From: Sphaerochaetaceae bacterium
GTDB taxonomy: Bacteria > Spirochaetota > Spirochaetia > Sphaerochaetales > Sphaerochaetaceae
Direction: 5' to 3'
Assembly: GCA_028532915.1 (NCBI GenBank)
Contig: JAQQAI010000089.1
Coordinates: 186,001 to 250,000, forward strand
DNA length: 64,000 nucleotides
The translations under genes and the position numbers were made by a program. Positions 1 through 64,000 of the stretch are shown one piece after another (position 1 is the stretch's first letter; every line of letters begins with the position of its first letter). The notes under the pieces were generated by a model that ran no database searches, was not told where the DNA came from, and saw only the letters and a program-made list of their open reading frames with translations.

Positions 1-558
1 CCTTACCAGTTCCGGGTTCATGAACTGAGCCCTGTTGGCACGGTAGAATGCAGAGATCTCCTCCTCTGTAGGTTCTCTATACGATTCGATAACAGCATTC
101 TGAGTACCTCTCACGTACCTGTCTACAGAAGATGAATCCTGGAGGGTCTTCTTGAATTCGTCCAAAGTCAGACCGTAACTCTGCTTTACCGCAAGTTCGA
201 ACTGCTGATCTGTAATACTCTGACCGGCCTGCTGTTCGAGATAGGCCTTCTGTTGAGCCACAAGAGTGTCAGCCTGAGCGTCTGTTACTGCATATCCATC
301 ACGCTGAGCGCCTTGTATGACAAGAAGATCGTTGATCATCACATTCAGTACATCAATGGGCTTAATAGTGATGTTCGATCCGGCCGCCGCCGCTTCTTTC
401 ACATACTGCTGATATCTCTGTTCAAGTTCCGATACACTGACACTCTCTTTTCTCGTAAGCTCGACAGTCGCCGCAACTTCTTCTGCAGACACTGTAAAGA
501 TAGTGACAGACACCATGATCATCAGTAAGAATAATGTCCGTATGATATTCTTCTTCAT
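1..558 (-). CDS. SurA-like periplasmic peptidyl-prolyl isomerase/chaperone, N-terminal part (cut by window edge)
   Basis: The frame stays open from an ATG at 558 to the window edge, giving 186 codons of an incomplete protein. The first 25 or so residues form a signal peptide: a Lys-rich start, a hydrophobic core, then a likely cleavage after VSA. After it comes a helical region with the pattern of a SurA N-terminal chaperone domain (a segment like IDVLNVMINDLLVIQGAQRDG, then ITDQQFELAVKQSYGLTLDEFK). Such proteins bind unfolded outer-membrane proteins in the periplasm and often carry parvulin domains further on; that part lies outside the window. A GGAG ribosome site precedes the ATG. It is last in the gap-pgk-tpiA-secG run, 15 bases after the flavodoxin-like gene. 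Family assignment is by pattern only. Confidence 0.7.
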   Translation of the reverse strand, partial: MKKNIIRTLFLLMIMVSVTIFTVSAEEVAATVELTRKESVSVSELEQRYQQYVKEAAAAGSNITIKPIDVLNVMINDLLVIQGAQRDGYAVTDAQADTLVAQQKAYLEQQAGQSITDQQFELAVKQSYGLTLDEFKKTLQDSSSVDRYVRGTQNAVIESYREPTEEEISAFYRANRAQFMNPELVR

Positions 559-573
559 ATTATACTCCATAGA

Positions 574-987
574 TTAGCCAAGTTTGATTCGTTTGCCGCT
601 CTCTGTCGCGATCTGGTTGTTAGCAAGAACATCCGAATAGGTCAGATACATCCCCTGAGCTTCCATGAGCTTGAACAAAGCTTGAAGTGTCTTTGTAGAA
701 CGGATGGAACCTTTGGAGATGAATGCGGCACTTCTCTTGCCGCTTATCGTACCGCATTGTCGCAAAAAGGTTCCTGTAGCTTCTGGAACTTTCCCTCCCC
801 ATAAAGAAGCCGGGGGAACGATAACAGCAATATAATCGTAATAGGAGATGATCTTTCCGGTTTCCTTTCCCATATCGACAATATCACAATCCTCACCCTG
901 TTTCATGATGCCAGAAGCAAAAGATGAAGCCAGATCCTTACAGGTATTTGAAGATTGTTTGTCGTAATAGAGAACACATACTTTCAT
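574..987 (-). CDS. Small flavodoxin-like protein
   Basis: A 137-residue protein beginning MKVCVLYYDKQSSNTCK, which resembles the first strand and phosphate-binding loop of flavodoxins (a hydrophobic strand followed by a Ser/Thr-rich turn). A second region, YDYIAVIVPPASLWGGKVPEA, resembles the flavodoxin 50s loop. It may bind FMN and act in electron transfer, but no partner is visible. The start was set at 987 because GAGGAG lies six bases upstream; the open frame extends 11 codons further but has no ribosome site there. It lies between secG and a SurA-like gene in the glycolytic operon and is separated from secG by a 9-bp hairpin. The family call is moderately sure; the substrate is unknown. 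Confidence 0.6.
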   Translation of the reverse strand: MKVCVLYYDKQSSNTCKDLASSFASGIMKQGEDCDIVDMGKETGKIISYYDYIAVIVPPASLWGGKVPEATGTFLRQCGTISGKRSAAFISKGSIRSTKTLQALFKLMEAQGMYLTYSDVLANNQIATESGKRIKLG

Positions 988-1012
988 TTCATACTCCTCA
1001 TTAAACAGGTAA

Positions 1013-1034
1013 GACCGCATAATACTATGCGGTC
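1013..1034 (-). other. Intercistronic hairpin between secG and the flavodoxin-like gene
   Basis: A perfect inverted repeat with arms GACCGCATA and TATGCGGTC and a four-base loop. It is not followed by a U-run on the minus strand, so it is not a standard terminator. It may act in mRNA processing or stability, or give partial termination. Confidence 0.6.
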
Positions 1035-1063
1035 ATATTTCCTATTTAAGAATAGTTTTATTG

Positions 1064-1381
1064 TTAATCAGCATTAGAATCGTTCCACCATTCCGTCGTT
1101 GTCTGGACCTGTTCCGTGGTAATGGAATCGGTCAGAGAATCAGTAGAAGGTGTTTTATTGACCACAGCAAGCAGCAGAGCGATCACCAGAAATGAACCGC
1201 CTAAGATCGCAGTGATCTTTGTGAGGACCTTGTTTGACTGGCTGCCGAATGTGGAATCACTTCCTCCTCCGAACACTCCGCCGAGCCCGGTACCGCCTTC
1301 GGTCTGGATAGCTACAAGAAAAACGAGTAGAAGACTTGCGATTACGAACAATACCAATAGAATAATGCTAATTACACCCAT
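1064..1381 (-). CDS. secG: Protein translocase subunit SecG
   Basis: A 105-residue protein with two hydrophobic helices (about residues 3-25 and 52-72) joined by a Gly/Gln-rich loop containing EGGTGLGGVFGGGS, the typical SecG pattern. SecG is the small accessory subunit of the SecYEG channel in the inner membrane and helps SecA-driven protein export. The C-terminal tail is Thr/Ser-rich and cytosolic or periplasmic depending on topology. The ATG at 1381 has GGAG about seven bases upstream; a TTG four codons earlier is in frame but less likely. It follows tpiA by 12 bases. The tpiA-secG pairing is common in bacteria. Confidence 0.93.
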   Translation of the reverse strand: MGVISIILLVLFVIASLLLVFLVAIQTEGGTGLGGVFGGGSDSTFGSQSNKVLTKITAILGGSFLVIALLLAVVNKTPSTDSLTDSITTEQVQTTTEWWNDSNAD

Positions 1382-1393
1382 CGTGAACTCCAA

Positions 1394-2152
1394 TTAATCG
1401 TTATACCGCACAATAGGAGCGAAATTCTCAACTGAAAGTGAAGCTCCACCCACGAGTGCGCCATCGATATGTTCCATTGCCATTAATGACTTCACATTCG
1501 ATGGTTTTACTGAACCACCATACTGTATTATTACCGAATTAGCAACACCTTCGTTAAGCATTTCGGCAACTACACCGCGAATAAATGCATGAGCACTATT
1601 GGCATCATCTCCGGTTGCTGTCTTTCCGGTACCGATAGCCCATACAGGTTCATATGCAATTATAACACGGGACATGTCATTTGGGCTAACATCTTTTAAC
1701 CCTTCTGTGACCTGACGTTTCAGAACAGTCTCAAGCTGCCCGTTCTCGCGCTCCTCAAGCGTCTCTCCGACACACAGGATGACATCAAGCCCCTTTTCAA
1801 GGGCAAGGAGCACCTTTCTGTTGATGAATGCATCATCTTCCTTGTAGAGGGCTCTTCTTTCACTGTGTCCGAGGATGACGATCGATACACCTGCATCAAG
1901 AAGCATATCAGCAGAGACTTCACCCGTGAAGGCGCCGCTCTCTTTATCGCTCATATTCTGTGCTGCAACTTTGATATTGCTGTTTTTCACCTGCTCCACA
2001 ACAGACGGGATGGTGATAAACGGAGGTGCGACGACTACACTCACGTTCCCGGTGACATCACCGACAGATTCGGCCAAAGAGGCAGCGAATGCCTTGCCTT
2101 CCGACGGTGTCATATTCATTTTCCAGTTTCCTGCTATACACACTTTTCTCAT
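1394..2152 (-). CDS. tpiA: Triosephosphate isomerase
   Basis: A 252-residue cytosolic glycolytic enzyme that interconverts dihydroxyacetone phosphate and glyceraldehyde 3-phosphate. The active-site set is visible: N9 and K11 in GNWKMN, H96 in GHSERR, and E168 in AYEPVWAIGTGK, which also forms the mobile loop 6. The phosphate-binding GG motif appears near the C-terminus (YGGSV, then LVGGASL). The start is the ATG at 2152, one base after the pgk stop, with GGAG inside the end of pgk. The longer open frame (to 2251) is pgk sequence read in another frame. It is part of the gap-pgk-tpiA-secG operon and is probably translated by coupling with pgk. Confidence 0.97.
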   Translation of the reverse strand: MRKVCIAGNWKMNMTPSEGKAFAASLAESVGDVTGNVSVVVAPPFITIPSVVEQVKNSNIKVAAQNMSDKESGAFTGEVSADMLLDAGVSIVILGHSERRALYKEDDAFINRKVLLALEKGLDVILCVGETLEERENGQLETVLKRQVTEGLKDVSPNDMSRVIIAYEPVWAIGTGKTATGDDANSAHAFIRGVVAEMLNEGVANSVIIQYGGSVKPSNVKSLMAMEHIDGALVGGASLSVENFAPIVRYND

Positions 2153-2153
2153 G

Positions 2154-3335
2154 TTATTTCTCCAATGCCTTGATTCCGGGCAGTTCTTTTCCTTCCAAAA
2201 ATTCCAGTGAAGCACCTCCGCCTGTCGATACGTGGTCAATCCTGTCGGCATATCCGAACTTGTTGACCGCGGCGACGCTGTCGCCTCCGCCTACTACGGT
2301 GACTCCCTCGCAATCGGCAACCATCTGTGCGACTTTCTTCGTTCCTTCTGCAAAGGAATCGAATTCAAACACGCCCATCGGACCGTTCCAAACGATGCTC
2401 CTCGCGCTTTTCAATGCATCAGCGACTGCTGCAAGGGTCTTGGGACCGACATCCATTCCGATAAGATCTTCGGGAATGTCCACAGAATCGACAGGAACAG
2501 CCTCTGCGTTCTGGTCGAACTTGGTTGCTCCCACATGATCGAGAGGAAGGATGACAGAGACGTTTTTCTCTTTAGCCTTGTCGAGGAAAGAGCGTGCGAC
2601 TTCGATATAATCCTCTTCAAGGAGAGATTTACCGATCGCATGTCCCTGAACCTTCAGGAAGGTATAGGCCATTCCGCCGGCGATGACGATGGTATCGCAT
2701 GTTCTTAAAAGTGATTCCAGAACACTGATCTTCGATGATACTTTTGATCCACCGATGATCGCGACGAACGGTTTTTCAGGATTATCAAGCAAGGGTGCGA
2801 AGAATTTCACCTCTTTTTCGATCAGAAAACCTGCTGCCGAGGGAAGATAATGAGCTACTCCCTCTGTGGAGGCGTGAGCTCTGTGTGCCGTACCGAAAGC
2901 GTCATTGATATACACTTCACCATAGGCTGCGAGTTTTTTGGCAAATTCAGGATCGTTGGATTCCTCTTCCTTGTAGAACCGGACATTCTCCAGAAGAAGG
3001 ACTTCGCCGCTCTTGAGCGCCTCAACCTGGGCTGTCACCTCATCAGAGATCACATCGGAAGCCAGTTTGACTTCTTTACCCAGCAGTTCTGAAAAACGGT
3101 CGGCGATCGGAGCCATACTGAAATCAGGATTTTTCTTACCTTTCGGACGGCCGAAATGGCTCATCACTACAAGGCTGGTTCCTTCTTGTTCCAGGATGTA
3201 TCTGATCGTTGGAAGTGCACTTTTGATTCTGGTGTCATCCCCCACTTTTCCGTCTTTTACAGGAACGTTGAAATCAACACGAATAAGCACTCTTTTCCCT
3301 GTCAGATCGATATTTTTAACTGTCTGTAATTTCAT
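2154..3335 (-). CDS. pgk: Phosphoglycerate kinase
   Basis: A 393-residue enzyme of normal length that transfers a phosphate from 1,3-bisphosphoglycerate to ADP. The N-terminal substrate region is clear ([11 protein letters not shown], then SHFGRPKG) and so is the nucleotide-binding C-terminal half (GGSKVSSKI, then WNGPMGVFE and GGGDSVAAV). The ATG at 3335 follows an AAGGGA ribosome site. It sits 70 bases downstream of gap, and the gap contains a strong hairpin. The stop codon is one base before the tpiA start. It acts in the cytosol in lower glycolysis and, with gap and tpiA, makes up the central triose block. Confidence 0.98.
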
Positions 3336-3356
3336 CTTAGTCCCTTTTCACATCTA

Positions 3357-3385
3357 ATGCGCACCTTGACTATAAAGGTGCGCAT
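3357..3385 (-). other. Strong intercistronic hairpin between gap and pgk
   Basis: A perfect 11-bp inverted repeat (arms ATGCGCACCTT and AAGGTGCGCAT) with a seven-base loop. No U-run follows on the transcribed strand, so it looks like an RNA processing or stability element that could set different amounts of gap and pgk message, not a full terminator. Confidence 0.7.
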
Positions 3386-3405
3386 CGATAATTTGTAGAG
3401 TTCGA

Positions 3406-4410
3406 TTAAGCCATTAATTTCTTAGCAAGATCAACAACACGGTTTGAATACCCCATTTCGTTGTCATACCAAGACATAAGTTTGAAGAATTTTGGTCCCA
3501 TCTTCATTGTGAGTGCTGAATCGTAGATAGATGAGTGAGAATTACCGCGAATGTCGGAAGAGACGATAGGATCTGCGGTGAACTCGAGAATACCTTTCAT
3601 CGGACCTTCTGCAGCAGCTTTCATTGCAGCATTGATGTCTTCAACTTCACAATCCTCTTTAAGAAGAACTGTCAGGTCGACGATCGAACCTGTAGGAGTA
3701 GGAACACGCATTGCACCACCGTTGAGCTTACCTTCCAGAGAAGGGATGACTTTTGCTACTGCACGTGCTGCACCTGTAGTTGTAGGAATGATCGAAAGAG
3801 CCGCAGCGCGTGCTCTTCTGAGATCTTTGTGAGGCATATCAAGCATGACCTGGTCATTTGTATATGCGTGGACAGTTGTCATGAGACCTCTTTCGATTCC
3901 GAAAGAATCATTGAGGACTTTTGCGATGGGGGCAAGACAGTTTGTTGTACATGAAGCATTCGAGAATGCGAGCTTGCCCAGGTCGATTTCATCATCATTT
4001 ACGCCGCAGACGATGGTCTGATCGATTTCATCTTTTGCAGGAACAGTAAGAATGACTTTCTTGGCACCGGCTTTGATGTGATCTTTGTAACCGCCTCTCG
4101 GGCCTTCTGCGACTGCAAAGACACCGGTCGATTCAATAGCGATATCAACGCCGAGATCTTTCCATGGCAGTTCAGCAGGATTTCTCACAGCGAGGATCTT
4201 GATCTCTTTTCCATCGACAACGATCGCATCGTCTTTAGCTTCTACGCTCTTCGAATAGACTCCGTAAGTTGAATCATATTTGAGCAGGTGAGCCAGAGTC
4301 TTAGGATCTGTGAGATCATTGATGGCCACAATCTCGATGTCTTTGTCTTCAAATGCGATTTTGAAAACATTTCTGCCAATTCGGCCAAAACCGTTAATTG
4401 CAATTTTCAT
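3406..4410 (-). CDS. gap: Glyceraldehyde-3-phosphate dehydrogenase, type I
   Basis: A 334-residue NAD-dependent glycolytic enzyme that converts glyceraldehyde 3-phosphate and phosphate to 1,3-bisphosphoglycerate. The N-terminal Rossmann motif is INGFGRIGR, the catalytic Cys is C154 in SNASCTTNC, and its base is H181 in TVHAYTND. The C-terminal segment [16 protein letters not shown] is diagnostic. An NDLTD stretch after strand 2 (D32) fits NAD preference over NADP. It is first in the operon, preceded by GGAGGG and a good promoter (4465-4494). Glycolytic genes in this position are usually highly expressed. Confidence 0.98.
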
Positions 4411-4464
4411 TAAAAACCCTCCATTAGTAGGTGTATACGATATTAGTAAGCATATATCGATATA

Positions 4465-4494
4465 AGTATAATAATTTTTTTAACTGTGAGTCAA
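4465..4494 (-). promoter_or_regulatory. Promoter of the gap-pgk-tpiA-secG operon
   Basis: On the minus strand, TTGACT (4489-4494) is followed by an 18-base A/T-rich spacer and TATACT (4465-4470), close to the sigma-70 consensus. It lies directly after the corC stop, and the leader to the gap start is about 45 bases. Confidence 0.75.
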
Positions 4495-4498
4495 CGAA

Positions 4499-5272
4499 TC
4501 AGGTCCGTTTCGTAACAATTTTGACGCTGTTGATCTTATGTCCTTCTATATCCTGCACAATGAAATCCACAGAGTCGTAGGTAATCTTTTCCTGATTCGC
4601 AGGAATTCTTCCGAACTGTTCGAAAACGAATCCTCCGATAGTCTCCGCATCCTCCTGAGGAAGGTCGAGATTGAGTCTTTCATTGACATCATCGATATCG
4701 GCCCTCGCATCACACAGATAGATACCTTCACCCATCTCGACGATCTGGTCGTCTTCATCGTCGTCGAACTCATCCTGGATCTCACCCACGATGACCTCGA
4801 GGATATCCTCCATCGTCACGATTCCGGAAACGCCTCCGTATTCATCGATCGCCACCGCGATATGCACCTTCCGTTTCTTGAATTCCCTGAGGAGTTCATC
4901 AAGTTTCTTCGTATCGGGAACGAAATACGGCTTTCTCATGATCTTTCGTATATCGAGAGATGATGTAGCGATCATAGGAACAATATCCTTCACATAGAGG
5001 ATACCGACGACATTATCTATCGTTTCAAGAAAAACAGGATAACGGGAGAAACCCTCCTCGTGCAGAGTCTCGAGAAGCTCTTCTTTTGTTGCCTTGTCGT
5101 TGACGAAGACGACGTCGATGCGGGGAACCATCACCTCTTTGACCATAGTATCTTCCAGCTCGTCGATCCCTTCTATCATCGAACGTTTCTCTTCAATGAT
5201 CTGAGTCTCTTTCTGATCTTCTTCAGTGCTACCGGTGGTAAAAAAAGATTTGAACATCTGCGAAAGTTTCAC
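4499..5272 (-). CDS. CorC/TlyC-type CBS-domain protein
   Basis: A 257-residue cytosolic protein with two CBS domains (about residues 45-165; motif DTMVKEVMVPRIDV at the start and GGVSGIVTMEDILEVIVGEI at the end of the pair) followed by a CorC/HlyC C-terminal domain (about 180-257, ending in the typical INSVKIV strand). Relatives are linked to magnesium/cobalt efflux or are annotated as TlyC haemolysins; the haemolysin role is doubtful. No membrane DUF21 domain is present, so this is the short soluble form. The start is a GTG at 5272 just after the ybeY stop, with AGGGG upstream. It ends the ispG-to-corC run. The ybeY-corC pairing is common in bacteria. Confidence 0.88.
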   Translation of the reverse strand: MKLSQMFKSFFTTGSTEEDQKETQIIEEKRSMIEGIDELEDTMVKEVMVPRIDVVFVNDKATKEELLETLHEEGFSRYPVFLETIDNVVGILYVKDIVPMIATSSLDIRKIMRKPYFVPDTKKLDELLREFKKRKVHIAVAIDEYGGVSGIVTMEDILEVIVGEIQDEFDDDEDDQIVEMGEGIYLCDARADIDDVNERLNLDLPQEDAETIGGFVFEQFGRIPANQEKITYDSVDFIVQDIEGHKINSVKIVTKRT

Positions 5273-5725
5273 CTATCCCCTCTCCTTCTGTATGGCAGTG
5301 ACGACCTTCTCCTGCATGACAAGCATCGGTTCGCTCTGATCATTCGTCGTATGGTCCCATCCCAACAGATGAAGTGTACCATGCACCAGCAAACGTATCA
5401 ATTCTTCAGACATTTCGACACTGAAGTAGTCGCAATTCTCCTTCAGGTCATCCACGGAGATTACAAGATCACCGAGAACCGGTGTCTCTATCCCTCCGAA
5501 TTCACCTTCTTTGGCGACGAAGGAGAGAATATCGGTAGATTCGTCTTTGAACCGGTACTCTCTGTTCAATGTTCTGATTCTTTCTGCAGAGACAAAGGTG
5601 ACAGACAGTTCACCTTCTTTCACGTCAAGAGCCTTCAAAGTCTTTTCAAGGATGTTCTCAACGTCCGATAACGGAATATCATCGCTTGACTGACCGGATT
5701 CGAAGCTCACATCGATTGTGTACAT
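5273..5725 (-). CDS. ybeY: Endoribonuclease YbeY, rRNA maturation factor
   Basis: A 150-residue protein with the zinc-binding signature HGTLHLLGWDH (H115, H119, H125) that defines the family. YbeY helps process the 3' end of 16S rRNA and check 70S ribosome quality. A conserved segment TDILSF (about 65-70) and the acidic region before it also match. It begins two bases after the pgpH stop with AGAGGA upstream, and is directly followed by corC. The order phoH-pgpH-ybeY-corC is widely conserved, which supports every gene in the group. Confidence 0.96.
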   Translation of the reverse strand: MYTIDVSFESGQSSDDIPLSDVENILEKTLKALDVKEGELSVTFVSAERIRTLNREYRFKDESTDILSFVAKEGEFGGIETPVLGDLVISVDDLKENCDYFSVEMSEELIRLLVHGTLHLLGWDHTTNDQSEPMLVMQEKVVTAIQKERG

Positions 5726-5726
5726 T

Positions 5727-7862
5727 CTATTCCTCTTTATCGTCAGGATATTTCATCCTGACATGGTTTCTTCCTGTGATTATCTGAACGAAACTCTTTG
5801 TGATCAACTCAAGATCATTCAGAGAAAGTCTGGACAACACAAGCTGTTTACGTTCTATTTTACCCATTATGATGGAATTAATCAATTTTTCGTATTTCTG
5901 CGGTGAAGGTTTCACGATCGATCTGGATGCAGCCTCCACGCTGTCGGCAAGCATCACGATCGCAGCTTCGGGAGTCTGAGGGATTTCATTGTTATATGAA
6001 TAATCCTGCTCTCCCACTTTAGAGTTCTTCCCCTCCACAGCCGGTGCGTTCTGAGCTTCCTTCAGAAATACGGCGATGATATCATTTCCGTGGTGCTGAC
6101 CGATGATGTCGAGAACCTCCTGGGGAAGCTTGGCTTCCCTTCCCTTCTCTATCCCGATTTTCACATGACTTTTTATGATGGCAACCGACAAGGATGCCTT
6201 AAGATCATCATGCTTGTTCTCCCCTTTCTGATTTTCGATGAAATAATCGGGGTTTTCCTGTTTCCCTATATCATGGAAAAGGGCCCCCACCTGCGATAGC
6301 AGAGGATCGGCACCGATGGCTATGGCCGCATTATAGGCAAGATCTGCAACAGCCAGAGAATGGTTATAGGTTCCCGGAGCTACCTGTGAAAGCCTGACGA
6401 GCTGCTTATGATGTGAGCTGGTAAGCTCTCTCAACCTGAACTGCGTCGGCAGGTTGAGAGCAACCTCGAGAATAGGAAGGAGAAATGCGGTGATCACATA
6501 GGTCACTGTGAGATTCATGGAGATGATCGCGATGGAAGGCAAAAGAGTATCCAGAGAAAAATCGTGAATCAGGACTGAAAGAAGGACTACCGATGATGAA
6601 GCAAGAAGAGTGAAAAACCACTGGTAGATCATACTGATCCTCTTTGAAACATACCGCATGAAATATATTGCGAGGAATGAATTCACAAGGAGGAAGAACA
6701 GAGTGATCGTTGTGGTGAACGGGTAGAGTGAAAGATATGAACACAGCGCAGCTGCACTTACCATCCCGATTCGCTTCTTGTTCGTTATCAGGGACAGTAA
6801 CAGTGGGAGGGAATACACCGGCAGAAACGGGTCGATCCACTCGAATCCCTTTCCTGAAAACAGGGATATCGACAGAAAGACGAGTATCTGGGATATGATC
6901 ATGCCTGCAAGATAGATGATCGATATCTGGAATTTACGCTTCGAGAATTGAAACAGATTGAATACCGCATACAGAGAGCCTGCGGTGAAGAGAGCGGAAA
7001 AGACGAGCCTCCCGACAATCTGGGTGGCACTGTATCGTGTACTCGCGGCTCTCATTGCCCTGAGCGTTCTGACATCATCCTCTTCAATGACGGAATCTTT
7101 TTCTATGATGAAAGAACCTTCCTCGACCTTCACGATCACAGGGTCGATCGACTCCCTCGCCTGTTCGCGTTCGACAGTCGTAAGATATTCATCGTAGTGA
7201 ACGTTCGGATGCAGAGAATCAGTCAGAACAGAGATAATCTGCCTCTTGACTGCTTCAGGTAAAGACTCATCCAGAGTGTCTAGATACGAAGCGATGGCAT
7301 CAGAAATATTCTGCGATGTGGTCAGATCATCGATATCCCAGATTTCGTAAGTCATCTCATCAGCAAACCGTGAAGAGGTTATGTACTTGATTGACTCGTA
7401 CCCTCCGTCTTTCATCTTCTGAAGTTCCCCGGAGTCGAACACCCCCTGGGAGAGCAGAGACTGCATGATCTCATACGAATATTCCTCGATCACGGTATTG
7501 TACTTCTCACCGAAATCGCTCTGTTCCAGGTACCTTTCAAGCTCATCGAACGAACTTCTTGTATCGAGAAGAGTCATATTAAACTGCGGCAGAGGAAGCG
7601 AATATGATTCCATCTGTCGACGTCTGGTCTCCGATTCGTCAATATAATAAAAGCTCCGATTTGCCTTCACGTCCTCTTCGGCAATCTCTCCTACTGTGAA
7701 ACGTGCGTTGATATCATTGAGAAGCATCTTGGAGTTGCGGTTATAGAATGAAGGCAGCAGTACGGCAAGAAAGGCTGAGATACATGAGAGAATGATCAGA
7801 GAGAGAATAGAAAAGGTAACCTTCCTCTTCTTTTTACTCTTTACTGAATGGTTCGCTTTCAT
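5727..7862 (-). CDS. 7TM-HD family cyclic-di-AMP phosphodiesterase (PgpH-like)
   Basis: A 711-residue membrane protein. It has an N-terminal helix (about 15-37), a long extracytoplasmic 7TMR-HDED region (about 40-280), seven or so membrane helices (about 285-470), and a cytosolic HD domain with HDIGK at H530/D531 and a second His pair (QHHGND) further on. Relatives in Listeria break down cyclic di-AMP, so this organism probably uses that second messenger; no diadenylate cyclase is in the window. The gene overlaps the end of phoH by 29 bases, which is long, and the ribosome site (AAAGGA) is about 12 bases from the ATG, so a slightly later start is possible. The enzyme activity is inferred from family. 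Confidence 0.9.
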   Translation of the reverse strand: MKANHSVKSKKKRKVTFSILSLIILSCISAFLAVLLPSFYNRNSKMLLNDINARFTVGEIAEEDVKANRSFYYIDESETRRRQMESYSLPLPQFNMTLLDTRSSFDELERYLEQSDFGEKYNTVIEEYSYEIMQSLLSQGVFDSGELQKMKDGGYESIKYITSSRFADEMTYEIWDIDDLTTSQNISDAIASYLDTLDESLPEAVKRQIISVLTDSLHPNVHYDEYLTTVEREQARESIDPVIVKVEEGSFIIEKDSVIEEDDVRTLRAMRAASTRYSATQIVGRLVFSALFTAGSLYAVFNLFQFSKRKFQISIIYLAGMIISQILVFLSISLFSGKGFEWIDPFLPVYSLPLLLSLITNKKRIGMVSAAALCSYLSLYPFTTTITLFFLLVNSFLAIYFMRYVSKRISMIYQWFFTLLASSSVVLLSVLIHDFSLDTLLPSIAIISMNLTVTYVITAFLLPILEVALNLPTQFRLRELTSSHHKQLVRLSQVAPGTYNHSLAVADLAYNAAIAIGADPLLSQVGALFHDIGKQENPDYFIENQKGENKHDDLKASLSVAIIKSHVKIGIEKGREAKLPQEVLDIIGQHHGNDIIAVFLKEAQNAPAVEGKNSKVGEQDYSYNNEIPQTPEAAIVMLADSVEAASRSIVKPSPQKYEKLINSIIMGKIERKQLVLSRLSLNDLELITKSFVQIITGRNHVRMKYPDDKEE

Positions 7863-8793
7863 ACGCGTTAATTATCCTTTGTACGAGTTTCGATCGGATG
7901 ACATCAGAGGATGAGAACTCGACAAACCCTATACCCGGCACATTATGGAGGATACGGGCGGCATGTACAAGCCCTGAATTCTTCCTCCGCGGAAGGTCTA
8001 TCTGGGTGATGTCTCCGGTTACTATTGCAGTTGATGTCTCACTTAGTCGTGTCAGGAACATCTTCATCTGTTCGACGGTAGTGTTCTGCCCCTCATCGAG
8101 AAGTACGCACGCATTATTGAACGATCTGCCTCTCATGTAGGCCAGAGGTGCACTTTCTATCGACTCGCTCTCCTGAAGTCTTTTGACCACATGAGGGGGG
8201 ATAAGATATTCCATGGCGTCATATACGGGAGTAAGATACGGACCGAGCTTCTGTGTTAGATCTCCCGGAAGAAAACCGAGATTCTCCCCCGCTTCGACCA
8301 CGGGTCTGGTGATAATGATCTTCTGTTTCCTTCCCGAGAGAACCTCTTTGAGAGCATAGGCTATCGCAAGGAAGGTCTTTCCTGTCCCCGCAGGACCTAT
8401 TCCGAACACAAGCTGTTTCGTTTCCATCAGATTGATGAATTCCTTCTGATGAATACTCTTCGGATAGATCACCTTTGAACCTACGGCTATTGAATCGACT
8501 TTGAGATCCGCTTCGCCTTGAGAAGGATGCAGGATCTGCTGATACTCCATATAGATTTCAGGCTCGAAGATATCAGGCTGAACAGCCGCCGCCTCTTTGA
8601 GTTTTTTCATCAGAAGCTTGAAAACCTGCTTCTTTTGGTCATTCGATTCTTCATCCTGTTCAAATGAAAGAGAATTGCCATGGACGAAGATATTCCCGTG
8701 AAGGAGCAATTCCATATACCCGATGTTTCTGTCGTTCGCACCGCAAACGGCTCTCATTATCGCCTGATCTTCAAATACAACTGTCGTACTCAT
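7834..8793 (-). CDS. phoH: PhoH-like ATPase
   Basis: A 319-residue cytosolic P-loop ATPase. A small N-terminal RNA-binding-like region is followed by the PhoH domain with Walker A GPAGTGKT (133-140), the diagnostic TRPVVEAGENLGFLPGD, a Walker B in CVLLDEGQNTT, and ITGD/VTGDITQIDLP. The exact role of this family is unsettled; it is linked to RNA metabolism and is nearly always next to ybeY. A very good ribosome site (AAGGAG) lies before the ATG at 8793. The gene lies downstream of lptD and overlaps the start of pgpH. Confidence 0.94.
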   Translation of the reverse strand: MSTTVVFEDQAIMRAVCGANDRNIGYMELLLHGNIFVHGNSLSFEQDEESNDQKKQVFKLLMKKLKEAAAVQPDIFEPEIYMEYQQILHPSQGEADLKVDSIAVGSKVIYPKSIHQKEFINLMETKQLVFGIGPAGTGKTFLAIAYALKEVLSGRKQKIIITRPVVEAGENLGFLPGDLTQKLGPYLTPVYDAMEYLIPPHVVKRLQESESIESAPLAYMRGRSFNNACVLLDEGQNTTVEQMKMFLTRLSETSTAIVTGDITQIDLPRRKNSGLVHAARILHNVPGIGFVEFSSSDVIRSKLVQRIINAYESEPFSKE

Positions 8794-8820
8794 ACATCTC
8801 CTTGAAACTACCCTATTGAA

Positions 8821-11790
8821 TCACAGTTCGACTTCTCGTTCAACCTCGAATTCGGGTATAGCTTTCCATTGCACGTAGATCGACACATACGGCGTCCATT
8901 CATAGGTTCCGTCTTCCAGTTCAAGATCACCTTCGAAGCTCATCGTAAAATCCCAGTCAGTCATATAATGGGTGACGGATAACGAATAGGAATCCATGAC
9001 GAAATTGGTCTGGCTTCTTCCGTCCCCGAAGAAATCAAAGGAGTCGAAGAAATCGCCGACAGCTTCACCAACGCTTGCATATCGGTACAGTCCATGATTG
9101 GCCGAAGTGAGATCGAAAGATACCGACAGAAACTCATAGATATCGAATGATAAAGAAAGGTCGAACAGAAGATACGAACTTGTAAAGTCGACGATGGAAT
9201 GATGGTACCGGGCGGCAAGATCATATGAGAGAGATATTCTATTCTTCCACCACCTCTTCTCATTCACAGACGTCAGAACCTTCACATCAAAAGATTCGAA
9301 GGAAAAGGTCCCCTCATCACTTCCTGCGTTCACAGATGCCGAAAGAAACGGCAGCGAGACGGAAGTTGACAGATCGTCAATGATCATGTCGTCAAAATCG
9401 TATGTGATATCGAAGGTAAGCTCAAGATAGTCCTCAAACAGAGACAGGTCATTGTCCGAAGAAAACTCCATATTCTCGAAATCAGGAAAATCGGATTCAG
9501 ACTGTTCGAAATCAAAGGTATTCGAACTCGAAAAAGCCGGACCGTCATATTTCAGAGAGACATATCCGTCTGAGAATTCAAGAACCTCATCATTGCTCTC
9601 TTCGAAAGAGATGGAAATGGAAGAAGTGAACTTTTTCCATGAGAATGTGAGAGACGGATTCAATGCCGAGGTAACAGGAGGAAGATAATAAGTGAGCGAA
9701 GGAGTTACGGTGAACAAATTTCCCTCGAAAGAAGGGTTATACGAAACATAATGAGCCGATACATAATCGGCAGTGAAGCTGTAGAACCCCTCTTCTTCCT
9801 GATCATCCTCACCATCCTCACTATACAAAGAATAATAGTAGAGTTTCTGATTGAGGGTATACGATAGAGAAAGATAAGGAGAAGAGACTGTCGTATATGA
9901 CCAGAGATTGTATGTCTTCGATGATTCGTCAGATGTCTCACTGTCCGAGAATGTGGATTTCAGGCTGCTCGTCATCATCAGAAGATCCGGTTTGAAATAG
10001 GAAGAGAAGGTAAGAGAACTGATATTCTTATTCTGTCTGTACCAATCGCTCTGATTGCCGTCATCGTAATCAAAATCCTCATACAGCTGCTGCGTCATCT
10101 TGTAATCGAGAGACGCTCCGATCTCTGTGAGGATCCTGCTGTTTTCCGGATCATCTTCAACGGGTGAAAGATCGTATGCATCAAGTAGAGCTATCTGATC
10201 ATCACCGTACCCTGATGATTCCTGTTGTTCTCTCTGCGATACAGGAATCGTGACAGAAAGGAGATTTCCGCTGATCGATGCTTCCAGATCGGCAAGGACA
10301 ATCGAATCGATGATGAACGAGTCATCATCTTCTTCGAATTCTATTTCGCTGCTGATGTTTGACAGTTCAAGTGAATCGATGAATGGTATGGAATCCGCGA
10401 TGGAGAAAGAATAAGAACCTTCCATCTCCCAGGTATAGGAATCGATCGAAGAATAGGAAGAACTTGAAGTCGAGTCGGTCAGATTCAGATCGACGGAAAC
10501 CTTTCTTTCAAGAAAATCCTCTTCGACATCCGGATCACTGTACAGAGGGAAGGCGAAGGAGAAATCTCCTCCCGGCAGAGCAATATTCAAATCGGCATCC
10601 ATCATGTATCTCACGGTAGGAGCGCCAGAATCATCAGAGGTAGGCAGATATGAAAGGCCCCCCAGTAGAGAAAATGAGAGAGAATCATCGTAGATATGGT
10701 TTTCGGTGTCTATTGCTGCGAACAGCCCCAGTTCTGTATATCCGTCGAAATATACTGATGCATATGAGCTGCTCTTTTGAGCCCAGGTCTCGAGCTCTGA
10801 TGGAATTTCTTTCTCCGATGTATCGTACACCCATGAATCATCGCTCTTGATAAGCGAAGTCTGTGCCGAGAAAAGCGAAGAAAAACCGCTCTCCTGCTGA
10901 GAATGGATGAGAGGATTGCTGCCGTACAGTTCATAGGTGGTGTTGAAAAACGAACCTCTCTCGCTGTCGTATCCGACAGAAGGATTGAAGACGAGGGTTC
11001 TGCCGGGATAGTAAAAGAAGGGAAGATAGGCAATGGGAACTCTTCCCATATAGAGTACCGCATCTGTGAGGAACAGATCATTACCTTCCAATAGGAGCAA
11101 CGATGATGCATCGATATGATAATAACGATCCTGTTCACTGCTTGTGAGAACACTTTCATCTATGGAAAAGATGAACGGCTGTGTGCTCAGTGTCAGATGT
11201 TCTCCGCTTGTGAAATACTCGATCTGTTCATCGTCACTGTTCGTTGTGGTGAATGAAGTGATGCCGTTTTCGAGAATGACAGTATCATCATCGAACGAAA
11301 GATGCATCACCTCTGACGAAAGATTCTTCTGGTCTTCATTTTCATCTCTGATAAACTCGACATTTCCGATCGCATACAAGGTTCCGTTCTCTTCATTGAT
11401 CATCACAAGATCCGCAGAGAGTGTCTGCGAATCGAAAATGAGGACAACATCATATCTCAGAACGATCCTCCCAGTCTGCGGTGAAACATAAAAATAACCG
11501 GCATGTTCGATGAGAAACGAAAAATCTCCATCATCTTCAATTATATCTCTTTCAGTCTGCTCGAATCCGTAATATGAATAGAGAGAATCAAGCAGCTGCT
11601 CTCTTGTATCGTAGCGCGGGAGATCAAGAAACTCGCTTTTCTGTTGAAGCTGCTGGACAGTGCCGGACTCAAGCGAATAGATGATCCTGGCCATCCTGTC
11701 GTCCTCTGCAGAGGCGAACAGACTCATCCCCGAAAGGATAATGAGTAAAACTATACGTAGTGACGGCGGCCGGATCCTAATGGTTTTCAT
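8821..11790 (-). CDS. LptD-like outer-membrane beta-barrel protein
   Basis: A 989-residue exported protein. It has a signal peptide (basic start, then a hydrophobic stretch ending near SLFASA, about residue 28), an OstA/LptA-like N-terminal domain (about 110-230), then a segment YMGRVPIAYLPFFYYPG typical of LptD at the start of the barrel. The remainder, about 700 residues, is rich in Ser, Asp, Glu and alternating hydrophobic residues, as expected of beta strands in an outer membrane. LptD normally inserts lipopolysaccharide into the outer leaflet. No cysteine was found in this protein, whereas E. coli LptD needs disulphide bonds. Its start overlaps the uvrA end by 14 bases; T. pallidum carries the same uvrA-lptD pair. 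The cargo here is unknown. Confidence 0.82.
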   Translation of the reverse strand: MKTIRIRPPSLRIVLLIILSGMSLFASAEDDRMARIIYSLESGTVQQLQQKSEFLDLPRYDTREQLLDSLYSYYGFEQTERDIIEDDGDFSFLIEHAGYFYVSPQTGRIVLRYDVVLIFDSQTLSADLVMINEENGTLYAIGNVEFIRDENEDQKNLSSEVMHLSFDDDTVILENGITSFTTTNSDDEQIEYFTSGEHLTLSTQPFIFSIDESVLTSSEQDRYYHIDASSLLLLEGNDLFLTDAVLYMGRVPIAYLPFFYYPGRTLVFNPSVGYDSERGSFFNTTYELYGSNPLIHSQQESGFSSLFSAQTSLIKSDDSWVYDTSEKEIPSELETWAQKSSSYASVYFDGYTELGLFAAIDTENHIYDDSLSFSLLGGLSYLPTSDDSGAPTVRYMMDADLNIALPGGDFSFAFPLYSDPDVEEDFLERKVSVDLNLTDSTSSSSYSSIDSYTWEMEGSYSFSIADSIPFIDSLELSNISSEIEFEEDDDSFIIDSIVLADLEASISGNLLSVTIPVSQREQQESSGYGDDQIALLDAYDLSPVEDDPENSRILTEIGASLDYKMTQQLYEDFDYDDGNQSDWYRQNKNISSLTFSSYFKPDLLMMTSSLKSTFSDSETSDESSKTYNLWSYTTVSSPYLSLSYTLNQKLYYYSLYSEDGEDDQEEEGFYSFTADYVSAHYVSYNPSFEGNLFTVTPSLTYYLPPVTSALNPSLTFSWKKFTSSISISFEESNDEVLEFSDGYVSLKYDGPAFSSSNTFDFEQSESDFPDFENMEFSSDNDLSLFEDYLELTFDITYDFDDMIIDDLSTSVSLPFLSASVNAGSDEGTFSFESFDVKVLTSVNEKRWWKNRISLSYDLAARYHHSIVDFTSSYLLFDLSLSFDIYEFLSVSFDLTSANHGLYRYASVGEAVGDFFDSFDFFGDGRSQTNFVMDSYSLSVTHYMTDWDFTMSFEGDLELEDGTYEWTPYVSIYVQWKAIPEFEVEREVEL

Positions 11791-14611
11791 CTCTGGCTTG
11801 AGCTATATAGTATCCAGTATGTGATCTGCCGCACCGCGCAACTTCCTCCGGAGTACCTGTTATCACCAGCTCTCCTCCTCTATCTCCCCCGTCGGGTCCC
11901 AGATCCACAATATGGTCTGCACTCATGATGATATCCATATTGTGTTCAATCAGCATTACGGTATTTCCGTTATCAACGATTCTGTTGAGAACCTCCATCA
12001 GATTTTTTACATCCGCAAAATGGAGTCCTGTGGTCGGTTCATCCAGAATATACAGGGTCTTCCCTGTGGATCTCTTGGAAAGTTCAAGCGACAGCTTGAC
12101 CCGCTGAGCCTCGCCTCCGCTGAGAGTAAGTGCGGATTGTCCCAGTTTGATATATCCCAGTCCGACAGATTCAAGAGTCTGTATCTTTCTATAGATAGAT
12201 GGAATCGCACTGAAGAACTGTGAAGCCTCACTCACCGTCATATCAAGAACGTCATATATATTCTTACCTTTGTAATAGACCTGAAGAGTTTCTTTATTGA
12301 ACCTTTTTCCCTTGCATACATCGCATGTCACATAGACGTCAGGGAGAAAATTCATCTCGATTTTCAGATTTCCGTCTCCTTTACAGTGCTCACAGCGGCC
12401 TCCGGCCACATTGAATGAGAAACGGCCTGCCTTGTATCCTTTCGCCTTTGATTCGGGAAGTGATGCGAAAAGATCACGAATCGGGGTGAAAGCCCCGACA
12501 TAGGTGGCCGGATTTGACCGGGGAGTTCTACCGATAGGAGTCTGATCGATACTGATAACCTTATCGATATGTTCTGCCCCGGTGAGAGACGTGTATCCAT
12601 CATAGATCTGGTGCTGCTTGTTGAGTTTACGCTTCAGAGCAGGAAGAAGTATTTCATGCAGTAGTGTCGATTTACCGGAACCTGAAACTCCCGTGATAAC
12701 ATTCATGACTCCAAGCGGAAAGGAGACATCGATTCCCCGAAGATTGTTTTTCTTCGCTCCCTTGAGAACAAGAGAGTGACCGTTCCCTTTTCTCCGTTTT
12801 CCGCTATGGGGCATCCTCAGAGTCTTCGCCAGATACTGTCCTGTGAGACTGTCCGGATTTCTCATCAGCTGCTCTGCCGTCCCCATGCTCGTGATATACC
12901 CTCCGTGCACACCTGCTCCCGGTCCCAGATCGACAATATAGTCTGCCGCTCTCATAGTCGCCTCATCATGCTCCACCACGATCAGAGTATTTCCGATATC
13001 TCGGAGAGCCTTGAGAGCCGAGATGAGCCGATCGTTATCTTTCTGATGAAGCCCTATGGAAGGTTCGTCAAGAACATAGATGACTCCGCTCAAGGCACTT
13101 CCGATCTGGGTCGCCAGACGGATCCTCTGAGATTCTCCTCCGCTGAGGGTTCCGGTGGAACGATCCAGTGTCAGATAATCAAGGCCGACATTGACCAGGA
13201 ACGTGAGGCGAGAGATGATTTCCTTCATGACCTGATGAGATATTTCTTTCTGTGTCTCGGTCAGTTCAAGATCTCTGAAAAACCGCAGTGATTCCTTCAC
13301 CGAGAGAGATGTTATATCGATGATACTCTGTGAGCCGACCTTTACGGAAAGGGCCTCTTTTCTCAGTTTCTTTCCATGGCAGGTACTGCAGACCTGCCCT
13401 GTCATGAAAGTCTCCATCCACTGTCTCATCTGGGATGATCCTGTTTCCCGGTACCGTCTTCTCAGCTCGTTGATGATTCCCTCGTAGGGTCTGGATGCTG
13501 TATAGGTCGAATTGCTTTTTGCAGAGTGGTAGACGATATCGATCGGATCACTTCCGCCATACAGAATGATATCGATGATATGCTGCGGCAGTTCGCTGAA
13601 GGGTGTATCGAGCGTGAATCCGTAGTGTGATGCCAGAGCTTTGAAGGAGTTTCTGTACCAGGTCGCATCCGGGTTATGTGTCAATATCGCTCTCTGGTTG
13701 TATGATTTGTTATAATCAGGGATGATCTTGTCTTTGTCGAAATCACTGGTATAGCCGAGACCGTGGCATTCCGGACAGGCTCCGAAAGGATTGTTGAAAC
13801 TGAAAAGACGAGGTTCAAGGTCGGGAAGGCTCACTCCGCAATGGACACAGCTGTTGCGCATCGAATAGGGACGGACAGTCTCGCTCTTGTCATCGTTTAT
13901 CATGAGAATCGATACAAGTCCGTCACTCATCTCGGTTGCGCTTTCGATCGAATCGGCAAGACGGGAACGGATCGAAGCAGAGAGGATCAGCCGGTCGACG
14001 ACAATCTCTATGGAATGCTTCTCCCCCTTGTTCAAATCAGGCACCGAATCGAGAGAATAGACGGTTCCGTCAACGCGGACCCTGACATATCCCTCCTTGC
14101 GGGCATCTTCGAAGATCTTCTTATGCTCTCCTTTTCTTCCTATGACCACAGGCGAAAGAATCATGATCCGGCTTTTCTCTTCGAGTGTGTAGATCGATTC
14201 GAGAATCTGGTCTATCGACTGTTCACTGATGGGAGATCCGCAGTCTGGGCAAAAAGGCGTTCCTATTCTCGCCCACAGAAGACGATAGTAGTCGTAGATC
14301 TCCGAAACAGTTCCTACGATCGATCTTGGATTCTTGTTCGTCGTCTTCTGCTCGATGGCAATCGATGGACTCAATCCTTCGATATAATCAACTGCAGGCT
14401 TCTCAAGTCTTCCGAGAAACTGTCTCGCATAGGCACTGAGAGATTCTACATATCGCCGCTGTCCTTCGGCGAAGATAGTATCGAAGGCAAGAGAAGATTT
14501 CCCCGAACCGCTGAGACCCGAGATCACGATCAGCTTGTCTTTTTCGAGATCTATGTCGATATTTTTAAGATTATGCTGTCTTGCACCGCGAATTATCAAT
14601 TTATTGTGCAT
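11777..14611 (-). CDS. uvrA: Excinuclease ABC subunit A
   Basis: A 944-residue ATPase that finds DNA damage in nucleotide excision repair and loads UvrB. Two ABC ATPase halves are visible: GLSGSGKSS near the N-terminus and GVSGSGKSTL in the middle, with signatures LSGGESQRIRLA and LSGGEAQRVKL. Zinc-binding Cys pairs are seen at CVHC/CPEC and in CEHC/CDVC, matching the UvrA zinc modules. The start is the ATG at 14611, seven bases after GGGGAG and inside the last codons of ispG. Length is normal. UvrB and UvrC are not in this window. Confidence 0.98.
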   Translation of the reverse strand: MHNKLIIRGARQHNLKNIDIDLEKDKLIVISGLSGSGKSSLAFDTIFAEGQRRYVESLSAYARQFLGRLEKPAVDYIEGLSPSIAIEQKTTNKNPRSIVGTVSEIYDYYRLLWARIGTPFCPDCGSPISEQSIDQILESIYTLEEKSRIMILSPVVIGRKGEHKKIFEDARKEGYVRVRVDGTVYSLDSVPDLNKGEKHSIEIVVDRLILSASIRSRLADSIESATEMSDGLVSILMINDDKSETVRPYSMRNSCVHCGVSLPDLEPRLFSFNNPFGACPECHGLGYTSDFDKDKIIPDYNKSYNQRAILTHNPDATWYRNSFKALASHYGFTLDTPFSELPQHIIDIILYGGSDPIDIVYHSAKSNSTYTASRPYEGIINELRRRYRETGSSQMRQWMETFMTGQVCSTCHGKKLRKEALSVKVGSQSIIDITSLSVKESLRFFRDLELTETQKEISHQVMKEIISRLTFLVNVGLDYLTLDRSTGTLSGGESQRIRLATQIGSALSGVIYVLDEPSIGLHQKDNDRLISALKALRDIGNTLIVVEHDEATMRAADYIVDLGPGAGVHGGYITSMGTAEQLMRNPDSLTGQYLAKTLRMPHSGKRRKGNGHSLVLKGAKKNNLRGIDVSFPLGVMNVITGVSGSGKSTLLHEILLPALKRKLNKQHQIYDGYTSLTGAEHIDKVISIDQTPIGRTPRSNPATYVGAFTPIRDLFASLPESKAKGYKAGRFSFNVAGGRCEHCKGDGNLKIEMNFLPDVYVTCDVCKGKRFNKETLQVYYKGKNIYDVLDMTVSEASQFFSAIPSIYRKIQTLESVGLGYIKLGQSALTLSGGEAQRVKLSLELSKRSTGKTLYILDEPTTGLHFADVKNLMEVLNRIVDNGNTVMLIEHNMDIIMSADHIVDLGPDGGDRGGELVITGTPEEVARCGRSHTGYYIAQARDENH

Positions 14612-15671
14612 CAATCATCTCCCCGATCGCCTTCATAAGTTCTTCTTCCGCCGTATCTGACAGGACCTCTTTTACCAGTTTTCCTTTCATGTAAAGGAAT
14701 ACTCTTTTGCCTATACCTGTTATCGCTATGTCCGCGTGTGCTGCTTCTCCGGGCCCGTTGACCTGACACCCCATGATCGCAACGGTGAGATCGCTTTTAT
14801 AGGCCAACAGCTTATGTTCGACCTTCTTCACGAAACTCTGACTGTCGAAGGTCGATCTGCCGCATTTCGGGCAGGAAATGAGATGTATACCTTTGTGTTC
14901 TATTCCAACAGTCCTCAATATCTCTTTAGCTGCTGAAATCTCGTACATATTGTCGTCACTGATACTTATTCTCATCGTATCACCGATTCCTTCGCTCAGC
15001 AGTCTTCCAAGAGCCCAGGTGCTTCTGGTAACCGCACTCACGATAGAACCGGCCTCGGTAACCCCGAGATGAAGCGGATATGAACACTGTTTCGCCAGTT
15101 CTTTATAGGAGCGGTAGGTATAATCCACATCAGTATGCTTCACGCTTAAAACAGTCTGATCGAAATTCCAGCTTTCGAACCAGTCGGTGTATTCAAGAGC
15201 CGTCTCAACCATAACGGCGACAGGATCCTCGTTTCTTCTTCTGACAGGCAGTGAACCGCCGTTAAGTCCGATTCTGATCGCACAGGCATGATCCTTCGCA
15301 CACGAGACTATTTCCCTGACCTTGTTCTTCGATCCAATGTTTCCGGGATTGATCCTGATTTTTGCACTTCCCGCTTTGATTGCCTCTATAGCCAGCTTCT
15401 GATCAAAATGGATATCTGCAACTACAGCGAGAGGTGAATCGTTGCAGATAGCCCTGAATGTCTCGAAATGATCCGAAGAGGGATAAGAGAAGCGGATGAT
15501 ATCACATCCCATAGTGGCATATGATCGCAGTGTGAAAAGCAGTTGTTCATACCATTCTCTTTCGCTGAGAGGATGAAGAGGCAGAGAGTACATCGTCTGA
15601 ATCGCTACAGGATGGCCGCTTCCTATCGTTATATCTTTTATAAAGACTTCGTTCGTCTTTCTTCTATTCAT
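14601..15671 (-). CDS. ispG: 4-hydroxy-3-methylbut-2-enyl diphosphate synthase
   Basis: A 356-residue iron-sulphur enzyme of the MEP isoprenoid pathway (GcpE), which makes HMBPP from MEcPP. The N-terminal TIM-barrel portion includes PVAIQTMYS and KIRINPGNIG. The C-terminal part carries the [4Fe-4S] ligands in ISCPKCGR and GCQVNGPGEA. The start is the ATG at 15671 with AAGGAA upstream; a GTG one codon earlier is also possible. It is first of the ispG-uvrA-lptD-phoH-pgpH-ybeY-corC series, and overlaps uvrA by 11 bases. With dxr at the far end of the window it shows that this organism makes isoprenoids by the MEP route. Confidence 0.96.
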   Translation of the reverse strand: MNRRKTNEVFIKDITIGSGHPVAIQTMYSLPLHPLSEREWYEQLLFTLRSYATMGCDIIRFSYPSSDHFETFRAICNDSPLAVVADIHFDQKLAIEAIKAGSAKIRINPGNIGSKNKVREIVSCAKDHACAIRIGLNGGSLPVRRRNEDPVAVMVETALEYTDWFESWNFDQTVLSVKHTDVDYTYRSYKELAKQCSYPLHLGVTEAGSIVSAVTRSTWALGRLLSEGIGDTMRISISDDNMYEISAAKEILRTVGIEHKGIHLISCPKCGRSTFDSQSFVKKVEHKLLAYKSDLTVAIMGCQVNGPGEAAHADIAITGIGKRVFLYMKGKLVKEVLSDTAEEELMKAIGEMIDAQ

Positions 15672-15753
15672 CACAGTATTCCTTCCATATACTTAACAAG
15701 AGTACACCAAATAAAAAAAATAGGAAAGAAGAGCGTTATATTTTCAGTGATAC

Positions 15754-15796
15754 AAAAAATCTCCATTCACCTGTCACGAGGAGGATGAATGGAGAT
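15754..15796 (-). terminator. Terminator of the V-ATPase operon
   Basis: On the minus strand an 11-bp stem (ATCTCCATTCA paired with TGAATGGAGAT) with a 16-base loop runs directly into TTTTTT. It lies just past the atpK stop codon. Confidence 0.85.
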
Positions 15797-15818
15797 ATGA
15801 TAATATGAGTATGTCCGG

Positions 15819-16253
15819 TTACTGTAACAGCAGCAGGAGGAAAACCAGAGTGAACAGAGCGACCGTTTCAACGATACCGATAACGATGAAGTAGTTCGCC
15901 GTTCCTTTATCCGTTTCAGCCAGAGCGTCTGATGCTGCAGCCGCAGCTTTACCCTGCATCCATGCCGACAATCCGATAGCCAGTCCGCCGAAGATTCCTG
16001 CAGCAAGCAGCATAAGCTCATCTTTTCCTGCAGCGGCAGCAGTGCTGATGAAGTTCATCAACAGAAATCCGTAAATGGTCTGTGTGAGCGGAGCGCCTGA
16101 GAACGCAACCAAAAGAAATGGTGCAGGCTTTCCGTTCGCATACCGTTTTTTCCATCCTCCGACTGCTGCCAATGAGGCTGTTCCTGTTCCGAGTGCCGAA
16201 CCGGATGCCGAAAGACCTAATGCTGCAGCCATGCCAATCATTCCAATATTCAT
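15819..16253 (-). CDS. atpK: V-type ATPase proteolipid subunit K
   Basis: A 144-residue membrane protein with four hydrophobic helices forming two hairpins, as in NtpK-type rotor subunits. Ion-binding residues align with Enterococcus hirae NtpK: T57 and Q58 in PLTQTIYGF (E. hirae T64/Q65), Q100 in WMQGKAAAA (Q110) and E129 in GIVETVALF (E139). That set coordinates Na+ there, so sodium coupling is likely here. The start is the ATG at 16253 with GGAG six bases upstream; the open frame extends nine codons further without a ribosome site. It is the last gene of the operon, followed by a terminator. Confidence 0.95.
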   Translation of the reverse strand: MNIGMIGMAAALGLSASGSALGTGTASLAAVGGWKKRYANGKPAPFLLVAFSGAPLTQTIYGFLLMNFISTAAAAGKDELMLLAAGIFGGLAIGLSAWMQGKAAAAASDALAETDKGTANYFIVIGIVETVALFTLVFLLLLLQ

Positions 16254-16295
16254 ACCATGCTCCTTATCGTTGTATCTCACAACGTGTGTGATTAT

Positions 16296-18134
16296 CTATT
16301 TTACCGTTTCACGAAACGGGTTGTATTGATATCCGGTCCATTCCATTCCGAGCTGACCGGAAAATTCGAGTAAATTGAGGCGGACCCCGTGAACGACGAC
16401 TGAAAGCAGCGCCATCACAAGGTTGAGTCCATGTCCTATCAGCAGTATCAGAATACCGACAGGAATCGCGAATCCGCTCATCATCGATGATGCGATGTTG
16501 TTGAACGACTGCGCGATGGCGAGTGACGCCATTCCTACGGCAAACAGTCTGATGTAACTTATGATATTACTGAAGGTGCTGATCGAATCAAGAAATGTAG
16601 TGAAGAGATTCGCCGCACCGCCTGCAAGGCCCTTGAGGAAGGATATTCCCGGTCCCTGAGCTCCGAACAGAACGACCAGTACAAATCCGACTCCGACCAG
16701 AGCCGCTACCGTCTGTACCTGTATCGTCTCGTTGATGACTAGCATCAGAACGACGAAATAGAGCGAATCTACCATGATCAGCCAGCCTGCGTCCGCAACT
16801 GCAGAAAGATCTTTCTGCCCGATCTTTCTGTGAATGTTCATCACACACGCCAGCGAAAGCTGGACCGTTCCTATGATGAAACAGAACTTCATCACTGTAT
16901 TCTGAGCTGTAGTAGCCTCCATCGAGAACAGTTCAGGGAATGACGATATGTTCGGGATGACAAGACTCTTCAGAAACGGAACGGAAGTCAGAATTTCCTG
17001 TGACCCGAACCACGTTCCCGTGATAGCACCCCAAATGATGCTCGTCGTACTGAGCACATACAACAATACTACCGCATTCGTGGCCTTTCTGCTTTTCAGA
17101 TGCAGTGCAATCGCTCCTAAAAAGAAGATGGCTCCGTAAGCACCGTCTCCGACGATCATGGCGAAGAATATCGCGAAGAACATGAGAAACCACATCGAAA
17201 TATCATATTCACGATATCCGGGAACTGTACCGAGGATATCGAAGACCGGAGAGATGATCGATACCACTTTGTTGTTTTTTACATAAGTCGGAGGATTCTC
17301 ATCCTCTTTCGGATCATCAAGTGCATAAGCGAGATTATTTTCCTTTGCGAAGGTTCTGAAACTATCGAGAGCAGTCTCGGGAATATATCCGCTGAGCCAC
17401 GAGACGATCGAATCCGATTCATCCATTGAACTTTGGACATTCTCGAAGATCTGATCCTGTTCGTTCTTTCCTATATAGTATCTATAGGAATGGACCATCG
17501 CGATATCCCCTGCGATTTCCTCATCGATCGTTCTTATCCTGTCCTCATCTTCGGCCAGCAGCTTTCTGCATTGCTCAAGTGAACGATCGGGAAAGGAGAT
17601 ACGGGTATTCACGACACTTTCATCAAGGGTATCACCTATCAGTGCGATATAGGTATCCTTCTTTTCATTGAACAGTCTGAAATAGTTCTGTTCGATATCC
17701 TTCAGACTTTTTGTCGCAACTTTATATACCGACAGTTCGAGAGAATGTCGTTTCAGCAGCTCGAGATCTTCAGGAGAGACCTCTCCGAAAGGTGTGAGAA
17801 ATTCAATATCTCTTTTCAGTTCATCCATGTGCTGCAAATGGCTGTTCCTCTGTTCACTAAGCCACACGAGGCGCTCATGAGTAGTAAGAAACTGCTTTTC
17901 ATCAAGGACTTCACCAGTATTGCCGATCTTTTTCTTTTGCTCTTTTGCATAAGAAAGGAGGAGATCGTTGATCTTGCGGTAACTTGTCTGAGCGGATGCG
18001 AGATCTTCTATCTTCTCGTTCTGGAGTTTTCTCTCATCGAGATGTACGACCCCCATCTTTCTAAGCTTCTTTAATGCAGAAGTCTTTTCATGAGTACGCA
18101 TCACAATGGATATTCGTTTCATCGGTACTATCAT
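16296..18134 (-). CDS. atpI: V-type ATPase subunit I (membrane stator)
   Basis: A 612-residue protein equivalent to subunit a/I. The cytosolic N-terminal half (about 1-300) has coiled-coil-like segments, and the C-terminal half has seven or eight membrane helices. The region NIISYIRLFAVGMASLAIAQSFN contains the key Arg that faces the rotor ring in this family. A helix-rich ending GHGLNLVMALLSVVVHGVRLNLLEF is also diagnostic. The start ATG overlaps the atpD stop by ATGA, with AGGAG five bases upstream. It carries the ion half-channels and links the membrane part to the stator. Confidence 0.96.
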   Translation of the reverse strand: MIVPMKRISIVMRTHEKTSALKKLRKMGVVHLDERKLQNEKIEDLASAQTSYRKINDLLLSYAKEQKKKIGNTGEVLDEKQFLTTHERLVWLSEQRNSHLQHMDELKRDIEFLTPFGEVSPEDLELLKRHSLELSVYKVATKSLKDIEQNYFRLFNEKKDTYIALIGDTLDESVVNTRISFPDRSLEQCRKLLAEDEDRIRTIDEEIAGDIAMVHSYRYYIGKNEQDQIFENVQSSMDESDSIVSWLSGYIPETALDSFRTFAKENNLAYALDDPKEDENPPTYVKNNKVVSIISPVFDILGTVPGYREYDISMWFLMFFAIFFAMIVGDGAYGAIFFLGAIALHLKSRKATNAVVLLYVLSTTSIIWGAITGTWFGSQEILTSVPFLKSLVIPNISSFPELFSMEATTAQNTVMKFCFIIGTVQLSLACVMNIHRKIGQKDLSAVADAGWLIMVDSLYFVVLMLVINETIQVQTVAALVGVGFVLVVLFGAQGPGISFLKGLAGGAANLFTTFLDSISTFSNIISYIRLFAVGMASLAIAQSFNNIASSMMSGFAIPVGILILLIGHGLNLVMALLSVVVHGVRLNLLEFSGQLGMEWTGYQYNPFRETVK

Positions 18135-18760
18135 GCTATCTCCTGATTTGCCTGCTTTACTAATTTACGCTTGGAGATCTTTCCTCTGACTACAGCAGAT
18201 GTCTGCTGATCTCCCAGATAAATCTGTATCTTCCTGATATTCTCTTTGGTCTGAGGTATTTTCACTTTCTCAAAGAGGTTGACTCTCTGACTGGTCACTC
18301 TCAGCTCCCTTCCAAGCAGTTCGATCTGCTTCTCCAGTGTAGTGATCATCGCATCGAATCGGGCAATCTCCTTGAGACTGCTGATCCCCCGGTCGACCCA
18401 CAGCGGATAGACATTGTAATCGTAGGGAATATCTTTGAAGGTAAGTTCCTTGAAGACCGGGATGGGTACTCCGGCAATGTTCCCCTTATATTTGATCACT
18501 CTGTCGACTATGACCAGATGTTCGAGCTTCACCGGTCTTTCGAACTCTCTGTTCTCGTTGAAGACAGCTACCCAGCTCTGAAGAGATTCCACTACGGCTT
18601 TCTGCTGCTGAGCAAGTTCAGCCGCCTCAGCTTCTATTCGTCTGATAACCATCTGCAGCTGCTGTTTTTTCAGCTGCAGTGTAGGCAGATACCGCTGAAA
18701 CTGCTTGAGTTGGTCCTTCTGTTTCTTCTGCTCATTTTTCGTGAGCTTGACACTAGCCAT
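18131..18760 (-). CDS. atpD: V-type ATPase subunit D (central stalk)
   Basis: A 209-residue protein, predicted to be mostly long helices, that forms the central shaft turning inside the A/B ring. The N-terminal coil (LTKNEQKKQKDQLKQF) and the C-terminal helix pattern (RVNLFEKVKIPQTKENIRKI) match the subunit D family. It is between atpB and atpI, overlapping atpI by four bases, with GAGAGG upstream of its ATG. Confidence 0.95.
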   Translation of the reverse strand: MASVKLTKNEQKKQKDQLKQFQRYLPTLQLKKQQLQMVIRRIEAEAAELAQQQKAVVESLQSWVAVFNENREFERPVKLEHLVIVDRVIKYKGNIAGVPIPVFKELTFKDIPYDYNVYPLWVDRGISSLKEIARFDAMITTLEKQIELLGRELRVTSQRVNLFEKVKIPQTKENIRKIQIYLGDQQTSAVVRGKISKRKLVKQANQEIA

Positions 18761-18776
18761 TGTTCACACCTCTCGA

Positions 18777-20075
18777 TTAGTTCTTAGGCCAATATTTGAG
18801 TACCAGCTCGGTTCGAAGTCCGGTCTCTTTCGGTTCGAAACACTGTGCCAGAATAGACCAGCCCAGGTCCAAGGCCTCTTCCAAAGGAATATTCACTGAA
18901 AGATCCATCAGTTTCGTTTCGAACAGGTCACCGAATTTGAGGAGTTTATCATCCCACTCGGACATCTGGAATCCCATAGATTTTTTCTCGAGTGATTCCT
19001 TATATGCGGAATAGAGCTTGATCATACCGTCCATGAGTGCCCGATGGTCATCTCTCGTGTCTTTGTTGACCTGCTGTTTCAGTCTTGACAGAGAACCGAA
19101 CGGCTCGATACGGGAATTTTTCAGGTAGTACTGCCCTTCTGTGATATATCCTGTATTGTCGGGAACCGGGTGGGTAACATCATCTCCCGGCATCGTCGTG
19201 ACTGCAAGAATCGTTAGAGATCCCGCCCCTTCGAAGTCTACGGCCTTTTCATATCTTGAAGCGAGAGAACTGTAAAGGTCTCCCGGGTATCCTCTGTTGG
19301 AAGGAACCTGTTCCATCGTGATCGCTATCTCTTTCATGCTGTCGGCGAAGTTTGTCATATCGGTCAAAAGGACCAGAACCTTCTTGCCGTCGAGGGCGAA
19401 CCTTTCGGCGACCGCAAGAGAGATATCGGGAACGAGAAGACATTCGACAGTAGGGTCGGATGCGGTGTGAACGAAGAATATCGTCCTGCTCATCGCGCCC
19501 GATTTCTCCAGGGTGTCTTTGAAGAACAGATAGTCATCATATTTCAGACCCATACCGCCGAGGATGATCAGGTCTACTTCCGCCTGCATGGCGATCCTAG
19601 CGAGGACTTCGTTGTACGGTTCACCGGATACCGAGAAGATCGGCAGTTTCTGAGATTCGACGAGCGTGTTGAACACATCGATCATCGGGATACCGGTTCT
19701 GATCATATTCCTGGGGATGATTCTTTTTGCCGGATTGACCGCGGGACCGCCGATTTCGATCATGTTCTCGGTGAGTGCCGGACCGTTATCACGGGGAGCA
19801 CCGGAGCCGCTGAAGATCCTTCCCATAAGATCATCGGTATATGAGACTTTCATGGGATATCCCAAAAATCTCACCTTGTCTCCCGTCGAAACACCCCGAC
19901 CTCCTGCGAATACCTGCAGAGAAACATTCTCTTTATCGAGCTTGATCACGTTTGCCAGCGATTCACCGTGACTCGATGATACCACCGCGAGATCGCCGTT
20001 TCGGACATTTTCGGCTTTAACTGTGATAACGTTACCTGAAATTGAATCAATCTTTGTATATATCTTTTGCATCAT
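18777..20075 (-). CDS. atpB: V-type ATPase subunit B (regulatory)
   Basis: A 432-residue non-catalytic subunit that alternates with subunit A in the soluble ring. It has the beta-barrel start, the conserved PFNP-like substitute [21 protein letters not shown], and no intact Walker A motif, as expected of B subunits. Typical segments include [18 protein letters not shown] and [16 protein letters not shown]-like text ([19 protein letters not shown]). The gene starts nine bases after the atpA stop, with AGGGTGG before the double ATG; either Met could be the start. Confidence 0.97.
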
Positions 20076-20083
20076 GCACCACC

Positions 20084-21850
20084 CTATTTCGAAGAAATTA
20101 TCTTTTGTGCCCGTTTCTCGTAGGATTCGAACTTCGTAGCGACGGTTTCCTGTATCTCTTTCTTGTAGATCTCGAACCTTTCGTCATCACGCGGAGTATT
20201 ATTCCAGTCGATGAACTTCTGTCTGATATCGTTGATAAACGAACGGGCGGCTTTCTTGTCTTCCAGATTCAGATTCGAGCCGAGAACAGAGAACAGCAGC
20301 TCGAACACGATCTTCTGTCTGTCGATCGGTGCGGCAAAGTCCACAGGATCGAATGAATTCTGCTGGAGGTAAACGCTGTCGATCAGTTCGCTTTTCAGAT
20401 AGACGATATAGTCTTCCAGAGATGTTCCTTCTTCACCGACGACCTTCATCATCTGAGATACTTCATTTCCTCTGAACAGGATCTCCCTTGCATAGGAGAC
20501 TTTCCTTTCATCTATCGGACTGGAGTATTTCGTCCATGATTCGAGCGGGTGTACAGCGGGATATTTTCTTGCATCACTTCTCTCTCTCGAAAGTCCGTGG
20601 AATGCTCCGACGACCTTCAAAGTCGCTTGTGTTACAGGTTCCTCGAAGTTACCGCCGGCAGGTGAGACAGTTCCACCGATCGTTACCGATCCTTTCGAAC
20701 CGTCTTTCAGTGAGACGATACCCGCACGTTCGTAGAAAGATGCGATGACCGATTCGAGATATGCAGGGAAGGCCTCCTCACCGGGAATCTCTTCGAGACG
20801 TCCGCTCATCTCTCTCATCGCCTGTGCCCAACGACTCGTGCTGTCCGCAAGAAGAAGGACATCAAGACCCATCTGCCGGTAGTATTCACCTATTGTCACG
20901 GCTGTATATACTGATGCCTCACGGGCTGCGACCGGCATACTGCTCGTGTTACAGATGATGATCGTCCGTTCCATCAGAGTCTTTCCTGTTCTCGGGTCGA
21001 TCAGTTCGGGGAACTCCTTGAGTGTTTCCACAACCTCACCGGCTCTCTCCCCGCAGGCTGCGATAATAACGATATCGACATCCGCGTTTCTGCTTGTCAT
21101 ATGCTGAAGAACTGTCTTTCCTGCACCGAAAGGTCCGGGAATACAGTATGTTCCGCCCTTCGCCACAGGAAGGAACGTATCGATGATCCTTACCTTCGTG
21201 ATCAGTGGATCGGTTGGTCTCAACCGCTCTTTGTACAGGGTGATCGGACGCTTTATCGGCCAGGTGAACACCATCGAGACGCTTTCTTCTTTTCCCTTCC
21301 GGTTCTTGAGAACGGCTATCTCGTCTCTTACATTGTATGTTCCACTTTCTTTTATCGAAACGACTTCCCATTCTTCATCGGCGAAGTTGAACGGAACCAT
21401 GATCTTGTGTGTGAAGATTCCTTCAGGAACGGTTCCCAGTGTATCTGCGGGATAAAGGATATCGCCTGGCTTAGCGACAGGTGTGAACTCCCATGAAGCG
21501 TCGGGAATCGGTTTGAGGTAGACTCCGCGCTGAAGGAAGAAGCCGCATTGTATTGCCAATTGCGGAAGAGGATTCTGAAGCCCGTCGTAGATCTGCGTAA
21601 GTAATCCCGGCCCCAGCTCAACACTCAGCAACTCACCTGAAAACTCAACTGTATCTCCGACTTTCACACCGTTGGTCATCTCGAAGACCTGCATCGATGC
21701 GGTATCGCCTGATATCCTGATAACCTCCGATTTGAGGCGTTGATCATCCAAAAGGATATATCCTACTTCATTTAGTGAGATACTTCCCTCAAAGGCAACA
21801 CTTACCATGTTACCATTAACTCCGGTGACTCGTCCTGTGTTAGTACTCAT
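20084..21850 (-). CDS. atpA: V-type ATPase catalytic subunit A
   Basis: A 588-residue catalytic subunit with Walker A GPFGAGKT (239-246), the A-type insertion between the barrel and the nucleotide domain (about 110-190), and segments such as [19 protein letters not shown] and [23 protein letters not shown]. It hydrolyses or makes ATP and drives the rotor. A GGAG ribosome site precedes the ATG at 21850. It follows the DUF2764 gene by 15 bases. In spirochetes these enzymes are usually thought to pump ions at the cost of ATP, since no respiratory chain is present. Confidence 0.98.
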
Positions 21851-21865
21851 AACAATTTACTCCGT

Positions 21866-22420
21866 TTATAAGCTCTTTATGCTTGACTGCAGGTTCGTGA
21901 ATAATCGTTTAAACTCCGCATTTCCCTCAATGGGGACAAAAACAGCTTTTCTTTCTAAGATTCTCAATTCAAGGGCATATGCATAGATGGACACTTCATC
22001 GTAGGAGTGTCCATCCTTGAGATACTCGATCTCATTCCATAACATGTTCATTATCGACTTTTCAGCTTCGAGGGGATTTTCCTGTTCGACCGCCCGTTTC
22101 ACAGTCGCCAGAACGGTCTGATTGTGAAGCATGGTGCCGCTTCTCGATTCATCGCCATCAGTGCGTCCCTTGCCTCTGCTGCTTCGTATGCGCTGCAGCT
22201 CTTCGGTAAGATCATCGGTGAACGAATTGTACCGGGTCAAAAAAGGGTGATCGACGCTTCCTGTATAGCGTGCATTCTTATCGATCGACATCAGGACATC
22301 CATATCCTCAACGCTCACGAAATTCCTGCAGGAATCAAGGAACTGCGTGTAGGTAATGGGAACATCAGCATCCATGGTGAGCATCGGCAATGATGAAAGA
22401 ACGTAAAAATAGGCTGACAC
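21866..22420 (-). CDS. V-ATPase operon protein, DUF2764 type
   Basis: A 184-residue soluble protein placed between atpE and atpA, exactly where DUF2764 proteins occur in spirochete and Chlamydia V-ATPase operons (for example TP0425 and CT309). Features: a conserved-looking start MSAYFYVLSSLPML, a helical middle with a basic patch around residues 85-100 (RSSRGKGRTDGDESRS), and helical ends. The start is GTG at 22420 with GAGGTAGG upstream. No function is proven. Because these operons lack a recognisable subunit C, it may take the place of that connecting subunit, but this is inference. Confidence 0.8.
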   Translation of the reverse strand: MSAYFYVLSSLPMLTMDADVPITYTQFLDSCRNFVSVEDMDVLMSIDKNARYTGSVDHPFLTRYNSFTDDLTEELQRIRSSRGKGRTDGDESRSGTMLHNQTVLATVKRAVEQENPLEAEKSIMNMLWNEIEYLKDGHSYDEVSIYAYALELRILERKAVFVPIEGNAEFKRLFTNLQSSIKSL

Positions 22421-22429
22421 TTACCTACC

Positions 22430-23029
22430 TCACTCTTCGCTCAGTATCTGAGATATCGCTGTGTTCAAAAACGGCTTGAGCAGAGAACTGATCTCCTCGT
22501 CACTGAAATCATAGTAGCTTGAACCGCTTTTGTCGGTAAGACGGAATCCGACATCTACCTGTGGAACCGCTTTGATAGTCAAACCGGCCTTAAGCTCTTT
22601 CTCAAGGTCTCCCCTCAGACTCTCCTCGAGTGAGGCGATCTGATCAGGATTTACTTCGAGAACCGTCTGTGCAGGATCTTCCAATCCTCCTTTCACGACC
22701 TGAACGATCAGTGAGACCAGCTGCTTATCAGTAATACCTGTTTTGACTTTTTTTGTCAGAAGACGGTCCATATGATCATAGATGCTTTTCTTCAGAGAGA
22801 GAATGACATCTCTGGACGCCTGTTTGACAGCTTCTTTCCCGCTGCTTTCCATAACACTCACTTCTTTCTGAGCCTTCTCTATGATAGATGCCGCTTCTTT
22901 TTCGCTCTGGGCGATAATCTGTTCGGCTTTCTTCTGAGCAGCGTCTATGATCTGTGCACTTTTCTTCTCAGCTTCATTAATTCCATCACGTTTGATTGAC
23001 TCAACGAGGTCTTGAATCTGTTGTTCCAT
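22430..23029 (-). CDS. atpE: V-type ATPase subunit E (peripheral stalk)
   Basis: A 199-residue protein with a long N-terminal helix rich in Lys, Glu and Ala (about 1-85: DAAQKKAEQIIAQSEKEAASI), typical of the stator stalk, then a compact C-terminal domain with GFRLTDKSGSSYYDFSDEEI. It is the first gene of the operon. The start is the ATG at 23029, with GGAG seven bases upstream; the open frame runs on upstream but has no ribosome site. Its partner, subunit G/H, is not seen in this operon. Confidence 0.93.
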   Translation of the reverse strand: MEQQIQDLVESIKRDGINEAEKKSAQIIDAAQKKAEQIIAQSEKEAASIIEKAQKEVSVMESSGKEAVKQASRDVILSLKKSIYDHMDRLLTKKVKTGITDKQLVSLIVQVVKGGLEDPAQTVLEVNPDQIASLEESLRGDLEKELKAGLTIKAVPQVDVGFRLTDKSGSSYYDFSDEEISSLLKPFLNTAISQILSEE

Positions 23030-23059
23030 TGTGTATCTCCACCTTTTGAATTGTTCACT

Positions 23060-23088
23060 ATAATAATTGTTTAAAACTGTTATTGCAA
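23060..23088 (-). promoter_or_regulatory. Promoter of the V-ATPase operon
   Basis: On the minus strand, TTGCAA (23083-23088) is 17 bases from TATTAT (23060-23065), about 30 bases before the atpE start. A second TTGACA lies further upstream but has no well-spaced -10 partner. Confidence 0.65.
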
Positions 23089-23271
23089 CTGTGTCAATGG
23101 GGGGTAATGTCAAAAAAAACGGTAAACAAACCTTTATTTTTACTACAAACATCAACCTATTGAGCCTATGAGCTGATTTTCAACCGATAAAAATTTATTT
23201 TATTTTTTTTGTTGCAAATATCACTTAAAACCCGCCTTTTTTGCTGTTTAATTACACAAGCGAGGTGTGTA
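23089..23271. other. A/T-rich divergent intergenic region
   Basis: The region between the V-ATPase promoter and the ferredoxin gene is very A/T-rich, with runs of A and T near 23115-23125 and 23200-23210. No clear promoter for the plus-strand gene, no RNA gene and no repeat was recognised. Confidence 0.4.
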
Positions 23272-23889
23272 ATGAATAAAAAAAAGAACGGAAGAAAACT
23301 CATCAGAGTGATCAGTTTCACCCTGTCAGTCTTTCTCATAATCGATCAGAAAATGATCGTGGTTCTGGCACTTTATCTGATCTCGGTCGCATTGACGCCC
23401 ATCTTCGGAAGGTTTTATGGTTCTTATTTGTGTGTCATGGACTGCGCTCTGAATACAAAGATTTCCCAAAAGAAGAGAGTAGAAACGATTTCCGATAGAC
23501 TGACTTTCTATCTTCCCTTCCTTTCGCTTGCAGTCTCTGCGGCATTGATGATCCTCTTCAAGAAGACATTTCATAGACAGCTGCCGATACTGCTGATTCT
23601 TCTTGTCCTATCATTCGTATACGGATTGGCAGGACAGGCAACCCACTGGCACAATTACATCTGTCCCTTTTCACCCCTTCTGAGAACAGCTAGTCATTCA
23701 CCGGTATACAGTTATAGAGTTGATGAAAAGAAATGCCTATCATGCACCCTCTGTGCCGGAGTCTGCTCTGTCAACGCGGTCGTGATTGATGAGAAAAGCA
23801 GAAAGGCGGCGATAAAAACGAGTCTGTGTCATCAGTGCGGTGAATGTGCATCGGCATGTCCTGCCGATGCAATTGTTTACGGAAAATGA
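23272..23889 (+). CDS. Membrane-anchored 2x[4Fe-4S] ferredoxin (NapH-like)
   Basis: A 205-residue protein with four or so membrane helices (about residues 10-140) followed by a ferredoxin domain. The ferredoxin part has two clusters: CLSCTLCAGVC and CHQCGECASACP. In NapH-type proteins two CxxxCP motifs mark the membrane domain. Here the second survives as YICPFSPL, while the first position reads GSYLCVMDCALN. It probably moves electrons between the membrane and a soluble partner. The start is the ATG at 23272 with GAGG upstream; the frame is open for 21 earlier codons. It stands alone, divergent from the V-ATPase and convergent with udp. Confidence 0.72.
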   Translation: MNKKKNGRKLIRVISFTLSVFLIIDQKMIVVLALYLISVALTPIFGRFYGSYLCVMDCALNTKISQKKRVETISDRLTFYLPFLSLAVSAALMILFKKTFHRQLPILLILLVLSFVYGLAGQATHWHNYICPFSPLLRTASHSPVYSYRVDEKKCLSCTLCAGVCSVNAVVIDEKSRKAAIKTSLCHQCGECASACPADAIVYGK

Positions 23890-23896
23890 TGATATA

Positions 23897-24685
23897 TCAG
23901 ATCCTTCCGTTTTCTCTATCGGTTCTTATGAGATTGCGCAGCCCCTGTATGACCACTTCGATGGCAACTTCTGTATCATGAAGGATAGGATTGTCCATTC
24001 CCAGAGCTTCTCTCTCCTGGTTTCCTACAACGAAGAATTCGCTTCCGCATCGGACACCGAGATATGATGCTACGACGAACAGAGCCGCCGACTCCATTTC
24101 GCTGGCAAGGGTGTTGAGCCGTTTCCATGCTTCCCATTTGTTCTGAAGTTCATAACTTACAGGTTTTGTCTCGGGTGAATGCTGACCGTAGAAAGAATCT
24201 TTACACTGTACGATTCCGACATGATATCTCTTTTTGAGCTGCACTGCGGCCTGCTGCAGCGCCTGCACTATCTCGAAATCTGCGACAGCCGGAAATTCGA
24301 TCGGAGCATATTCTCTGCTCGTTCCTTCGTTACGTATAGCGCCTGTTGCAATTACAACATCCCCGCCCATCACAGGAAGAGCGATACCACCGCAGGTTCC
24401 CATCCTGATAAAGGTGTCGGCACCGCAGTTATGCAGCTCTTCAATCGCGATCGAGGCGGACGGGCCGCCTATACCGGTACTTGTCACGCTTACTTTCTCA
24501 CCTTCAAGATAGCCCGAGTAGGTTACATACTCTCTTGAATCGGCAACGAATTCGGGATCATCAAAATATGAAGCGATCTTCTTGCACCGTTTGGGATCTC
24601 CCGGAAGAATCACATATCTGCCCACATCTCCTTTTTTCAGATGAATATGATACTGTACTCCTGTTCCGTTCATGTAGTCTGTCAT
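23897..24685 (-). CDS. udp: Uridine phosphorylase-family nucleoside phosphorylase
   Basis: A 262-residue enzyme that splits a nucleoside with phosphate. Family motifs: [14 protein letters not shown] at the start, [23 protein letters not shown] for the phosphate site, and [14 protein letters not shown] near the sugar site. The phenylalanine and arginine pattern and Q/R residues in [10 protein letters not shown] fit the uridine type better than the purine (DeoD) type, but the exact base is not certain. The start is the ATG at 24685 after AAGGAG; seven earlier codons are open. It lies downstream of mutS2, with a possible terminator between. Confidence 0.9.
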
Positions 24686-24710
24686 AATCTCTCCTTCTCT
24701 TGCCAAGGAT

Positions 24711-24736
24711 GAAAAAATAACACCCCGGAGGCGGTG
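24711..24736 (-). terminator. Possible terminator between mutS2 and udp
   Basis: On the minus strand a short GC-rich stem (CACC... GGTG with inner CC/GG pairs) is followed by TTATTTTTTC. It lies ten bases after the mutS2 stop. The stem is imperfect, so termination may be partial. Confidence 0.5.
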
Positions 24737-24745
24737 CAGTCAAGG

Positions 24746-27124
24746 TCAAGGGCCCATCTCGACATATGTTTTCCCGTGCCCCCCGTCCTCGGGACGGGCA
24801 AAATAGAAGGAACTCACGTACGGAAGCGTCGAAAGCCGTTCATGGATTCCCCTCATAAGGATACCGTCGCCCATCCCGTGGATGATCGAGAAGGTCTTCA
24901 TTCCGTGAAGAAGTGCTCCTTCGATCTGGGTATCAACTGCGGCAAGGGCATCTTCAAGCGTTCTTCCTCTCACATCTATACTCATTCGCACCTGTTCTAT
25001 CGAGGAGGAATAGGAGATCGTGGGAGCCTTGGTTTTCTCGGGCATCCCTTTCGGTCTCAGTTCTTCAGATCTGAAGGTGAATTTCATCCCGCCGATTGAA
25101 ACAAGATATCTCCCCCGTTTCTCTTTTCGAACGATCACACCTTCTTTCTTTTTGTCGCCCGCATATACATTCATCCCCACTTCCAGAGTGCGATCGAGTT
25201 CCTTCGTACTGTTTTTCGCAGGATTCACCCTGATGGCATTTGCCGCATCCCGGCTTTCAGCTTTCTTCTGGTCTAGAGAATCAAGGTACTGTTTCACCTT
25301 CCTCGTCTTCTCTCTGGTGATTTCTCCTTCTCTCAGTTCCGCAACTAGATTCTCGAGTTCCTTCCTCTTTTCGCTTATGAATCTTGAAAGAGAACCGATC
25401 TGCTGTTCTCTTACCTGCCTCTCCTTCTGATTCAGAGAAAGCTGACGCAGATCATACGCTCTCTTCATTTCCGTGAGTTCGCGTTCGCGTTCGGCTATTT
25501 TCTCGAGTTTTCTTTCCGCCTGATGCTCCTTCTGTTCCAAAGAGGAGATGATTGTTGAGACTTTCATATTCTGCGATCCGATGTGGGATATAGCCGTTTC
25601 GAGCACAGATTCGGGCAGACCCATTCTCCTTGCCGTATCGATTGCATGCGATTCACCGGGTAGCCCCGAGATCACTCTGAAGGTCGGATTATGGGTCTTC
25701 TCGTCGAACTCCATCGATGCATTGAGAACATGTTGATGTGCGTAGGCGTACTGCTTGAGCAGCGTGTGATGACTCGTTATCAATGTGATCACCCCGCTGT
25801 CCATAAGATGCTCGACGATGGCCTTTGCGAGTGCGGCTCCTTCTATCGGGTCGGTACCGCTTCCCAGTTCGTCGAGTATGACCAGAGACCTGTCGTCTAT
25901 CGATTTGACTATCTCTGCTATACGCTTCATGTGGGAGGAAAAGGTTGAAAGCGATTTCTCTATCGACTGTTCATCCCCGACATCCGTGTAGATCGATGAG
26001 AAAAGAGGAAGAGACGAACCCTCTTTCGCGGGAATGACAAAGAGTGTCTGATGCATGAACGCAAGAAGAGCGACAGTCTTGATGCTTACAGTCTTCCCCC
26101 CGGCATTCGGTCCGCTGATGACAACCGTACTGACGGGAGGGGAAATCTCCATGGTGATGGGAACGGCCTGATCTTTCAAAAGAGGATGCCTTGCCTCCAA
26201 AAGTTTGATAGTGCGGTCTTCACTGATATCGGGAAAGGTGCACATATAGCGCCCTTTGAAGAGACTTCGTGACAGCATAGCATCGGCATATCCCACAGCT
26301 GACCTGAGATCCTCTATGTCGCTGAGGGCCGAAAATGCCATATCGGAGAGAGAGGAGATGATCTTCGCCATCTCGATCTCGATCTTCTGCTGCAGCAGCA
26401 CGACCTGATTATTGTATTCGACAAGAGGAAAGCTCTCCATGAAGACGGTGGATCCTGAATTGCTCGTGCTGTTTATGAACCCCTTAACTTCGCTTCTTCG
26501 GTCGTTTCTGACAGGGAGGACAACGCGCTGGTCTTTGTATGTGGGAACGGATTGTGCCGCTGTATCTTTATGCTCTTTAAGAAACGATTCTGAATACGAT
26601 TTCCTCTGAGTCCGTTTCGACTCGAGAGCATGTACGAGGGAGGCTATCGCGGGATGGCTCATCTTCACCACTCCGGGTGATTCCAGGCAGAAATCGATCT
26701 CTTTCATCAAAGCGGTGAGACTTTCGGGTATACGGTCCATCAAAGCGCAAGACGGATACTCCGCCGTTGAGTTCGAGGCGGCTGCAATGTCTCTTTTCGG
26801 AGCGTGCAGGTATTCATACAGTTCGATGCTTGAATGAAGATACTGCCCCAGAATGAAGAGCTCTGTGCCGTCTATCGATCTGTGAATTGAACAGAGATGT
26901 CCTACGATCTGTGAAATATCGGGAAACGATGATAACGGAAGGTCGTTATACAGGGGGATGAGAGACAGGTCTTCTATGATTCTCTGATTCTCGGCGATCA
27001 CTTTGCGGTCTGTGACGAACGGTGAATCTCTCAGCTGTTCGGCACCTTCAACCGACAAAGTCAGTGCGCACACGAAGTCCATCACTCTTTCTATCTCAAG
27101 ATCTTTAATCGTATTGCTGTTCAT
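24746..27124 (-). CDS. mutS2: Endonuclease MutS2
   Basis: A 792-residue protein with the MutS core ATPase (Walker A ISGPNAGGKTVSIKT, then VILDELGSGTDPIEGAALA), a long coiled-coil region (about 515-620), and a C-terminal Smr nuclease domain beginning IDVRGRTLEDAL and ending with SIIHGMGDG. MutS2 limits homologous recombination and, in some bacteria, rescues stalled ribosomes by cutting mRNA. No mismatch-recognition domain I is present, which separates it from MutS. The ATG at 27124 follows GAGGA. It is seven bases from the end of rsgA, which lies upstream. Confidence 0.96.
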   Translation of the reverse strand: MNSNTIKDLEIERVMDFVCALTLSVEGAEQLRDSPFVTDRKVIAENQRIIEDLSLIPLYNDLPLSSFPDISQIVGHLCSIHRSIDGTELFILGQYLHSSIELYEYLHAPKRDIAAASNSTAEYPSCALMDRIPESLTALMKEIDFCLESPGVVKMSHPAIASLVHALESKRTQRKSYSESFLKEHKDTAAQSVPTYKDQRVVLPVRNDRRSEVKGFINSTSNSGSTVFMESFPLVEYNNQVVLLQQKIEIEMAKIISSLSDMAFSALSDIEDLRSAVGYADAMLSRSLFKGRYMCTFPDISEDRTIKLLEARHPLLKDQAVPITMEISPPVSTVVISGPNAGGKTVSIKTVALLAFMHQTLFVIPAKEGSSLPLFSSIYTDVGDEQSIEKSLSTFSSHMKRIAEIVKSIDDRSLVILDELGSGTDPIEGAALAKAIVEHLMDSGVITLITSHHTLLKQYAYAHQHVLNASMEFDEKTHNPTFRVISGLPGESHAIDTARRMGLPESVLETAISHIGSQNMKVSTIISSLEQKEHQAERKLEKIAERERELTEMKRAYDLRQLSLNQKERQVREQQIGSLSRFISEKRKELENLVAELREGEITREKTRKVKQYLDSLDQKKAESRDAANAIRVNPAKNSTKELDRTLEVGMNVYAGDKKKEGVIVRKEKRGRYLVSIGGMKFTFRSEELRPKGMPEKTKAPTISYSSSIEQVRMSIDVRGRTLEDALAAVDTQIEGALLHGMKTFSIIHGMGDGILMRGIHERLSTLPYVSSFYFARPEDGGHGKTYVEMGP

Positions 27125-27131
27125 GCTGTCC

Positions 27132-28082
27132 TCAACGTCTGTCTGATGCCCAGAGGGGACCTCTCTCTTTCAAAGAATAGAGCATCCTCAGATAACTTTC
27201 ATAACGGTCGGTGTGAATCTCGTTGTTCTCAACTCTTCTTTTTACATCGCAGTCGGGTTCATGTTCATGAAGGCACATATCATAAGCACATTTCCCCCGT
27301 GATTTTCTAAATTCAGGGAAATACTCTTGGATCAGATGACTATCGGTATGTGGTATCATGAGTTCCCGTACACCGGGAGTATCCACGATCACGGTCTGCC
27401 CTTTATGGAACAGAATGGAATGATTGGTGGTGTGTCTGCCTCTGTTGAATTTCTGTGAGACACTGGCGGTTGTCTGACGTATCTGATTTCCCATAAGCTT
27501 GTTCACTATCGTCGACTTGCCTACTCCTGACTGTCCCACGAAAGCTACAGAACGACCTTCTATACGTGAATAGAGAAGGTCTATCCCCTCTTCGTCGAAT
27601 GCTGATATCTTCAGCGTCTCGTATCCGAGAGTTTCGAACAGCTCGAAACGCTCGATCTGCTCCTCCAGCAGCGGAAGGTCGCATTTGTTGAGCACTATGA
27701 GAATATTGCTCTTCGCGGCACAGACTATCGCCCGGTCGATGAACCGCGGGCGGAACGGCGGCTCGTCGGTGCTGCAGACGATGACGATCTTATCCATGTT
27801 CGCAACGACCGTCTGATTCGCACTTTTTTTTGCATTCCACCGCATGAAGCTGCTTGTCCTATCCAGTCTTCGGGTGATCAGCCCCTCAGAGCCCTGGTGG
27901 ACCGTGAACAGGACCTTGTCTCCCACCGCAAGCGGTGCGTACTCGTCGATCACATCAGAGAGTACTTTGCCCTTTATCCTGCACATATAGGTTTTCCCAT
28001 CGTCATCACAGACGGCGCCCGCTTCTTTTACCGAGAATATGTTATTGATACCGCGTGTCACGATCCCTGTGAGTTCTTCCAT
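27132..28082 (-). CDS. rsgA: Ribosome small-subunit GTPase RsgA
   Basis: A 316-residue GTPase that tests late 30S assembly. It has an OB-fold N-terminus, then a circularly permuted GTPase domain with NKCD before GQSGVGKSTIVN and DTPGVRELM, followed by a Cys/His zinc region (CAYDMCLHEHEPDC). This motif order is diagnostic. The start was set at the ATG at 28082, giving the usual length; no Shine-Dalgarno site is visible there. An alternative TTG 13 codons upstream adds nothing conserved. A possible -10 (TATTGT) sits six bases before the ATG, so the message may have almost no leader. Confidence 0.95.
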   Translation of the reverse strand: MEELTGIVTRGINNIFSVKEAGAVCDDDGKTYMCRIKGKVLSDVIDEYAPLAVGDKVLFTVHQGSEGLITRRLDRTSSFMRWNAKKSANQTVVANMDKIVIVCSTDEPPFRPRFIDRAIVCAAKSNILIVLNKCDLPLLEEQIERFELFETLGYETLKISAFDEEGIDLLYSRIEGRSVAFVGQSGVGKSTIVNKLMGNQIRQTTASVSQKFNRGRHTTNHSILFHKGQTVIVDTPGVRELMIPHTDSHLIQEYFPEFRKSRGKCAYDMCLHEHEPDCDVKRRVENNEIHTDRYESYLRMLYSLKERGPLWASDRR

Positions 28083-28160
28083 ATCTGTACAATACTGACA
28101 AAACAGAGAGTGTGCAAGCAATTGCCTTTACTCGCCGCTGTCAATTTGATACATTTAGCT

Positions 28161-28739
28161 ATGTTTCGATGTATACCATGCAATCATCCCGGTTGCAAAA
28201 AATATGCGGTGGAGGACGAATTCACCTGCCTTGAACACTCTGACCATCCCGACAGGATACTGCATACCATCACCAGGGCTCTGGGAGACAAACACAATCA
28301 CCGTGACATGCTCATCACCGACGCTGTCTTCGATCACCTCGATTTTTCAAAGACGAAACTTTCGATGTGCAACTTCGCACGGTGCGTGTTTCGGGATGTG
28401 GATTTTTCCCACAGCAAAATAAACTCGTGTTTTTTTGACTTCTGTCTTTTCGACAGATGCATGTTTGACGATAACGATTCTAGACATTCAGTGGTTGCAG
28501 GGTCCAAACTCATTCAGTGTTCCTTCACCGATTCGATGCTCATACATACGAATTTCATGGGAATAGACGCCAGAGAGTGTGATTTCTCTACAAGTGACCT
28601 CTATTATTCCAATTTCAGCAGCTCACACCTTGTGGACGTGCAGTTCGTAGACTGCAACCTGAAAAATGCTGATTTCAGATATACCGAAAGAGATAAGGTA
28701 TCATTCAAGTATTCGAATTTCGAGGAGGCAATATTCTAA
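28161..28739 (+). CDS. Pentapeptide-repeat protein with Cys/His-rich N-terminus
   Basis: A 192-residue protein. The first 25 residues hold a compact Cys/His set (C4, C7, C12, C22, H25 in the region CIPCNHPGC and TCLEH) that could bind zinc. From about residue 55 onward runs a series of five-residue repeats of the A(D/N)LxX class: LDFSK, CNFAR, VDFSH, CSFTD, TNFMG, CDFST, SNFSS, ADFRY. These would fold as a four-sided beta helix. Function is unknown; some such proteins mimic DNA and bind gyrase, but many do not. The start ATG at 28161 lacks a ribosome site. The open frame upstream overlaps rsgA in antisense and is unlikely to be coding. An MBL-fold gene follows by six bases. Confidence 0.75.
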   Translation: MFRCIPCNHPGCKKYAVEDEFTCLEHSDHPDRILHTITRALGDKHNHRDMLITDAVFDHLDFSKTKLSMCNFARCVFRDVDFSHSKINSCFFDFCLFDRCMFDDNDSRHSVVAGSKLIQCSFTDSMLIHTNFMGIDARECDFSTSDLYYSNFSSSHLVDVQFVDCNLKNADFRYTERDKVSFKYSNFEEAIF

Positions 28740-28745
28740 ACGCCT

Positions 28746-29360
28746 ATGAAGATATTCTCACATTTCTCCCTTGATGATTTTTCGAACACCTACCTCATCG
28801 GCCCTGAAAACGGCGGAGATGCGATCCTGATCGATCCCGGACATATCGACATATCGATCATCGAGCGGGTGGAGCAGAACAGATACAATGTCGCCCATGT
28901 GCTCATCACCCACAGACACGACAGACATATCGCCGGTCTCGGCACTCTGATGAAAATATATAATCCGAAAATCTATGCGGGATCCCCCTCTCTCTACGAC
29001 TTCCCAGTGACAGGCCTCAAGGATTCACTGTTTCTCGATGTATCGGGAATCTCGGTGGAGGCGATGCAGATCCCCGGCCACTCGATCGATTCTTTCGTAT
29101 TCAAGATCGGGAATGCTCTGTTCACCGGGGATGTCCTTCACGCAGGCCGCGTCGGCTCGACAAAAGGTGTTCTGGAGAAGGCCCTTCTTTTGAAGGGTAT
29201 CAAAAAGAGGATCCTCACTCTCGACGAGAGGTTCGTCATATTCCCCGGCCACGGTACACTGAGCACGATAAAAGTCGAAAAACTTTTCAATCAGGAACTC
29301 ATCGAAGCCATGGGAAGTGACGATCTCGACCAGATCAGTCATCCGAGTATCCGTACCTGA
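28746..29360 (+). CDS. MBL-fold metallo-hydrolase
   Basis: A 204-residue protein of the metallo-beta-lactamase fold, of the glyoxalase II-like group. Metal ligands are visible: THRHDRH (HxHxDH motif), then a His in IPGHSIDS, an Asp in ALFTGDVL, and a late His in FPGHGT. The substrate is not known; hydrolysis of a thioester such as S-lactoylglutathione or of another metabolite is possible. It begins six bases after the pentapeptide gene, so the two are probably cotranscribed. It ends next to rluD on the opposite strand, one base apart. Confidence 0.85.
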   Translation: MKIFSHFSLDDFSNTYLIGPENGGDAILIDPGHIDISIIERVEQNRYNVAHVLITHRHDRHIAGLGTLMKIYNPKIYAGSPSLYDFPVTGLKDSLFLDVSGISVEAMQIPGHSIDSFVFKIGNALFTGDVLHAGRVGSTKGVLEKALLLKGIKKRILTLDERFVIFPGHGTLSTIKVEKLFNQELIEAMGSDDLDQISHPSIRT

Positions 29361-29361
29361 G

Positions 29362-30276
29362 TCAGTTCAGCAGTTTATCTTTGAATCTTTGAGGCATGGG
29401 AGAAGTGATCTTCATCCTCTCTTTCGTTTCAGGATGGTCAAAAGAGAGAGACAGAGCATGAAGCAGTAAGGGAGAATCGTCTTTTTTCCGGTTGTAGATA
29501 CTATCGCCGACGATCGGATGAAAGATGCTCTGAAGGTGTACCCTGATCTGGTGGGTCCGTCCCGTGAACAGGTGCACCCGAAGCAGGGCAACTTCTTCAT
29601 ACTGTTTCAGAACAAGATAGTCTGTTCTCGCCTTTTTCCCCTTGTCGGGGTCTTCGCTTGCGCTGAATTTCTGCCGGTCCCGTTCATCACGTACGATCGA
29701 TGTACGTATCGAACCTCTTCTCGTTTCAAAGACACCTTCAGCGACAGCTATGTAGTATTTATCGGTCTGGCGGTCTTTGAACTGGCGGTTCATCTCCCGC
29801 AAAGCTTTCGCGGTCTTTGCTATTAGGAGGACTCCGCTGGTATCCTTGTCCAGACGATGGACTATCCCGGGCCTCAACTTCTCCTGATCGTGTTCTGCAA
29901 CGAAAGAATCACCGTAGCGGTAGACCAGAGCATTCGCCACGGTCCGGTCCCAGTTGCCGCTTCCCGGATGTACGACCATCCCCGCCTCTTTGTCTATCAC
30001 CAGAATCGAATCATCCTCGTAGAGAACTTTAAGAGGAATATCCTGAGGCTCCAGTGAATCGAAGAAATGTTCGGTCCACTGCAGAGTGATCTCATCTCCT
30101 TTTTTCACTCTTTTGCTTTTTTTAACCTTTCGGCCGTTGAGGAAAAAACGGGTTTCAGGATCATCTGATAGAGTTCTGCTGAAATCGGGAGCCAAGGATG
30201 AACAGACCATGTCTATCCTGCATGAATCGAAACTGTCATCTATGCAGAAACTCTCTGCGTGTTCGCGAACAGCCAT
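29362..30276 (-). CDS. RluD-family 23S rRNA pseudouridine synthase
   Basis: A 304-residue RNA-modifying enzyme. It has an N-terminal S4-like RNA-binding part (about 10-85, ending KKGDEITLQW), then the catalytic domain with the RluA-family motif HRLDKDTSGVLL, which holds the catalytic Asp. The C-terminal HQIRVHLQSI segment is also typical. It would isomerise uridines in 23S rRNA, as RluD or RluC does; which sites is unknown. The start is the ATG at 30276, one base after the stop of the small membrane gene. The open frame extends far upstream but that part is other coding sequence. Confidence 0.93.
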   Translation of the reverse strand: MAVREHAESFCIDDSFDSCRIDMVCSSLAPDFSRTLSDDPETRFFLNGRKVKKSKRVKKGDEITLQWTEHFFDSLEPQDIPLKVLYEDDSILVIDKEAGMVVHPGSGNWDRTVANALVYRYGDSFVAEHDQEKLRPGIVHRLDKDTSGVLLIAKTAKALREMNRQFKDRQTDKYYIAVAEGVFETRRGSIRTSIVRDERDRQKFSASEDPDKGKKARTDYLVLKQYEEVALLRVHLFTGRTHQIRVHLQSIFHPIVGDSIYNRKKDDSPLLLHALSLSFDHPETKERMKITSPMPQRFKDKLLN

Positions 30277-30277
30277 A

Positions 30278-30586
30278 TCATTCACCCAATAAATAGTCGA
30301 CCACAGCGACAGCAAGAGAGAGGACCGCTGCCGATCCGACGACGATCGCTGCTTCTCCGAGATCGGTGGAATGAAGAGGTGACATCCCGGCATTCTGAGC
30401 AAGTGTGTATGTGACCGAAGTGAGAGCACATGTGAGAGGCAGCGATCCGAAAAAGAGGGTCTCCCCTCTTCTCAGAGAGAGGGCCCACTCGGGAAACTCA
30501 TCCTCCCGATATTCCTCACCTGTCGCCGAGAAAACCGGCATAAGGAGAAGAAGAAGTACCATCACACACAGAATCATCCTTTTCAT
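30278..30586 (-). CDS. Small exported or membrane protein of unknown function
   Basis: A 102-residue protein not matched to a known family. The start MKRMILCVMVLLLLLMPVFS is a clear signal peptide or anchor, followed by a short acidic stretch (EEYREDEFPEWA). Two more hydrophobic segments lie at about 45-63 and 78-98. It shares one base with the yggS stop and ends one base before the rluD start, so it is part of a tight yggS-small gene-rluD operon. The AGAGGA ribosome site and the signal peptide argue for a real gene. Confidence 0.7.
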   Translation of the reverse strand: MKRMILCVMVLLLLLMPVFSATGEEYREDEFPEWALSLRRGETLFFGSLPLTCALTSVTYTLAQNAGMSPLHSTDLGEAAIVVGSAAVLSLAVAVVDYLLGE

Positions 30587-31281
30587 TAATATCCTCTCGA
30601 ACCGAAGATTGCGGTCCCTATCCTTACTATGGTAGATCCCGCTTCGATCGCAATCCTGAAATCTCCGCTCATCCCCATCGAAAGCTGATGGAAATCAAGA
30701 TCGGGGAACTGTTGAGCACATTCGTCCTGCAGAAGCCGAAGTGAATTGAAAGCCTTATAGATTTTCGTTTCGACGGATGTCTGCGGACCGACGGTCATCA
30801 GTCCTTCGACTTTCACATGGTGGAGGCTGCTGATGACTTCGAGAGTTCTAAACAGATCGTCTTTATCACCGAACCCGTGTTTTGTTCCATCTTTGGCAGT
30901 ATCGATCTCAAGAAGAACAGGCATCACTTTCCCTGCCTTCTCTGATTCCTTATCGATGAGGCGGACAAGCTTTTCACTGTCTACCGAATCGATTCCATCA
31001 ACGAGAGAAACAGCCTTTTTTACTTTATTCGATTGAAGATGACCGATCAGACGCAGCGTGAACTCACCTTCTTTTCTTTCTGTGAATTTTCCGGCGATCT
31101 CCTGTACCCGGTTCTCGCCGAACAGTGTCATATTACAACCGAGAGCATCCGCGACAGCCTCATACGGGTGGTTTTTTGATACGGCCATCAATGAAACACC
31201 ATCACTCCTTCCGGCCTTTCTCACAGCTTCATCTATCTCATATCTGATCTGTGCGATCCTTTCGTTCATCTCGACATTCAT
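30586..31281 (-). CDS. yggS: PLP homeostasis protein, YggS/PLPBP family
   Basis: A 231-residue cytosolic protein with the fold of alanine racemase N-terminal domains. The PLP lysine is in LMAVSKNHPYEAV; phosphate contacts are in the RIGTAIFGSR end. It controls the level of free pyridoxal phosphate rather than acting as a racemase. The start was set at 31281 (AAGGTG upstream). An earlier ATG at 31308, overlapping the GNAT stop by ATGA, would add nine residues and is possible by translational coupling. It is downstream of the GNAT gene and upstream of a small membrane gene. Confidence 0.93.
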   Translation of the reverse strand: MNVEMNERIAQIRYEIDEAVRKAGRSDGVSLMAVSKNHPYEAVADALGCNMTLFGENRVQEIAGKFTERKEGEFTLRLIGHLQSNKVKKAVSLVDGIDSVDSEKLVRLIDKESEKAGKVMPVLLEIDTAKDGTKHGFGDKDDLFRTLEVISSLHHVKVEGLMTVGPQTSVETKIYKAFNSLRLLQDECAQQFPDLDFHQLSMGMSGDFRIAIEAGSTIVRIGTAIFGSRGY

Positions 31282-31304
31282 TGTATCTACACCTTCTTTG
31301 ACAA

Positions 31305-31865
31305 TCATAATTTTTCGTAGGTATCGCTGAACACTGCATATAGAGCCGAATCCTGGTAGCCGTTCAGTGAGCTTTTGTAATAATGGCGGAGACAGGAGCA
31401 CTCTTTATGCATTCCGGCTTTCTCCATGACTCTTCCGCTTGCCGCGTTGGCAAGAGAGTGGGCAGCTTCTATTCTGTGAAGTCCCATGTAGGTGAACGCA
31501 TGACGCAGGACATAGGGGAGAGCTTCGCTCATGTACCCTTTCCCCCACTTGCTGCGGGAAAGACAATACCCGACTTCCCCTTTATGATCGACAGGTGATA
31601 TGGTCATTACACCGGCAGACCCGATCACTGTACCAGTCTCTCTGACGACGATCGCCCAGTTCACCGAATGTGGAAGGGTCTCGTCCTCGATCCAGCTGCT
31701 GATCACCTTCTCTGATTCCTCAACGCTCTTGTGGGGCACGAATCTTAGATATCTGGTAACTTCATGATCGCTTGCCCAACCGAACATCGCAGGAGCATCA
31801 GAACGTTTGAAGGGACGTAACAACAGCCTGTCCGTCTGTATTTCATGCTTCTTTATCGTTTTCAT
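31305..31865 (-). CDS. GNAT-family N-acetyltransferase (RimJ/RimL-like)
   Basis: A 186-residue acetyltransferase of the RimJ/RimL group. The start TDRLLLRPFKRSDA, the acetyl-CoA loop region SKWGKGYMSEAL (R/Q-x-x-G-x-G/A type), and the ending segment RIEAAHSLANAASGRVMEKAGM are typical. Ribosomal protein or small-molecule N-acetylation is likely, but the target is not predictable. The start ATG at 31865 follows AGAGGA; a TTG three codons earlier is in frame. It is the first gene after the tRNA on this strand and leads into yggS. Confidence 0.87.
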   Translation of the reverse strand: MKTIKKHEIQTDRLLLRPFKRSDAPAMFGWASDHEVTRYLRFVPHKSVEESEKVISSWIEDETLPHSVNWAIVVRETGTVIGSAGVMTISPVDHKGEVGYCLSRSKWGKGYMSEALPYVLRHAFTYMGLHRIEAAHSLANAASGRVMEKAGMHKECSCLRHYYKSSLNGYQDSALYAVFSDTYEKL

Positions 31866-31930
31866 AGGTCTCAATCCTCTAGGGCACCAGTATACCAGCG
31901 AAAAGGTTTAATTGAAAACGGGTAGAATAT

Positions 31931-31962
31931 AAAAAGAGAGAAAGTTCTGATACTTTCTCTCT
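31931..31962 (-). terminator. Terminator after tRNA-Val
   Basis: On the minus strand an 11-bp perfect stem (AGAGAGAAAGT paired with ACTTTCTCTCT, six-base loop) is followed directly by TTTTT. It starts five bases past the tRNA. Confidence 0.9.
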
Positions 31963-31966
31963 CGTA

Positions 31967-32038
31967 TGGGGGGTAAGGGATTTGAACCCATGACATCCTG
32001 CTTGTAAGGCAGGCGCTCTCCCACTGAGCTAACCCCCC
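31967..32038 (-). tRNA. tRNA-Val (anticodon TAC)
   Basis: A 72-base tRNA with a seven-base acceptor stem (GGGGGGT with ACCCCCC), a D arm with AGCTCAG, an anticodon stem CCTGC/GCAGG around the loop CTTACAA (anticodon TAC, reading GTA), and a TTCAAAT T-loop. The 3' CCA is not encoded. It stands alone with its own promoter and terminator. Confidence 0.97.
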
Positions 32039-32057
32039 GTAATGCGTAACGAAAAGA

Positions 32058-32087
32058 AAACTACCACACACTTGTAAGTTTTGTCAA
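32058..32087 (-). promoter_or_regulatory. Promoter of tRNA-Val
   Basis: TTGACA (32082-32087) with an 18-base spacer to TAGTTT (32058-32063), and TG two or three bases before the -10. The start of transcription would be about 15 bases before the mature tRNA. Confidence 0.65.
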
Positions 32088-32242
32088 TAATGAGAGGCGA
32101 TAAATCGGTGAAAGAAGTACCTTGATTGTTGAAACCTGCCCAATAACCCTTTACCATCATAGACATAGATAGTAACATCGGTTATTACATCCTTTGCTTG
32201 TAACCACTTACCGTGTTTCTCAAATAATCGAAAAGGTTGATG
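32088..32242. other. Upstream region of the amylosucrase-like gene
   Basis: About 150 non-coding bases. The best plus-strand promoter guess is TTTACC with TAACAT 17 bases later (near 32150-32180), which is weak. A short repeat TAAC/GTTA occurs in the same place. No other element was recognised. Confidence 0.3.
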
Positions 32243-34129
32243 ATGGAGAATAAGAAAGAAATGACAGACGATTTCGAGTCCCGTTTCAGGGAAAAAGAGT
32301 CCTCACTATATGCCTACTACACTTCCCTGTATGGTAACAGAATGTATGAGAAACTTATCTCCATGATCAGAAAAAAACGGGAAGAAAGACCTGAAAACAT
32401 GAGAGAACTCGACGCTCTCAGACTAGATAAGCCTCTGTGGTATCAGGAATCTTCAATGGTGGGAATGATGCTCTATGTCGATAATTTCGCCGGAGACTTT
32501 GAACACATGGTCGAAAAAATCGATTACCTGAGCGAAATCGGAGTCACCTATCTTCATCTGATGCCGGTATTCAAAATGCCTGAACTTTTGAACGACGGAG
32601 GCTATGCAGTCAGTGATTTCACATCGATCGACGGGAAGTTCGGCACGAACGAACAGTTCGACGTCTTTACCAGGAAGTGCCATGACCGCGGCATCAGTAT
32701 CTGCGTCGATTTCGTCCTCAATCATACGAGTGATGAACACCAGTGGGCACAGAAGGCGAAGGAAGGAGATCCTGAAGCGAAAAAACGCTATTTCATCTTT
32801 CCCGACAGAACGATGTGCGACATGTATGAGAAATATGTCAATGAAGTCTTTCCCATCCTCGCTCCAGGCAATTTCACCTATAACGCTGCGTCCTCCTCAT
32901 GGATACTCACCACCTTCAATCACTATCAGTGGGATCTCAACTATCAGAATCCCGAAGTATTCATAGATATGGCTTCGGCGATGCTCCAGATGAGCAACCG
33001 TGGAGTCGACATCTTCAGATTCGATGCAATTCCATATATATGGAAGACCTGGGGCACTTCCTGCAGAAATCTTCCCCAGGTTCATACCCTCGTCAGAATG
33101 TTCCGTCTGGTACTTGAGATCGTATCGCCTGCGACCATCATCAAAGGTGAGGTCGTCATGGCCCCCAAAGAAGTTGCCCCATATTTCGGAACGACTGAAG
33201 AGCCTGAATGCCATCTCTTGTACAACGTCTCTCTGATGGTCGAGCTGTGGAATTCACTGGCGACACGGGATACGCGAATGCTCGCATCTCTCATCGATTC
33301 CATTCCCGCTACCATCCCGCCGAGTGCAAGCTGGGTCAATTATGCCCGTTGTCATGACGATATAGGCTGGGGTTTCAACGATGACAAGGCCAGAGAGCTT
33401 GGGTTCGATCCTTTTTACCACAAACAGTTTTTGATCAATTTTTACCTGGGATCTTTCAGCGGGAGTTTCGCCAGAGGCGAGCTGTATGAATCTGATCCTA
33501 AAACACAGGATGCCAGAAACTGCGGAACTCTCGCTTCTCTGTGCGGTCTGGAAAAAGCAGTTGCTGAACATGATGAGTATCAGGCGGAATTAGCCATCAA
33601 ACGGATCATTCTCATGCAGGTGTTCACCTTCGTCACGAACGGAATCCCCGTCATCTACAGTGGAGACGAGATAGCACAGCTTAATGATTATTCGTATATC
33701 GGAGACCCTCATAAATCACGTGATTCACGGTTTCTTCACCGGGGTAAATTCGACTGGCAGAGCGCTGAAAAACGCCGAGATCTTTCTCTTTATTCATCGC
33801 AGGTCTTCTACCACCTTCTCCGTTATATCGACAAGGCCAAGGGTAATCCCATGATGGGAAACGACTGCACTCTTCAGACTATCGGGACAAGTGATATCTC
33901 CACTGTCGCACTTATCGTAAAGAAAAGGGATGTAGAGGCATCGAATCAGATCATGATAGTCATCGCCAATTTCAGCGAGTACCAGAAAAGTATCTCGGTC
34001 GATCTTTCAGATAGCTCGTATCTGGTGGAGAATATCTGGAGTGAACTGATACAGGGAAAGATCGTTACATTCGGAAAAGACAAAATAATAGTAGGACCCT
34101 ACGAAATCATGATTCTCACCTCGAACTGA
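32243..34129 (+). CDS. Amylosucrase-like GH13 enzyme (sucrose-acting glucosyltransferase or hydrolase)
   Basis: A 628-residue alpha-amylase-family protein of the GH13_4 type. The catalytic triad aligns with Neisseria amylosucrase: D261 in FRFDAIPYIWK (nucleophile), E303 in KGEVV (acid/base) and D372 in CHDDIGW. The nucleophile-to-acid spacing (42 residues) equals that of the Neisseria enzyme. DGGYAVSDF and DSRFLHRG match the Asp and Arg that form the salt bridge closing the sucrose pocket there. It has an extra N-terminal helical part and a C-terminal beta domain, and no signal peptide, so it acts in the cytosol. It would use sucrose to build alpha-glucan or hydrolyse it; the sequence does not decide. 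The start was set at the second ATG, six bases from AAGG. Confidence 0.87.
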   Translation: MENKKEMTDDFESRFREKESSLYAYYTSLYGNRMYEKLISMIRKKREERPENMRELDALRLDKPLWYQESSMVGMMLYVDNFAGDFEHMVEKIDYLSEIGVTYLHLMPVFKMPELLNDGGYAVSDFTSIDGKFGTNEQFDVFTRKCHDRGISICVDFVLNHTSDEHQWAQKAKEGDPEAKKRYFIFPDRTMCDMYEKYVNEVFPILAPGNFTYNAASSSWILTTFNHYQWDLNYQNPEVFIDMASAMLQMSNRGVDIFRFDAIPYIWKTWGTSCRNLPQVHTLVRMFRLVLEIVSPATIIKGEVVMAPKEVAPYFGTTEEPECHLLYNVSLMVELWNSLATRDTRMLASLIDSIPATIPPSASWVNYARCHDDIGWGFNDDKARELGFDPFYHKQFLINFYLGSFSGSFARGELYESDPKTQDARNCGTLASLCGLEKAVAEHDEYQAELAIKRIILMQVFTFVTNGIPVIYSGDEIAQLNDYSYIGDPHKSRDSRFLHRGKFDWQSAEKRRDLSLYSSQVFYHLLRYIDKAKGNPMMGNDCTLQTIGTSDISTVALIVKKRDVEASNQIMIVIANFSEYQKSISVDLSDSSYLVENIWSELIQGKIVTFGKDKIIVGPYEIMILTSN

Positions 34130-34139
34130 CTCGTTCGTA

Positions 34140-34188
34140 TTGACAGAAGGTGAATGTTTCATGTATATATGAATATGTAATCATATAT
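34140..34188 (+). promoter_or_regulatory. Promoter with ArsR-like operator for the metal P-type ATPase
   Basis: TTGACA (34140-34145) is 18 bases from TATATA (34164-34169). Over the -10 lies a perfect 8-bp inverted repeat, ATATATGA and TCATATAT, with an eight-base spacer (34165-34188). This resembles operators of ArsR/SmtB-type metal-sensing repressors. No such repressor gene is in this window. Confidence 0.55.
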
Positions 34189-34206
34189 TAATACGTGGAG
34201 ATTTGA

Positions 34207-36318
34207 ATGAGCCAGACAAGAACATATACAATATCAGGAATAGACTGTCAGCACTGCGCCCTGAAGATCGAGAAGGAAGTCGCAAAGATGAACGGTATTC
34301 ATGACAGTTCCATCAATATCGTTCAGGGACGATTCGACATCACCTATGACGATACTCTCGCATCTAGGATAGACCAGACAGTGATGTCTATCGTGAGAAA
34401 GATTGAAAAAAGAGCACAGATCATCCCCAGAGAGCAGTCTTCTGCCCATAAGAAAAAATTTCTTACGACCTATATCGTACCTTTGAGAGTATTTCTCAGT
34501 GTCGCTATTCTCATTGTCACCCATTTTCTCGTCACCAATAACAGTCTCTCACTGATACTCTATATTGCAGCCTACCTCATCAGCGGCTATGATGTACTTT
34601 ATAAAGCGGTCAGAAACATACTGAAAGGTGAATGGTTTGATGAACAGTTTCTCATGAGCATAGCCACGGTCGGAGCATTTTTCATTTCCCAGTATGCCGA
34701 AGCGACAGCTGTAATGGCCTTCTATCAGGTCGGTGAATTCTTTCAGAGTAAAGCTGTCAATCATTCGAGAAATGCGATAACAGCTCTGTTCGAAATGAAA
34801 GTGGATTATGCAGATGTGTTACACGGCAAGAAAGTCGAACGATTCCCGGTCGAGCAGGTTAAAATCGGCGATCACATCATCGTAAAAGCGGGAGAGAAAT
34901 TCCCGGTCGATGTCAAAATTACGAAGGGTTCCACTTCAGTCGATCTCAGAGCGGTCACAGGAGAATCAAAACCGATACCCGTGAAGGAGGGGGATACTGT
35001 CGTATCAGGAGCAATAAACAACAGCAGCGTCATCGAAGCGCAGGCACTCAGAATATGGGAAGATTCCAATGTGGCGAAAATGATGAGAATGGTTGAGGAT
35101 GCCGGAAAACGAAAAGCGAAAACCGAAAGCTTCATAACCAGATTCTCTCATTATTACACACCTATCGTCGTCTTCAGTGCACTATTTGTAGCTCTTGTAA
35201 TGCCCCTTATCACATCAACGCCCTATCAGACATGGATATACCGGGCTCTGGTATTCCTTGTCGTCTCGTGTCCATGTGCTTTAGTTCTTTCAGTACCTCT
35301 GGGAATATTCGCCGCGATAGGGTCTCTTTCCAAATCGAAAGTCCTTGTTAAAGGAGGATCATTCATTGAATCGATGAGCAAAGTTGATACCATCGTCTTC
35401 GACAAGACCGGAACGATAACAGACGGAGAGCTGAGAGTCAGAACGGTCAACTCGTTTGATACGTCCCGTCTGACCGAAAAAATGGTTCACTATTTCAGTG
35501 CCAGTCTCGAACAGTTCGCGAACCATGTGATCTCCCGTGCCATTGTCTCATCATACAACTTTGATTTGAGTCCCCGTGTCGAACAGGTAACCGAATATCC
35601 GGGCAGAGGAATCGAAGGATATGTCGACGGAAGAAAGGTTGCCGTCGGGAATCTCTCTTTCATGAAGGAACTCGGCATCAATGAAAGCCCCGAAATGGAG
35701 ACTTTGAACGATTGTGACATTTTCATGAGTGTAGATTCTGTCATCGCAGGTTCCATCATCCTTGAGGATTCTATCAAAAGCGGAGCAAAACAGACTGTCG
35801 ATGAGCTCAGAAGGCTGCATGTACATGATATCTCCATCGTCTCCGGCGACAGCGGTCACAATGTCGAAAAGGTCGCATCGCTTTGCGGTATCGATACTTT
35901 TTCTGCAAGGAAACTTCCTGAGCAGAAATTGAAGATAGTCGAAGAGAAGATGGCAAAGAAAAAAAAGAACTCGTTTGTCGCTTTCGTAGGAGATGGAATC
36001 AATGATGCACCGGTTCTCACGGTAAGTGACATCGGTATCTCGATGGGAATGATCGGATCGCAGTCTGCGGTCGAATCTTCCGACATAGTTATCATGGGTG
36101 ATGACCTTAAGAAGATCCCCCTTGCGATCCGAAAAAGCAGACATGCAATGACGATCATCAAAGAGAACATCTTCTTGGCGATCTCCATCAAGATCCTTGT
36201 GATGATCCTTTCACTTTTCGGCCTCTCGACTTTATGGATGGCGGTCTTCGCGGACACAGGAGTCGCACTGCTGGCTGTAGCTAATTCCTTGCGTATTCTA
36301 AGAAAAAGTGATATGTAA
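34207..36318 (+). CDS. Heavy-metal P1B-type ATPase (Zn/Cd/Pb type)
   Basis: A 703-residue inner-membrane metal exporter. An N-terminal metal-binding domain carries C14-x-x-C17 (GIDCQHCALKIEK). The membrane metal site is C355-P-C357 (VVSCPCALVLSVPLG), the phosphorylated Asp is D399 in DKTGT, and the hinge is GDGINDAP near 595. The last helices contain FADTGVALLAVANSLRIL, whose Asp marks the zinc/cadmium/lead group (ZntA-like) rather than copper pumps. It probably removes Zn2+ or Cd2+. GGAG lies just before the ATG. It has its own promoter with a likely metal-responsive operator. Confidence 0.93.
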   Translation: MSQTRTYTISGIDCQHCALKIEKEVAKMNGIHDSSINIVQGRFDITYDDTLASRIDQTVMSIVRKIEKRAQIIPREQSSAHKKKFLTTYIVPLRVFLSVAILIVTHFLVTNNSLSLILYIAAYLISGYDVLYKAVRNILKGEWFDEQFLMSIATVGAFFISQYAEATAVMAFYQVGEFFQSKAVNHSRNAITALFEMKVDYADVLHGKKVERFPVEQVKIGDHIIVKAGEKFPVDVKITKGSTSVDLRAVTGESKPIPVKEGDTVVSGAINNSSVIEAQALRIWEDSNVAKMMRMVEDAGKRKAKTESFITRFSHYYTPIVVFSALFVALVMPLITSTPYQTWIYRALVFLVVSCPCALVLSVPLGIFAAIGSLSKSKVLVKGGSFIESMSKVDTIVFDKTGTITDGELRVRTVNSFDTSRLTEKMVHYFSASLEQFANHVISRAIVSSYNFDLSPRVEQVTEYPGRGIEGYVDGRKVAVGNLSFMKELGINESPEMETLNDCDIFMSVDSVIAGSIILEDSIKSGAKQTVDELRRLHVHDISIVSGDSGHNVEKVASLCGIDTFSARKLPEQKLKIVEEKMAKKKKNSFVAFVGDGINDAPVLTVSDIGISMGMIGSQSAVESSDIVIMGDDLKKIPLAIRKSRHAMTIIKENIFLAISIKILVMILSLFGLSTLWMAVFADTGVALLAVANSLRILRKSDM

Positions 36319-36408
36319 AATAGTCTTTAATCAAAATATTAATTATGATACTATTTCTGGGAATTTAACGACTCAGAGTATCTGATCTGGACGAACAAGG
36401 ATTATTGT

Positions 36409-38442
36409 ATGAACGATTCACTCACTAGAAACATTGGGATTATGGCTCATATCGATGCAGGTAAGACTACCACTACCGAACGTATCTTATATTATACAGG
36501 CGAAAACTATCGAATCGGCGAAGTCGATAACGGTGAGGCCTCGATGGATTTCATGGAACAGGAGCAGAACCGCGGAATCACGATAAGCAGTGCTGCCACG
36601 ACCTGCTACTGGAAAGATCACAAGATCAATATCATTGACACACCCGGACATGTCGATTTCACAGCTGAAGTCGAACGTTCTCTGCGCGTCCTTGACGGCG
36701 CTGTCGCCGTAGTCTGCGGTGTAAGCGGTGTGGAGGCACAGACGGAGACTGTCTGGCGGCAGGCAGACAAATATAAGGTCCCCCGGATCATATTCGTGAA
36801 CAAGATGGACCGTCTCGGTGCCGATTTCTACAGTGTGATAAAGGAACTTGAAAAAAAATTCTCCGCCACCTGCGTGCCTCTTTTCCTACCCATAGGAAGC
36901 GAATCGGATTTTTCCGGTGTCATCGATGTGCTGAATAAGGAGAAAATAACTTTCGAGATCGATGATTTCGGCTCTTCGATGAACCGAGAGCCCCTCGGTT
37001 CTGAATTTGAGGAGCTTCATTCAAAATGGTACGAATACCTCATTGATTCTGTCGCATCCTATTCGGATGAGATCACTGAGCTCTATTTCTCGGGCGAAGA
37101 AATCCCTCATGAGATGATCTGGGATGTCCTCAGGGAACAAACGATCGCAAGAGAACTCTACCCGACCTTTGTCGGAGCTTCACTTAAGAATATCGGAGTA
37201 CAGACACTCCTTGACGGGATCGTCCGATTTCTCCCTTCTCCTTTGGATATTCCTCCGATGAAAGGAGTCAGCATCAAGCACAACAAAGAGGTTGAGGTGA
37301 CGGTGAAACATGATCCGAAAGGTCAGCCTCTCGCCCTTATCTTCAAGATTCAGTATGACAGGGAAGCGGGGCCTCTATGTTTCGTAAGGGTCTATTCCGG
37401 TGTCATCAAAAAAGGAAGCGCGATTCTTAACATTACCAAGAAGAAGAGAGAACGGGTGAACCGCATAGTCAGGATGCATGCGAACAAACCTGAACCCATC
37501 GATTCTCTGAGCGCCGGCGATATCGGTGTCATCATCGGATTCAAACATGCTCAGACCGGCGATACCATCGGAAGCGAAGGGGCCCAGATTCTCCTTGAGA
37601 ACGTTGTTTTCCCCGAGCCGGTAATATCCGTAGCCATCGAATCGAAGACTCTCAGTGATCAGGCAAAACTCAAGAATGCCTTGAAGACTTTGAGCATCGA
37701 AGATCCCACGTTCACATGGAAAGAGAACTCCGACACAGGTCAGCTGGTCATAAGCGGAATGGGAGAACTGCATATCGATGTTCTCGTCACCCGGTTGACG
37801 AGCGAGATGAAAGTCGATGCAAGAGTCGGGAAACCTCAGGTAACCTATAGAGAATCGATAGCAGAGGAAGTCACAGTTGAAGAGACCTACAGCAAGATAC
37901 TCGGCGGAAAAGAACAGGAGGCGACAGTAGCTTTGACCATCCGTCCGCTACCGACAGGTTCCGGGGTGAAATTCATCTCTAACGTGCCTTCCAGAGACCT
38001 TCCTTCAGAATACCTTGACGCCATCAGGCGCGGGGTGAACAATTCTGTTCAGTCGGGAATACGGTACGGCTATGAAGTCGTCGATATCGAAGTGGTGCTC
38101 GAGAAAGCTCAATTCTCCCTTCTTACGGTCAGTGAATTGGCCTTTGAGGCGGCCAGTGCCCTCTGTTTCGAATCTGCCGGGATGAAAGCGGACCCGATTC
38201 TTCTTGAACCCATCATGAAAGTAGACATCACCGTACCGACGCAGTTCGTCGGAGAAGTGATGGCCTCACTTACGAGCAGAGGCGGTCTGATAAATTCGAT
38301 GGAGAGCCGCTCGAACGGAGACCATGTGATAGCGAAAGCTCCCCTTGCCCAGCTGTTCGGCTATTCCACGGCTCTGAGGTCATCGACCCAGGGAAGAGGT
38401 TCTTTCACGATGGAATTCTCCCATTTTGCCCGACAGAATTAA
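36409..38442 (+). CDS. Elongation factor G paralogue, spirochete EF-G2 type (ribosome recycling)
   Basis: A 677-residue translational GTPase with five EF-G domains. G1 is [13 protein letters not shown]3 is [16 protein letters not shown]4 is NKMD. The text resembles Borrelia burgdorferi EF-G2 (BB0691) far more than the translocating EF-G1, including the start [20 protein letters not shown] and the end [16 protein letters not shown]. That protein splits ribosomes with RRF and does not translocate, so recycling is the likely job; frr is also in this window (60922). The translocating EF-G is presumably elsewhere in the genome. The ATG at 36409 has AAGGA about 10 bases upstream. It is followed by a second, different EF-G gene. 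Confidence 0.9.
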
Positions 38443-38459
38443 CAATTTCTAATAATTGT

Positions 38460-38488
38460 TTGACAGACGCCCTCTATGGATTTACGAT
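38460..38488 (+). promoter_or_regulatory. Promoter of the divergent EF-G gene
   Basis: TTGACA (38460-38465) with a 17-base spacer to TACGAT (38483-38488). It lies 18 bases after the preceding EF-G gene, so the second paralogue can be made independently. The leader contains AGTATC and GATACT arms followed by a T-run. Confidence 0.7.
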
Positions 38489-38530
38489 ACTTCTTGAGTA
38501 TCTTTGATACTTTTTAATCAAGGAGGACAT

Positions 38531-40612
38531 ATGAGCGTATCCAGTACTGACCTAAGGAACATTGCTATCGTTGGGCATAATGGTACCGGGAAAACCTCAT
38601 TATTGGAACAAATCCTGTTTCAATGTGGAGTGATTTCCCGGGCTGAACAAATTTCTTCCGGGAAGACAGTTAGTGACTTCACGGAAGAGGAAATCGCACG
38701 GCAGATCTCTATTCACACTGCCATGGCACCTATCGAATTCGAGGGAAAACAAATAACTTTTCTTGATACACCGGGTACTGCCGATTTTATCGGAGAAGTT
38801 ATTAGTGCATTCAGATCGTGTGAGAATGCTCTCGTTTTAGTCGACGCCCGGGACGGAGCGCAGATCGAGACCATCAAGTTATGGAAGCGATTGAATGATC
38901 GAAACAAACCTCGTGCAGTGTTCATCAACAAATGCGACAGAGACCGTTCTGATTTCTTCGCGGCATTCACGAACCTGAAAGAACAGCTGCCGGCAACCTA
39001 CGTACCTGTCACCATCCCGATGGGATCCGGTGATTCCTTTGCCGGTGTGATCAATCTCATCGAGATGAAGGCCTACACCTTCGACGAGAACGGGAAAGAG
39101 AGCCAAATCGATATTCCTTCTGAATACAAAGATGTGGTTGATGAATATGAGCTGCTGCTCATCGAAGCTGCGGCGGAAGGAGCCGACGACCTGATAGAAA
39201 AATATTTCGATGAAGGAACACTTTCTCCCGAAGATATCCGCAGAGGATTGAGAGAAGGCCTTGTTGAAAACAGAATAGTTCCTGTTTTCGCAGGATCGGC
39301 CGAGAAAGGATCGGGTATCAACTCCCTTCTGATCTTCATCAAAAACAATTTCATTTCTCCGATAGGACGCCTCGACGAGATCATAGCTGATGAAGAGGTA
39401 AAGGAGATATCGATATCAGAAGAAGGTCCTGCGAGTGCCTATGTATTCAAGACCACGATAGACCAGTTTTCCGGAAAGCTCTCTTTCGTGAAAGTCGTTC
39501 AGGGCTCGATAGCCGGTGACACGGATCTGATGGATCCCAACGTCGGAAAGAAAGAACGGCCCGGAAAAGTCTACCACCTCATTGGAAAAAAACTAGTGGA
39601 AGTGCCGGTGCTGGTCGCCGGTGATATCGGTGTCATCGCAAAGAGCAATATTACCTATACGAATAGTACTCTCACTAACGGTGATCAGGGATATACATAT
39701 CTCCCCCTGAGATTCCCCCACCCCATCTATTCCCTCGCAATCGCCGCGGGAGATAAGAAGTCGGAAGACAAGATGAACGATGCCCTTCACCGTGTCATAG
39801 AAGAAGATCTTACTTTCCAGACTCATTTCAATGAAGAGACGAAGGAATCGACGGTAAGCGGAATGGGTGAACTTCATATCAATATGATTCTCGACAGAAT
39901 CAGGGAGAAACAGAAAGTCACCATCAACACGAAGCTTCCCAAGATCGCCTACAGGGAGACCATTACCCGAAAATCGGGCATCGTAGAGTATGCACACAAG
40001 AAACAATCGGGCGGCCACGGGCAGTACGGGAAGGTTCTTATCGAAATCGAACCTCTGCCCCGGGGAGAGTATTATTCGTTCACAAATGCGATAAAAGGCG
40101 GTTCTGTCTCCAAAGGCTATATGCCTGGAATCGAAAAAGGTCTTCATGATGCGATGGAAGAGGGATTTTTAGCCCATTATCCGCTGGTCGATATCGGAGT
40201 CACTATCGTCGACGGTAAAGAACATCCGGTTGATTCATCCGAAATGGCTTTCCGCCTCGCTGCCAAGGGAGCGATGAAAGCGGCGATAGAGAAAGCAGGC
40301 CCGGTTCTCCTCGAACCCTTCATGATGCTTCAGGTATATATCAACGACCAGTATCTCGGTGATATCCTGTCGGATCTGAGCGGAAAACGAGGAAGAGTTC
40401 TCGGACAGGAAGATATCGGAGGCGGTATCCAGCTTGTCAAAGCGGAAGTCCCCCAGTCCGAGATGCTCAACTACTCGATAGATCTGAAGAGCATGACAAG
40501 CGGGACAGGTTCTTTCGAAATGGAATTCAATCACTACGAGGCTGTTTCAGGCAGAATCGCAGACGATGTCATAAAGGCTGCGAAAGCGGCATTCGAAGAG
40601 GAAAACGGCTGA
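38531..40612 (+). CDS. Divergent elongation factor G-like GTPase
   Basis: A 693-residue EF-G homologue with all five domains, but of a separate lineage from its neighbour. G1 is GHNGTGKTS (G15-S23). The G3 motif reads DTPGTADF (79-86), so the His that activates GTP hydrolysis in EF-Tu and EF-G (DxPGH) is Thr83 here. G4 is NKCD. Domain IV (PRGEYYSFTNAIKGG) is intact. Such proteins occur in Thermus and other bacteria as a second EF-G with unclear function. The start is the ATG at 38531 after a very good AAGGAGG; nine earlier open codons are ignored. It ends at a bidirectional terminator. Confidence 0.88.
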   Translation: MSVSSTDLRNIAIVGHNGTGKTSLLEQILFQCGVISRAEQISSGKTVSDFTEEEIARQISIHTAMAPIEFEGKQITFLDTPGTADFIGEVISAFRSCENALVLVDARDGAQIETIKLWKRLNDRNKPRAVFINKCDRDRSDFFAAFTNLKEQLPATYVPVTIPMGSGDSFAGVINLIEMKAYTFDENGKESQIDIPSEYKDVVDEYELLLIEAAAEGADDLIEKYFDEGTLSPEDIRRGLREGLVENRIVPVFAGSAEKGSGINSLLIFIKNNFISPIGRLDEIIADEEVKEISISEEGPASAYVFKTTIDQFSGKLSFVKVVQGSIAGDTDLMDPNVGKKERPGKVYHLIGKKLVEVPVLVAGDIGVIAKSNITYTNSTLTNGDQGYTYLPLRFPHPIYSLAIAAGDKKSEDKMNDALHRVIEEDLTFQTHFNEETKESTVSGMGELHINMILDRIREKQKVTINTKLPKIAYRETITRKSGIVEYAHKKQSGGHGQYGKVLIEIEPLPRGEYYSFTNAIKGGSVSKGYMPGIEKGLHDAMEEGFLAHYPLVDIGVTIVDGKEHPVDSSEMAFRLAAKGAMKAAIEKAGPVLLEPFMMLQVYINDQYLGDILSDLSGKRGRVLGQEDIGGGIQLVKAEVPQSEMLNYSIDLKSMTSGTGSFEMEFNHYEAVSGRIADDVIKAAKAAFEEENG

Positions 40613-40633
40613 TAAAAAAGGCTGTAAATCACT

Positions 40634-40667
40634 GGGTTGGAAGAGATCTTCCAGCCCTATTTTTTTT
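40634..40667. terminator. Bidirectional terminator between the EF-G-like gene and trmB
   Basis: A long hairpin (GGGTTGGAAGA against TCTTCCAGCCC, one wobble pair) is followed by TATTTTTTTT on the plus strand. Read from trmB, the stem is preceded by an A-run and followed some bases later by CCTTTTTT. The plus-strand T-run overlaps the end of trmB. Confidence 0.85.
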
Positions 40668-41364
40668 CCACCCATATTTCATTGATCGGATACTCTTTCT
40701 CGAGCCCCTTCTTCTCGAACACGGTCACCGGCCTCCAGCTCGCGGGTTCGGCAAAACCTCCGTATGGGTTGTTCAGCTGTTCGACCGCATCGAATACCTC
40801 CACCATCTGATAGGCATACTCTTCCCAGTCGGTTACACAGTAGATATATCCACCCTTTTTCAGTTTCCGGGCAAGAAGCTGTGCGAATGGGACCTGAATC
40901 AGCCGTCGTTTATGGTGTCTCTTCTTCGGCCAGGGGTCGGGGAAGAAGATATGGAAACCGTCAACCGATTCATCCCGAATCATATCGTTGAGAACCGAGA
41001 CGGCATCGAATCTGATGAGTCTGAGATTTTCGATTCTGTCGGTACCCGCCTGATGCAGCAGTTTCGTGAATCCGTTGAGAAACACCTCGATACCGATGAA
41101 ATTCCTGTCGCTCATTCTCAAAGACATCTCTCTTGTGCTCGTTCCATTACCGAAACCGATTTCGATGATGAGTTTCTGATCCTTTTCGAAATAGTCATTA
41201 TAATCGATGAATCCGTTTTTGTACGGTATCACATATCGGTCACTGAATTTCTCAACGGCATCAAGCTGATACTGTGAGAGTTTCCCTTTTCTCAGAACGA
41301 AGCTTCTGACAGCCCTTTTCCCGTTCTCATCTGCCTTATCGACTCGTCCGTTCAAAATATCCAT
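40657..41364 (-). CDS. trmB: tRNA (guanine-N7-)-methyltransferase
   Basis: A 235-residue SAM-dependent enzyme that methylates G46 in tRNA. The SAM site is IIEIGFGNGTSTREM, and the family signature HIFFPDPWPKKRHHKRRL follows near the middle. The end carries the usual NPYGGF and a C-terminal EK tail. The start was set at the ATG at 41364 (MDILNGR) with AGGGA upstream; the longer frame begins at a TTG inside mfd. It follows mfd by 13 bases and is likely cotranscribed with it. Confidence 0.94.
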   Translation of the reverse strand: MDILNGRVDKADENGKRAVRSFVLRKGKLSQYQLDAVEKFSDRYVIPYKNGFIDYNDYFEKDQKLIIEIGFGNGTSTREMSLRMSDRNFIGIEVFLNGFTKLLHQAGTDRIENLRLIRFDAVSVLNDMIRDESVDGFHIFFPDPWPKKRHHKRRLIQVPFAQLLARKLKKGGYIYCVTDWEEYAYQMVEVFDAVEQLNNPYGGFAEPASWRPVTVFEKKGLEKEYPINEIWVEKK

Positions 41365-41377
41365 ATGTATCGTTTCC

Positions 41378-44300
41378 CTATAATAATCGCTGTAAGGTCT
41401 CAAGGATGAACACTGACTTATCCTTCAATGAGACTGCATCTGTTTTTAACACAAGAACATTCATTCGTCTACTGTCCAATGCGACTTTCTTCTGTCTGAG
41501 ACGGATCAGTTCCATCACCTTATCGATAGAGATGTCCTTCACCTTTTTGAAGGTGACGTTAACCACCCCGTTTCTCTCTTTAAGATGCTGGATTGACAGC
41601 TTTTTACAGATGATCTTCAGTTCCGCGATATACATCAGATTCGCAACGACTTCAGGCATCTCTCCGAATCTCGATTCCAGCTCGCCTGTAAGCGACTGCA
41701 GCTGATCATCACTGTTTATCGAGGATATCTTCTTGTATATTTCGAATTTGATCGAGGGTTCGCTGATATAGGTGTCGGGAATGAAACCTGAATAGTCGAG
41801 TTCAAGGAAGACTTCGTTATCGTCTATCACTTTGTTCTCTTTCGTTAGTGTAGCGATGGCCTCATCAAGGATCCTCATATACATATCAAGGCCCACGGAT
41901 GCCAGCTGTCCGCTCTGTTCTTTTCCCAGGAGATTTCCGGTTCCTCTGATTTCCATATCCTTCATGGCTATCTTGAAACCGCTTCCCAGTTCAGTATGTT
42001 CACTGATCACCTTCAGCCGTTTGATCGCGATCTCGCTGAGCTGAGCCATATGGGGATAGAACAGGTAGGCGAAAGCCTCCTGATCGCTTCGTCCCACTCT
42101 TCCTCTCAGCTGATAGAGCTGGCTGATCCCGTAGCGGTCTGCACGGTCAATGATAATGGTATTCACATTCGGGATGTCTATCCCGTTTTCGATGAGTGTC
42201 GTCGAGACCAGTACATGTATACCCTGATGGATGAACCGGTGCATCACATCCTCGATATGATGTGAATCCATCTGCCCGTGAACCATCTCCACGATCAGTT
42301 CAGGTATCTGTGACTGAAGCATACTCATCACCTCATCAAGAGAATCGATCCGGTTGTGCAGGTAGAAGACCTGCCCTCCCCGGTTCATCTCGAATCGTAT
42401 CGCGTCTACCACGGTTTTGATGTCAAATTCCTTTATCACTGTTTTGATCGCTCTTCTCTGAATCGGAGGAGTCGTAAGCAGCGACATGTCACGTATTTTA
42501 AGAAGGGACATATAGAGAGTCCTCGGAATCGGGGTGGCCGATAGCGCAATCGAGTCGATATTGGCTTTCAGCTCTTTCATCTTCTCTTTGTCTTTCACAC
42601 CGAAACGCTGTTCTTCGTCGATGATCAGCAGTCCGAGATCCCTGAACACCACATCCTTCTGCAGAAGCCGGTGGGTTCCAACCAGTATATCGACCTTCCC
42701 CTCTTTCACTCTCTTGAGAATATCTTTCTGTTCTTTCTTTCCGATGATCCTGCTTACCACTTCAGATTTGACCGGAAACGATCCCAGTCTTTTCACAAGT
42801 GTCTCATGGTGCTGTTCGGCCAAAATCGTCGTGGGAGCGAGAAAAGCCACCTGTTTTCCGGCCATAACTGCCTTGAATGCCGCTCTGAGGGCGATCTCGG
42901 TCTTCCCGTATCCGACATCACCGCATACGAGACGGTCCATCACGATAGGAGATTCCATGTCCCTCTTGATATCTTCCACACAGACAAGCTGATCTTCGGT
43001 CTCTTCGAATGGGAAAGAAGCTTCGAACTCCATCTGCCAGTCGGTATCTTTGGGAAACGGATAGCCTTTTGAACTTTTCCTTTTAGCATACAGCTCTATG
43101 AGTCTCGAGGCCAGCTGCTCGGCACTTTTGCGGGCACGGGCCTTCTTGGTCTCCCACCCCTGTCCGCCTATCTTATCGAGTTTAGGCTTCTTCCCTTCAC
43201 TGCCGATATAACGCTGGATCAGATTTGCCTGCTCGATGGGAACGAAGAGAATCTCCTTGTCGGCATATTCGATCTTGATATAATCGCGCTCTCTTTTCGA
43301 CATGGATACCCGGTCGATCTTCTCGAACCGTCCGATACCGTAATTGACATGTACCACATAATCGCCTTCATTCAGGTCGACGAATGAATCGAGAGGAGAA
43401 GAGTTCACTTTATGGAGTGTCTTATTGACGATCTTTCTTCTTCCGAAGATCTCGTGGTCGCACAGTACACTCAGTTTCTTCTCTGCGATGGTAAACCCGC
43501 CGCTGAGCTCTTCCTCGTGTATCGTAAGGGAGGGAAAGGTACTGAGCATTGATGCAAGTCTCTTCTTCTGAAGTTCACTCCCGGCATAGACGGCCACCGA
43601 ATATCCATTGTGAAACAGGTTTGTGAGATCTTCTTTCAGAAGGACGAAATTGCCGAAATAGGAATGTGGTCCGTCGACATCGAAGGTGTAGCACCCTTCA
43701 GTCTGACCTTTTACCTCTGCGACTGTCGTACAGCGTGAACACCTGCTGTAGAATGAGGGAAAGTCGAAGAGGATCCGATCCGGTTTGGGAGCGTCCCGGT
43801 CTTTGAGGAACTTGTCTCTGTAGAGAGCTTTCGCCTCAAGCGTAAGAGAATGAAATGAGGAATCCAGCCGTTCTTTTCCTATAAAGAACAGATAATCAAG
43901 AGGGCTGATATAATCGTCGATACTTCCCCACACCTCCATATCATTTTCATCGAGAAGGTTGAAGGTGAATTTGGAAAGGGTCTTGAGAGTCTCCTGTGTG
44001 GAGGGATCGAAAGTCGTGATCTTCTCGATCAGATTCCAGTCTCCGTGAATACGGTACGGAACATCGCTTCCGTGGGGAAAAAGATCGAAGATCTCTCCAT
44101 GAGATGAGAACTCTCCGGGAACTGTCGTAATCGGGGAGCGGTAGTAGCCCGAACGGACAAGCAGTTCGCTCAAAGAGGTTGGATCGAACTGGTCATGCAG
44201 ATGTACCGACACCTTCGATTTTTCGATATGATCTTTCATAGGTACGGGAGAGACGAAGGTCCTCAGAGGAATGATGATGACGTTGCTCGTTGTCGTGTGA

Positions 44301-44626
44301 AGGGACTGAAAGGCTCTCACCATCTCATATTCGTCGTCGCTTCCCTCGAAAGGACTGTAGAGTTTCTTACCGGTAGAAGGTATGAGCACAGACGAAACCG
44401 ATGTCGCATCCATATCTCTTTTCAGCTGAAGTGCCGTCTCCTGTGTTGGAACGAGCACCCAGGTCCTTCTGTTGAGATAATTTGCGTAGGTTCCAATCGC
44501 CACTGCAAGCGGATACCCGTGAAGTCCGTCCACATAAGAAGGGAGATCACTATTTCTCTTGAATGCCTTGTACGCTTCGCTGCTTTTGATATAGGATTGG
44601 ACCTGATGTTGGATGTGCTCTTTCAT
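41378..44626 (-). CDS. mfd: Transcription-repair coupling factor
   Basis: A 1082-residue motor ATPase that frees stalled RNA polymerase and recruits UvrA. An N-terminal UvrB-like part is followed by an RNA-polymerase-interacting domain (around GDYVVHVNYGIGRF), then a RecG-like helicase core with CGDVGYGKTEIALRAAF (Walker A), DEEQRFG (Walker B), TATPIPRTL, and RGRVGRSDQEAFAYL. The C-terminal domain ends near 1070. The start was set at ATG 44626 (MKEHIQ); a TTG further upstream is weaker. It works together with uvrA, which is also in this window. It is divergent from the inositol-phosphatase-like gene with only 38 bases between. Confidence 0.97.
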   Translation of the reverse strand: MKEHIQHQVQSYIKSSEAYKAFKRNSDLPSYVDGLHGYPLAVAIGTYANYLNRRTWVLVPTQETALQLKRDMDATSVSSVLIPSTGKKLYSPFEGSDDEYEMVRAFQSLHTTTSNVIIIPLRTFVSPVPMKDHIEKSKVSVHLHDQFDPTSLSELLVRSGYYRSPITTVPGEFSSHGEIFDLFPHGSDVPYRIHGDWNLIEKITTFDPSTQETLKTLSKFTFNLLDENDMEVWGSIDDYISPLDYLFFIGKERLDSSFHSLTLEAKALYRDKFLKDRDAPKPDRILFDFPSFYSRCSRCTTVAEVKGQTEGCYTFDVDGPHSYFGNFVLLKEDLTNLFHNGYSVAVYAGSELQKKRLASMLSTFPSLTIHEEELSGGFTIAEKKLSVLCDHEIFGRRKIVNKTLHKVNSSPLDSFVDLNEGDYVVHVNYGIGRFEKIDRVSMSKRERDYIKIEYADKEILFVPIEQANLIQRYIGSEGKKPKLDKIGGQGWETKKARARKSAEQLASRLIELYAKRKSSKGYPFPKDTDWQMEFEASFPFEETEDQLVCVEDIKRDMESPIVMDRLVCGDVGYGKTEIALRAAFKAVMAGKQVAFLAPTTILAEQHHETLVKRLGSFPVKSEVVSRIIGKKEQKDILKRVKEGKVDILVGTHRLLQKDVVFRDLGLLIIDEEQRFGVKDKEKMKELKANIDSIALSATPIPRTLYMSLLKIRDMSLLTTPPIQRRAIKTVIKEFDIKTVVDAIRFEMNRGGQVFYLHNRIDSLDEVMSMLQSQIPELIVEMVHGQMDSHHIEDVMHRFIHQGIHVLVSTTLIENGIDIPNVNTIIIDRADRYGISQLYQLRGRVGRSDQEAFAYLFYPHMAQLSEIAIKRLKVISEHTELGSGFKIAMKDMEIRGTGNLLGKEQSGQLASVGLDMYMRILDEAIATLTKENKVIDDNEVFLELDYSGFIPDTYISEPSIKFEIYKKISSINSDDQLQSLTGELESRFGEMPEVVANLMYIAELKIICKKLSIQHLKERNGVVNVTFKKVKDISIDKVMELIRLRQKKVALDSRRMNVLVLKTDAVSLKDKSVFILETLQRLL

Positions 44627-44664
44627 AACCGAACTTACCCTATCATAGAGAGGAAAGGTGTTCA

Positions 44665-45453
44665 ATGGATAAATTTGACCGATTACAGCTGAAAATTTTG
44701 GAAATGGGAGAATATGCCTGCGAGAGCCAGAAGGATATTCACCGTGACTACAAGAATGACGGAAGTGTGCTTACTCAGGTGGACACATTCATCAATAATG
44801 CCCTGAGCGAACAGATCGCAGAATTGTTTCCCCGGGCGAATATCATCACTGAAGAATCGCTGTCTGACTTTGATCCAAAAAAAGAGATGACTTTCATACT
44901 CGATCCTATAGACGGCACAGATGTCTACTCGCAGGGGCTTCCTGGATGGTGTATCTCCATCGGCATCCTAGACCGCCGAAGGACAGCTGTCGGAGCGATG
45001 GTACATGCTCCCCGATGGGGACTGAGCAGAGACGAAGGCCTTCTTCTCAGGCTCGATCCCGGCTGTGAAATGATGATGAACGGAAAACCTTACAGCTCTC
45101 CTCTCGCCAAAAACGGACTCGAACAGCTCGCGATGGCATCTCATGCTCCCCGTTATGTCGATATCACCAGATTTAAAGGAAAGATCAGATGCTACGGATC
45201 GAACATCCTCCACATGATCAGTCCTCTCATCCATAATCACATACAGGGATCGATCTCGGTACCCTGCTTCGCATGGGACATCGCCGGAGCACATGCCCTT
45301 CTCTCTTCTCAGAATCTGCCGACTGTCTACAGTGACGGCAGAATATTCGAATACGATGATGCGATCCTAAGAGACAGAAAAAAATTCAACGGGATATTAT
45401 ACAGCGGAACCGCAGAGGCTGTGAGCGCCATGCGGCAGATCTTCAGGGTATGA
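44665..45453 (+). CDS. Inositol monophosphatase-family protein
   Basis: A 262-residue metal-dependent phosphatase of the IMPase/FBPase/CysQ superfamily. The metal and phosphate motifs are IITEESL (the Glu ligand), LDPIDGTDVY, and the C-terminal WDIAGAHALL. The substrate could be inositol phosphate, fructose bisphosphate, PAP or another small phosphate; nothing in the sequence decides. The ATG at 44665 has AGGAAAGG upstream. The 3' end overlaps the queuosine-precursor transporter gene by 11 bases in convergent orientation. Confidence 0.9.
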   Translation: MDKFDRLQLKILEMGEYACESQKDIHRDYKNDGSVLTQVDTFINNALSEQIAELFPRANIITEESLSDFDPKKEMTFILDPIDGTDVYSQGLPGWCISIGILDRRRTAVGAMVHAPRWGLSRDEGLLLRLDPGCEMMMNGKPYSSPLAKNGLEQLAMASHAPRYVDITRFKGKIRCYGSNILHMISPLIHNHIQGSISVPCFAWDIAGAHALLSSQNLPTVYSDGRIFEYDDAILRDRKKFNGILYSGTAEAVSAMRQIFRV

Positions 45454-46129
45454 TATTCCTGCTGTGCCATTTTTTCGCCAGATAGATGAACGGTGTATCG
45501 GCCATTGCCACCACGACCTTCAGCACGTATGTTGTAAGAAGGATCTCCCACAAAACACTCATCCCGAAGACCCCGTAGAAAGCGACGAACGTGAAGATCA
45601 CACTGTCGATGAGCTGGCTTATCATCGTGGAGCCGTTGTTTCTCAGCCATAGCAGCGAGTTGGAAGGAAAATGCTCTTTTATTCTTGCATAGGCGAAGAT
45701 ATCGTGGAATTGAGCCGCAGTATAGGCAAGAAGCGATGCGATCGCTATTCTCGGCATGACGGCAAAGATCGTTACCATACTCTCATGTACGAAATCACTT
45801 TGAGCCGGTGCGAACTGCAGAGCGAGGTTCATCATGACCGTCATGACGATCATCGAGAAGAACCCGATGGTAACAGCTCTTTTCGCATCCTCTTTCGTAT
45901 AACATTCACTGAGAATATCGGTTGCGAGAAAACTGGTCGCATAGACGATATTACCCAGTGTCGCCTCGAGTGAAAAAAGCTGAACAGTCTTGGTGACCTG
46001 GATGTTGGCGATGATCACCGAAATCGGTATCCAGATAAACAGTCCGGCCTTCCCCCAGAGGCGGAATGCCGCCATGATGAGGACGAAATTCAAAAGCAGC
46101 ATCACAAGCCACCACAGTTCATTAATCAT
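45443..46129 (-). CDS. Queuosine precursor transporter, YhhQ/VUT family
   Basis: A 228-residue inner-membrane protein with about six hydrophobic helices. The family segments ANIQVTKTVQLFSLEATLGNIVYATSFLATDILSECYTKEDAKRAV and WLRNNGSTMISQLIDSVIFTFVAFYG are clear (only parts shown: SFLATDILSE and TMISQLIDS). E. coli YhhQ imports preQ0 and preQ1; members of the family in other bacteria import queuine. It is the last gene of an ACT-THEP1-YhhQ operon, and its start overlaps the THEP1 gene by eight bases, which points to coupled translation. The 3' end runs convergently into the IMPase gene. Confidence 0.9.
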   Translation of the reverse strand: MINELWWLVMLLLNFVLIMAAFRLWGKAGLFIWIPISVIIANIQVTKTVQLFSLEATLGNIVYATSFLATDILSECYTKEDAKRAVTIGFFSMIVMTVMMNLALQFAPAQSDFVHESMVTIFAVMPRIAIASLLAYTAAQFHDIFAYARIKEHFPSNSLLWLRNNGSTMISQLIDSVIFTFVAFYGVFGMSVLWEILLTTYVLKVVVAMADTPFIYLAKKWHSRNIIP

Positions 46130-46649
46130 GTATTACCCTCTCATATGCACTGTCGGAATCAGTGCCGCTGTCGATGACTATCAGTTCATTCTCATCTATA
46201 GAGAAATATTCGCAGACCTGTGTGAGAAATTCTTCACGCACATTGAAGATGATTCTTCCCCCGAAATTCTTCAGTGCATCTGTGAAAGATGGATAGAATC
46301 CCCCTTTTTGCAGTTCCAAAAGACCTATCTCGTCGAATATCAGGTAATCGGATCCATCGCAGGCTTTCATGATCTGAGCATTAGCCCAGTCAAATGCGCT
46401 CTGATCGATGAAAAAGCATTTAAACTTCTCCCATCGGTCGTGCTGTTGTCGATCGAGGATCGTCCTTACTTCACCTGTATGCTGATCACTGAGTTGATAC
46501 ATATTCTTTTTCTGATGAGGAAGTGAGGGGACCTGTATCATGCCTCCGATGACAGCTCCGTCCAGATCGATGAGAGAACAGAGTGCGTACATGAGATGTG
46601 TCTTCCCTCCGTTCTTCTCTCCTTTGATGCAGATCAGTCTCCGTTTCAT
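46122..46649 (-). CDS. THEP1-like nucleoside triphosphatase
   Basis: A 175-residue P-loop protein: Walker A GEKNGGKT near the start, Walker B YLIFDEIGLLEL in the middle. This combination, including the EIG-x-x-EL motif, is typical of the THEP1 group, which hydrolyses nucleoside triphosphates in vitro and resembles small-molecule kinases. The natural substrate is unknown. The ATG at 46649 is nine bases after AGGAGG; a GTG one codon earlier overlaps the stop of the ACT gene. Its end overlaps the yhhQ-type transporter gene. The context suggests a role with a purine-like ligand or transport, but that is inference. Confidence 0.8.
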   Translation of the reverse strand: MKRRLICIKGEKNGGKTHLMYALCSLIDLDGAVIGGMIQVPSLPHQKKNMYQLSDQHTGEVRTILDRQQHDRWEKFKCFFIDQSAFDWANAQIMKACDGSDYLIFDEIGLLELQKGGFYPSFTDALKNFGGRIIFNVREEFLTQVCEYFSIDENELIVIDSGTDSDSAYERVIHD

Positions 46650-47308
46650 CACACCTGACCTCCTAGAAAGCTCTGCAGTACGGAAAAAGCCGCCATGGAA
46701 TCTTCCCTTCGTATGACGAAAGTGAGTTCGTTCATCGTTGAGACTATCTCATTCACGTTTATCTCCTCCCAGGCGAGTTTCCTCACCGCCTCGTATACGA
46801 TTCCCGGTGTCGACATGAAATCACCGCTGAAGACAAGGGAAAGGGCGACCAGATCACCTTTCTCATGAAGGATCTTTTCATCACGTATAAGCGATTTCAC
46901 CTGGTCGACGTATTTCTCGCTTATGGAAAGAGAGATCTCGTGAGACCCTACAGAGATATTCATAAAATCACCACTCGAAGGATTCACGAGAAAAAAGAGA
47001 TCCTTGACCTTGTCGAGAATGGAATCGCTTCGTATCAGATTGATATCGTAGATATTGGTCTTCATCACTATTTCGTACTGAAGTGGAGAACTCTTATGCT
47101 CTTTCTCCTTTTTCTTCAGCTCCTCACCGTACCGGCGTACCGCCATGATGATGGCGGAAGTCTTCACAGGTTTCCCGTGAAGTTTTTCCACGACATCCTG
47201 GATCGATGAAGCATAGTTGCTGTAGCTGAGGATTCCCTGGATCAGCATCTCATAGAGAAATGGAGTGCGGTCGATGATCCTCTTCACTGAATTACTTACT
47301 GATTCCAT
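46649..47308 (-). CDS. HTH-ACT domain protein, putative amino-acid-sensing regulator
   Basis: A 219-residue protein. The N-terminal half (about 10-75: PFLYEMLIQGILSYSNYAS, then KTSAIIMAVRRYG) looks like a winged helix-turn-helix. The C-terminal half (about 150-215: DLVALSLVFSGDFMSTPGIV, then NEIVSTMNELTFVIRRED) resembles the ACT domain of aspartate kinase, which binds an amino acid. Similar small regulators are known mainly in archaea. It is first in a three-gene overlapping operon with THEP1 and YhhQ genes, and may control that operon. No ligand can be predicted. Confidence 0.72.
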   Translation of the reverse strand: MESVSNSVKRIIDRTPFLYEMLIQGILSYSNYASSIQDVVEKLHGKPVKTSAIIMAVRRYGEELKKKEKEHKSSPLQYEIVMKTNIYDINLIRSDSILDKVKDLFFLVNPSSGDFMNISVGSHEISLSISEKYVDQVKSLIRDEKILHEKGDLVALSLVFSGDFMSTPGIVYEAVRKLAWEEINVNEIVSTMNELTFVIRREDSMAAFSVLQSFLGGQV

Positions 47309-47355
47309 GACGATTCTCCTATGCTCAAAGTGTTATCATTATCACAATCAACTAA

Positions 47356-47385
47356 TTATTACAACTATATATAACAATTTGTCAA
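47356..47385 (-). promoter_or_regulatory. Promoter of the HTH-ACT/THEP1/YhhQ operon
   Basis: TTGACA (47380-47385) with an 18-base spacer to TAATAA (47356-47361) on the minus strand, about 50 bases before the first ATG. Confidence 0.6.
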
Positions 47386-47476
47386 TATTTATATGGTTTT
47401 ATGACCATAACAGATGATATATACTGTATTTTTGTTGACTGAATATGATATTCTGTACATTGAAGGAGATTATGGT
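47386..47476 (+). promoter_or_regulatory. nrdR upstream region with two small palindromes
   Basis: TATGGTTTTATGACCATA (47392-47409) is a 6-bp inverted repeat with a six-base spacer. GAATATGATATTC (47441-47453) is a 6-1-6 palindrome just after TTGACT. A possible -10 TATACT lies near 47421. A strong NrdR box was looked for and not found. Confidence 0.45.
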
Positions 47477-47941
47477 ATGTTATGCCCACATTGCGGTCGT
47501 ACAGATGACAGAGTTCTCGAATCCCGCCAGAACAGCAGCGGTTCGTCCATCAGACGCAGAAGAGAATGTCTGTCGTGCGGTTACCGGTTCACAAGTTACG
47601 AACGGATAGAAGAAAAACCCATCATGGTCATAAAACGTGATAAAAGAAGGGAGCCGTTTGATCTGAAGAAGATCGAACGGGGTATCAGAATCACCACCGA
47701 GAAGAGAAATATCAGTCAGGACACCATCGAGCGCCTGCTTTCAAAGATCGAAGATGAGATCGTCCTTTCGGCGAGCAACAAAGGTGAAGTGCATGCCACG
47801 AAGATCGGTGAGATCGCCCTGAAACATCTGTATCAGGTCGATACGGTCGCATACGTCAGATTCGCATCGGTCTATCGGGCTTTCAGCAGTGTGGACCAGT
47901 TCATCGAGGAGATCGAAAGGATCACCGACAAGATGAAATAA
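47477..47941 (+). CDS. nrdR: Transcriptional repressor NrdR
   Basis: A 154-residue regulator of ribonucleotide reductase genes. The N-terminal zinc ribbon (CPHC at 3-6, CLSC near 31-34) is followed by an ATP-cone that senses ATP/dATP (from about residue 48: IMVIKRDKRREPFD). The start is the ATG at 47477, eight bases after AAGGAG; earlier open codons are not conserved. It ends three bases from dgt on the other strand. With dgt it forms a pair that both act on deoxynucleotide supply, although they are transcribed convergently. Confidence 0.96.
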   Translation: MLCPHCGRTDDRVLESRQNSSGSSIRRRRECLSCGYRFTSYERIEEKPIMVIKRDKRREPFDLKKIERGIRITTEKRNISQDTIERLLSKIEDEIVLSASNKGEVHATKIGEIALKHLYQVDTVAYVRFASVYRAFSSVDQFIEEIERITDKMK

Positions 47942-47943
47942 GA

Positions 47944-49104
47944 TTATCTGACATCAAACCACTTCCCGGTCAGAGAACGCTCTATATCTTCGTTGAGGTG
48001 GGTGGGTTTGAGAATCTCATCGGCGCAGTCCAGAGCGAAATTGTCACTCATCCCCGCCACATAATCGAATACGACTCTCGAATAACCCCCGTCGGTTCTT
48101 CGGTAGGCCTCCTTCATATCTTTAAGATAATTGACGAATCCCATCGAGAGCATATTCTTCTCCTTCTGATAGAGGTCGAAATCAAACCCGTAGGTCCCAA
48201 AGAGGTGTTCGAGATAATCTACGATCAGATGCAGCAGCCGGGAGAAATAATCAAAATAGCCTTTGAGCATCGGAGAGCGGTAGATCTGACGGTAATTGAA
48301 CTCTTTCATCTCGACCAGAGCTTCATAGACTTCATCACTGAACGTAATACCTTTTTCACTATTGCTGGTACATATGATATCGTGAACAAGAGTATCGATG
48401 ATCTTCGAGTTTCTGTCTCCGAGTACCCTTCTCACATTTTCGGGAAGCATATCCTTCTGTATCACATTCAGTCTGCAGGCATCTTCGAAATCTCTGCCGA
48501 CATAGGCGATCTGGTCGCTGAAACGGACTACCACAGATTCCCATGTTGAAGGAACGATCCCTTTGCGTCCGGTGACGGCATTCAGATCCTTTTCACTGTG
48601 AGTTGGTTTGATAGACTGCAGAAAGGTCTCCCCGTTATGGCTTGCGATGCCGTCTCTGACCGCGTAAGTCAGATTCAGCCCCTTTCCGTTATCTGCTAGA
48701 AAGTCGATAACTCTCAGAGAGTTCATCTCATGTTCGAAATGAAGAGCGATCCGATCTGTCATGATGTCATCTATGATCTTCTCTCCCACATGACCGAACG
48801 GCGTGTGACCGAGATCATGCCCCATCCCGATCGCCCAGGCCAGATCGGTATCGAGAGACAGCTGCTGACAGATTGCGCTCGCTATCGACGCCACATGCAG
48901 CACATGCTCGATCCGGGTGCAGATATGGTCATTGGAAGGGGCGAAAAAGACCTGAGTCTTGTGCTTGAGCCGTCTGAACGGTGAAGAATGAATGATGGCG
49001 GTGGTATCCCGGTAGAAGGGACTGCGCAGATCGTCTTTGCGCTCGTATACCCTTTTTGTCAGAATCTCTTTATCGAGGTGGTTGATGAATCTCTTTTCTC
49101 CCAT
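47944..49104 (-). CDS. dgt: Deoxyguanosine triphosphate triphosphohydrolase-like protein
   Basis: A 386-residue HD-domain enzyme that splits dNTPs to deoxynucleosides and triphosphate. The HD motif pattern is R-x-EH (TRIEHVLHVASIA), then HDLGHTPFGHVGE, then a late Asp in VVRFSDQIAYVGRD. The start SSPFRRLKHKTQVF stretch is also typical. It is shorter than E. coli Dgt and like the group common in Firmicutes and spirochetes; substrate range is not certain. It ends convergently with nrdR. Confidence 0.93.
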   Translation of the reverse strand: MGEKRFINHLDKEILTKRVYERKDDLRSPFYRDTTAIIHSSPFRRLKHKTQVFFAPSNDHICTRIEHVLHVASIASAICQQLSLDTDLAWAIGMGHDLGHTPFGHVGEKIIDDIMTDRIALHFEHEMNSLRVIDFLADNGKGLNLTYAVRDGIASHNGETFLQSIKPTHSEKDLNAVTGRKGIVPSTWESVVVRFSDQIAYVGRDFEDACRLNVIQKDMLPENVRRVLGDRNSKIIDTLVHDIICTSNSEKGITFSDEVYEALVEMKEFNYRQIYRSPMLKGYFDYFSRLLHLIVDYLEHLFGTYGFDFDLYQKEKNMLSMGFVNYLKDMKEAYRRTDGGYSRVVFDYVAGMSDNFALDCADEILKPTHLNEDIERSLTGKWFDVR

Positions 49105-49163
49105 AGATACCCCCTGTGAACTTTTTCCGTCATTACTTCCATAACGGCTCCAATAATGATATC

Positions 49164-49658
49164 ATGTTTTACATGCTGATACTACTTGTAGCGATCATAA
49201 CGACATTCATCTGTTTTCTGAGTATCATCGCCTCTGTGCGCTTTCTTTTCACGAAACAGGGGCTGTTCTGGCTGATCCCGCTCGTTCTGTCGGTAACCTT
49301 TCTCATCATGAGCATCTCTCCTCTGGTTCTCGTTGCCACACAGATGATCGACGGCAGTTATCAGGTGTCGATATCACCCGACCGGTCGGTTCGTGAGGTA
49401 GTTCCTCTCATCATCGTCCTTCTGTGGTATACGATGATCATTTCATTCAGATATGCTCTGAAACTGGTGATACCTGACAATACCTATTTCGAAAATAAGA
49501 AGAAGAATCTGGACGAAGCTCAGTATATCCAGAAGAAGGAACGGCAGAAATACCTCATTCAGCAGATGAAACGCAACAAGAAGAAGATAGACATCTCCCG
49601 GGAAGTAGCGGGAACGACCTATCCTATCAAATGGGTAACCCTCTATGATGAACACTGA
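49164..49658 (+). CDS. Unknown membrane protein with basic C-terminal tail
   Basis: A 164-residue protein not matched to a known family. Three hydrophobic stretches (about 1-25, 34-60 and 83-103) are followed by a strongly charged helical tail rich in Lys, Glu and Gln (KKNLDEAQYIQKKERQKYLI). The tail probably lies in the cytosol. The start is uncertain: a GTG at 49116 is in frame, the ATG at 49164 leaves more room for a promoter after dgt, and neither has a clear ribosome site. It overlaps the start of aroK by 14 bases, so it belongs to the aroK-aroC-XPB operon. Confidence 0.6.
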   Translation: MFYMLILLVAIITTFICFLSIIASVRFLFTKQGLFWLIPLVLSVTFLIMSISPLVLVATQMIDGSYQVSISPDRSVREVVPLIIVLLWYTMIISFRYALKLVIPDNTYFENKKKNLDEAQYIQKKERQKYLIQQMKRNKKKIDISREVAGTTYPIKWVTLYDEH

Positions 49659-50205
49659 ACGAAAGATATATTTTCTCACTGGAATAAAACACAGCGGGAA
49701 AAGCAATGTGGGAAGAAACGCTGCATCGCTGATCGCCCGGGAAATGAATGCAGTATTCGTCGATACCGACGATCTGATCGTACAGGCACTTCCAGCCGGA
49801 TACTCCTGTATCCGTGATTTTTACCGCAGGGAGGGAAAGGATGCCTTCATGGATCTGGAATACAGAACACTGAAACAGTATCTGTCGTCTGTGAAGGAAG
49901 ACCTTACTTTTATCATCGCAACCGGCGGAGGCGCCTGCGACAATACACGAATGGTCAGTCTGATGAAAGAGAGCGGAACCGTTCTCTACCTCTGCCTGAA
50001 AGAAGAGACTCTCCTCAAAAGGATACAGAAAAAGGGGATCCCTCCCTTTCTTGACGAGAATGATATAGAGAATTCGTTCCATACTCTTTTTATCTCGAGA
50101 GACAGGGAATATAGGCATATCTGTGATTTTGTGGTACCATTAGAGGATTTAAAATCCATCGAACATAATGGACAGGTTCTTGCCTCCTTTATCGTTCACA
50201 TCTAA
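49645..50205 (+). CDS. aroK: Shikimate kinase
   Basis: A 186-residue P-loop kinase that phosphorylates shikimate. Walker A is GIKHSGKSNVGR; the shikimate-binding Asp pair is in VFVDTDDLI; the loop IATGGGACDN is the GGG motif. The C-terminal R in ISRDREYRH matches the arginine that contacts ATP. The start overlaps the membrane-protein gene by 14 bases. It precedes aroC by 14 bases, in a shikimate set. Confidence 0.93.
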   Translation: MMNTERKIYFLTGIKHSGKSNVGRNAASLIAREMNAVFVDTDDLIVQALPAGYSCIRDFYRREGKDAFMDLEYRTLKQYLSSVKEDLTFIIATGGGACDNTRMVSLMKESGTVLYLCLKEETLLKRIQKKGIPPFLDENDIENSFHTLFISRDREYRHICDFVVPLEDLKSIEHNGQVLASFIVHI

Positions 50206-50219
50206 TGAGGAGAATCTAC

Positions 50220-51269
50220 ATGCCAGGGAACACTTTTGGAACATCATTGACCATCACGACATTCGGAGAATCACACGGGAAGGCCCTTGGTGTAATAATC
50301 GACGGTCTGGAGAGTAATTTCCAGATCGATCTCGATGATCTTGCTTTCCAGATGTCACGACGGCGGCCGGGCGGCAATCGGCTGGGTACAAAACGCAATG
50401 AAAAAGATGAGATCGAGATCCTGAGCGGAATGTTCGAAGGGAAGACGACAGGGACTCCGCTTGCGATACTGATCCGAAATACTAATCAGCATTCCGACGA
50501 TTACTCTCCTATCGCAGATTTCTATCGTCCGGGTCATGCAGATTATACCTGGGATAAGAAATTCGGCATCAGAGACTGGAGAGGCGGAGGCCGCTCGAGC
50601 GGCAGAGAGACGGCGGCGCGCCTTGCCGCAGGAGCCATCGCGATGCAGATTCTCAGGAAGAAAGGTATCACGATAACGGCCTACACCACTCAGATCGGAC
50701 CAATCAAAGCGAAGGTCAAGAACCTCGAGGATATCTCGAAGAATCTTGTGAGCTGCTGTGACAATGAACAGGCAGAGAAGATGGTACAGCTGATAGATGA
50801 AACGAGAGAGAAGAAGGACAGCATCGGAGGAATCATCGAATGTGTGATCACCAATGTGCCGGCAGGACTCGGTGAACCGGTATTCCAGAAGACAGAGGCT
50901 CTTCTCGGCCAGGCGATTCTCTCTCTCGGAGCTGTCAAAGGTATCGAGTTCGGTGAAGGGTTCAACTGTGTCAATTTCACCGGTTCAGAGCATAACGACC
51001 CGATCACCAAAGACGGATTCGAGACAAACAGAGCCGGCGGAATAAACGGCGGAATAACAAACGGAGAACCCATCATTTTCAGAGTGCCGGTCAAACCTAC
51101 CGCATCGATCTCCCTTCCCCAGAGGACTATCGGTATCGATGGAAAAGAACAGACGATCGTAGTCGAAGGGAGACACGATCCCTGCATCTGCGTCAGAATA
51201 GTCCCGGTAATCGAGGCTATGAGTGCGCTCACCATTCTCTCTTTATGGTACGATCAGAATGGAAGATAA
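50220..51269 (+). CDS. aroC: Chorismate synthase
   Basis: A 349-residue FMN-dependent enzyme for the last step of the shikimate pathway. Family motifs GESHGKALG, RRRPGGNRLGT, RPGHADYTWD and RDWRGGGRSSGRETAARLAAG are all present. The start is the ATG at 50220, seven bases after GAGGAG; five earlier codons are open but lack a site. It overlaps the start of the XPB helicase gene by 11 bases. It acts in the cytosol and supplies aromatic amino acid synthesis. Confidence 0.98.
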   Translation: MPGNTFGTSLTITTFGESHGKALGVIIDGLESNFQIDLDDLAFQMSRRRPGGNRLGTKRNEKDEIEILSGMFEGKTTGTPLAILIRNTNQHSDDYSPIADFYRPGHADYTWDKKFGIRDWRGGGRSSGRETAARLAAGAIAMQILRKKGITITAYTTQIGPIKAKVKNLEDISKNLVSCCDNEQAEKMVQLIDETREKKDSIGGIIECVITNVPAGLGEPVFQKTEALLGQAILSLGAVKGIEFGEGFNCVNFTGSEHNDPITKDGFETNRAGGINGGITNGEPIIFRVPVKPTASISLPQRTIGIDGKEQTIVVEGRHDPCICVRIVPVIEAMSALTILSLWYDQNGR

Positions 51270-52914
51270 ACCTCTCATCATACAAAGTGACCTCTCTTTG
51301 CTCCTCGATGTTCATTCTCCCGGCGCCATAGCAGCCCGAAATGCCATCATGGCTTTCAGCGAGCTCATCAAATCGCCTGAACATCTTCACACGTACATGA
51401 TCACACCGCTGTCGCTGTGGAATGCGGCATCTGCAGGCATCTCGACTGAAGAGGTGCTCTCGAGACTCCATACCTACTCCAGATATGATATCCCCCAGAC
51501 TGTGATATTCCACATCAATGAGATTACCGAGCGTTTCGGGGCGATAACTCTTGAACAGTACTCTGATGAAGATCACTATCTCGTCAGGTTCCATAATGAC
51601 CGGATAGAAAAAGAGGTGGTCACCCGCCCAGCATACGCAAAGATGCTCAGCAGGTGCCCCCGGGGATTCCTTCTCGAAAAATATCTTCGTGGAGATTTCA
51701 AAGTACAGCTGATAAAAATCGGCTATCCGGTTGATGACAGAGTCCCTCTCATCAAAGGGGAACCCATCAGTGCCGAGTTCAGAAAGACCTCCGTACAGGG
51801 AGTAGATCTCGTTCTCAGAGACTATCAGAAAGAGGCGGCCGATTCACTCCTCGGAGATGGATCTCCGGGAACCGGATACGGGACGATCGTCCTGCCGTGC
51901 GGGTCCGGAAAGACTGTGGTGGGGATGGAGATTCTCAGGCGTGTCAAGACGAGAACCCTCATCCTTACGACGAATGTCGCCGCTGTCCACCAGTGGATCG
52001 CCGAACTGAATGATAAACTCATCCTTCCTCCAGACAGTGTCGGAGAGTATTCGGGTATGAGAAAAGAGATCAGGGACATCACCGTCTGCACCTATCAGAT
52101 TCTCACATGGAGAAGCGACAAGCTTGCCGATTTTCCCCATATGAAGGCTATCAGAGACCATAACTGGGGACTCATCATCTTCGATGAGGTTCATATGCTT
52201 CCCGCCCCGGTTTTCAAGATCACAGCCGAGATGCAGTCGGTCTACCGCGTCGGACTGACAGCGACGCTTATCAGAGAAGACAGACGTGAAGATGAGGTAT
52301 TCTCCCTGGTAGGTCCCAAACGGTACGATGTGCCATGGAGCGAACTTGAAGCGGGCGGCTGGATAGCAGAAGCTGAATGTATCGAGATCAGGGTCCCTCT
52401 CCCCCGGCAGAAGGAAATCGAATACGCCATCGCTCAGAAAAGGGAGAAATACCGGATCGCAAGCGAGAACGAACGTAAGATCGATATCGTGAAGCAGCTC
52501 ATCGAAAATCATCGCGAAGACTTCATCCTCGTCATCGGACAGTATCTCAATCAGCTCAAAAAGATCGCGAAGGAACTCGATGCACCTATCATCACGGGAG
52601 CGACAGCCGAATCTAAACGGGATGAACTCTATCAGGCTTTCAGAGAGGGAAAACAGCGTATCCTCGTGGTCTCCAAGGTAGCTAACTTCGCGATCGATCT
52701 TCCTGATGCCTCGGTAGCGATCCAGGTAAGCGGTACGTTCGGATCAAGACAGGAAGAGGCTCAGCGCCTGGGACGCATCCTCCGTCCGAAAGAACGCAGT
52801 TCCCACTTCTATTCGATTGTCACCCGTTTTTCAAGTGAAGAGGAATTCGCAGTCAACAGACAGAAATTTCTCAGCGAACAAGGATACAGATACCGTTCAG
52901 AGGTATGGGAATGA
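51259..52914 (+). CDS. XPB/ERCC3-type superfamily 2 helicase
   Basis: A 551-residue DNA helicase of the bacterial XPB group. The N-terminal part (about 20-130) looks like the XPB/Ssl2 accessory domain (MITPLSLWNAASAGIS, then EEVLSRLHTYSRYDIP). The core has RDYQKEA, Walker A PCGSGKT, DEVH, and TATLIREDRREDE with the RED motif that is characteristic of XPB, then FSLVGPKRYDVPW. The C-terminal core ends with GRILRPKERSSHFYS. T. pallidum has a similar gene (TP0380). The role in bacteria is not settled; DNA unwinding or repair is likely. It overlaps aroC upstream and shares ATGA with the next gene. Confidence 0.92.
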   Translation: MEDKPLIIQSDLSLLLDVHSPGAIAARNAIMAFSELIKSPEHLHTYMITPLSLWNAASAGISTEEVLSRLHTYSRYDIPQTVIFHINEITERFGAITLEQYSDEDHYLVRFHNDRIEKEVVTRPAYAKMLSRCPRGFLLEKYLRGDFKVQLIKIGYPVDDRVPLIKGEPISAEFRKTSVQGVDLVLRDYQKEAADSLLGDGSPGTGYGTIVLPCGSGKTVVGMEILRRVKTRTLILTTNVAAVHQWIAELNDKLILPPDSVGEYSGMRKEIRDITVCTYQILTWRSDKLADFPHMKAIRDHNWGLIIFDEVHMLPAPVFKITAEMQSVYRVGLTATLIREDRREDEVFSLVGPKRYDVPWSELEAGGWIAEAECIEIRVPLPRQKEIEYAIAQKREKYRIASENERKIDIVKQLIENHREDFILVIGQYLNQLKKIAKELDAPIITGATAESKRDELYQAFREGKQRILVVSKVANFAIDLPDASVAIQVSGTFGSRQEEAQRLGRILRPKERSSHFYSIVTRFSSEEEFAVNRQKFLSEQGYRYRSEVWE

Positions 52915-54851
52915 TCGATAAGGAAACTCTGGACAGCTTTATCTCCTCCCTCTCGCTGCTGGATGAACAAGTCTATTTCGAGATGGCAGGCTCCTACCTC
53001 GGAAAGATACCGACTCCGTTTGACAAGCAGAAACTGCATCTCAAAATCGCATCGGTCTTTCACAATGAACAGTTCATTTCAAATCTGATCACCCGGCTTG
53101 ATGAGGTAGACCTTCTTCTCGTCAATGCAGCCTACTTCATCTCAAATATCGGCGAAGAGACACTCATCTCTCTTTTCAAAAGTGAACACCCCTACGGGTA
53201 TTTGAAAAAGAAAGTCGTCAATCTCGAAGAGCGGCTCATACTGGTTCCTTCTTACACCCATCCACATAAAGTCTGTCTCAACCAGCTGCTCCTGCAGCCG
53301 TTCGAACATATGGTGATAGACCGCACTATACTTTTCCCTTCGTCTGAAGACGTTCCCTATGTATTCTCCTCACAGTTTCCTCATTATCTTCAGGCTGTCT
53401 ATTCCATCGTCATTCACAATAAGAAGGAAAAGGCGATGAGAGAGAATCTCAACCTGATTTCCTCTAAGATTGAAAACCTGCCGTTTGCGATTCCTGACGG
53501 TGTCGAGGCAAGGCTGCGGGAAGTACTGCTCTCTTTCTCTCTGAAACACGGTCATAACCGCGAATATATGAGTCACTTTTTCTCTCTCGATATCTACTCG
53601 CTTCTCACCTACGTTTTGAATCTGTATAACACCGCATTCACTTCATTATTCTCATGCGATACTTCGACAGAGAGGCTCTCTTCATTTTTCCGCATCCTCA
53701 GCGATGTCCTTGGTACCTACAAGATAAGCGATGAGACTATACTGAGAAGAGGCATCGGTCTCTGCAGTGCAGCTGCAGATATCGAAGTGTATGATAATGA
53801 CGAGTTTTTCCGACTCATGACACTCTGTGCCGTTCACCGCAGCAGGACCCCCGCCGGAACTCAGCACAAAGGTGTCGTCGACAGTGATTTCACTTTTACC
53901 TATCATCCGGGAATGTTGAAATATGAATATCATCCGATCCATTATTATGCACGCATCACAAGCTGGGATGTCGTCGTAGCCTACACGATAGATAAGAACA
54001 CGATATTCCATGCCTTCGACTACGGCTTCTCGGTCGATCAGATCATCGGCGATCTCGATACTATCGCCCATAACGACAATCAGCTGCTGAAGGAACAGAT
54101 CGAGCATTTCAGAAGTGAATATGATCAGATCAGAATCTATGACGGAATCACGGTCTGTGTGGATGAAAGACTCGAACGGATAATCGAGGGTTACCATCCT
54201 CTTAATCAGTACGTCATCAAAAAGCTTGCCGCGGGAGTCTTTCTTTTCAACAGGGAGCAGGAGATATATTGGAAGAAGGAATTCGACCATATTGGGATAT
54301 TCGATCTTCCCAGGACGATCACAGGAGCATCATCGAAGGAGGATTTCCTTCTGCCTGTGAAAGATGATGAAGTAAAAGTCACCCTGAAACGGATCAAAGC
54401 AGATTCAAAGGCACACGAGAGACTGGCAAAACTCAAGCTGAAAGAAGAAAAGATGGTCAATGATCTCAAAACGATCGTAACCCGTAACTTCCCGCAAAAG
54501 AGCGTACAGGAAGAGCTGCTAAGAAAGATCGAAGAGAAGATTATCGTTCTGCCGTCACAGATAGAGGCTCCCATCCACAGCTCTCATATCATTCAAGCCT
54601 CCGGTTTCGATTTCAGCAAGAAGATCAGAGTCATAAAGACAGCACTCGATCAGCCTGACCTGTTCGTAGAAATCAAAATGATAAACGATGAAGAAGAATT
54701 CGTCACACTGACGTGCGATATCATCAGCTACAGCGGAAACGGTGATGATGGTGTCGTTGTGGTCAGACATATTCCTCAGAAAAACGAGATAACAATTCCT
54801 GTGGGAAAGATATTCATGATCAGGACGATAAGAAAATCAATTTTCTTCTAG
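52911..54851 (+). CDS. XPB helicase partner protein with XPB/Ssl2 N-terminal-like domain
   Basis: A 646-residue protein with no enzyme motif that I can see. The middle region (about 324-450: SDFTFTYHPGM, then ITSWDVVVAYTID and FDYGFSVDQIIGDLDTIA) looks like the XPB/Ssl2 N-terminal accessory domain (PF13625-type) also seen at the start of the helicase next door. The C-terminal third is charged and helical, ending in a beta-rich part. The start is the ATG at 52911, overlapping the helicase stop by ATGA with GAGG upstream. In actinobacteria a similar helicase-associated protein occurs with XPB, and archaea pair XPB with Bax1. A regulatory or cofactor role is inference. Its end overlaps aroDE by 15 bases. 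Confidence 0.75.
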   Translation: MIDKETLDSFISSLSLLDEQVYFEMAGSYLGKIPTPFDKQKLHLKIASVFHNEQFISNLITRLDEVDLLLVNAAYFISNIGEETLISLFKSEHPYGYLKKKVVNLEERLILVPSYTHPHKVCLNQLLLQPFEHMVIDRTILFPSSEDVPYVFSSQFPHYLQAVYSIVIHNKKEKAMRENLNLISSKIENLPFAIPDGVEARLREVLLSFSLKHGHNREYMSHFFSLDIYSLLTYVLNLYNTAFTSLFSCDTSTERLSSFFRILSDVLGTYKISDETILRRGIGLCSAAADIEVYDNDEFFRLMTLCAVHRSRTPAGTQHKGVVDSDFTFTYHPGMLKYEYHPIHYYARITSWDVVVAYTIDKNTIFHAFDYGFSVDQIIGDLDTIAHNDNQLLKEQIEHFRSEYDQIRIYDGITVCVDERLERIIEGYHPLNQYVIKKLAAGVFLFNREQEIYWKKEFDHIGIFDLPRTITGASSKEDFLLPVKDDEVKVTLKRIKADSKAHERLAKLKLKEEKMVNDLKTIVTRNFPQKSVQEELLRKIEEKIIVLPSQIEAPIHSSHIIQASGFDFSKKIRVIKTALDQPDLFVEIKMINDEEEFVTLTCDIISYSGNGDDGVVVVRHIPQKNEITIPVGKIFMIRTIRKSIFF

Positions 54852-56294
54852 AGCAAGATCTATCTGCAGCCTCTTCGGATAATGATACCCTGTAAAATTC
54901 TCGAACTGAAGTCTTCCCTGAGAGATCAGCATATCGATGCCGAAATAGAGACGCGAACCGCTCGTCCTTGCTCTTTCGAGCATCGGGGTGTACTTCGGAT
55001 CATAGATGAGTTCATATACATGATGCCTTTCGCTGAAGGTAAATGACGGTATGGGGTCGAAGGAGCCGCAGCTGCGCATCCCTGCCGGAGTCGTCTGCAC
55101 GACAAGATCGACCGACTGATACAGAGAGGCATTCTCAAGCTTGTCATAGGCGCTCATGGTCTCATCGGCAAGGTTCTTCGCCTTTTTGACATCACGGTTG
55201 ATGATGACGACTTTGCACCCGTAATTTCTCAATGCCCACACCACCGAACGTGCAGCCCCACCGGCTCCGACAACAAGAGCACTTCTGATGCTCTTGTCCT
55301 GAATACGGGGAATCAATGCCGTGATGAACCCGTAATAGTCGGTATTGGTTCCCATCCACAGATTCTTTGCTCTTACGACAGTGTTGCACGATCCTATCTG
55401 TTTGACCTCTCTTGTAATCTTTCCCAGATAGGGAAGAACTGCCTGTTTATGAGGTACGGTGACGGAAAAGCCGTATAATGGCAGCATCTCGGCAAGAACG
55501 AAGAACGAGCGGACAGAATCGACCTGAAACGGGACATATATAGCATTGAACTTGATTTCTGCGAAGCCGGGATTCTGAATGTATGGGGAGCGGGTGTGGA
55601 GCACAGGATTCCCGATGATCCCGTAGATATGGGTCCGGTCATTCACCAGATGGGCTCTGTATACATCGTGCATCGTCTTAGCGCTGATCTGCCCGGGCGC
55701 TATCTCATTCTCACTGGTAAAAGTGAGCATCGATCCGAGCCGCTTATAAAGAATCCTCGTGGGAACACCATACGGTCCCATCCCCACGATGATCTTCCCG
55801 GTAATATGGCTCAGTTCCTTTTCGATTCTGAAAAGCTGGATGACATCCAGCACCGAATTGGGTGTGACTGCTATCTTCGGGATCTGACCTTTAGAAGAAA
55901 GCCTGCTTATCTGGTGATACAGATCGGTCGGAATCCCGTTGAAATCATGAAAGGAACGGATGATTTTGATATTCTTCTGCTGAGCCTTCTGCAGTATGAC
56001 CGAACGCTTGATATCCTCTTCGATATCGACATAAGCGAAATTTCCGTCCAGAGCACGTTCAAGGAGAGCCATTCTCCGTTTTTCACTGTCCTCAAATGCA
56101 CCTCCGTCCGATTTTCTCCGGCAGGTGAGGATGACGGGAACATCGGTCAGATCGGGAAAAGATGCAGCCTTCTTTTTCTCCCCATCGTTCAGCAGATCCA
56201 TTCTCAATTCAACTAATTCTATATATTCACTATTTCTATGTATCAAATCCAGATTTTCTTCAATGGTAGTACCGGTCAATACCAAACATATCAT
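54837..56294 (-). CDS. Bifunctional 3-dehydroquinate dehydratase / shikimate dehydrogenase (AroD-AroE fusion)
   Basis: A 485-residue two-domain enzyme catalysing steps three and four of the shikimate pathway. The N-terminal type I dehydratase (about 1-215) shows ELRMD (29-33), H116 in SFHDF and the Schiff-base K140 in PKIAVTPNS. The C-terminal dehydrogenase (about 223-485) has VPHK (K283) and NTD (D319), with the NADP site at VVGAGGAARSVVWAL. The shikimate loop reads HTRSPYIQN where HS-x-SP-x-x-HN is usual. Fusions of this order occur in plants, Chlamydia and some spirochetes. The ATG at 56294 follows GGAGGGA and a good promoter. Confidence 0.95.
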   Translation of the reverse strand: MICLVLTGTTIEENLDLIHRNSEYIELVELRMDLLNDGEKKKAASFPDLTDVPVILTCRRKSDGGAFEDSEKRRMALLERALDGNFAYVDIEEDIKRSVILQKAQQKNIKIIRSFHDFNGIPTDLYHQISRLSSKGQIPKIAVTPNSVLDVIQLFRIEKELSHITGKIIVGMGPYGVPTRILYKRLGSMLTFTSENEIAPGQISAKTMHDVYRAHLVNDRTHIYGIIGNPVLHTRSPYIQNPGFAEIKFNAIYVPFQVDSVRSFFVLAEMLPLYGFSVTVPHKQAVLPYLGKITREVKQIGSCNTVVRAKNLWMGTNTDYYGFITALIPRIQDKSIRSALVVGAGGAARSVVWALRNYGCKVVIINRDVKKAKNLADETMSAYDKLENASLYQSVDLVVQTTPAGMRSCGSFDPIPSFTFSERHHVYELIYDPKYTPMLERARTSGSRLYFGIDMLISQGRLQFENFTGYHYPKRLQIDLALEEN

Positions 56295-56379
56295 ATCCTG
56301 TCCCTCCGTATCATTGAAAACACCTTATTGACGTCATGAAGGACTTCTTGCATCCCGACGTACCATTATGATACGTTTT

Positions 56380-56408
56380 ATCATACTAGTATGATGAGTA
56401 ATCTGCAA
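56380..56408 (-). promoter_or_regulatory. aroDE promoter overlapped by a perfect palindrome
   Basis: On the minus strand, TTGCAG (56403-56408) with a 17-base spacer to TATGAT (56380-56385). The -10 lies inside the 16-base perfect palindrome ATCATACTAGTATGAT (56380-56395), a likely operator. A second ATGAT-type half-site lies at 56367-56373. The same region must also serve the divergent ABC-F gene. Confidence 0.6.
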
Positions 56409-56434
56409 CACCTTAAGGACCGTTAGAGGAACGA

Positions 56435-58393
56435 ATGAAAACCCTGCAAGTACAACACATAAATTTAGCCTATGGCGAAAGAGAACTGCTCAAAGATGTA
56501 AGTTTCACCCTCTCTGAACGATCGCGTTCTGCTCTCGCAGGGGGAAACGGCTCGGGAAAATCGACATTGCTCAAGATCATATCGGGAATCATCAACGCCG
56601 ATACCGGGGAGATCACAATGACAAGGGGGATGAGGATATCTTATCTGCCCCAATCCGATATAGTTCACAAAGGGCGATCGCTGTTCGAAGAAGTGGAAAC
56701 CTCTTTCGAACGCTTCAATCCGATCCTCGATTCGATCAGTCAGATAGAACAGGAACTTGCCGACCCGTCTGCAGAGTCCGCCGAGATCGAGCAGCTGCTC
56801 ATCGAGCTCCATGAACTTCAGGAAACGATTCTTCACAGTTCTTATTATCAGAGAGATGCCGTCATCGAAAGGATCCTGAAAGGTCTCGGGTTCGCCCCTG
56901 AGGATTTCGGTAAGCTGTGTGAGACCTTCAGCGGCGGATGGCAGATGAGAATCGCACTGGCTAAGGTCCTGTCCGACGATCCAGACGTCATGCTCCTTGA
57001 CGAACCGACGAACTATCTCGATATAGAATCGCGCATCTGGCTGAGAAACTATATCCGTCAATATCAGGGAGCTATCATGATGGTATCGCATGATCAGGAT
57101 TTCCTCGATGAGACAGTCGATGAGGTGTATGAACTGTTCGGGGGTCATCTCAGACGGTATAAGGGAAACTACACAAAATACACCCGGGTGAGAAAAGAAG
57201 AACTTGAACGGCTGCATGCGGCGCATCAGCGGCAGGTCAGAGAGATAGAGAGAACCGAACGATTCATAGAGAGATTCAGGTACAAGGCATCAAAGGCGAA
57301 ACAGGTCCAAAGCAGAGAGAAGCAGCTCGAGAAGATCGATCTTATCGAGATTCCTCCACACCTCAAAAGCCTCTCCTTCTCCTTCCCTCCTCCTCTACAC
57401 AGCGGAAACGATATCTTCACAATAAAGGATCTGTCGAAACGATACGGTGAGAATACTATCTTTTCCGAACTCTCGCTGAATGTTAACAAGGGCGACAGAC
57501 TTGCGATCACAGGTCACAACGGAGCCGGAAAGACAACTCTCCTGAGAATGCTCAGCGGTATAGACACCGATTACGAGGGAACGATCACAGTCGGCTCGGA
57601 TGTAAAAATCGGCTATTTCGCCCAGGATACCGAGAAGACCCTCCATCCAGAACTGACGATCTACGAGGAAGTCGAACAGGTGGCCTCTATCGGCGATATC
57701 CCGAGACTCCGTTCTCTTCTCGGTTCGTTTCTGTTCACCAGCGATGATATCGACAAGAAGGTTGCCGTTCTGAGCGGCGGAGAACGAAGCCGTCTGGCGC
57801 TTTTGAAGATACTTCTACACCCGGTCAACGTTCTCATCCTCGATGAACCGACGAACCACCTCGATATCAACGCTAAACAGATGCTCGTTCGCGCCCTGAA
57901 AGAATACAAAGGGACTCTCCTGTTCGTATCCCACGATACCTACTTCGTCAAAAGGATCGCTTCCTCGATACTCTATCTCAGTGAGGATTCCCCTCAACTG
58001 TTCGTCGGAGACTGGGATTACTTCTCCTATCGACTTGAACAGAAAGAGCTTCTCACCTCCCTTGAAGAGCCCGCTTCACAGAATGCTTCCCGCAAGCAGG
58101 AAGAACAGCCGAAATCATCGGTTATCGAACGCAAAGAGTACAATAAGGCAAGAAACAGACTACAGAATCTGATCCAGCAGCAGCACAAGCTGATCGAGTC
58201 AATCGAAGCTATCGACAATAAAGTCGAAGAAGTGACGATCAAAATGGGAGAGAAGGAAAATTATAGTGATAAAGAGAGAATCACCTCCCTTATTGCTATG
58301 AAAGAGAAGCTTGAAAAAGAAAAGGAAGAGGCTGAAGAGAATTGGTTTGCGATGGGAGAACAGATCGAACAGCTGAAGGAATACATAGGATGA
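56435..58393 (+). CDS. ABC-F family ATPase (Uup/YdiF-like)
   Basis: A 652-residue soluble protein with two ABC domains and no membrane part. The first domain has GGNGSGKSTLL and the signature FSGGWQMRIALAK; the second has GHNGAGKTTLLRM and LSGGERSRLALLK. The linker (about 235-300) is the helical P-site tRNA-interaction motif region, and the C-terminus carries a long coiled coil (about 560-650). ABC-F proteins act on ribosomes, relieving stalls or antibiotic block. Which substrate is unknown. The GAGG site precedes the ATG. It overlaps maf by ATGA. Confidence 0.93.
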   Translation: MKTLQVQHINLAYGERELLKDVSFTLSERSRSALAGGNGSGKSTLLKIISGIINADTGEITMTRGMRISYLPQSDIVHKGRSLFEEVETSFERFNPILDSISQIEQELADPSAESAEIEQLLIELHELQETILHSSYYQRDAVIERILKGLGFAPEDFGKLCETFSGGWQMRIALAKVLSDDPDVMLLDEPTNYLDIESRIWLRNYIRQYQGAIMMVSHDQDFLDETVDEVYELFGGHLRRYKGNYTKYTRVRKEELERLHAAHQRQVREIERTERFIERFRYKASKAKQVQSREKQLEKIDLIEIPPHLKSLSFSFPPPLHSGNDIFTIKDLSKRYGENTIFSELSLNVNKGDRLAITGHNGAGKTTLLRMLSGIDTDYEGTITVGSDVKIGYFAQDTEKTLHPELTIYEEVEQVASIGDIPRLRSLLGSFLFTSDDIDKKVAVLSGGERSRLALLKILLHPVNVLILDEPTNHLDINAKQMLVRALKEYKGTLLFVSHDTYFVKRIASSILYLSEDSPQLFVGDWDYFSYRLEQKELLTSLEEPASQNASRKQEEQPKSSVIERKEYNKARNRLQNLIQQQHKLIESIEAIDNKVEEVTIKMGEKENYSDKERITSLIAMKEKLEKEKEEAEENWFAMGEQIEQLKEYIG

Positions 58394-59010
58394 ACGGAAC
58401 GAAAGTGATTCTTGCGAGCCAGAGCAGTGCAAGAAAAGCCCTTCTGCAGCAATCAGGATTTACTGTCATACCTATACCAACACTTACTGACGAAAGCCAC
58501 AGCATCAAAGATCCGTCCGAAGCAGCTCAGACATTGGCACTTCGAAAACTTCATGTCTGCCTGTCAAGATCGGGGGCATTCACCTTTGCAGTCATTGCAG
58601 CCGATACGATCGTCAGCATAGACGGTACACAAATCGGGAAACCGGCAGACCGCAACGAGGCTTTTTCGCAGCTTTCGCTGCTGCAGGGACGCAGCCATAC
58701 AGTAATAAGCGGCTATGCCGTTTTTCTCCCCCTTTCAGAGAAAAGAGGGAGGATATACTGCGGCTGTGATGAGGTCACGGTACGATTTTTCCCTCTTGAT
58801 GAATCACAGATCGAATCATACCTCTCAACGGATGAATACATCGGTGCTGCAGGGTCTTATCGCATCCAGCAGAGAGGAAAACAGCTGATTTCGTCAATTA
58901 GTGGAGATTTCTCCACGGTCGTAGGCTTGCCAATAACGAAGATTTCTGCCATATTAGAAAAACCTGAGAATTTTTTATATCAGGAATATCCACCAAATGG
59001 TGAGAAATAG
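58390..59010 (+). CDS. maf: Maf-family nucleotide pyrophosphatase
   Basis: A 206-residue enzyme that removes pyrophosphate from non-canonical nucleotides such as m5UTP, dTTP or modified UTP. The first signature [17 protein letters not shown] and the second [17 protein letters not shown] are both intact. The ATG at 58390 overlaps the ABC-F stop by four bases. It is followed by rpsB after 44 bases containing a hairpin. Confidence 0.93.
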
Positions 59011-59017
59011 CGAAGGG

Positions 59018-59042
59018 GACAGTATCAGTTCTGATAACTGTC
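59018..59042 (+). promoter_or_regulatory. Hairpin in the rpsB leader
   Basis: GACAGTATCAG and CTGATAACTGTC form an 11-bp stem with one bulged A and a two-base loop, ending two bases before the AGGAGG ribosome site. It could control S2 translation, as a leader RNA does for rpsB in other bacteria. Confidence 0.45.
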
Positions 59043-59054
59043 ACAGGAGGAAAT

Positions 59055-59996
59055 GTGTCCGTAGTCACAATGAAAAGCCTGCTCGAATCAGGCGTACATT
59101 TTGGTCACCAGACCAAAAGATGGAATCCAAAGATGGCCCGCTTTATCTTCTCAGAAAGAAACGGGATCCATATCATCGATCTTCAGAAGACAAGTGCCTG
59201 TATTGTAGAGGCATACGATGCTGTCAGAGCTCAGGTCAAAAACGGTAAACCTATTCTTTTCATAGGTACCAAGAAACAGGCTCAGCAGACAATCGAAAAC
59301 GAAGCTAAACGCTGTGGAATGCCGTATGTCAACAACAGATGGCTCGGCGGTATGCTTACCAACTTCACAACTATCAAAAAATCAATCAACCGCTTGAAAA
59401 AGCTTGAGAAAGAGGAGCTCGACGGTACGCTGCAAAGTTATACCAAAAAAGAGATCGCTCTCCATCTCAAAGAAAAGAATAAGTTAGAGAAAAACCTCGG
59501 CGGTATCAAAGAGATGAAAGAATTGCCCGGTGCGATCTTTATCATCGATACCAAAAAGGAATCTATCGCAGTAGCAGAGGCAAAGCGTCTCGGTATCCCC
59601 GTGATCGCTGTCGTCGATACTAACTGCGATCCCACAAACATCGATTATCCCATCCCGGGTAACGATGATGCTATCAGAGCGATCTCTCTGTTCGTAGAGA
59701 TCATCGCGAATGCAGTGTTGGATGCCGACAATGAAGTCGGAATCGAAATCATCGAAACCCTCCCTGAACTCGAAACAGCTGTCAAGGAGGTTGAAGAACC
59801 TGTCGAAGAAGAAGCTCCTGCAGCCGAGGAAGAGGAAGTTGTCTTCGCAACCGATGATGAGGTCACTGACTATACCAAATTCGATGCAGATCTAGCCGCA
59901 CCGAAAGAAGAGGAAGAGGAAGTCTCTAAAGTCAAGGCTGTCAAGGTTACCGAAGGCGGTATAGAGGTCGACGAAGAGATCCTTTACGAAGATTAA
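59055..59996 (+). CDS. rpsB: 30S ribosomal protein S2
   Basis: A 313-residue ribosomal protein. The S2 body is normal: [20 protein letters not shown] at the start, then [10 protein letters not shown] and [21 protein letters not shown]. After about residue 240 comes a 65-70-residue tail rich in Glu and Asp that is absent from E. coli S2. The start is GTG at 59055, four bases after AGGAGG; the next ATG (59070) is also possible. It is followed by tsf, as in most bacteria. Confidence 0.97.
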
Positions 59997-60016
59997 TCGA
60001 AAACAAGGAGTTATTC

Positions 60017-60859
60017 ATGGCAATTAGCGCAAAAATAGTTAAAGAACTGCGTGACGCTACCGGCGCAGGTATGATGGATTGTAAGAAAGCTCTTGTCGAA
60101 TCCGATGGAGATTTCGCAAAAGCTGAAAAGATTCTGAAAGAGATGGGACTCGCTGCAGTAGCAAAAAGAGCAGGAAGAGCAACCAATAACGGAAGAGCAT
60201 TCACAGCAATCAGAGACGGAAAGGCTGTCATTCTTGAAATGGCCTGTGAAACTGACTTTGTCGCCCGTAACGTCGATTTCATCGCTCTCGGCGAACAGCT
60301 GTGCAACGATATCATCGATAACGGATATACCGAGATTTGTCCTGAACTTGAAAATCAGGTACAGGGACTGATCACTAAGATCAAAGAGAACATGTCTCTG
60401 AAAAGATTCGAGGTGTTTGATGTTGACTCCTCCACTCTGGCCAGTGCCTACATCCACGGAGAAGGAACTCTCGCGACCCTCGTTCTGCTCACTTCAACCG
60501 ATGCTGAAGCGATCGGGAAAGATGAAGTTAAGGAACTGTCCAACGACCTTGCTCTTCATGTAGCGGCATTCAACCCTCTGTATCTGGACAAGAGCGATGT
60601 TGATGAAGCCTATGTGAACGAGAATAAAGAGATTTTCACCAAACAGGCTCTCTCGCTGGGTAAACCGGAGAAGGTCGTAGCAGGTATCGTTCAGGGAAAA
60701 CTCAACAAGCACTTCACTGAGATCTGCTTCATGCAGCAGGCATTTGTCAAAGATGACAGTATGAGTGTAGAAAAAGTTCTCCAGAAAGTTTCCAAAGAAG
60801 TTGGTGCGACATTGAAAGTTGTCAGCTATACTTGTTATAAAGTCGGTGTTGACGCTTAA
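60017..60859 (+). CDS. tsf: Elongation factor Ts
   Basis: A 280-residue nucleotide-exchange factor for EF-Tu. The N-terminal UBA-like motif VKELRDATGAGMMDCKKAL and the core segment ETDFVARN are diagnostic. The AAGGAG site is seven bases before the ATG. It follows rpsB by 20 bases; a hairpin follows its stop. pyrH, usual at this point in many bacteria, is missing. Confidence 0.97.
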   Translation: MAISAKIVKELRDATGAGMMDCKKALVESDGDFAKAEKILKEMGLAAVAKRAGRATNNGRAFTAIRDGKAVILEMACETDFVARNVDFIALGEQLCNDIIDNGYTEICPELENQVQGLITKIKENMSLKRFEVFDVDSSTLASAYIHGEGTLATLVLLTSTDAEAIGKDEVKELSNDLALHVAAFNPLYLDKSDVDEAYVNENKEIFTKQALSLGKPEKVVAGIVQGKLNKHFTEICFMQQAFVKDDSMSVEKVLQKVSKEVGATLKVVSYTCYKVGVDA

Positions 60860-60878
60860 AGACGATCAATTACGATCC

Positions 60879-60903
60879 ACACCGTCTCGAAAAGAGGCGG
60901 TGT
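60879..60903 (+). other. Hairpin between tsf and frr
   Basis: A 10-bp stem (ACACCGTCTC against GAGGCGGTGT, one wobble pair) with a five-base loop GAAAA. Only TTTA follows, so termination is probably weak; it may set the ratio of rpsB-tsf to frr. Confidence 0.55.
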
Positions 60904-60921
60904 TTACTGTTGGAGGATGAT

Positions 60922-61476
60922 ATGAAAGCAATTTTAGATACCTGCGAATCTAAAATGAAAAAGAGTGTTGCGAGTCTATCGCATGAGTACACCTCATTAC
61001 GCACCGGCAGAGCTTCTGCCGCTCTTTTTGACAAGATAAAAGTCGATTACTACGGACAGGAGACACCTCTTTCCCAGGTGGCAAGTATCTCGGTTCCTGA
61101 AGCGCGGCTTGTCGTGATTCAGCCGTGGGATAAGAGTCTTCTCGCCCCGATCGAAAGAGCTATTCTGAAATCGGAACTGGGCCTTAATCCCAACAACGAC
61201 GGAAAACTTCTCAGGATCAACTTCCCTCCCCTCACCGAGGAGAGACGTAAAGAACTTGCTAAGAGTGCTAAGAACACCAGCGAACAGTTCAAAGTAGCCA
61301 TCCGCAATATTCGCAGAGAAGCCATAGACGAACTGAAGAAAAAACAGAAAGCGAGTGAAATATCTGAAGATGAGCTCAAAGACGGTGAGAACAAAGTTCA
61401 GAAGATGACTGACACGTATATCGGACAAGTCAGCGATCTGGCAGGTGAGAAAGAAAAAGAGATCTTGGACATCTGA
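60922..61476 (+). CDS. frr: Ribosome recycling factor
   Basis: A 184-residue factor that splits post-termination ribosomes together with EF-G. The text LRTGRASAALFDKIKVDYYG and INFPPLTEERRKELAK are typical. The start is the ATG at 60922 after GGAGG; the open frame includes a TTG four codons earlier. It probably works with the EF-G2-type protein encoded at 36409. uppS begins 22 bases later. Confidence 0.97.
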   Translation: MKAILDTCESKMKKSVASLSHEYTSLRTGRASAALFDKIKVDYYGQETPLSQVASISVPEARLVVIQPWDKSLLAPIERAILKSELGLNPNNDGKLLRINFPPLTEERRKELAKSAKNTSEQFKVAIRNIRREAIDELKKKQKASEISEDELKDGENKVQKMTDTYIGQVSDLAGEKEKEILDI

Positions 61477-61498
61477 TGCTGCAGAGATTGGACTGAAG

Positions 61499-62203
61499 AT
61501 GCAAGAAAACAAATATCCTGACCATATCGGAATAATCATGGACGGTAACGGGAGATGGGCCACCAAACGCTCACTCCCGCGTACCATGGGACATTTCGAA
61601 GGTATAAAAGCCGCTAAACGGGTAGTCAAGGCAGCTACCGAATTACAGATTCCCTTCATTACCTTCTATGTATTCTCGACGGAGAACTGGAGAAGGCCGA
61701 AGGAAGAGGTAAAGTACCTGATGAATCTTCTCTCATCCAGGCTCTTCAGCGAGACCGATTTCTACAACAGACTCGGTGCAAAGATCCTCATCAGAGGAGA
61801 TCTCGACAAATTCCCTAAGGATGTCGCCGCCACGATGGATGCAACCCAGGAAGCAACCAGAGATAATGAGAAGATCACAGTCTCACTTGCGGTTAACTAC
61901 GGAGGGCAGGATGAGATCATCCGTGCAGTCAGAAAATGGGCGAAATTTACTGAAGACCGGCCTTGTCTGAATACCGAAACTCTGCGGACATTCTTCGATC
62001 ACCCTTTTATCCCTCCTGTCGATCTTATCATCAGAACCGGCGGAGAAAAACGTCTTTCAAATTTTTTATTATGGGATTCAGCCTATGCGGAACTTGCGTT
62101 CTTTGATACACTTTGGCCGCAATGGGGGGCTGCAGAATTGAAAAATGCATGTGAAGACTTTGCAGGGAGAACTCGACGTTTCGGGGGTGTTCTGAATGAA
62201 TAG
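61499..62203 (+). CDS. uppS: Undecaprenyl diphosphate synthase
   Basis: A 234-residue cis-prenyltransferase that makes the lipid carrier for peptidoglycan. IMDGNGRWATKRSLPR holds the catalytic Asp, TFYVFSTENW the next region, and the end has RTGGEKRLSNFLLW and FFDTLWPQW. The start was set at the ATG at 61499; no strong ribosome site is seen, so coupling to frr is possible. It overlaps cdsA by eight bases. Confidence 0.96.
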   Translation: MQENKYPDHIGIIMDGNGRWATKRSLPRTMGHFEGIKAAKRVVKAATELQIPFITFYVFSTENWRRPKEEVKYLMNLLSSRLFSETDFYNRLGAKILIRGDLDKFPKDVAATMDATQEATRDNEKITVSLAVNYGGQDEIIRAVRKWAKFTEDRPCLNTETLRTFFDHPFIPPVDLIIRTGGEKRLSNFLLWDSAYAELAFFDTLWPQWGAAELKNACEDFAGRTRRFGGVLNE

Positions 62204-63032
62204 TGTTGTGAAGAGGGTGTTGCTCACCTTCACGGCGGTACCGGCCTTATTCTCTCTCATATATTTTTTCCCCCACTTCAATCATCTTCCATTTGCCCTC
62301 CTGACAGTCGGTGCTGTCATCATCGGTTCTGTTGAGATGAGAAAGATATTCTTCAGCGGGACCGAGAAACACTTCTACCTCATTTTTCTTTCTGCAGCAC
62401 TGCCGGTGCTCACCTACATCGAACAATCTTTCGCTTGTGGTACCCGTTACCTACCCTTATATATGATAGCAGTCGTATCGGTCATCATGAGTGTCGAGAT
62501 CTTCTCGGGTGCTTCAGACCATTTTACAGCTTCTATAGAGAGAGTGGCGAAATCGATTCTTCTTTTCATTTATCCCGGAGTCTTTGCCCTGTTTCTTGTC
62601 TACATCCTCTTTATGGAACATACGACTTTCCTCCTGATTCTTTTGTTTCTCATGGTCTTCGCCAATGATACATTCGCATATGTTTTCGGAATGTTATTCG
62701 GAAAGAACAACAGAAACATCTTCGCAGTTAGCCCAAACAAGAGTGTTGCCGGATTTATCGGCGGTCTGCTGATGACCGTCGTCATCGCATTCCTATACCA
62801 GCGTCTTGTTCCCGGCGGTCAGTCGATCATCACAGACCTACCTCTTTTGATCCTATCTCTTTTCATATCGCTCATAAGCAATATCGGAGATCTGGTGGAA
62901 TCCATGTTCAAAAGAAATGCTAACATCAAAGATTCAGGCTCTGTCATTCTCGGACGCGGAGGCCTTATGGATTCTATAGATTCTCTGCTTCTGAGCGCAC
63001 CATTCTTCTATTTCTTTCTCTCGGTACTATAA
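62196..63032 (+). CDS. cdsA: Phosphatidate cytidylyltransferase
   Basis: A 278-residue inner-membrane enzyme that makes CDP-diacylglycerol. About eight hydrophobic helices are present. The C-terminal signature is recognisable: SMFKRNANIKDSGSVILGRG, then GLMDSIDSLL. Against the usual family pattern (PGHGG-x-x-DR-x-D) it has LGRGG and DSID, so a conserved His and Arg are changed. It overlaps uppS and is followed by dxr after 12 bases. Confidence 0.93.
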   Translation: MNSVVKRVLLTFTAVPALFSLIYFFPHFNHLPFALLTVGAVIIGSVEMRKIFFSGTEKHFYLIFLSAALPVLTYIEQSFACGTRYLPLYMIAVVSVIMSVEIFSGASDHFTASIERVAKSILLFIYPGVFALFLVYILFMEHTTFLLILLFLMVFANDTFAYVFGMLFGKNNRNIFAVSPNKSVAGFIGGLLMTVVIAFLYQRLVPGGQSIITDLPLLILSLFISLISNIGDLVESMFKRNANIKDSGSVILGRGGLMDSIDSLLLSAPFFYFFLSVL

Positions 63033-63044
63033 GGAGTAAAAGCT

Positions 63045-64000
63045 TTGGGTTATAGAAAACGGGTCATGATCCTTGGATGTACAGGGTCGATCGGAACAAC
63101 TGCGATGCAGAGTCTTGATTCCCTACGCTCTTCATTCGATATCGTTGCCATTTCGGCTCATAAGAACCATGCCAAGCTTCTGTACTATGCACAGTCGTTC
63201 AACGTTCCGAATGTCTGTCTTTCAGGTGGTTCCTTTGAAATCGAACAAACAGATGGAAGATGTTTCTACTACGGCAGTTCCGGTCTTCTTGATATGATAA
63301 GAAACGTTGAGTGTGATGTCGTTCTCAATGCGATCAGCGGATCGGCAGGGCTCGAACCAACCTTCGAGATCCTCTCTCATCACACCACTTTGGCTCTCGC
63401 GAACAAAGAGAGCATCGTGATGGGAGGAGATCTGTTCACTCAGACAGTGAAGAAATACGGTGTAACAGTCTATCCCGTAGACTCCGAGCACTCGACGATA
63501 GATTCTCTGATCAAAGCTCATGGCGATTCCCATGTCGATTCTGTGATCCTTACTGCAAGTGGAGGCCCCTTCAGGACCTTCACTCCCCGGCAGATGGCTC
63601 ATATCACCATTGAACAGGCTCTTAATCATCCGACATGGAATATGGGAGCAAAGATCACCATCGATTCGGCAACTCTCGCGAACAAGGGACTGGAAGTCAT
63701 TGAAGCTTCCTACCTATTCGGTAAAAACGTGGGTTCGATCGATGTGGTGATCCACCCTCAAAGTGTTGTACACTCGTTCATCAGGATGAAAAACGGTGCA
63801 TTGTATGCCCAAATGTCTCCCCCCGATATGGCTTTACCCATCATGAATGCGCTCAATGGAGGACATATAGAACTGAAGGATATTGTTTCACCGCTCGATC
63901 TGAGTGATCTGACTCTTCGATTCGAAAAATTCGACAAGAACCAGTTCCCGCTTCTTGATATGGCCTTTCACTGTCTGAAATCCCGTAAAGGATATCCGAT
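63045..64000 (+). CDS. dxr: 1-deoxy-D-xylulose 5-phosphate reductoisomerase (cut by window edge)
   Basis: The first 318 residues of the second MEP-pathway enzyme (DXP to MEP). The NADPH site is LGCTGSIGTTAMQSL, the metal and substrate site PVDSEHSTIDSL (Asp and Glu ligands), and further conserved segments are ALANKESIVMGG, LTASGGPFR, HPTWNMGAKITIDSATLANKG (shown in part: GAKITIDSATLA) and PQSVVHSF. The start is TTG at 63045, eight bases after AAGGAG; the next Met is seven codons in. It runs off the window, so the C-terminal helical domain is missing. It works in the same pathway as ispG at 14601. Confidence 0.96.
   Translation, partial: MGYRKRVMILGCTGSIGTTAMQSLDSLRSSFDIVAISAHKNHAKLLYYAQSFNVPNVCLSGGSFEIEQTDGRCFYYGSSGLLDMIRNVECDVVLNAISGSAGLEPTFEILSHHTTLALANKESIVMGGDLFTQTVKKYGVTVYPVDSEHSTIDSLIKAHGDSHVDSVILTASGGPFRTFTPRQMAHITIEQALNHPTWNMGAKITIDSATLANKGLEVIEASYLFGKNVGSIDVVIHPQSVVHSFIRMKNGALYAQMSPPDMALPIMNALNGGHIELKDIVSPLDLSDLTLRFEKFDKNQFPLLDMAFHCLKSRKGYP

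Follow-up and report, generated by a model that had tools for sequence, protein, structure and literature searches.

A gene for a predicted lysine-pathway regulator with tandem ACT domains heads an overlapping trio with a THEP1-like NTPase and a putative queuosine-precursor importer

In the window (the whole 64,000-nucleotide stretch of Sphaerochaetaceae DNA that was analysed), three genes follow one another on the minus strand. The first (46649..47308, 219 aa) encodes a winged-helix (wHTH) protein with tandem ACT domains, a predicted lysine-biosynthesis regulator referred to below as the ACT protein. It is followed by a gene for a THEP1-like P-loop NTPase (46122..46652, 176 aa counted from GTG 46652; an alternative start is ATG 46649) and by one for a VUT/QPTR (COG1738) transporter (45443..46129, 228 aa), a probable queuosine-precursor importer. 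If THEP1 begins at ATG 46649, its start overlaps the ACT stop by one base (TGATG), and the THEP1 stop overlaps the VUT start by 8 bases; minus-strand open reading frames and family profiles bear out this trio with its one- and eight-base overlaps, which an earlier note had described. A predicted palindromic operator (47331..47346) is located 22 nt upstream of the start codon of ACT. The divergent neighbour, with which ACT has a common upstream region, is nrdR (47414..47941, plus strand; TIGR00244, 169 bits), while a gene of the inositol-monophosphatase (IMPase) family (44665..45453, plus strand) lies downstream of VUT in convergent orientation. The arrangement of the trio is not due to chance, since the block of nrdR, ACT-THEP1-VUT and IMPase is syntenic in most of the ~30 relatives examined. 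An Rfam scan of the window returned a tRNA alone and no riboswitch or other RNA family; a sigma-70 promoter scan at the locus gave matches at chance level, none of them at the ACT promoter. Elsewhere in the window (49116-49655), an MPN565-like membrane protein is encoded between a dGTPase-like gene and aroK/aroC, a placement also seen in the relatives L042, L043 and L152.

An EM search upstream of 92 non-redundant ACT genes, with palindromy imposed on the motif model, revealed a 16-bp palindrome with the consensus TGTTATTATAATAACA; its log-likelihood was 569, compared with 29-37 in six shuffled sets. Sites of at least 8 bits precede 86 of the 92 genes, at a median of 34 nt before the ATG and for the most part 17-52 nt upstream of the start of ACT, and two copies 19 bp apart are often present, in spirochaetes, SAR324 and archaea alike. 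The window's own ACT operator (47331-47346; TGTGATAATGATAACA on the minus strand) scores 17.6 bits and was recovered with zero mismatches at G000:C89:233331-233346. As a specificity control, sites of at least 10 bits were counted: they were found before 81 of 107 ACT genes versus 7 of 807 other genes and, with regions common with ACT left out, upstream of none of 44 THEP1, 36 VUT and 28 nrdR genes.

The N-terminal 65-75 aa of the ACT protein match PF24367 (DUF7523) at 35.2 bits, above the curated cut-off; the match spans the first 67 positions of the 158-position model. The C-terminal part matches ACT_7 (0.0004) and the aspartokinase ACT region (NF005159, 6e-7), and a family profile search found no amino acid kinase domain (PF00696) in the protein. 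The predicted structure, of moderate confidence (pLDDT 84.7, pTM 0.55), has an N-terminus made up of helices only, and two ACT domains. When this model was used for a fold search, the best 50 PDB matches were all aspartokinase regulatory ACT pairs, many of them lysine- or threonine-bound; searching PDB sequences with the ACT profile gave no match.

A profile scan of named genomes yielded 80 ACT loci, 19 of which are not beside nrdR. Eighteen of these 19 adjoin divergently transcribed lysine genes, the one without lysine neighbours being L164. They comprise six loci from Spirochaetia (L095-L100), four from SAR324 and other bacteria (L103, L104, L106, L111) and eight from DPANN archaea (Woesearchaeota, Nanoarchaeota, Aenigmatarchaeota and one further), and the archaeal ACT proteins group together in the tree as a single supported clade. 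The lysine genes concerned are dapB/dapA/dapL/lysA, asd, aspartokinase (lysC) and class I LysRS, with the aspartokinase and class I LysRS assignments confirmed. In Sphaerochaetaceae the ACT gene is parted from the dap genes, a point that speaks against the link to lysine. In genus g22 (L053 1935-3046, L054 5011-6128), nrdR and ACT are co-directional and touch or overlap, with asd close by in L053.

Scanning ten whole genomes gave 18 distinct exact matches to TGTKNTWATNATAACA. Fourteen of them are found at ACT (five) or at dapB/dapA or asd (nine); among the 17 of 18 site neighbourhoods that were read, those of L182, L187 and L199 contain no recognised lysine gene. All three exact sites of the window's genome are at ACT or dap loci, with L181 in the dapA-dapL/dapB intergenic region and L197 (G000:C93) upstream of a second dapB. 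This second dapB (L197 1547-2662) carries a fused ACT region of aspartokinase type (TIGR00036 at 1-248, aspartate kinase models at 246-370). Sites with one mismatch, which according to controls are partly background, include asd in G100 (L191) and dapB-dapA in G077 (L186). No Rfam match to a lysine riboswitch (L-box) or other RNA was obtained in 17 lysine and VUT loci. Two further observations concern these neighbourhoods: a one-mismatch operator lies upstream of an NhaC-type antiporter gene, possibly for a lysine transporter, in G021 (L185 1-1383, G021:C32), and genera g1 and g20 encode a second HTH-like protein, which may be another regulator, beside dapA/dapB (L197 1-381, L184, L188).

Computation thus yields a conserved regulator-operator pair, an operator in an autoregulatory position and lysine genes as targets. 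Because gene contexts, ACT fold and operator point to lysine, we read the ACT protein as a lysine regulator and not, as the earlier note had it, as a sensor of an imported ligand; most likely it is an autoregulated regulator of lysine biosynthesis, as predicted from sequence. The explanation that we consider quite probable is that the ACT protein regulates the lysine (aspartate-family) pathway through its own and the dap operators, while THEP1 and VUT are carried on the same message and have other jobs. The N-terminal helical domain would bind DNA and recognise the 16-bp palindrome, and the two C-terminal ACT domains of aspartokinase type would have lysine, or an amino acid related to it, as ligand, as gene context and ACT type suggest. 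Through the operator at 47331-47346 the regulator would act on its own promoter; its further predicted targets are dapA-dapL/dapB and the second dapB in the window's genome, and dapB-dapA and asd in relatives. Since the sites are just before the start codon, repression, presumably by the liganded regulator, would be the likeliest mode. THEP1 and VUT are probably translated from the ACT message, with putative co-transcription from the ACT promoter; VUT would import preQ1/preQ0 for queuosine salvage, as gaps in the pathway suggest, and THEP1 would be an accessory NTPase that this salvage does not require.

The ligand of the ACT pair could also be threonine or some other amino acid. The regulator might govern a wider programme, that of the aspartate family or of peptidoglycan (meso-DAP), and respond to threonine or DAP instead of lysine; this has some appeal as asd, common to the threonine and methionine routes, is among the targets and the closest ACT folds include threonine-bound aspartokinases. 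However, class I LysRS and lysA neighbours and the dap sites favour lysine, and we regard the wider programme as unlikely.

The order of the window was sampled with 139 genomes of one family (its named relatives being Sphaerochaetaceae), 75 of them rated good. Of the 139, 122 contain ACT, 129 VUT, 133 tgt and 131 queA, and 103 gave a match to the THEP1 profile. Many Sphaerochaetaceae genera have the trio, and so do other Spirochaetia, so that it recurs beyond very close relatives, as the earlier proposal would require. It also breaks up in several ways. ACT-THEP1 occurs with no adjoining VUT in genera g2 and g11, in G116 and G022 and, outside the family, in G480/G486; ACT-VUT occurs with no THEP1 in between in G077, G082, G023, G025, G028 and G125. 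ACT is found without adjacent THEP1 in g7, g10, g12, g14, archaea and SAR324, and several g11 genomes, as well as family f20, have THEP1 with no ACT beside it. In f20 (L205, L206, L208, L209) the order is THEP1-LPP20-lipoprotein-VUT with no ACT within ~5 kb, and L200 (family f60), near a contig edge, has THEP1-VUT alone. THEP1 evolves much faster than its companions, its mean column identity being 44% versus 76% for ACT and 69% for VUT.

The transporter scores 166 bits with PF02592 and 216 bits with TIGR00697 (cut-off 50.95), and 57.5 bits with the E. coli YhhQ model NF008406, below the cut-off of 252. Members of QPTR transport preQ0/preQ1 or queuine (PMC5372724, PMC11130926). All 75 good genomes from this order carry tgt and queA, and 73 of the 75 carry VUT. 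The queC gene is practically absent: QueC is convincing in G088 (8% contamination) and G121 only, and the best match in the window's genome (E 9.7e-4) was taken as background. With tgt and queA in every good genome and QueC nearly absent, queuosine must derive from an imported precursor, and VUT fits this role. It is therefore a good candidate for the importer that the earlier note saw in it, and probably imports a queuosine precursor. A preQ1 riboswitch or linkage to queuosine genes is frequent for QPTR and not required; at the VUT locus there is no Rfam match and the neighbours are not queuosine genes. A second VUT in the window's genome (C51, L076 7287-8604) overlaps an SGNH/GDSL hydrolase gene, and the two VUTs may therefore divide the labour. 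In genus g2 (L077 11816-13170, L078-L080), a divergent VUT paralogue overlaps a RaSEA-like radical SAM gene ~7 kb or less from tgt; we take this to be a candidate queuine-salvage pair, QueL-like. A queuosine regulon was considered and rejected for lack of an operator at the tgt loci read (L075, L033, L034) and at separate VUT/THEP1 copies; none was found at the second VUT (L076) or at the VUT/radical SAM pair (L077) either.

The NTPase matches PF03266 (NTPase_1) at 33.9 bits (cut-off 23.9) and contains the motifs GEKNGGKT (Walker A) and LIFDEIG (Walker B). In the PDB, the THEP1-family profile finds 1ye8 (4e-8) and human NTPCR (8e-6), and the predicted structure (pLDDT 95.7) has a RecA-like THEP1 fold with 1ye8 and 2i3b as best matches (TM 0.70-0.72). 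By profile and modelled fold it is a true THEP1. Four good genomes with VUT, tgt and queA (G017, G029, G063, G077) have no NTPase_1 match and two others (G031, G069) have THEP1 and no VUT, so that, judging by gene content, THEP1 is not needed for queuosine salvage. Its neighbours elsewhere are varied. In several Spirochaetia a MobB-family or MobB-like gene is divergent from THEP1, namely in L095 (8847-9906), L096 (2053-3151), L204 (4107-5158) and L205 (5331-6421), with Pfam confirming the identity in L095 and L204. A THEP1 subgroup lies beside a FecBCD-type ABC transporter in L213, L216 and L218, where PfkB kinase and Indigoidine_A/PsuG-like genes accompany them, and also in L211 and L212. With MobB next to some relatives, an ABC transporter next to others and unrelated genes next to yet others, position yields no consistent substrate for THEP1. 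The earlier note proposed that THEP1 acts as a kinase on the imported ligand; position is the sole positive evidence for this, and the proposal is not supported, given the four genomes without NTPase_1, the two with THEP1 and no VUT, and the varied neighbours. For A. aeolicus THEP1, nucleotide kinase activity could not be confirmed and membership among kinases was argued against (PMC1079890).

THEP1 might instead partner the ACT protein, for instance by modulating this lysine regulator in dependence on NTP, with VUT as a passenger; the stop/start overlap and the pairs kept without adjoining VUT in g2, g11 and G480/G486 speak for this, but each gene occurs without the other next to it in the lineages listed above, and the Walker A motif is altered (GPVNGKKT, GPVNSRKT) in the otherwise intact THEP1 genes of L005 and L011, which makes the partnership improbable. 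We give an equally slim chance to a combined scheme in which the lysine-sensing regulator, THEP1 as its NTP-dependent modulator and the importer share one message, and lysine status sets queuosine-precursor import and tRNA modification. Least probable of all is a dedicated queuosine unit, in which VUT imports the precursor, THEP1 phosphorylates or processes it and the ACT protein senses it and controls the set: the overlaps, the likely importer and the ACT-less THEP1-VUT neighbourhoods of f20 agree with it, but the lysine ties of ACT, the uncoupling of THEP1 from VUT in both directions, the operator-free tgt loci and separate VUT copies, the g2 case of another VUT paralogue paired with a radical SAM gene close to tgt and the disputed kinase status of A. 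aeolicus THEP1 all oppose it. Since THEP1-VUT neighbourhoods exist without ACT in f20, the two may have a common role, and these together with L200 keep a weak version of the link alive. The overall interpretation in the earlier note thus survives in its importer and in the recurrence of the trio, and not in its ACT sensor of an imported ligand or its THEP1 ligand kinase.

Returning to the lysine regulator, the ACT protein appears to be a switch for lysine genes that had not been described before, with an operator common to spirochaetes, SAR324 and DPANN archaea; no paper on this regulator or its operator was found among open-licence PMC papers. An unnamed family thereby gains a predicted role and a concrete predicted operator, and this may explain how lysine genes are controlled in spirochaetes in which no riboswitch was detected. 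The same regulator-operator pair is found in bacteria and DPANN archaea despite their differing transcription machineries. The substrate of THEP1 should not be read from this operon.

Several known systems can be set beside these proteins. VUT resembles QPTR/YhhQ (COG1738) by its TIGR00697 score of 216 bits and the salvage-type queuosine pathway of the genome, yet it scores under the NF008406 cut-off for E. coli YhhQ, and its substrate is putative. The NTPase has the fold, P-loop and DEIG Walker B of THEP1 and human NTPCR (1ye8, 2i3b), but shares ~14% identity with them, evolves fast and has no constant partner. The L-box, like the predicted ACT regulator, acts on lysine biosynthesis genes, and also on transport genes; it is, however, an RNA element, and ACT-regulator loci gave no Rfam match. 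Desulfovibrio LysX (COG1378; PMC545781), a predicted lysine regulator, is likewise an HTH protein whose gene adjoins a lysine gene and has an autoregulatory palindrome, but differs in HTH family (COG1378) and in its 20-bp operator, GTGGTACTNNNNAGTACCAC. The best fold and family matches are the regulatory domains of aspartokinases (PDB 3c1n, 3ab2, 2zho), with the same tandem ACT pair in a matching fold; compared to these enzymes, the ACT protein has no kinase domain and carries a helical domain of DNA-binding type in its place.
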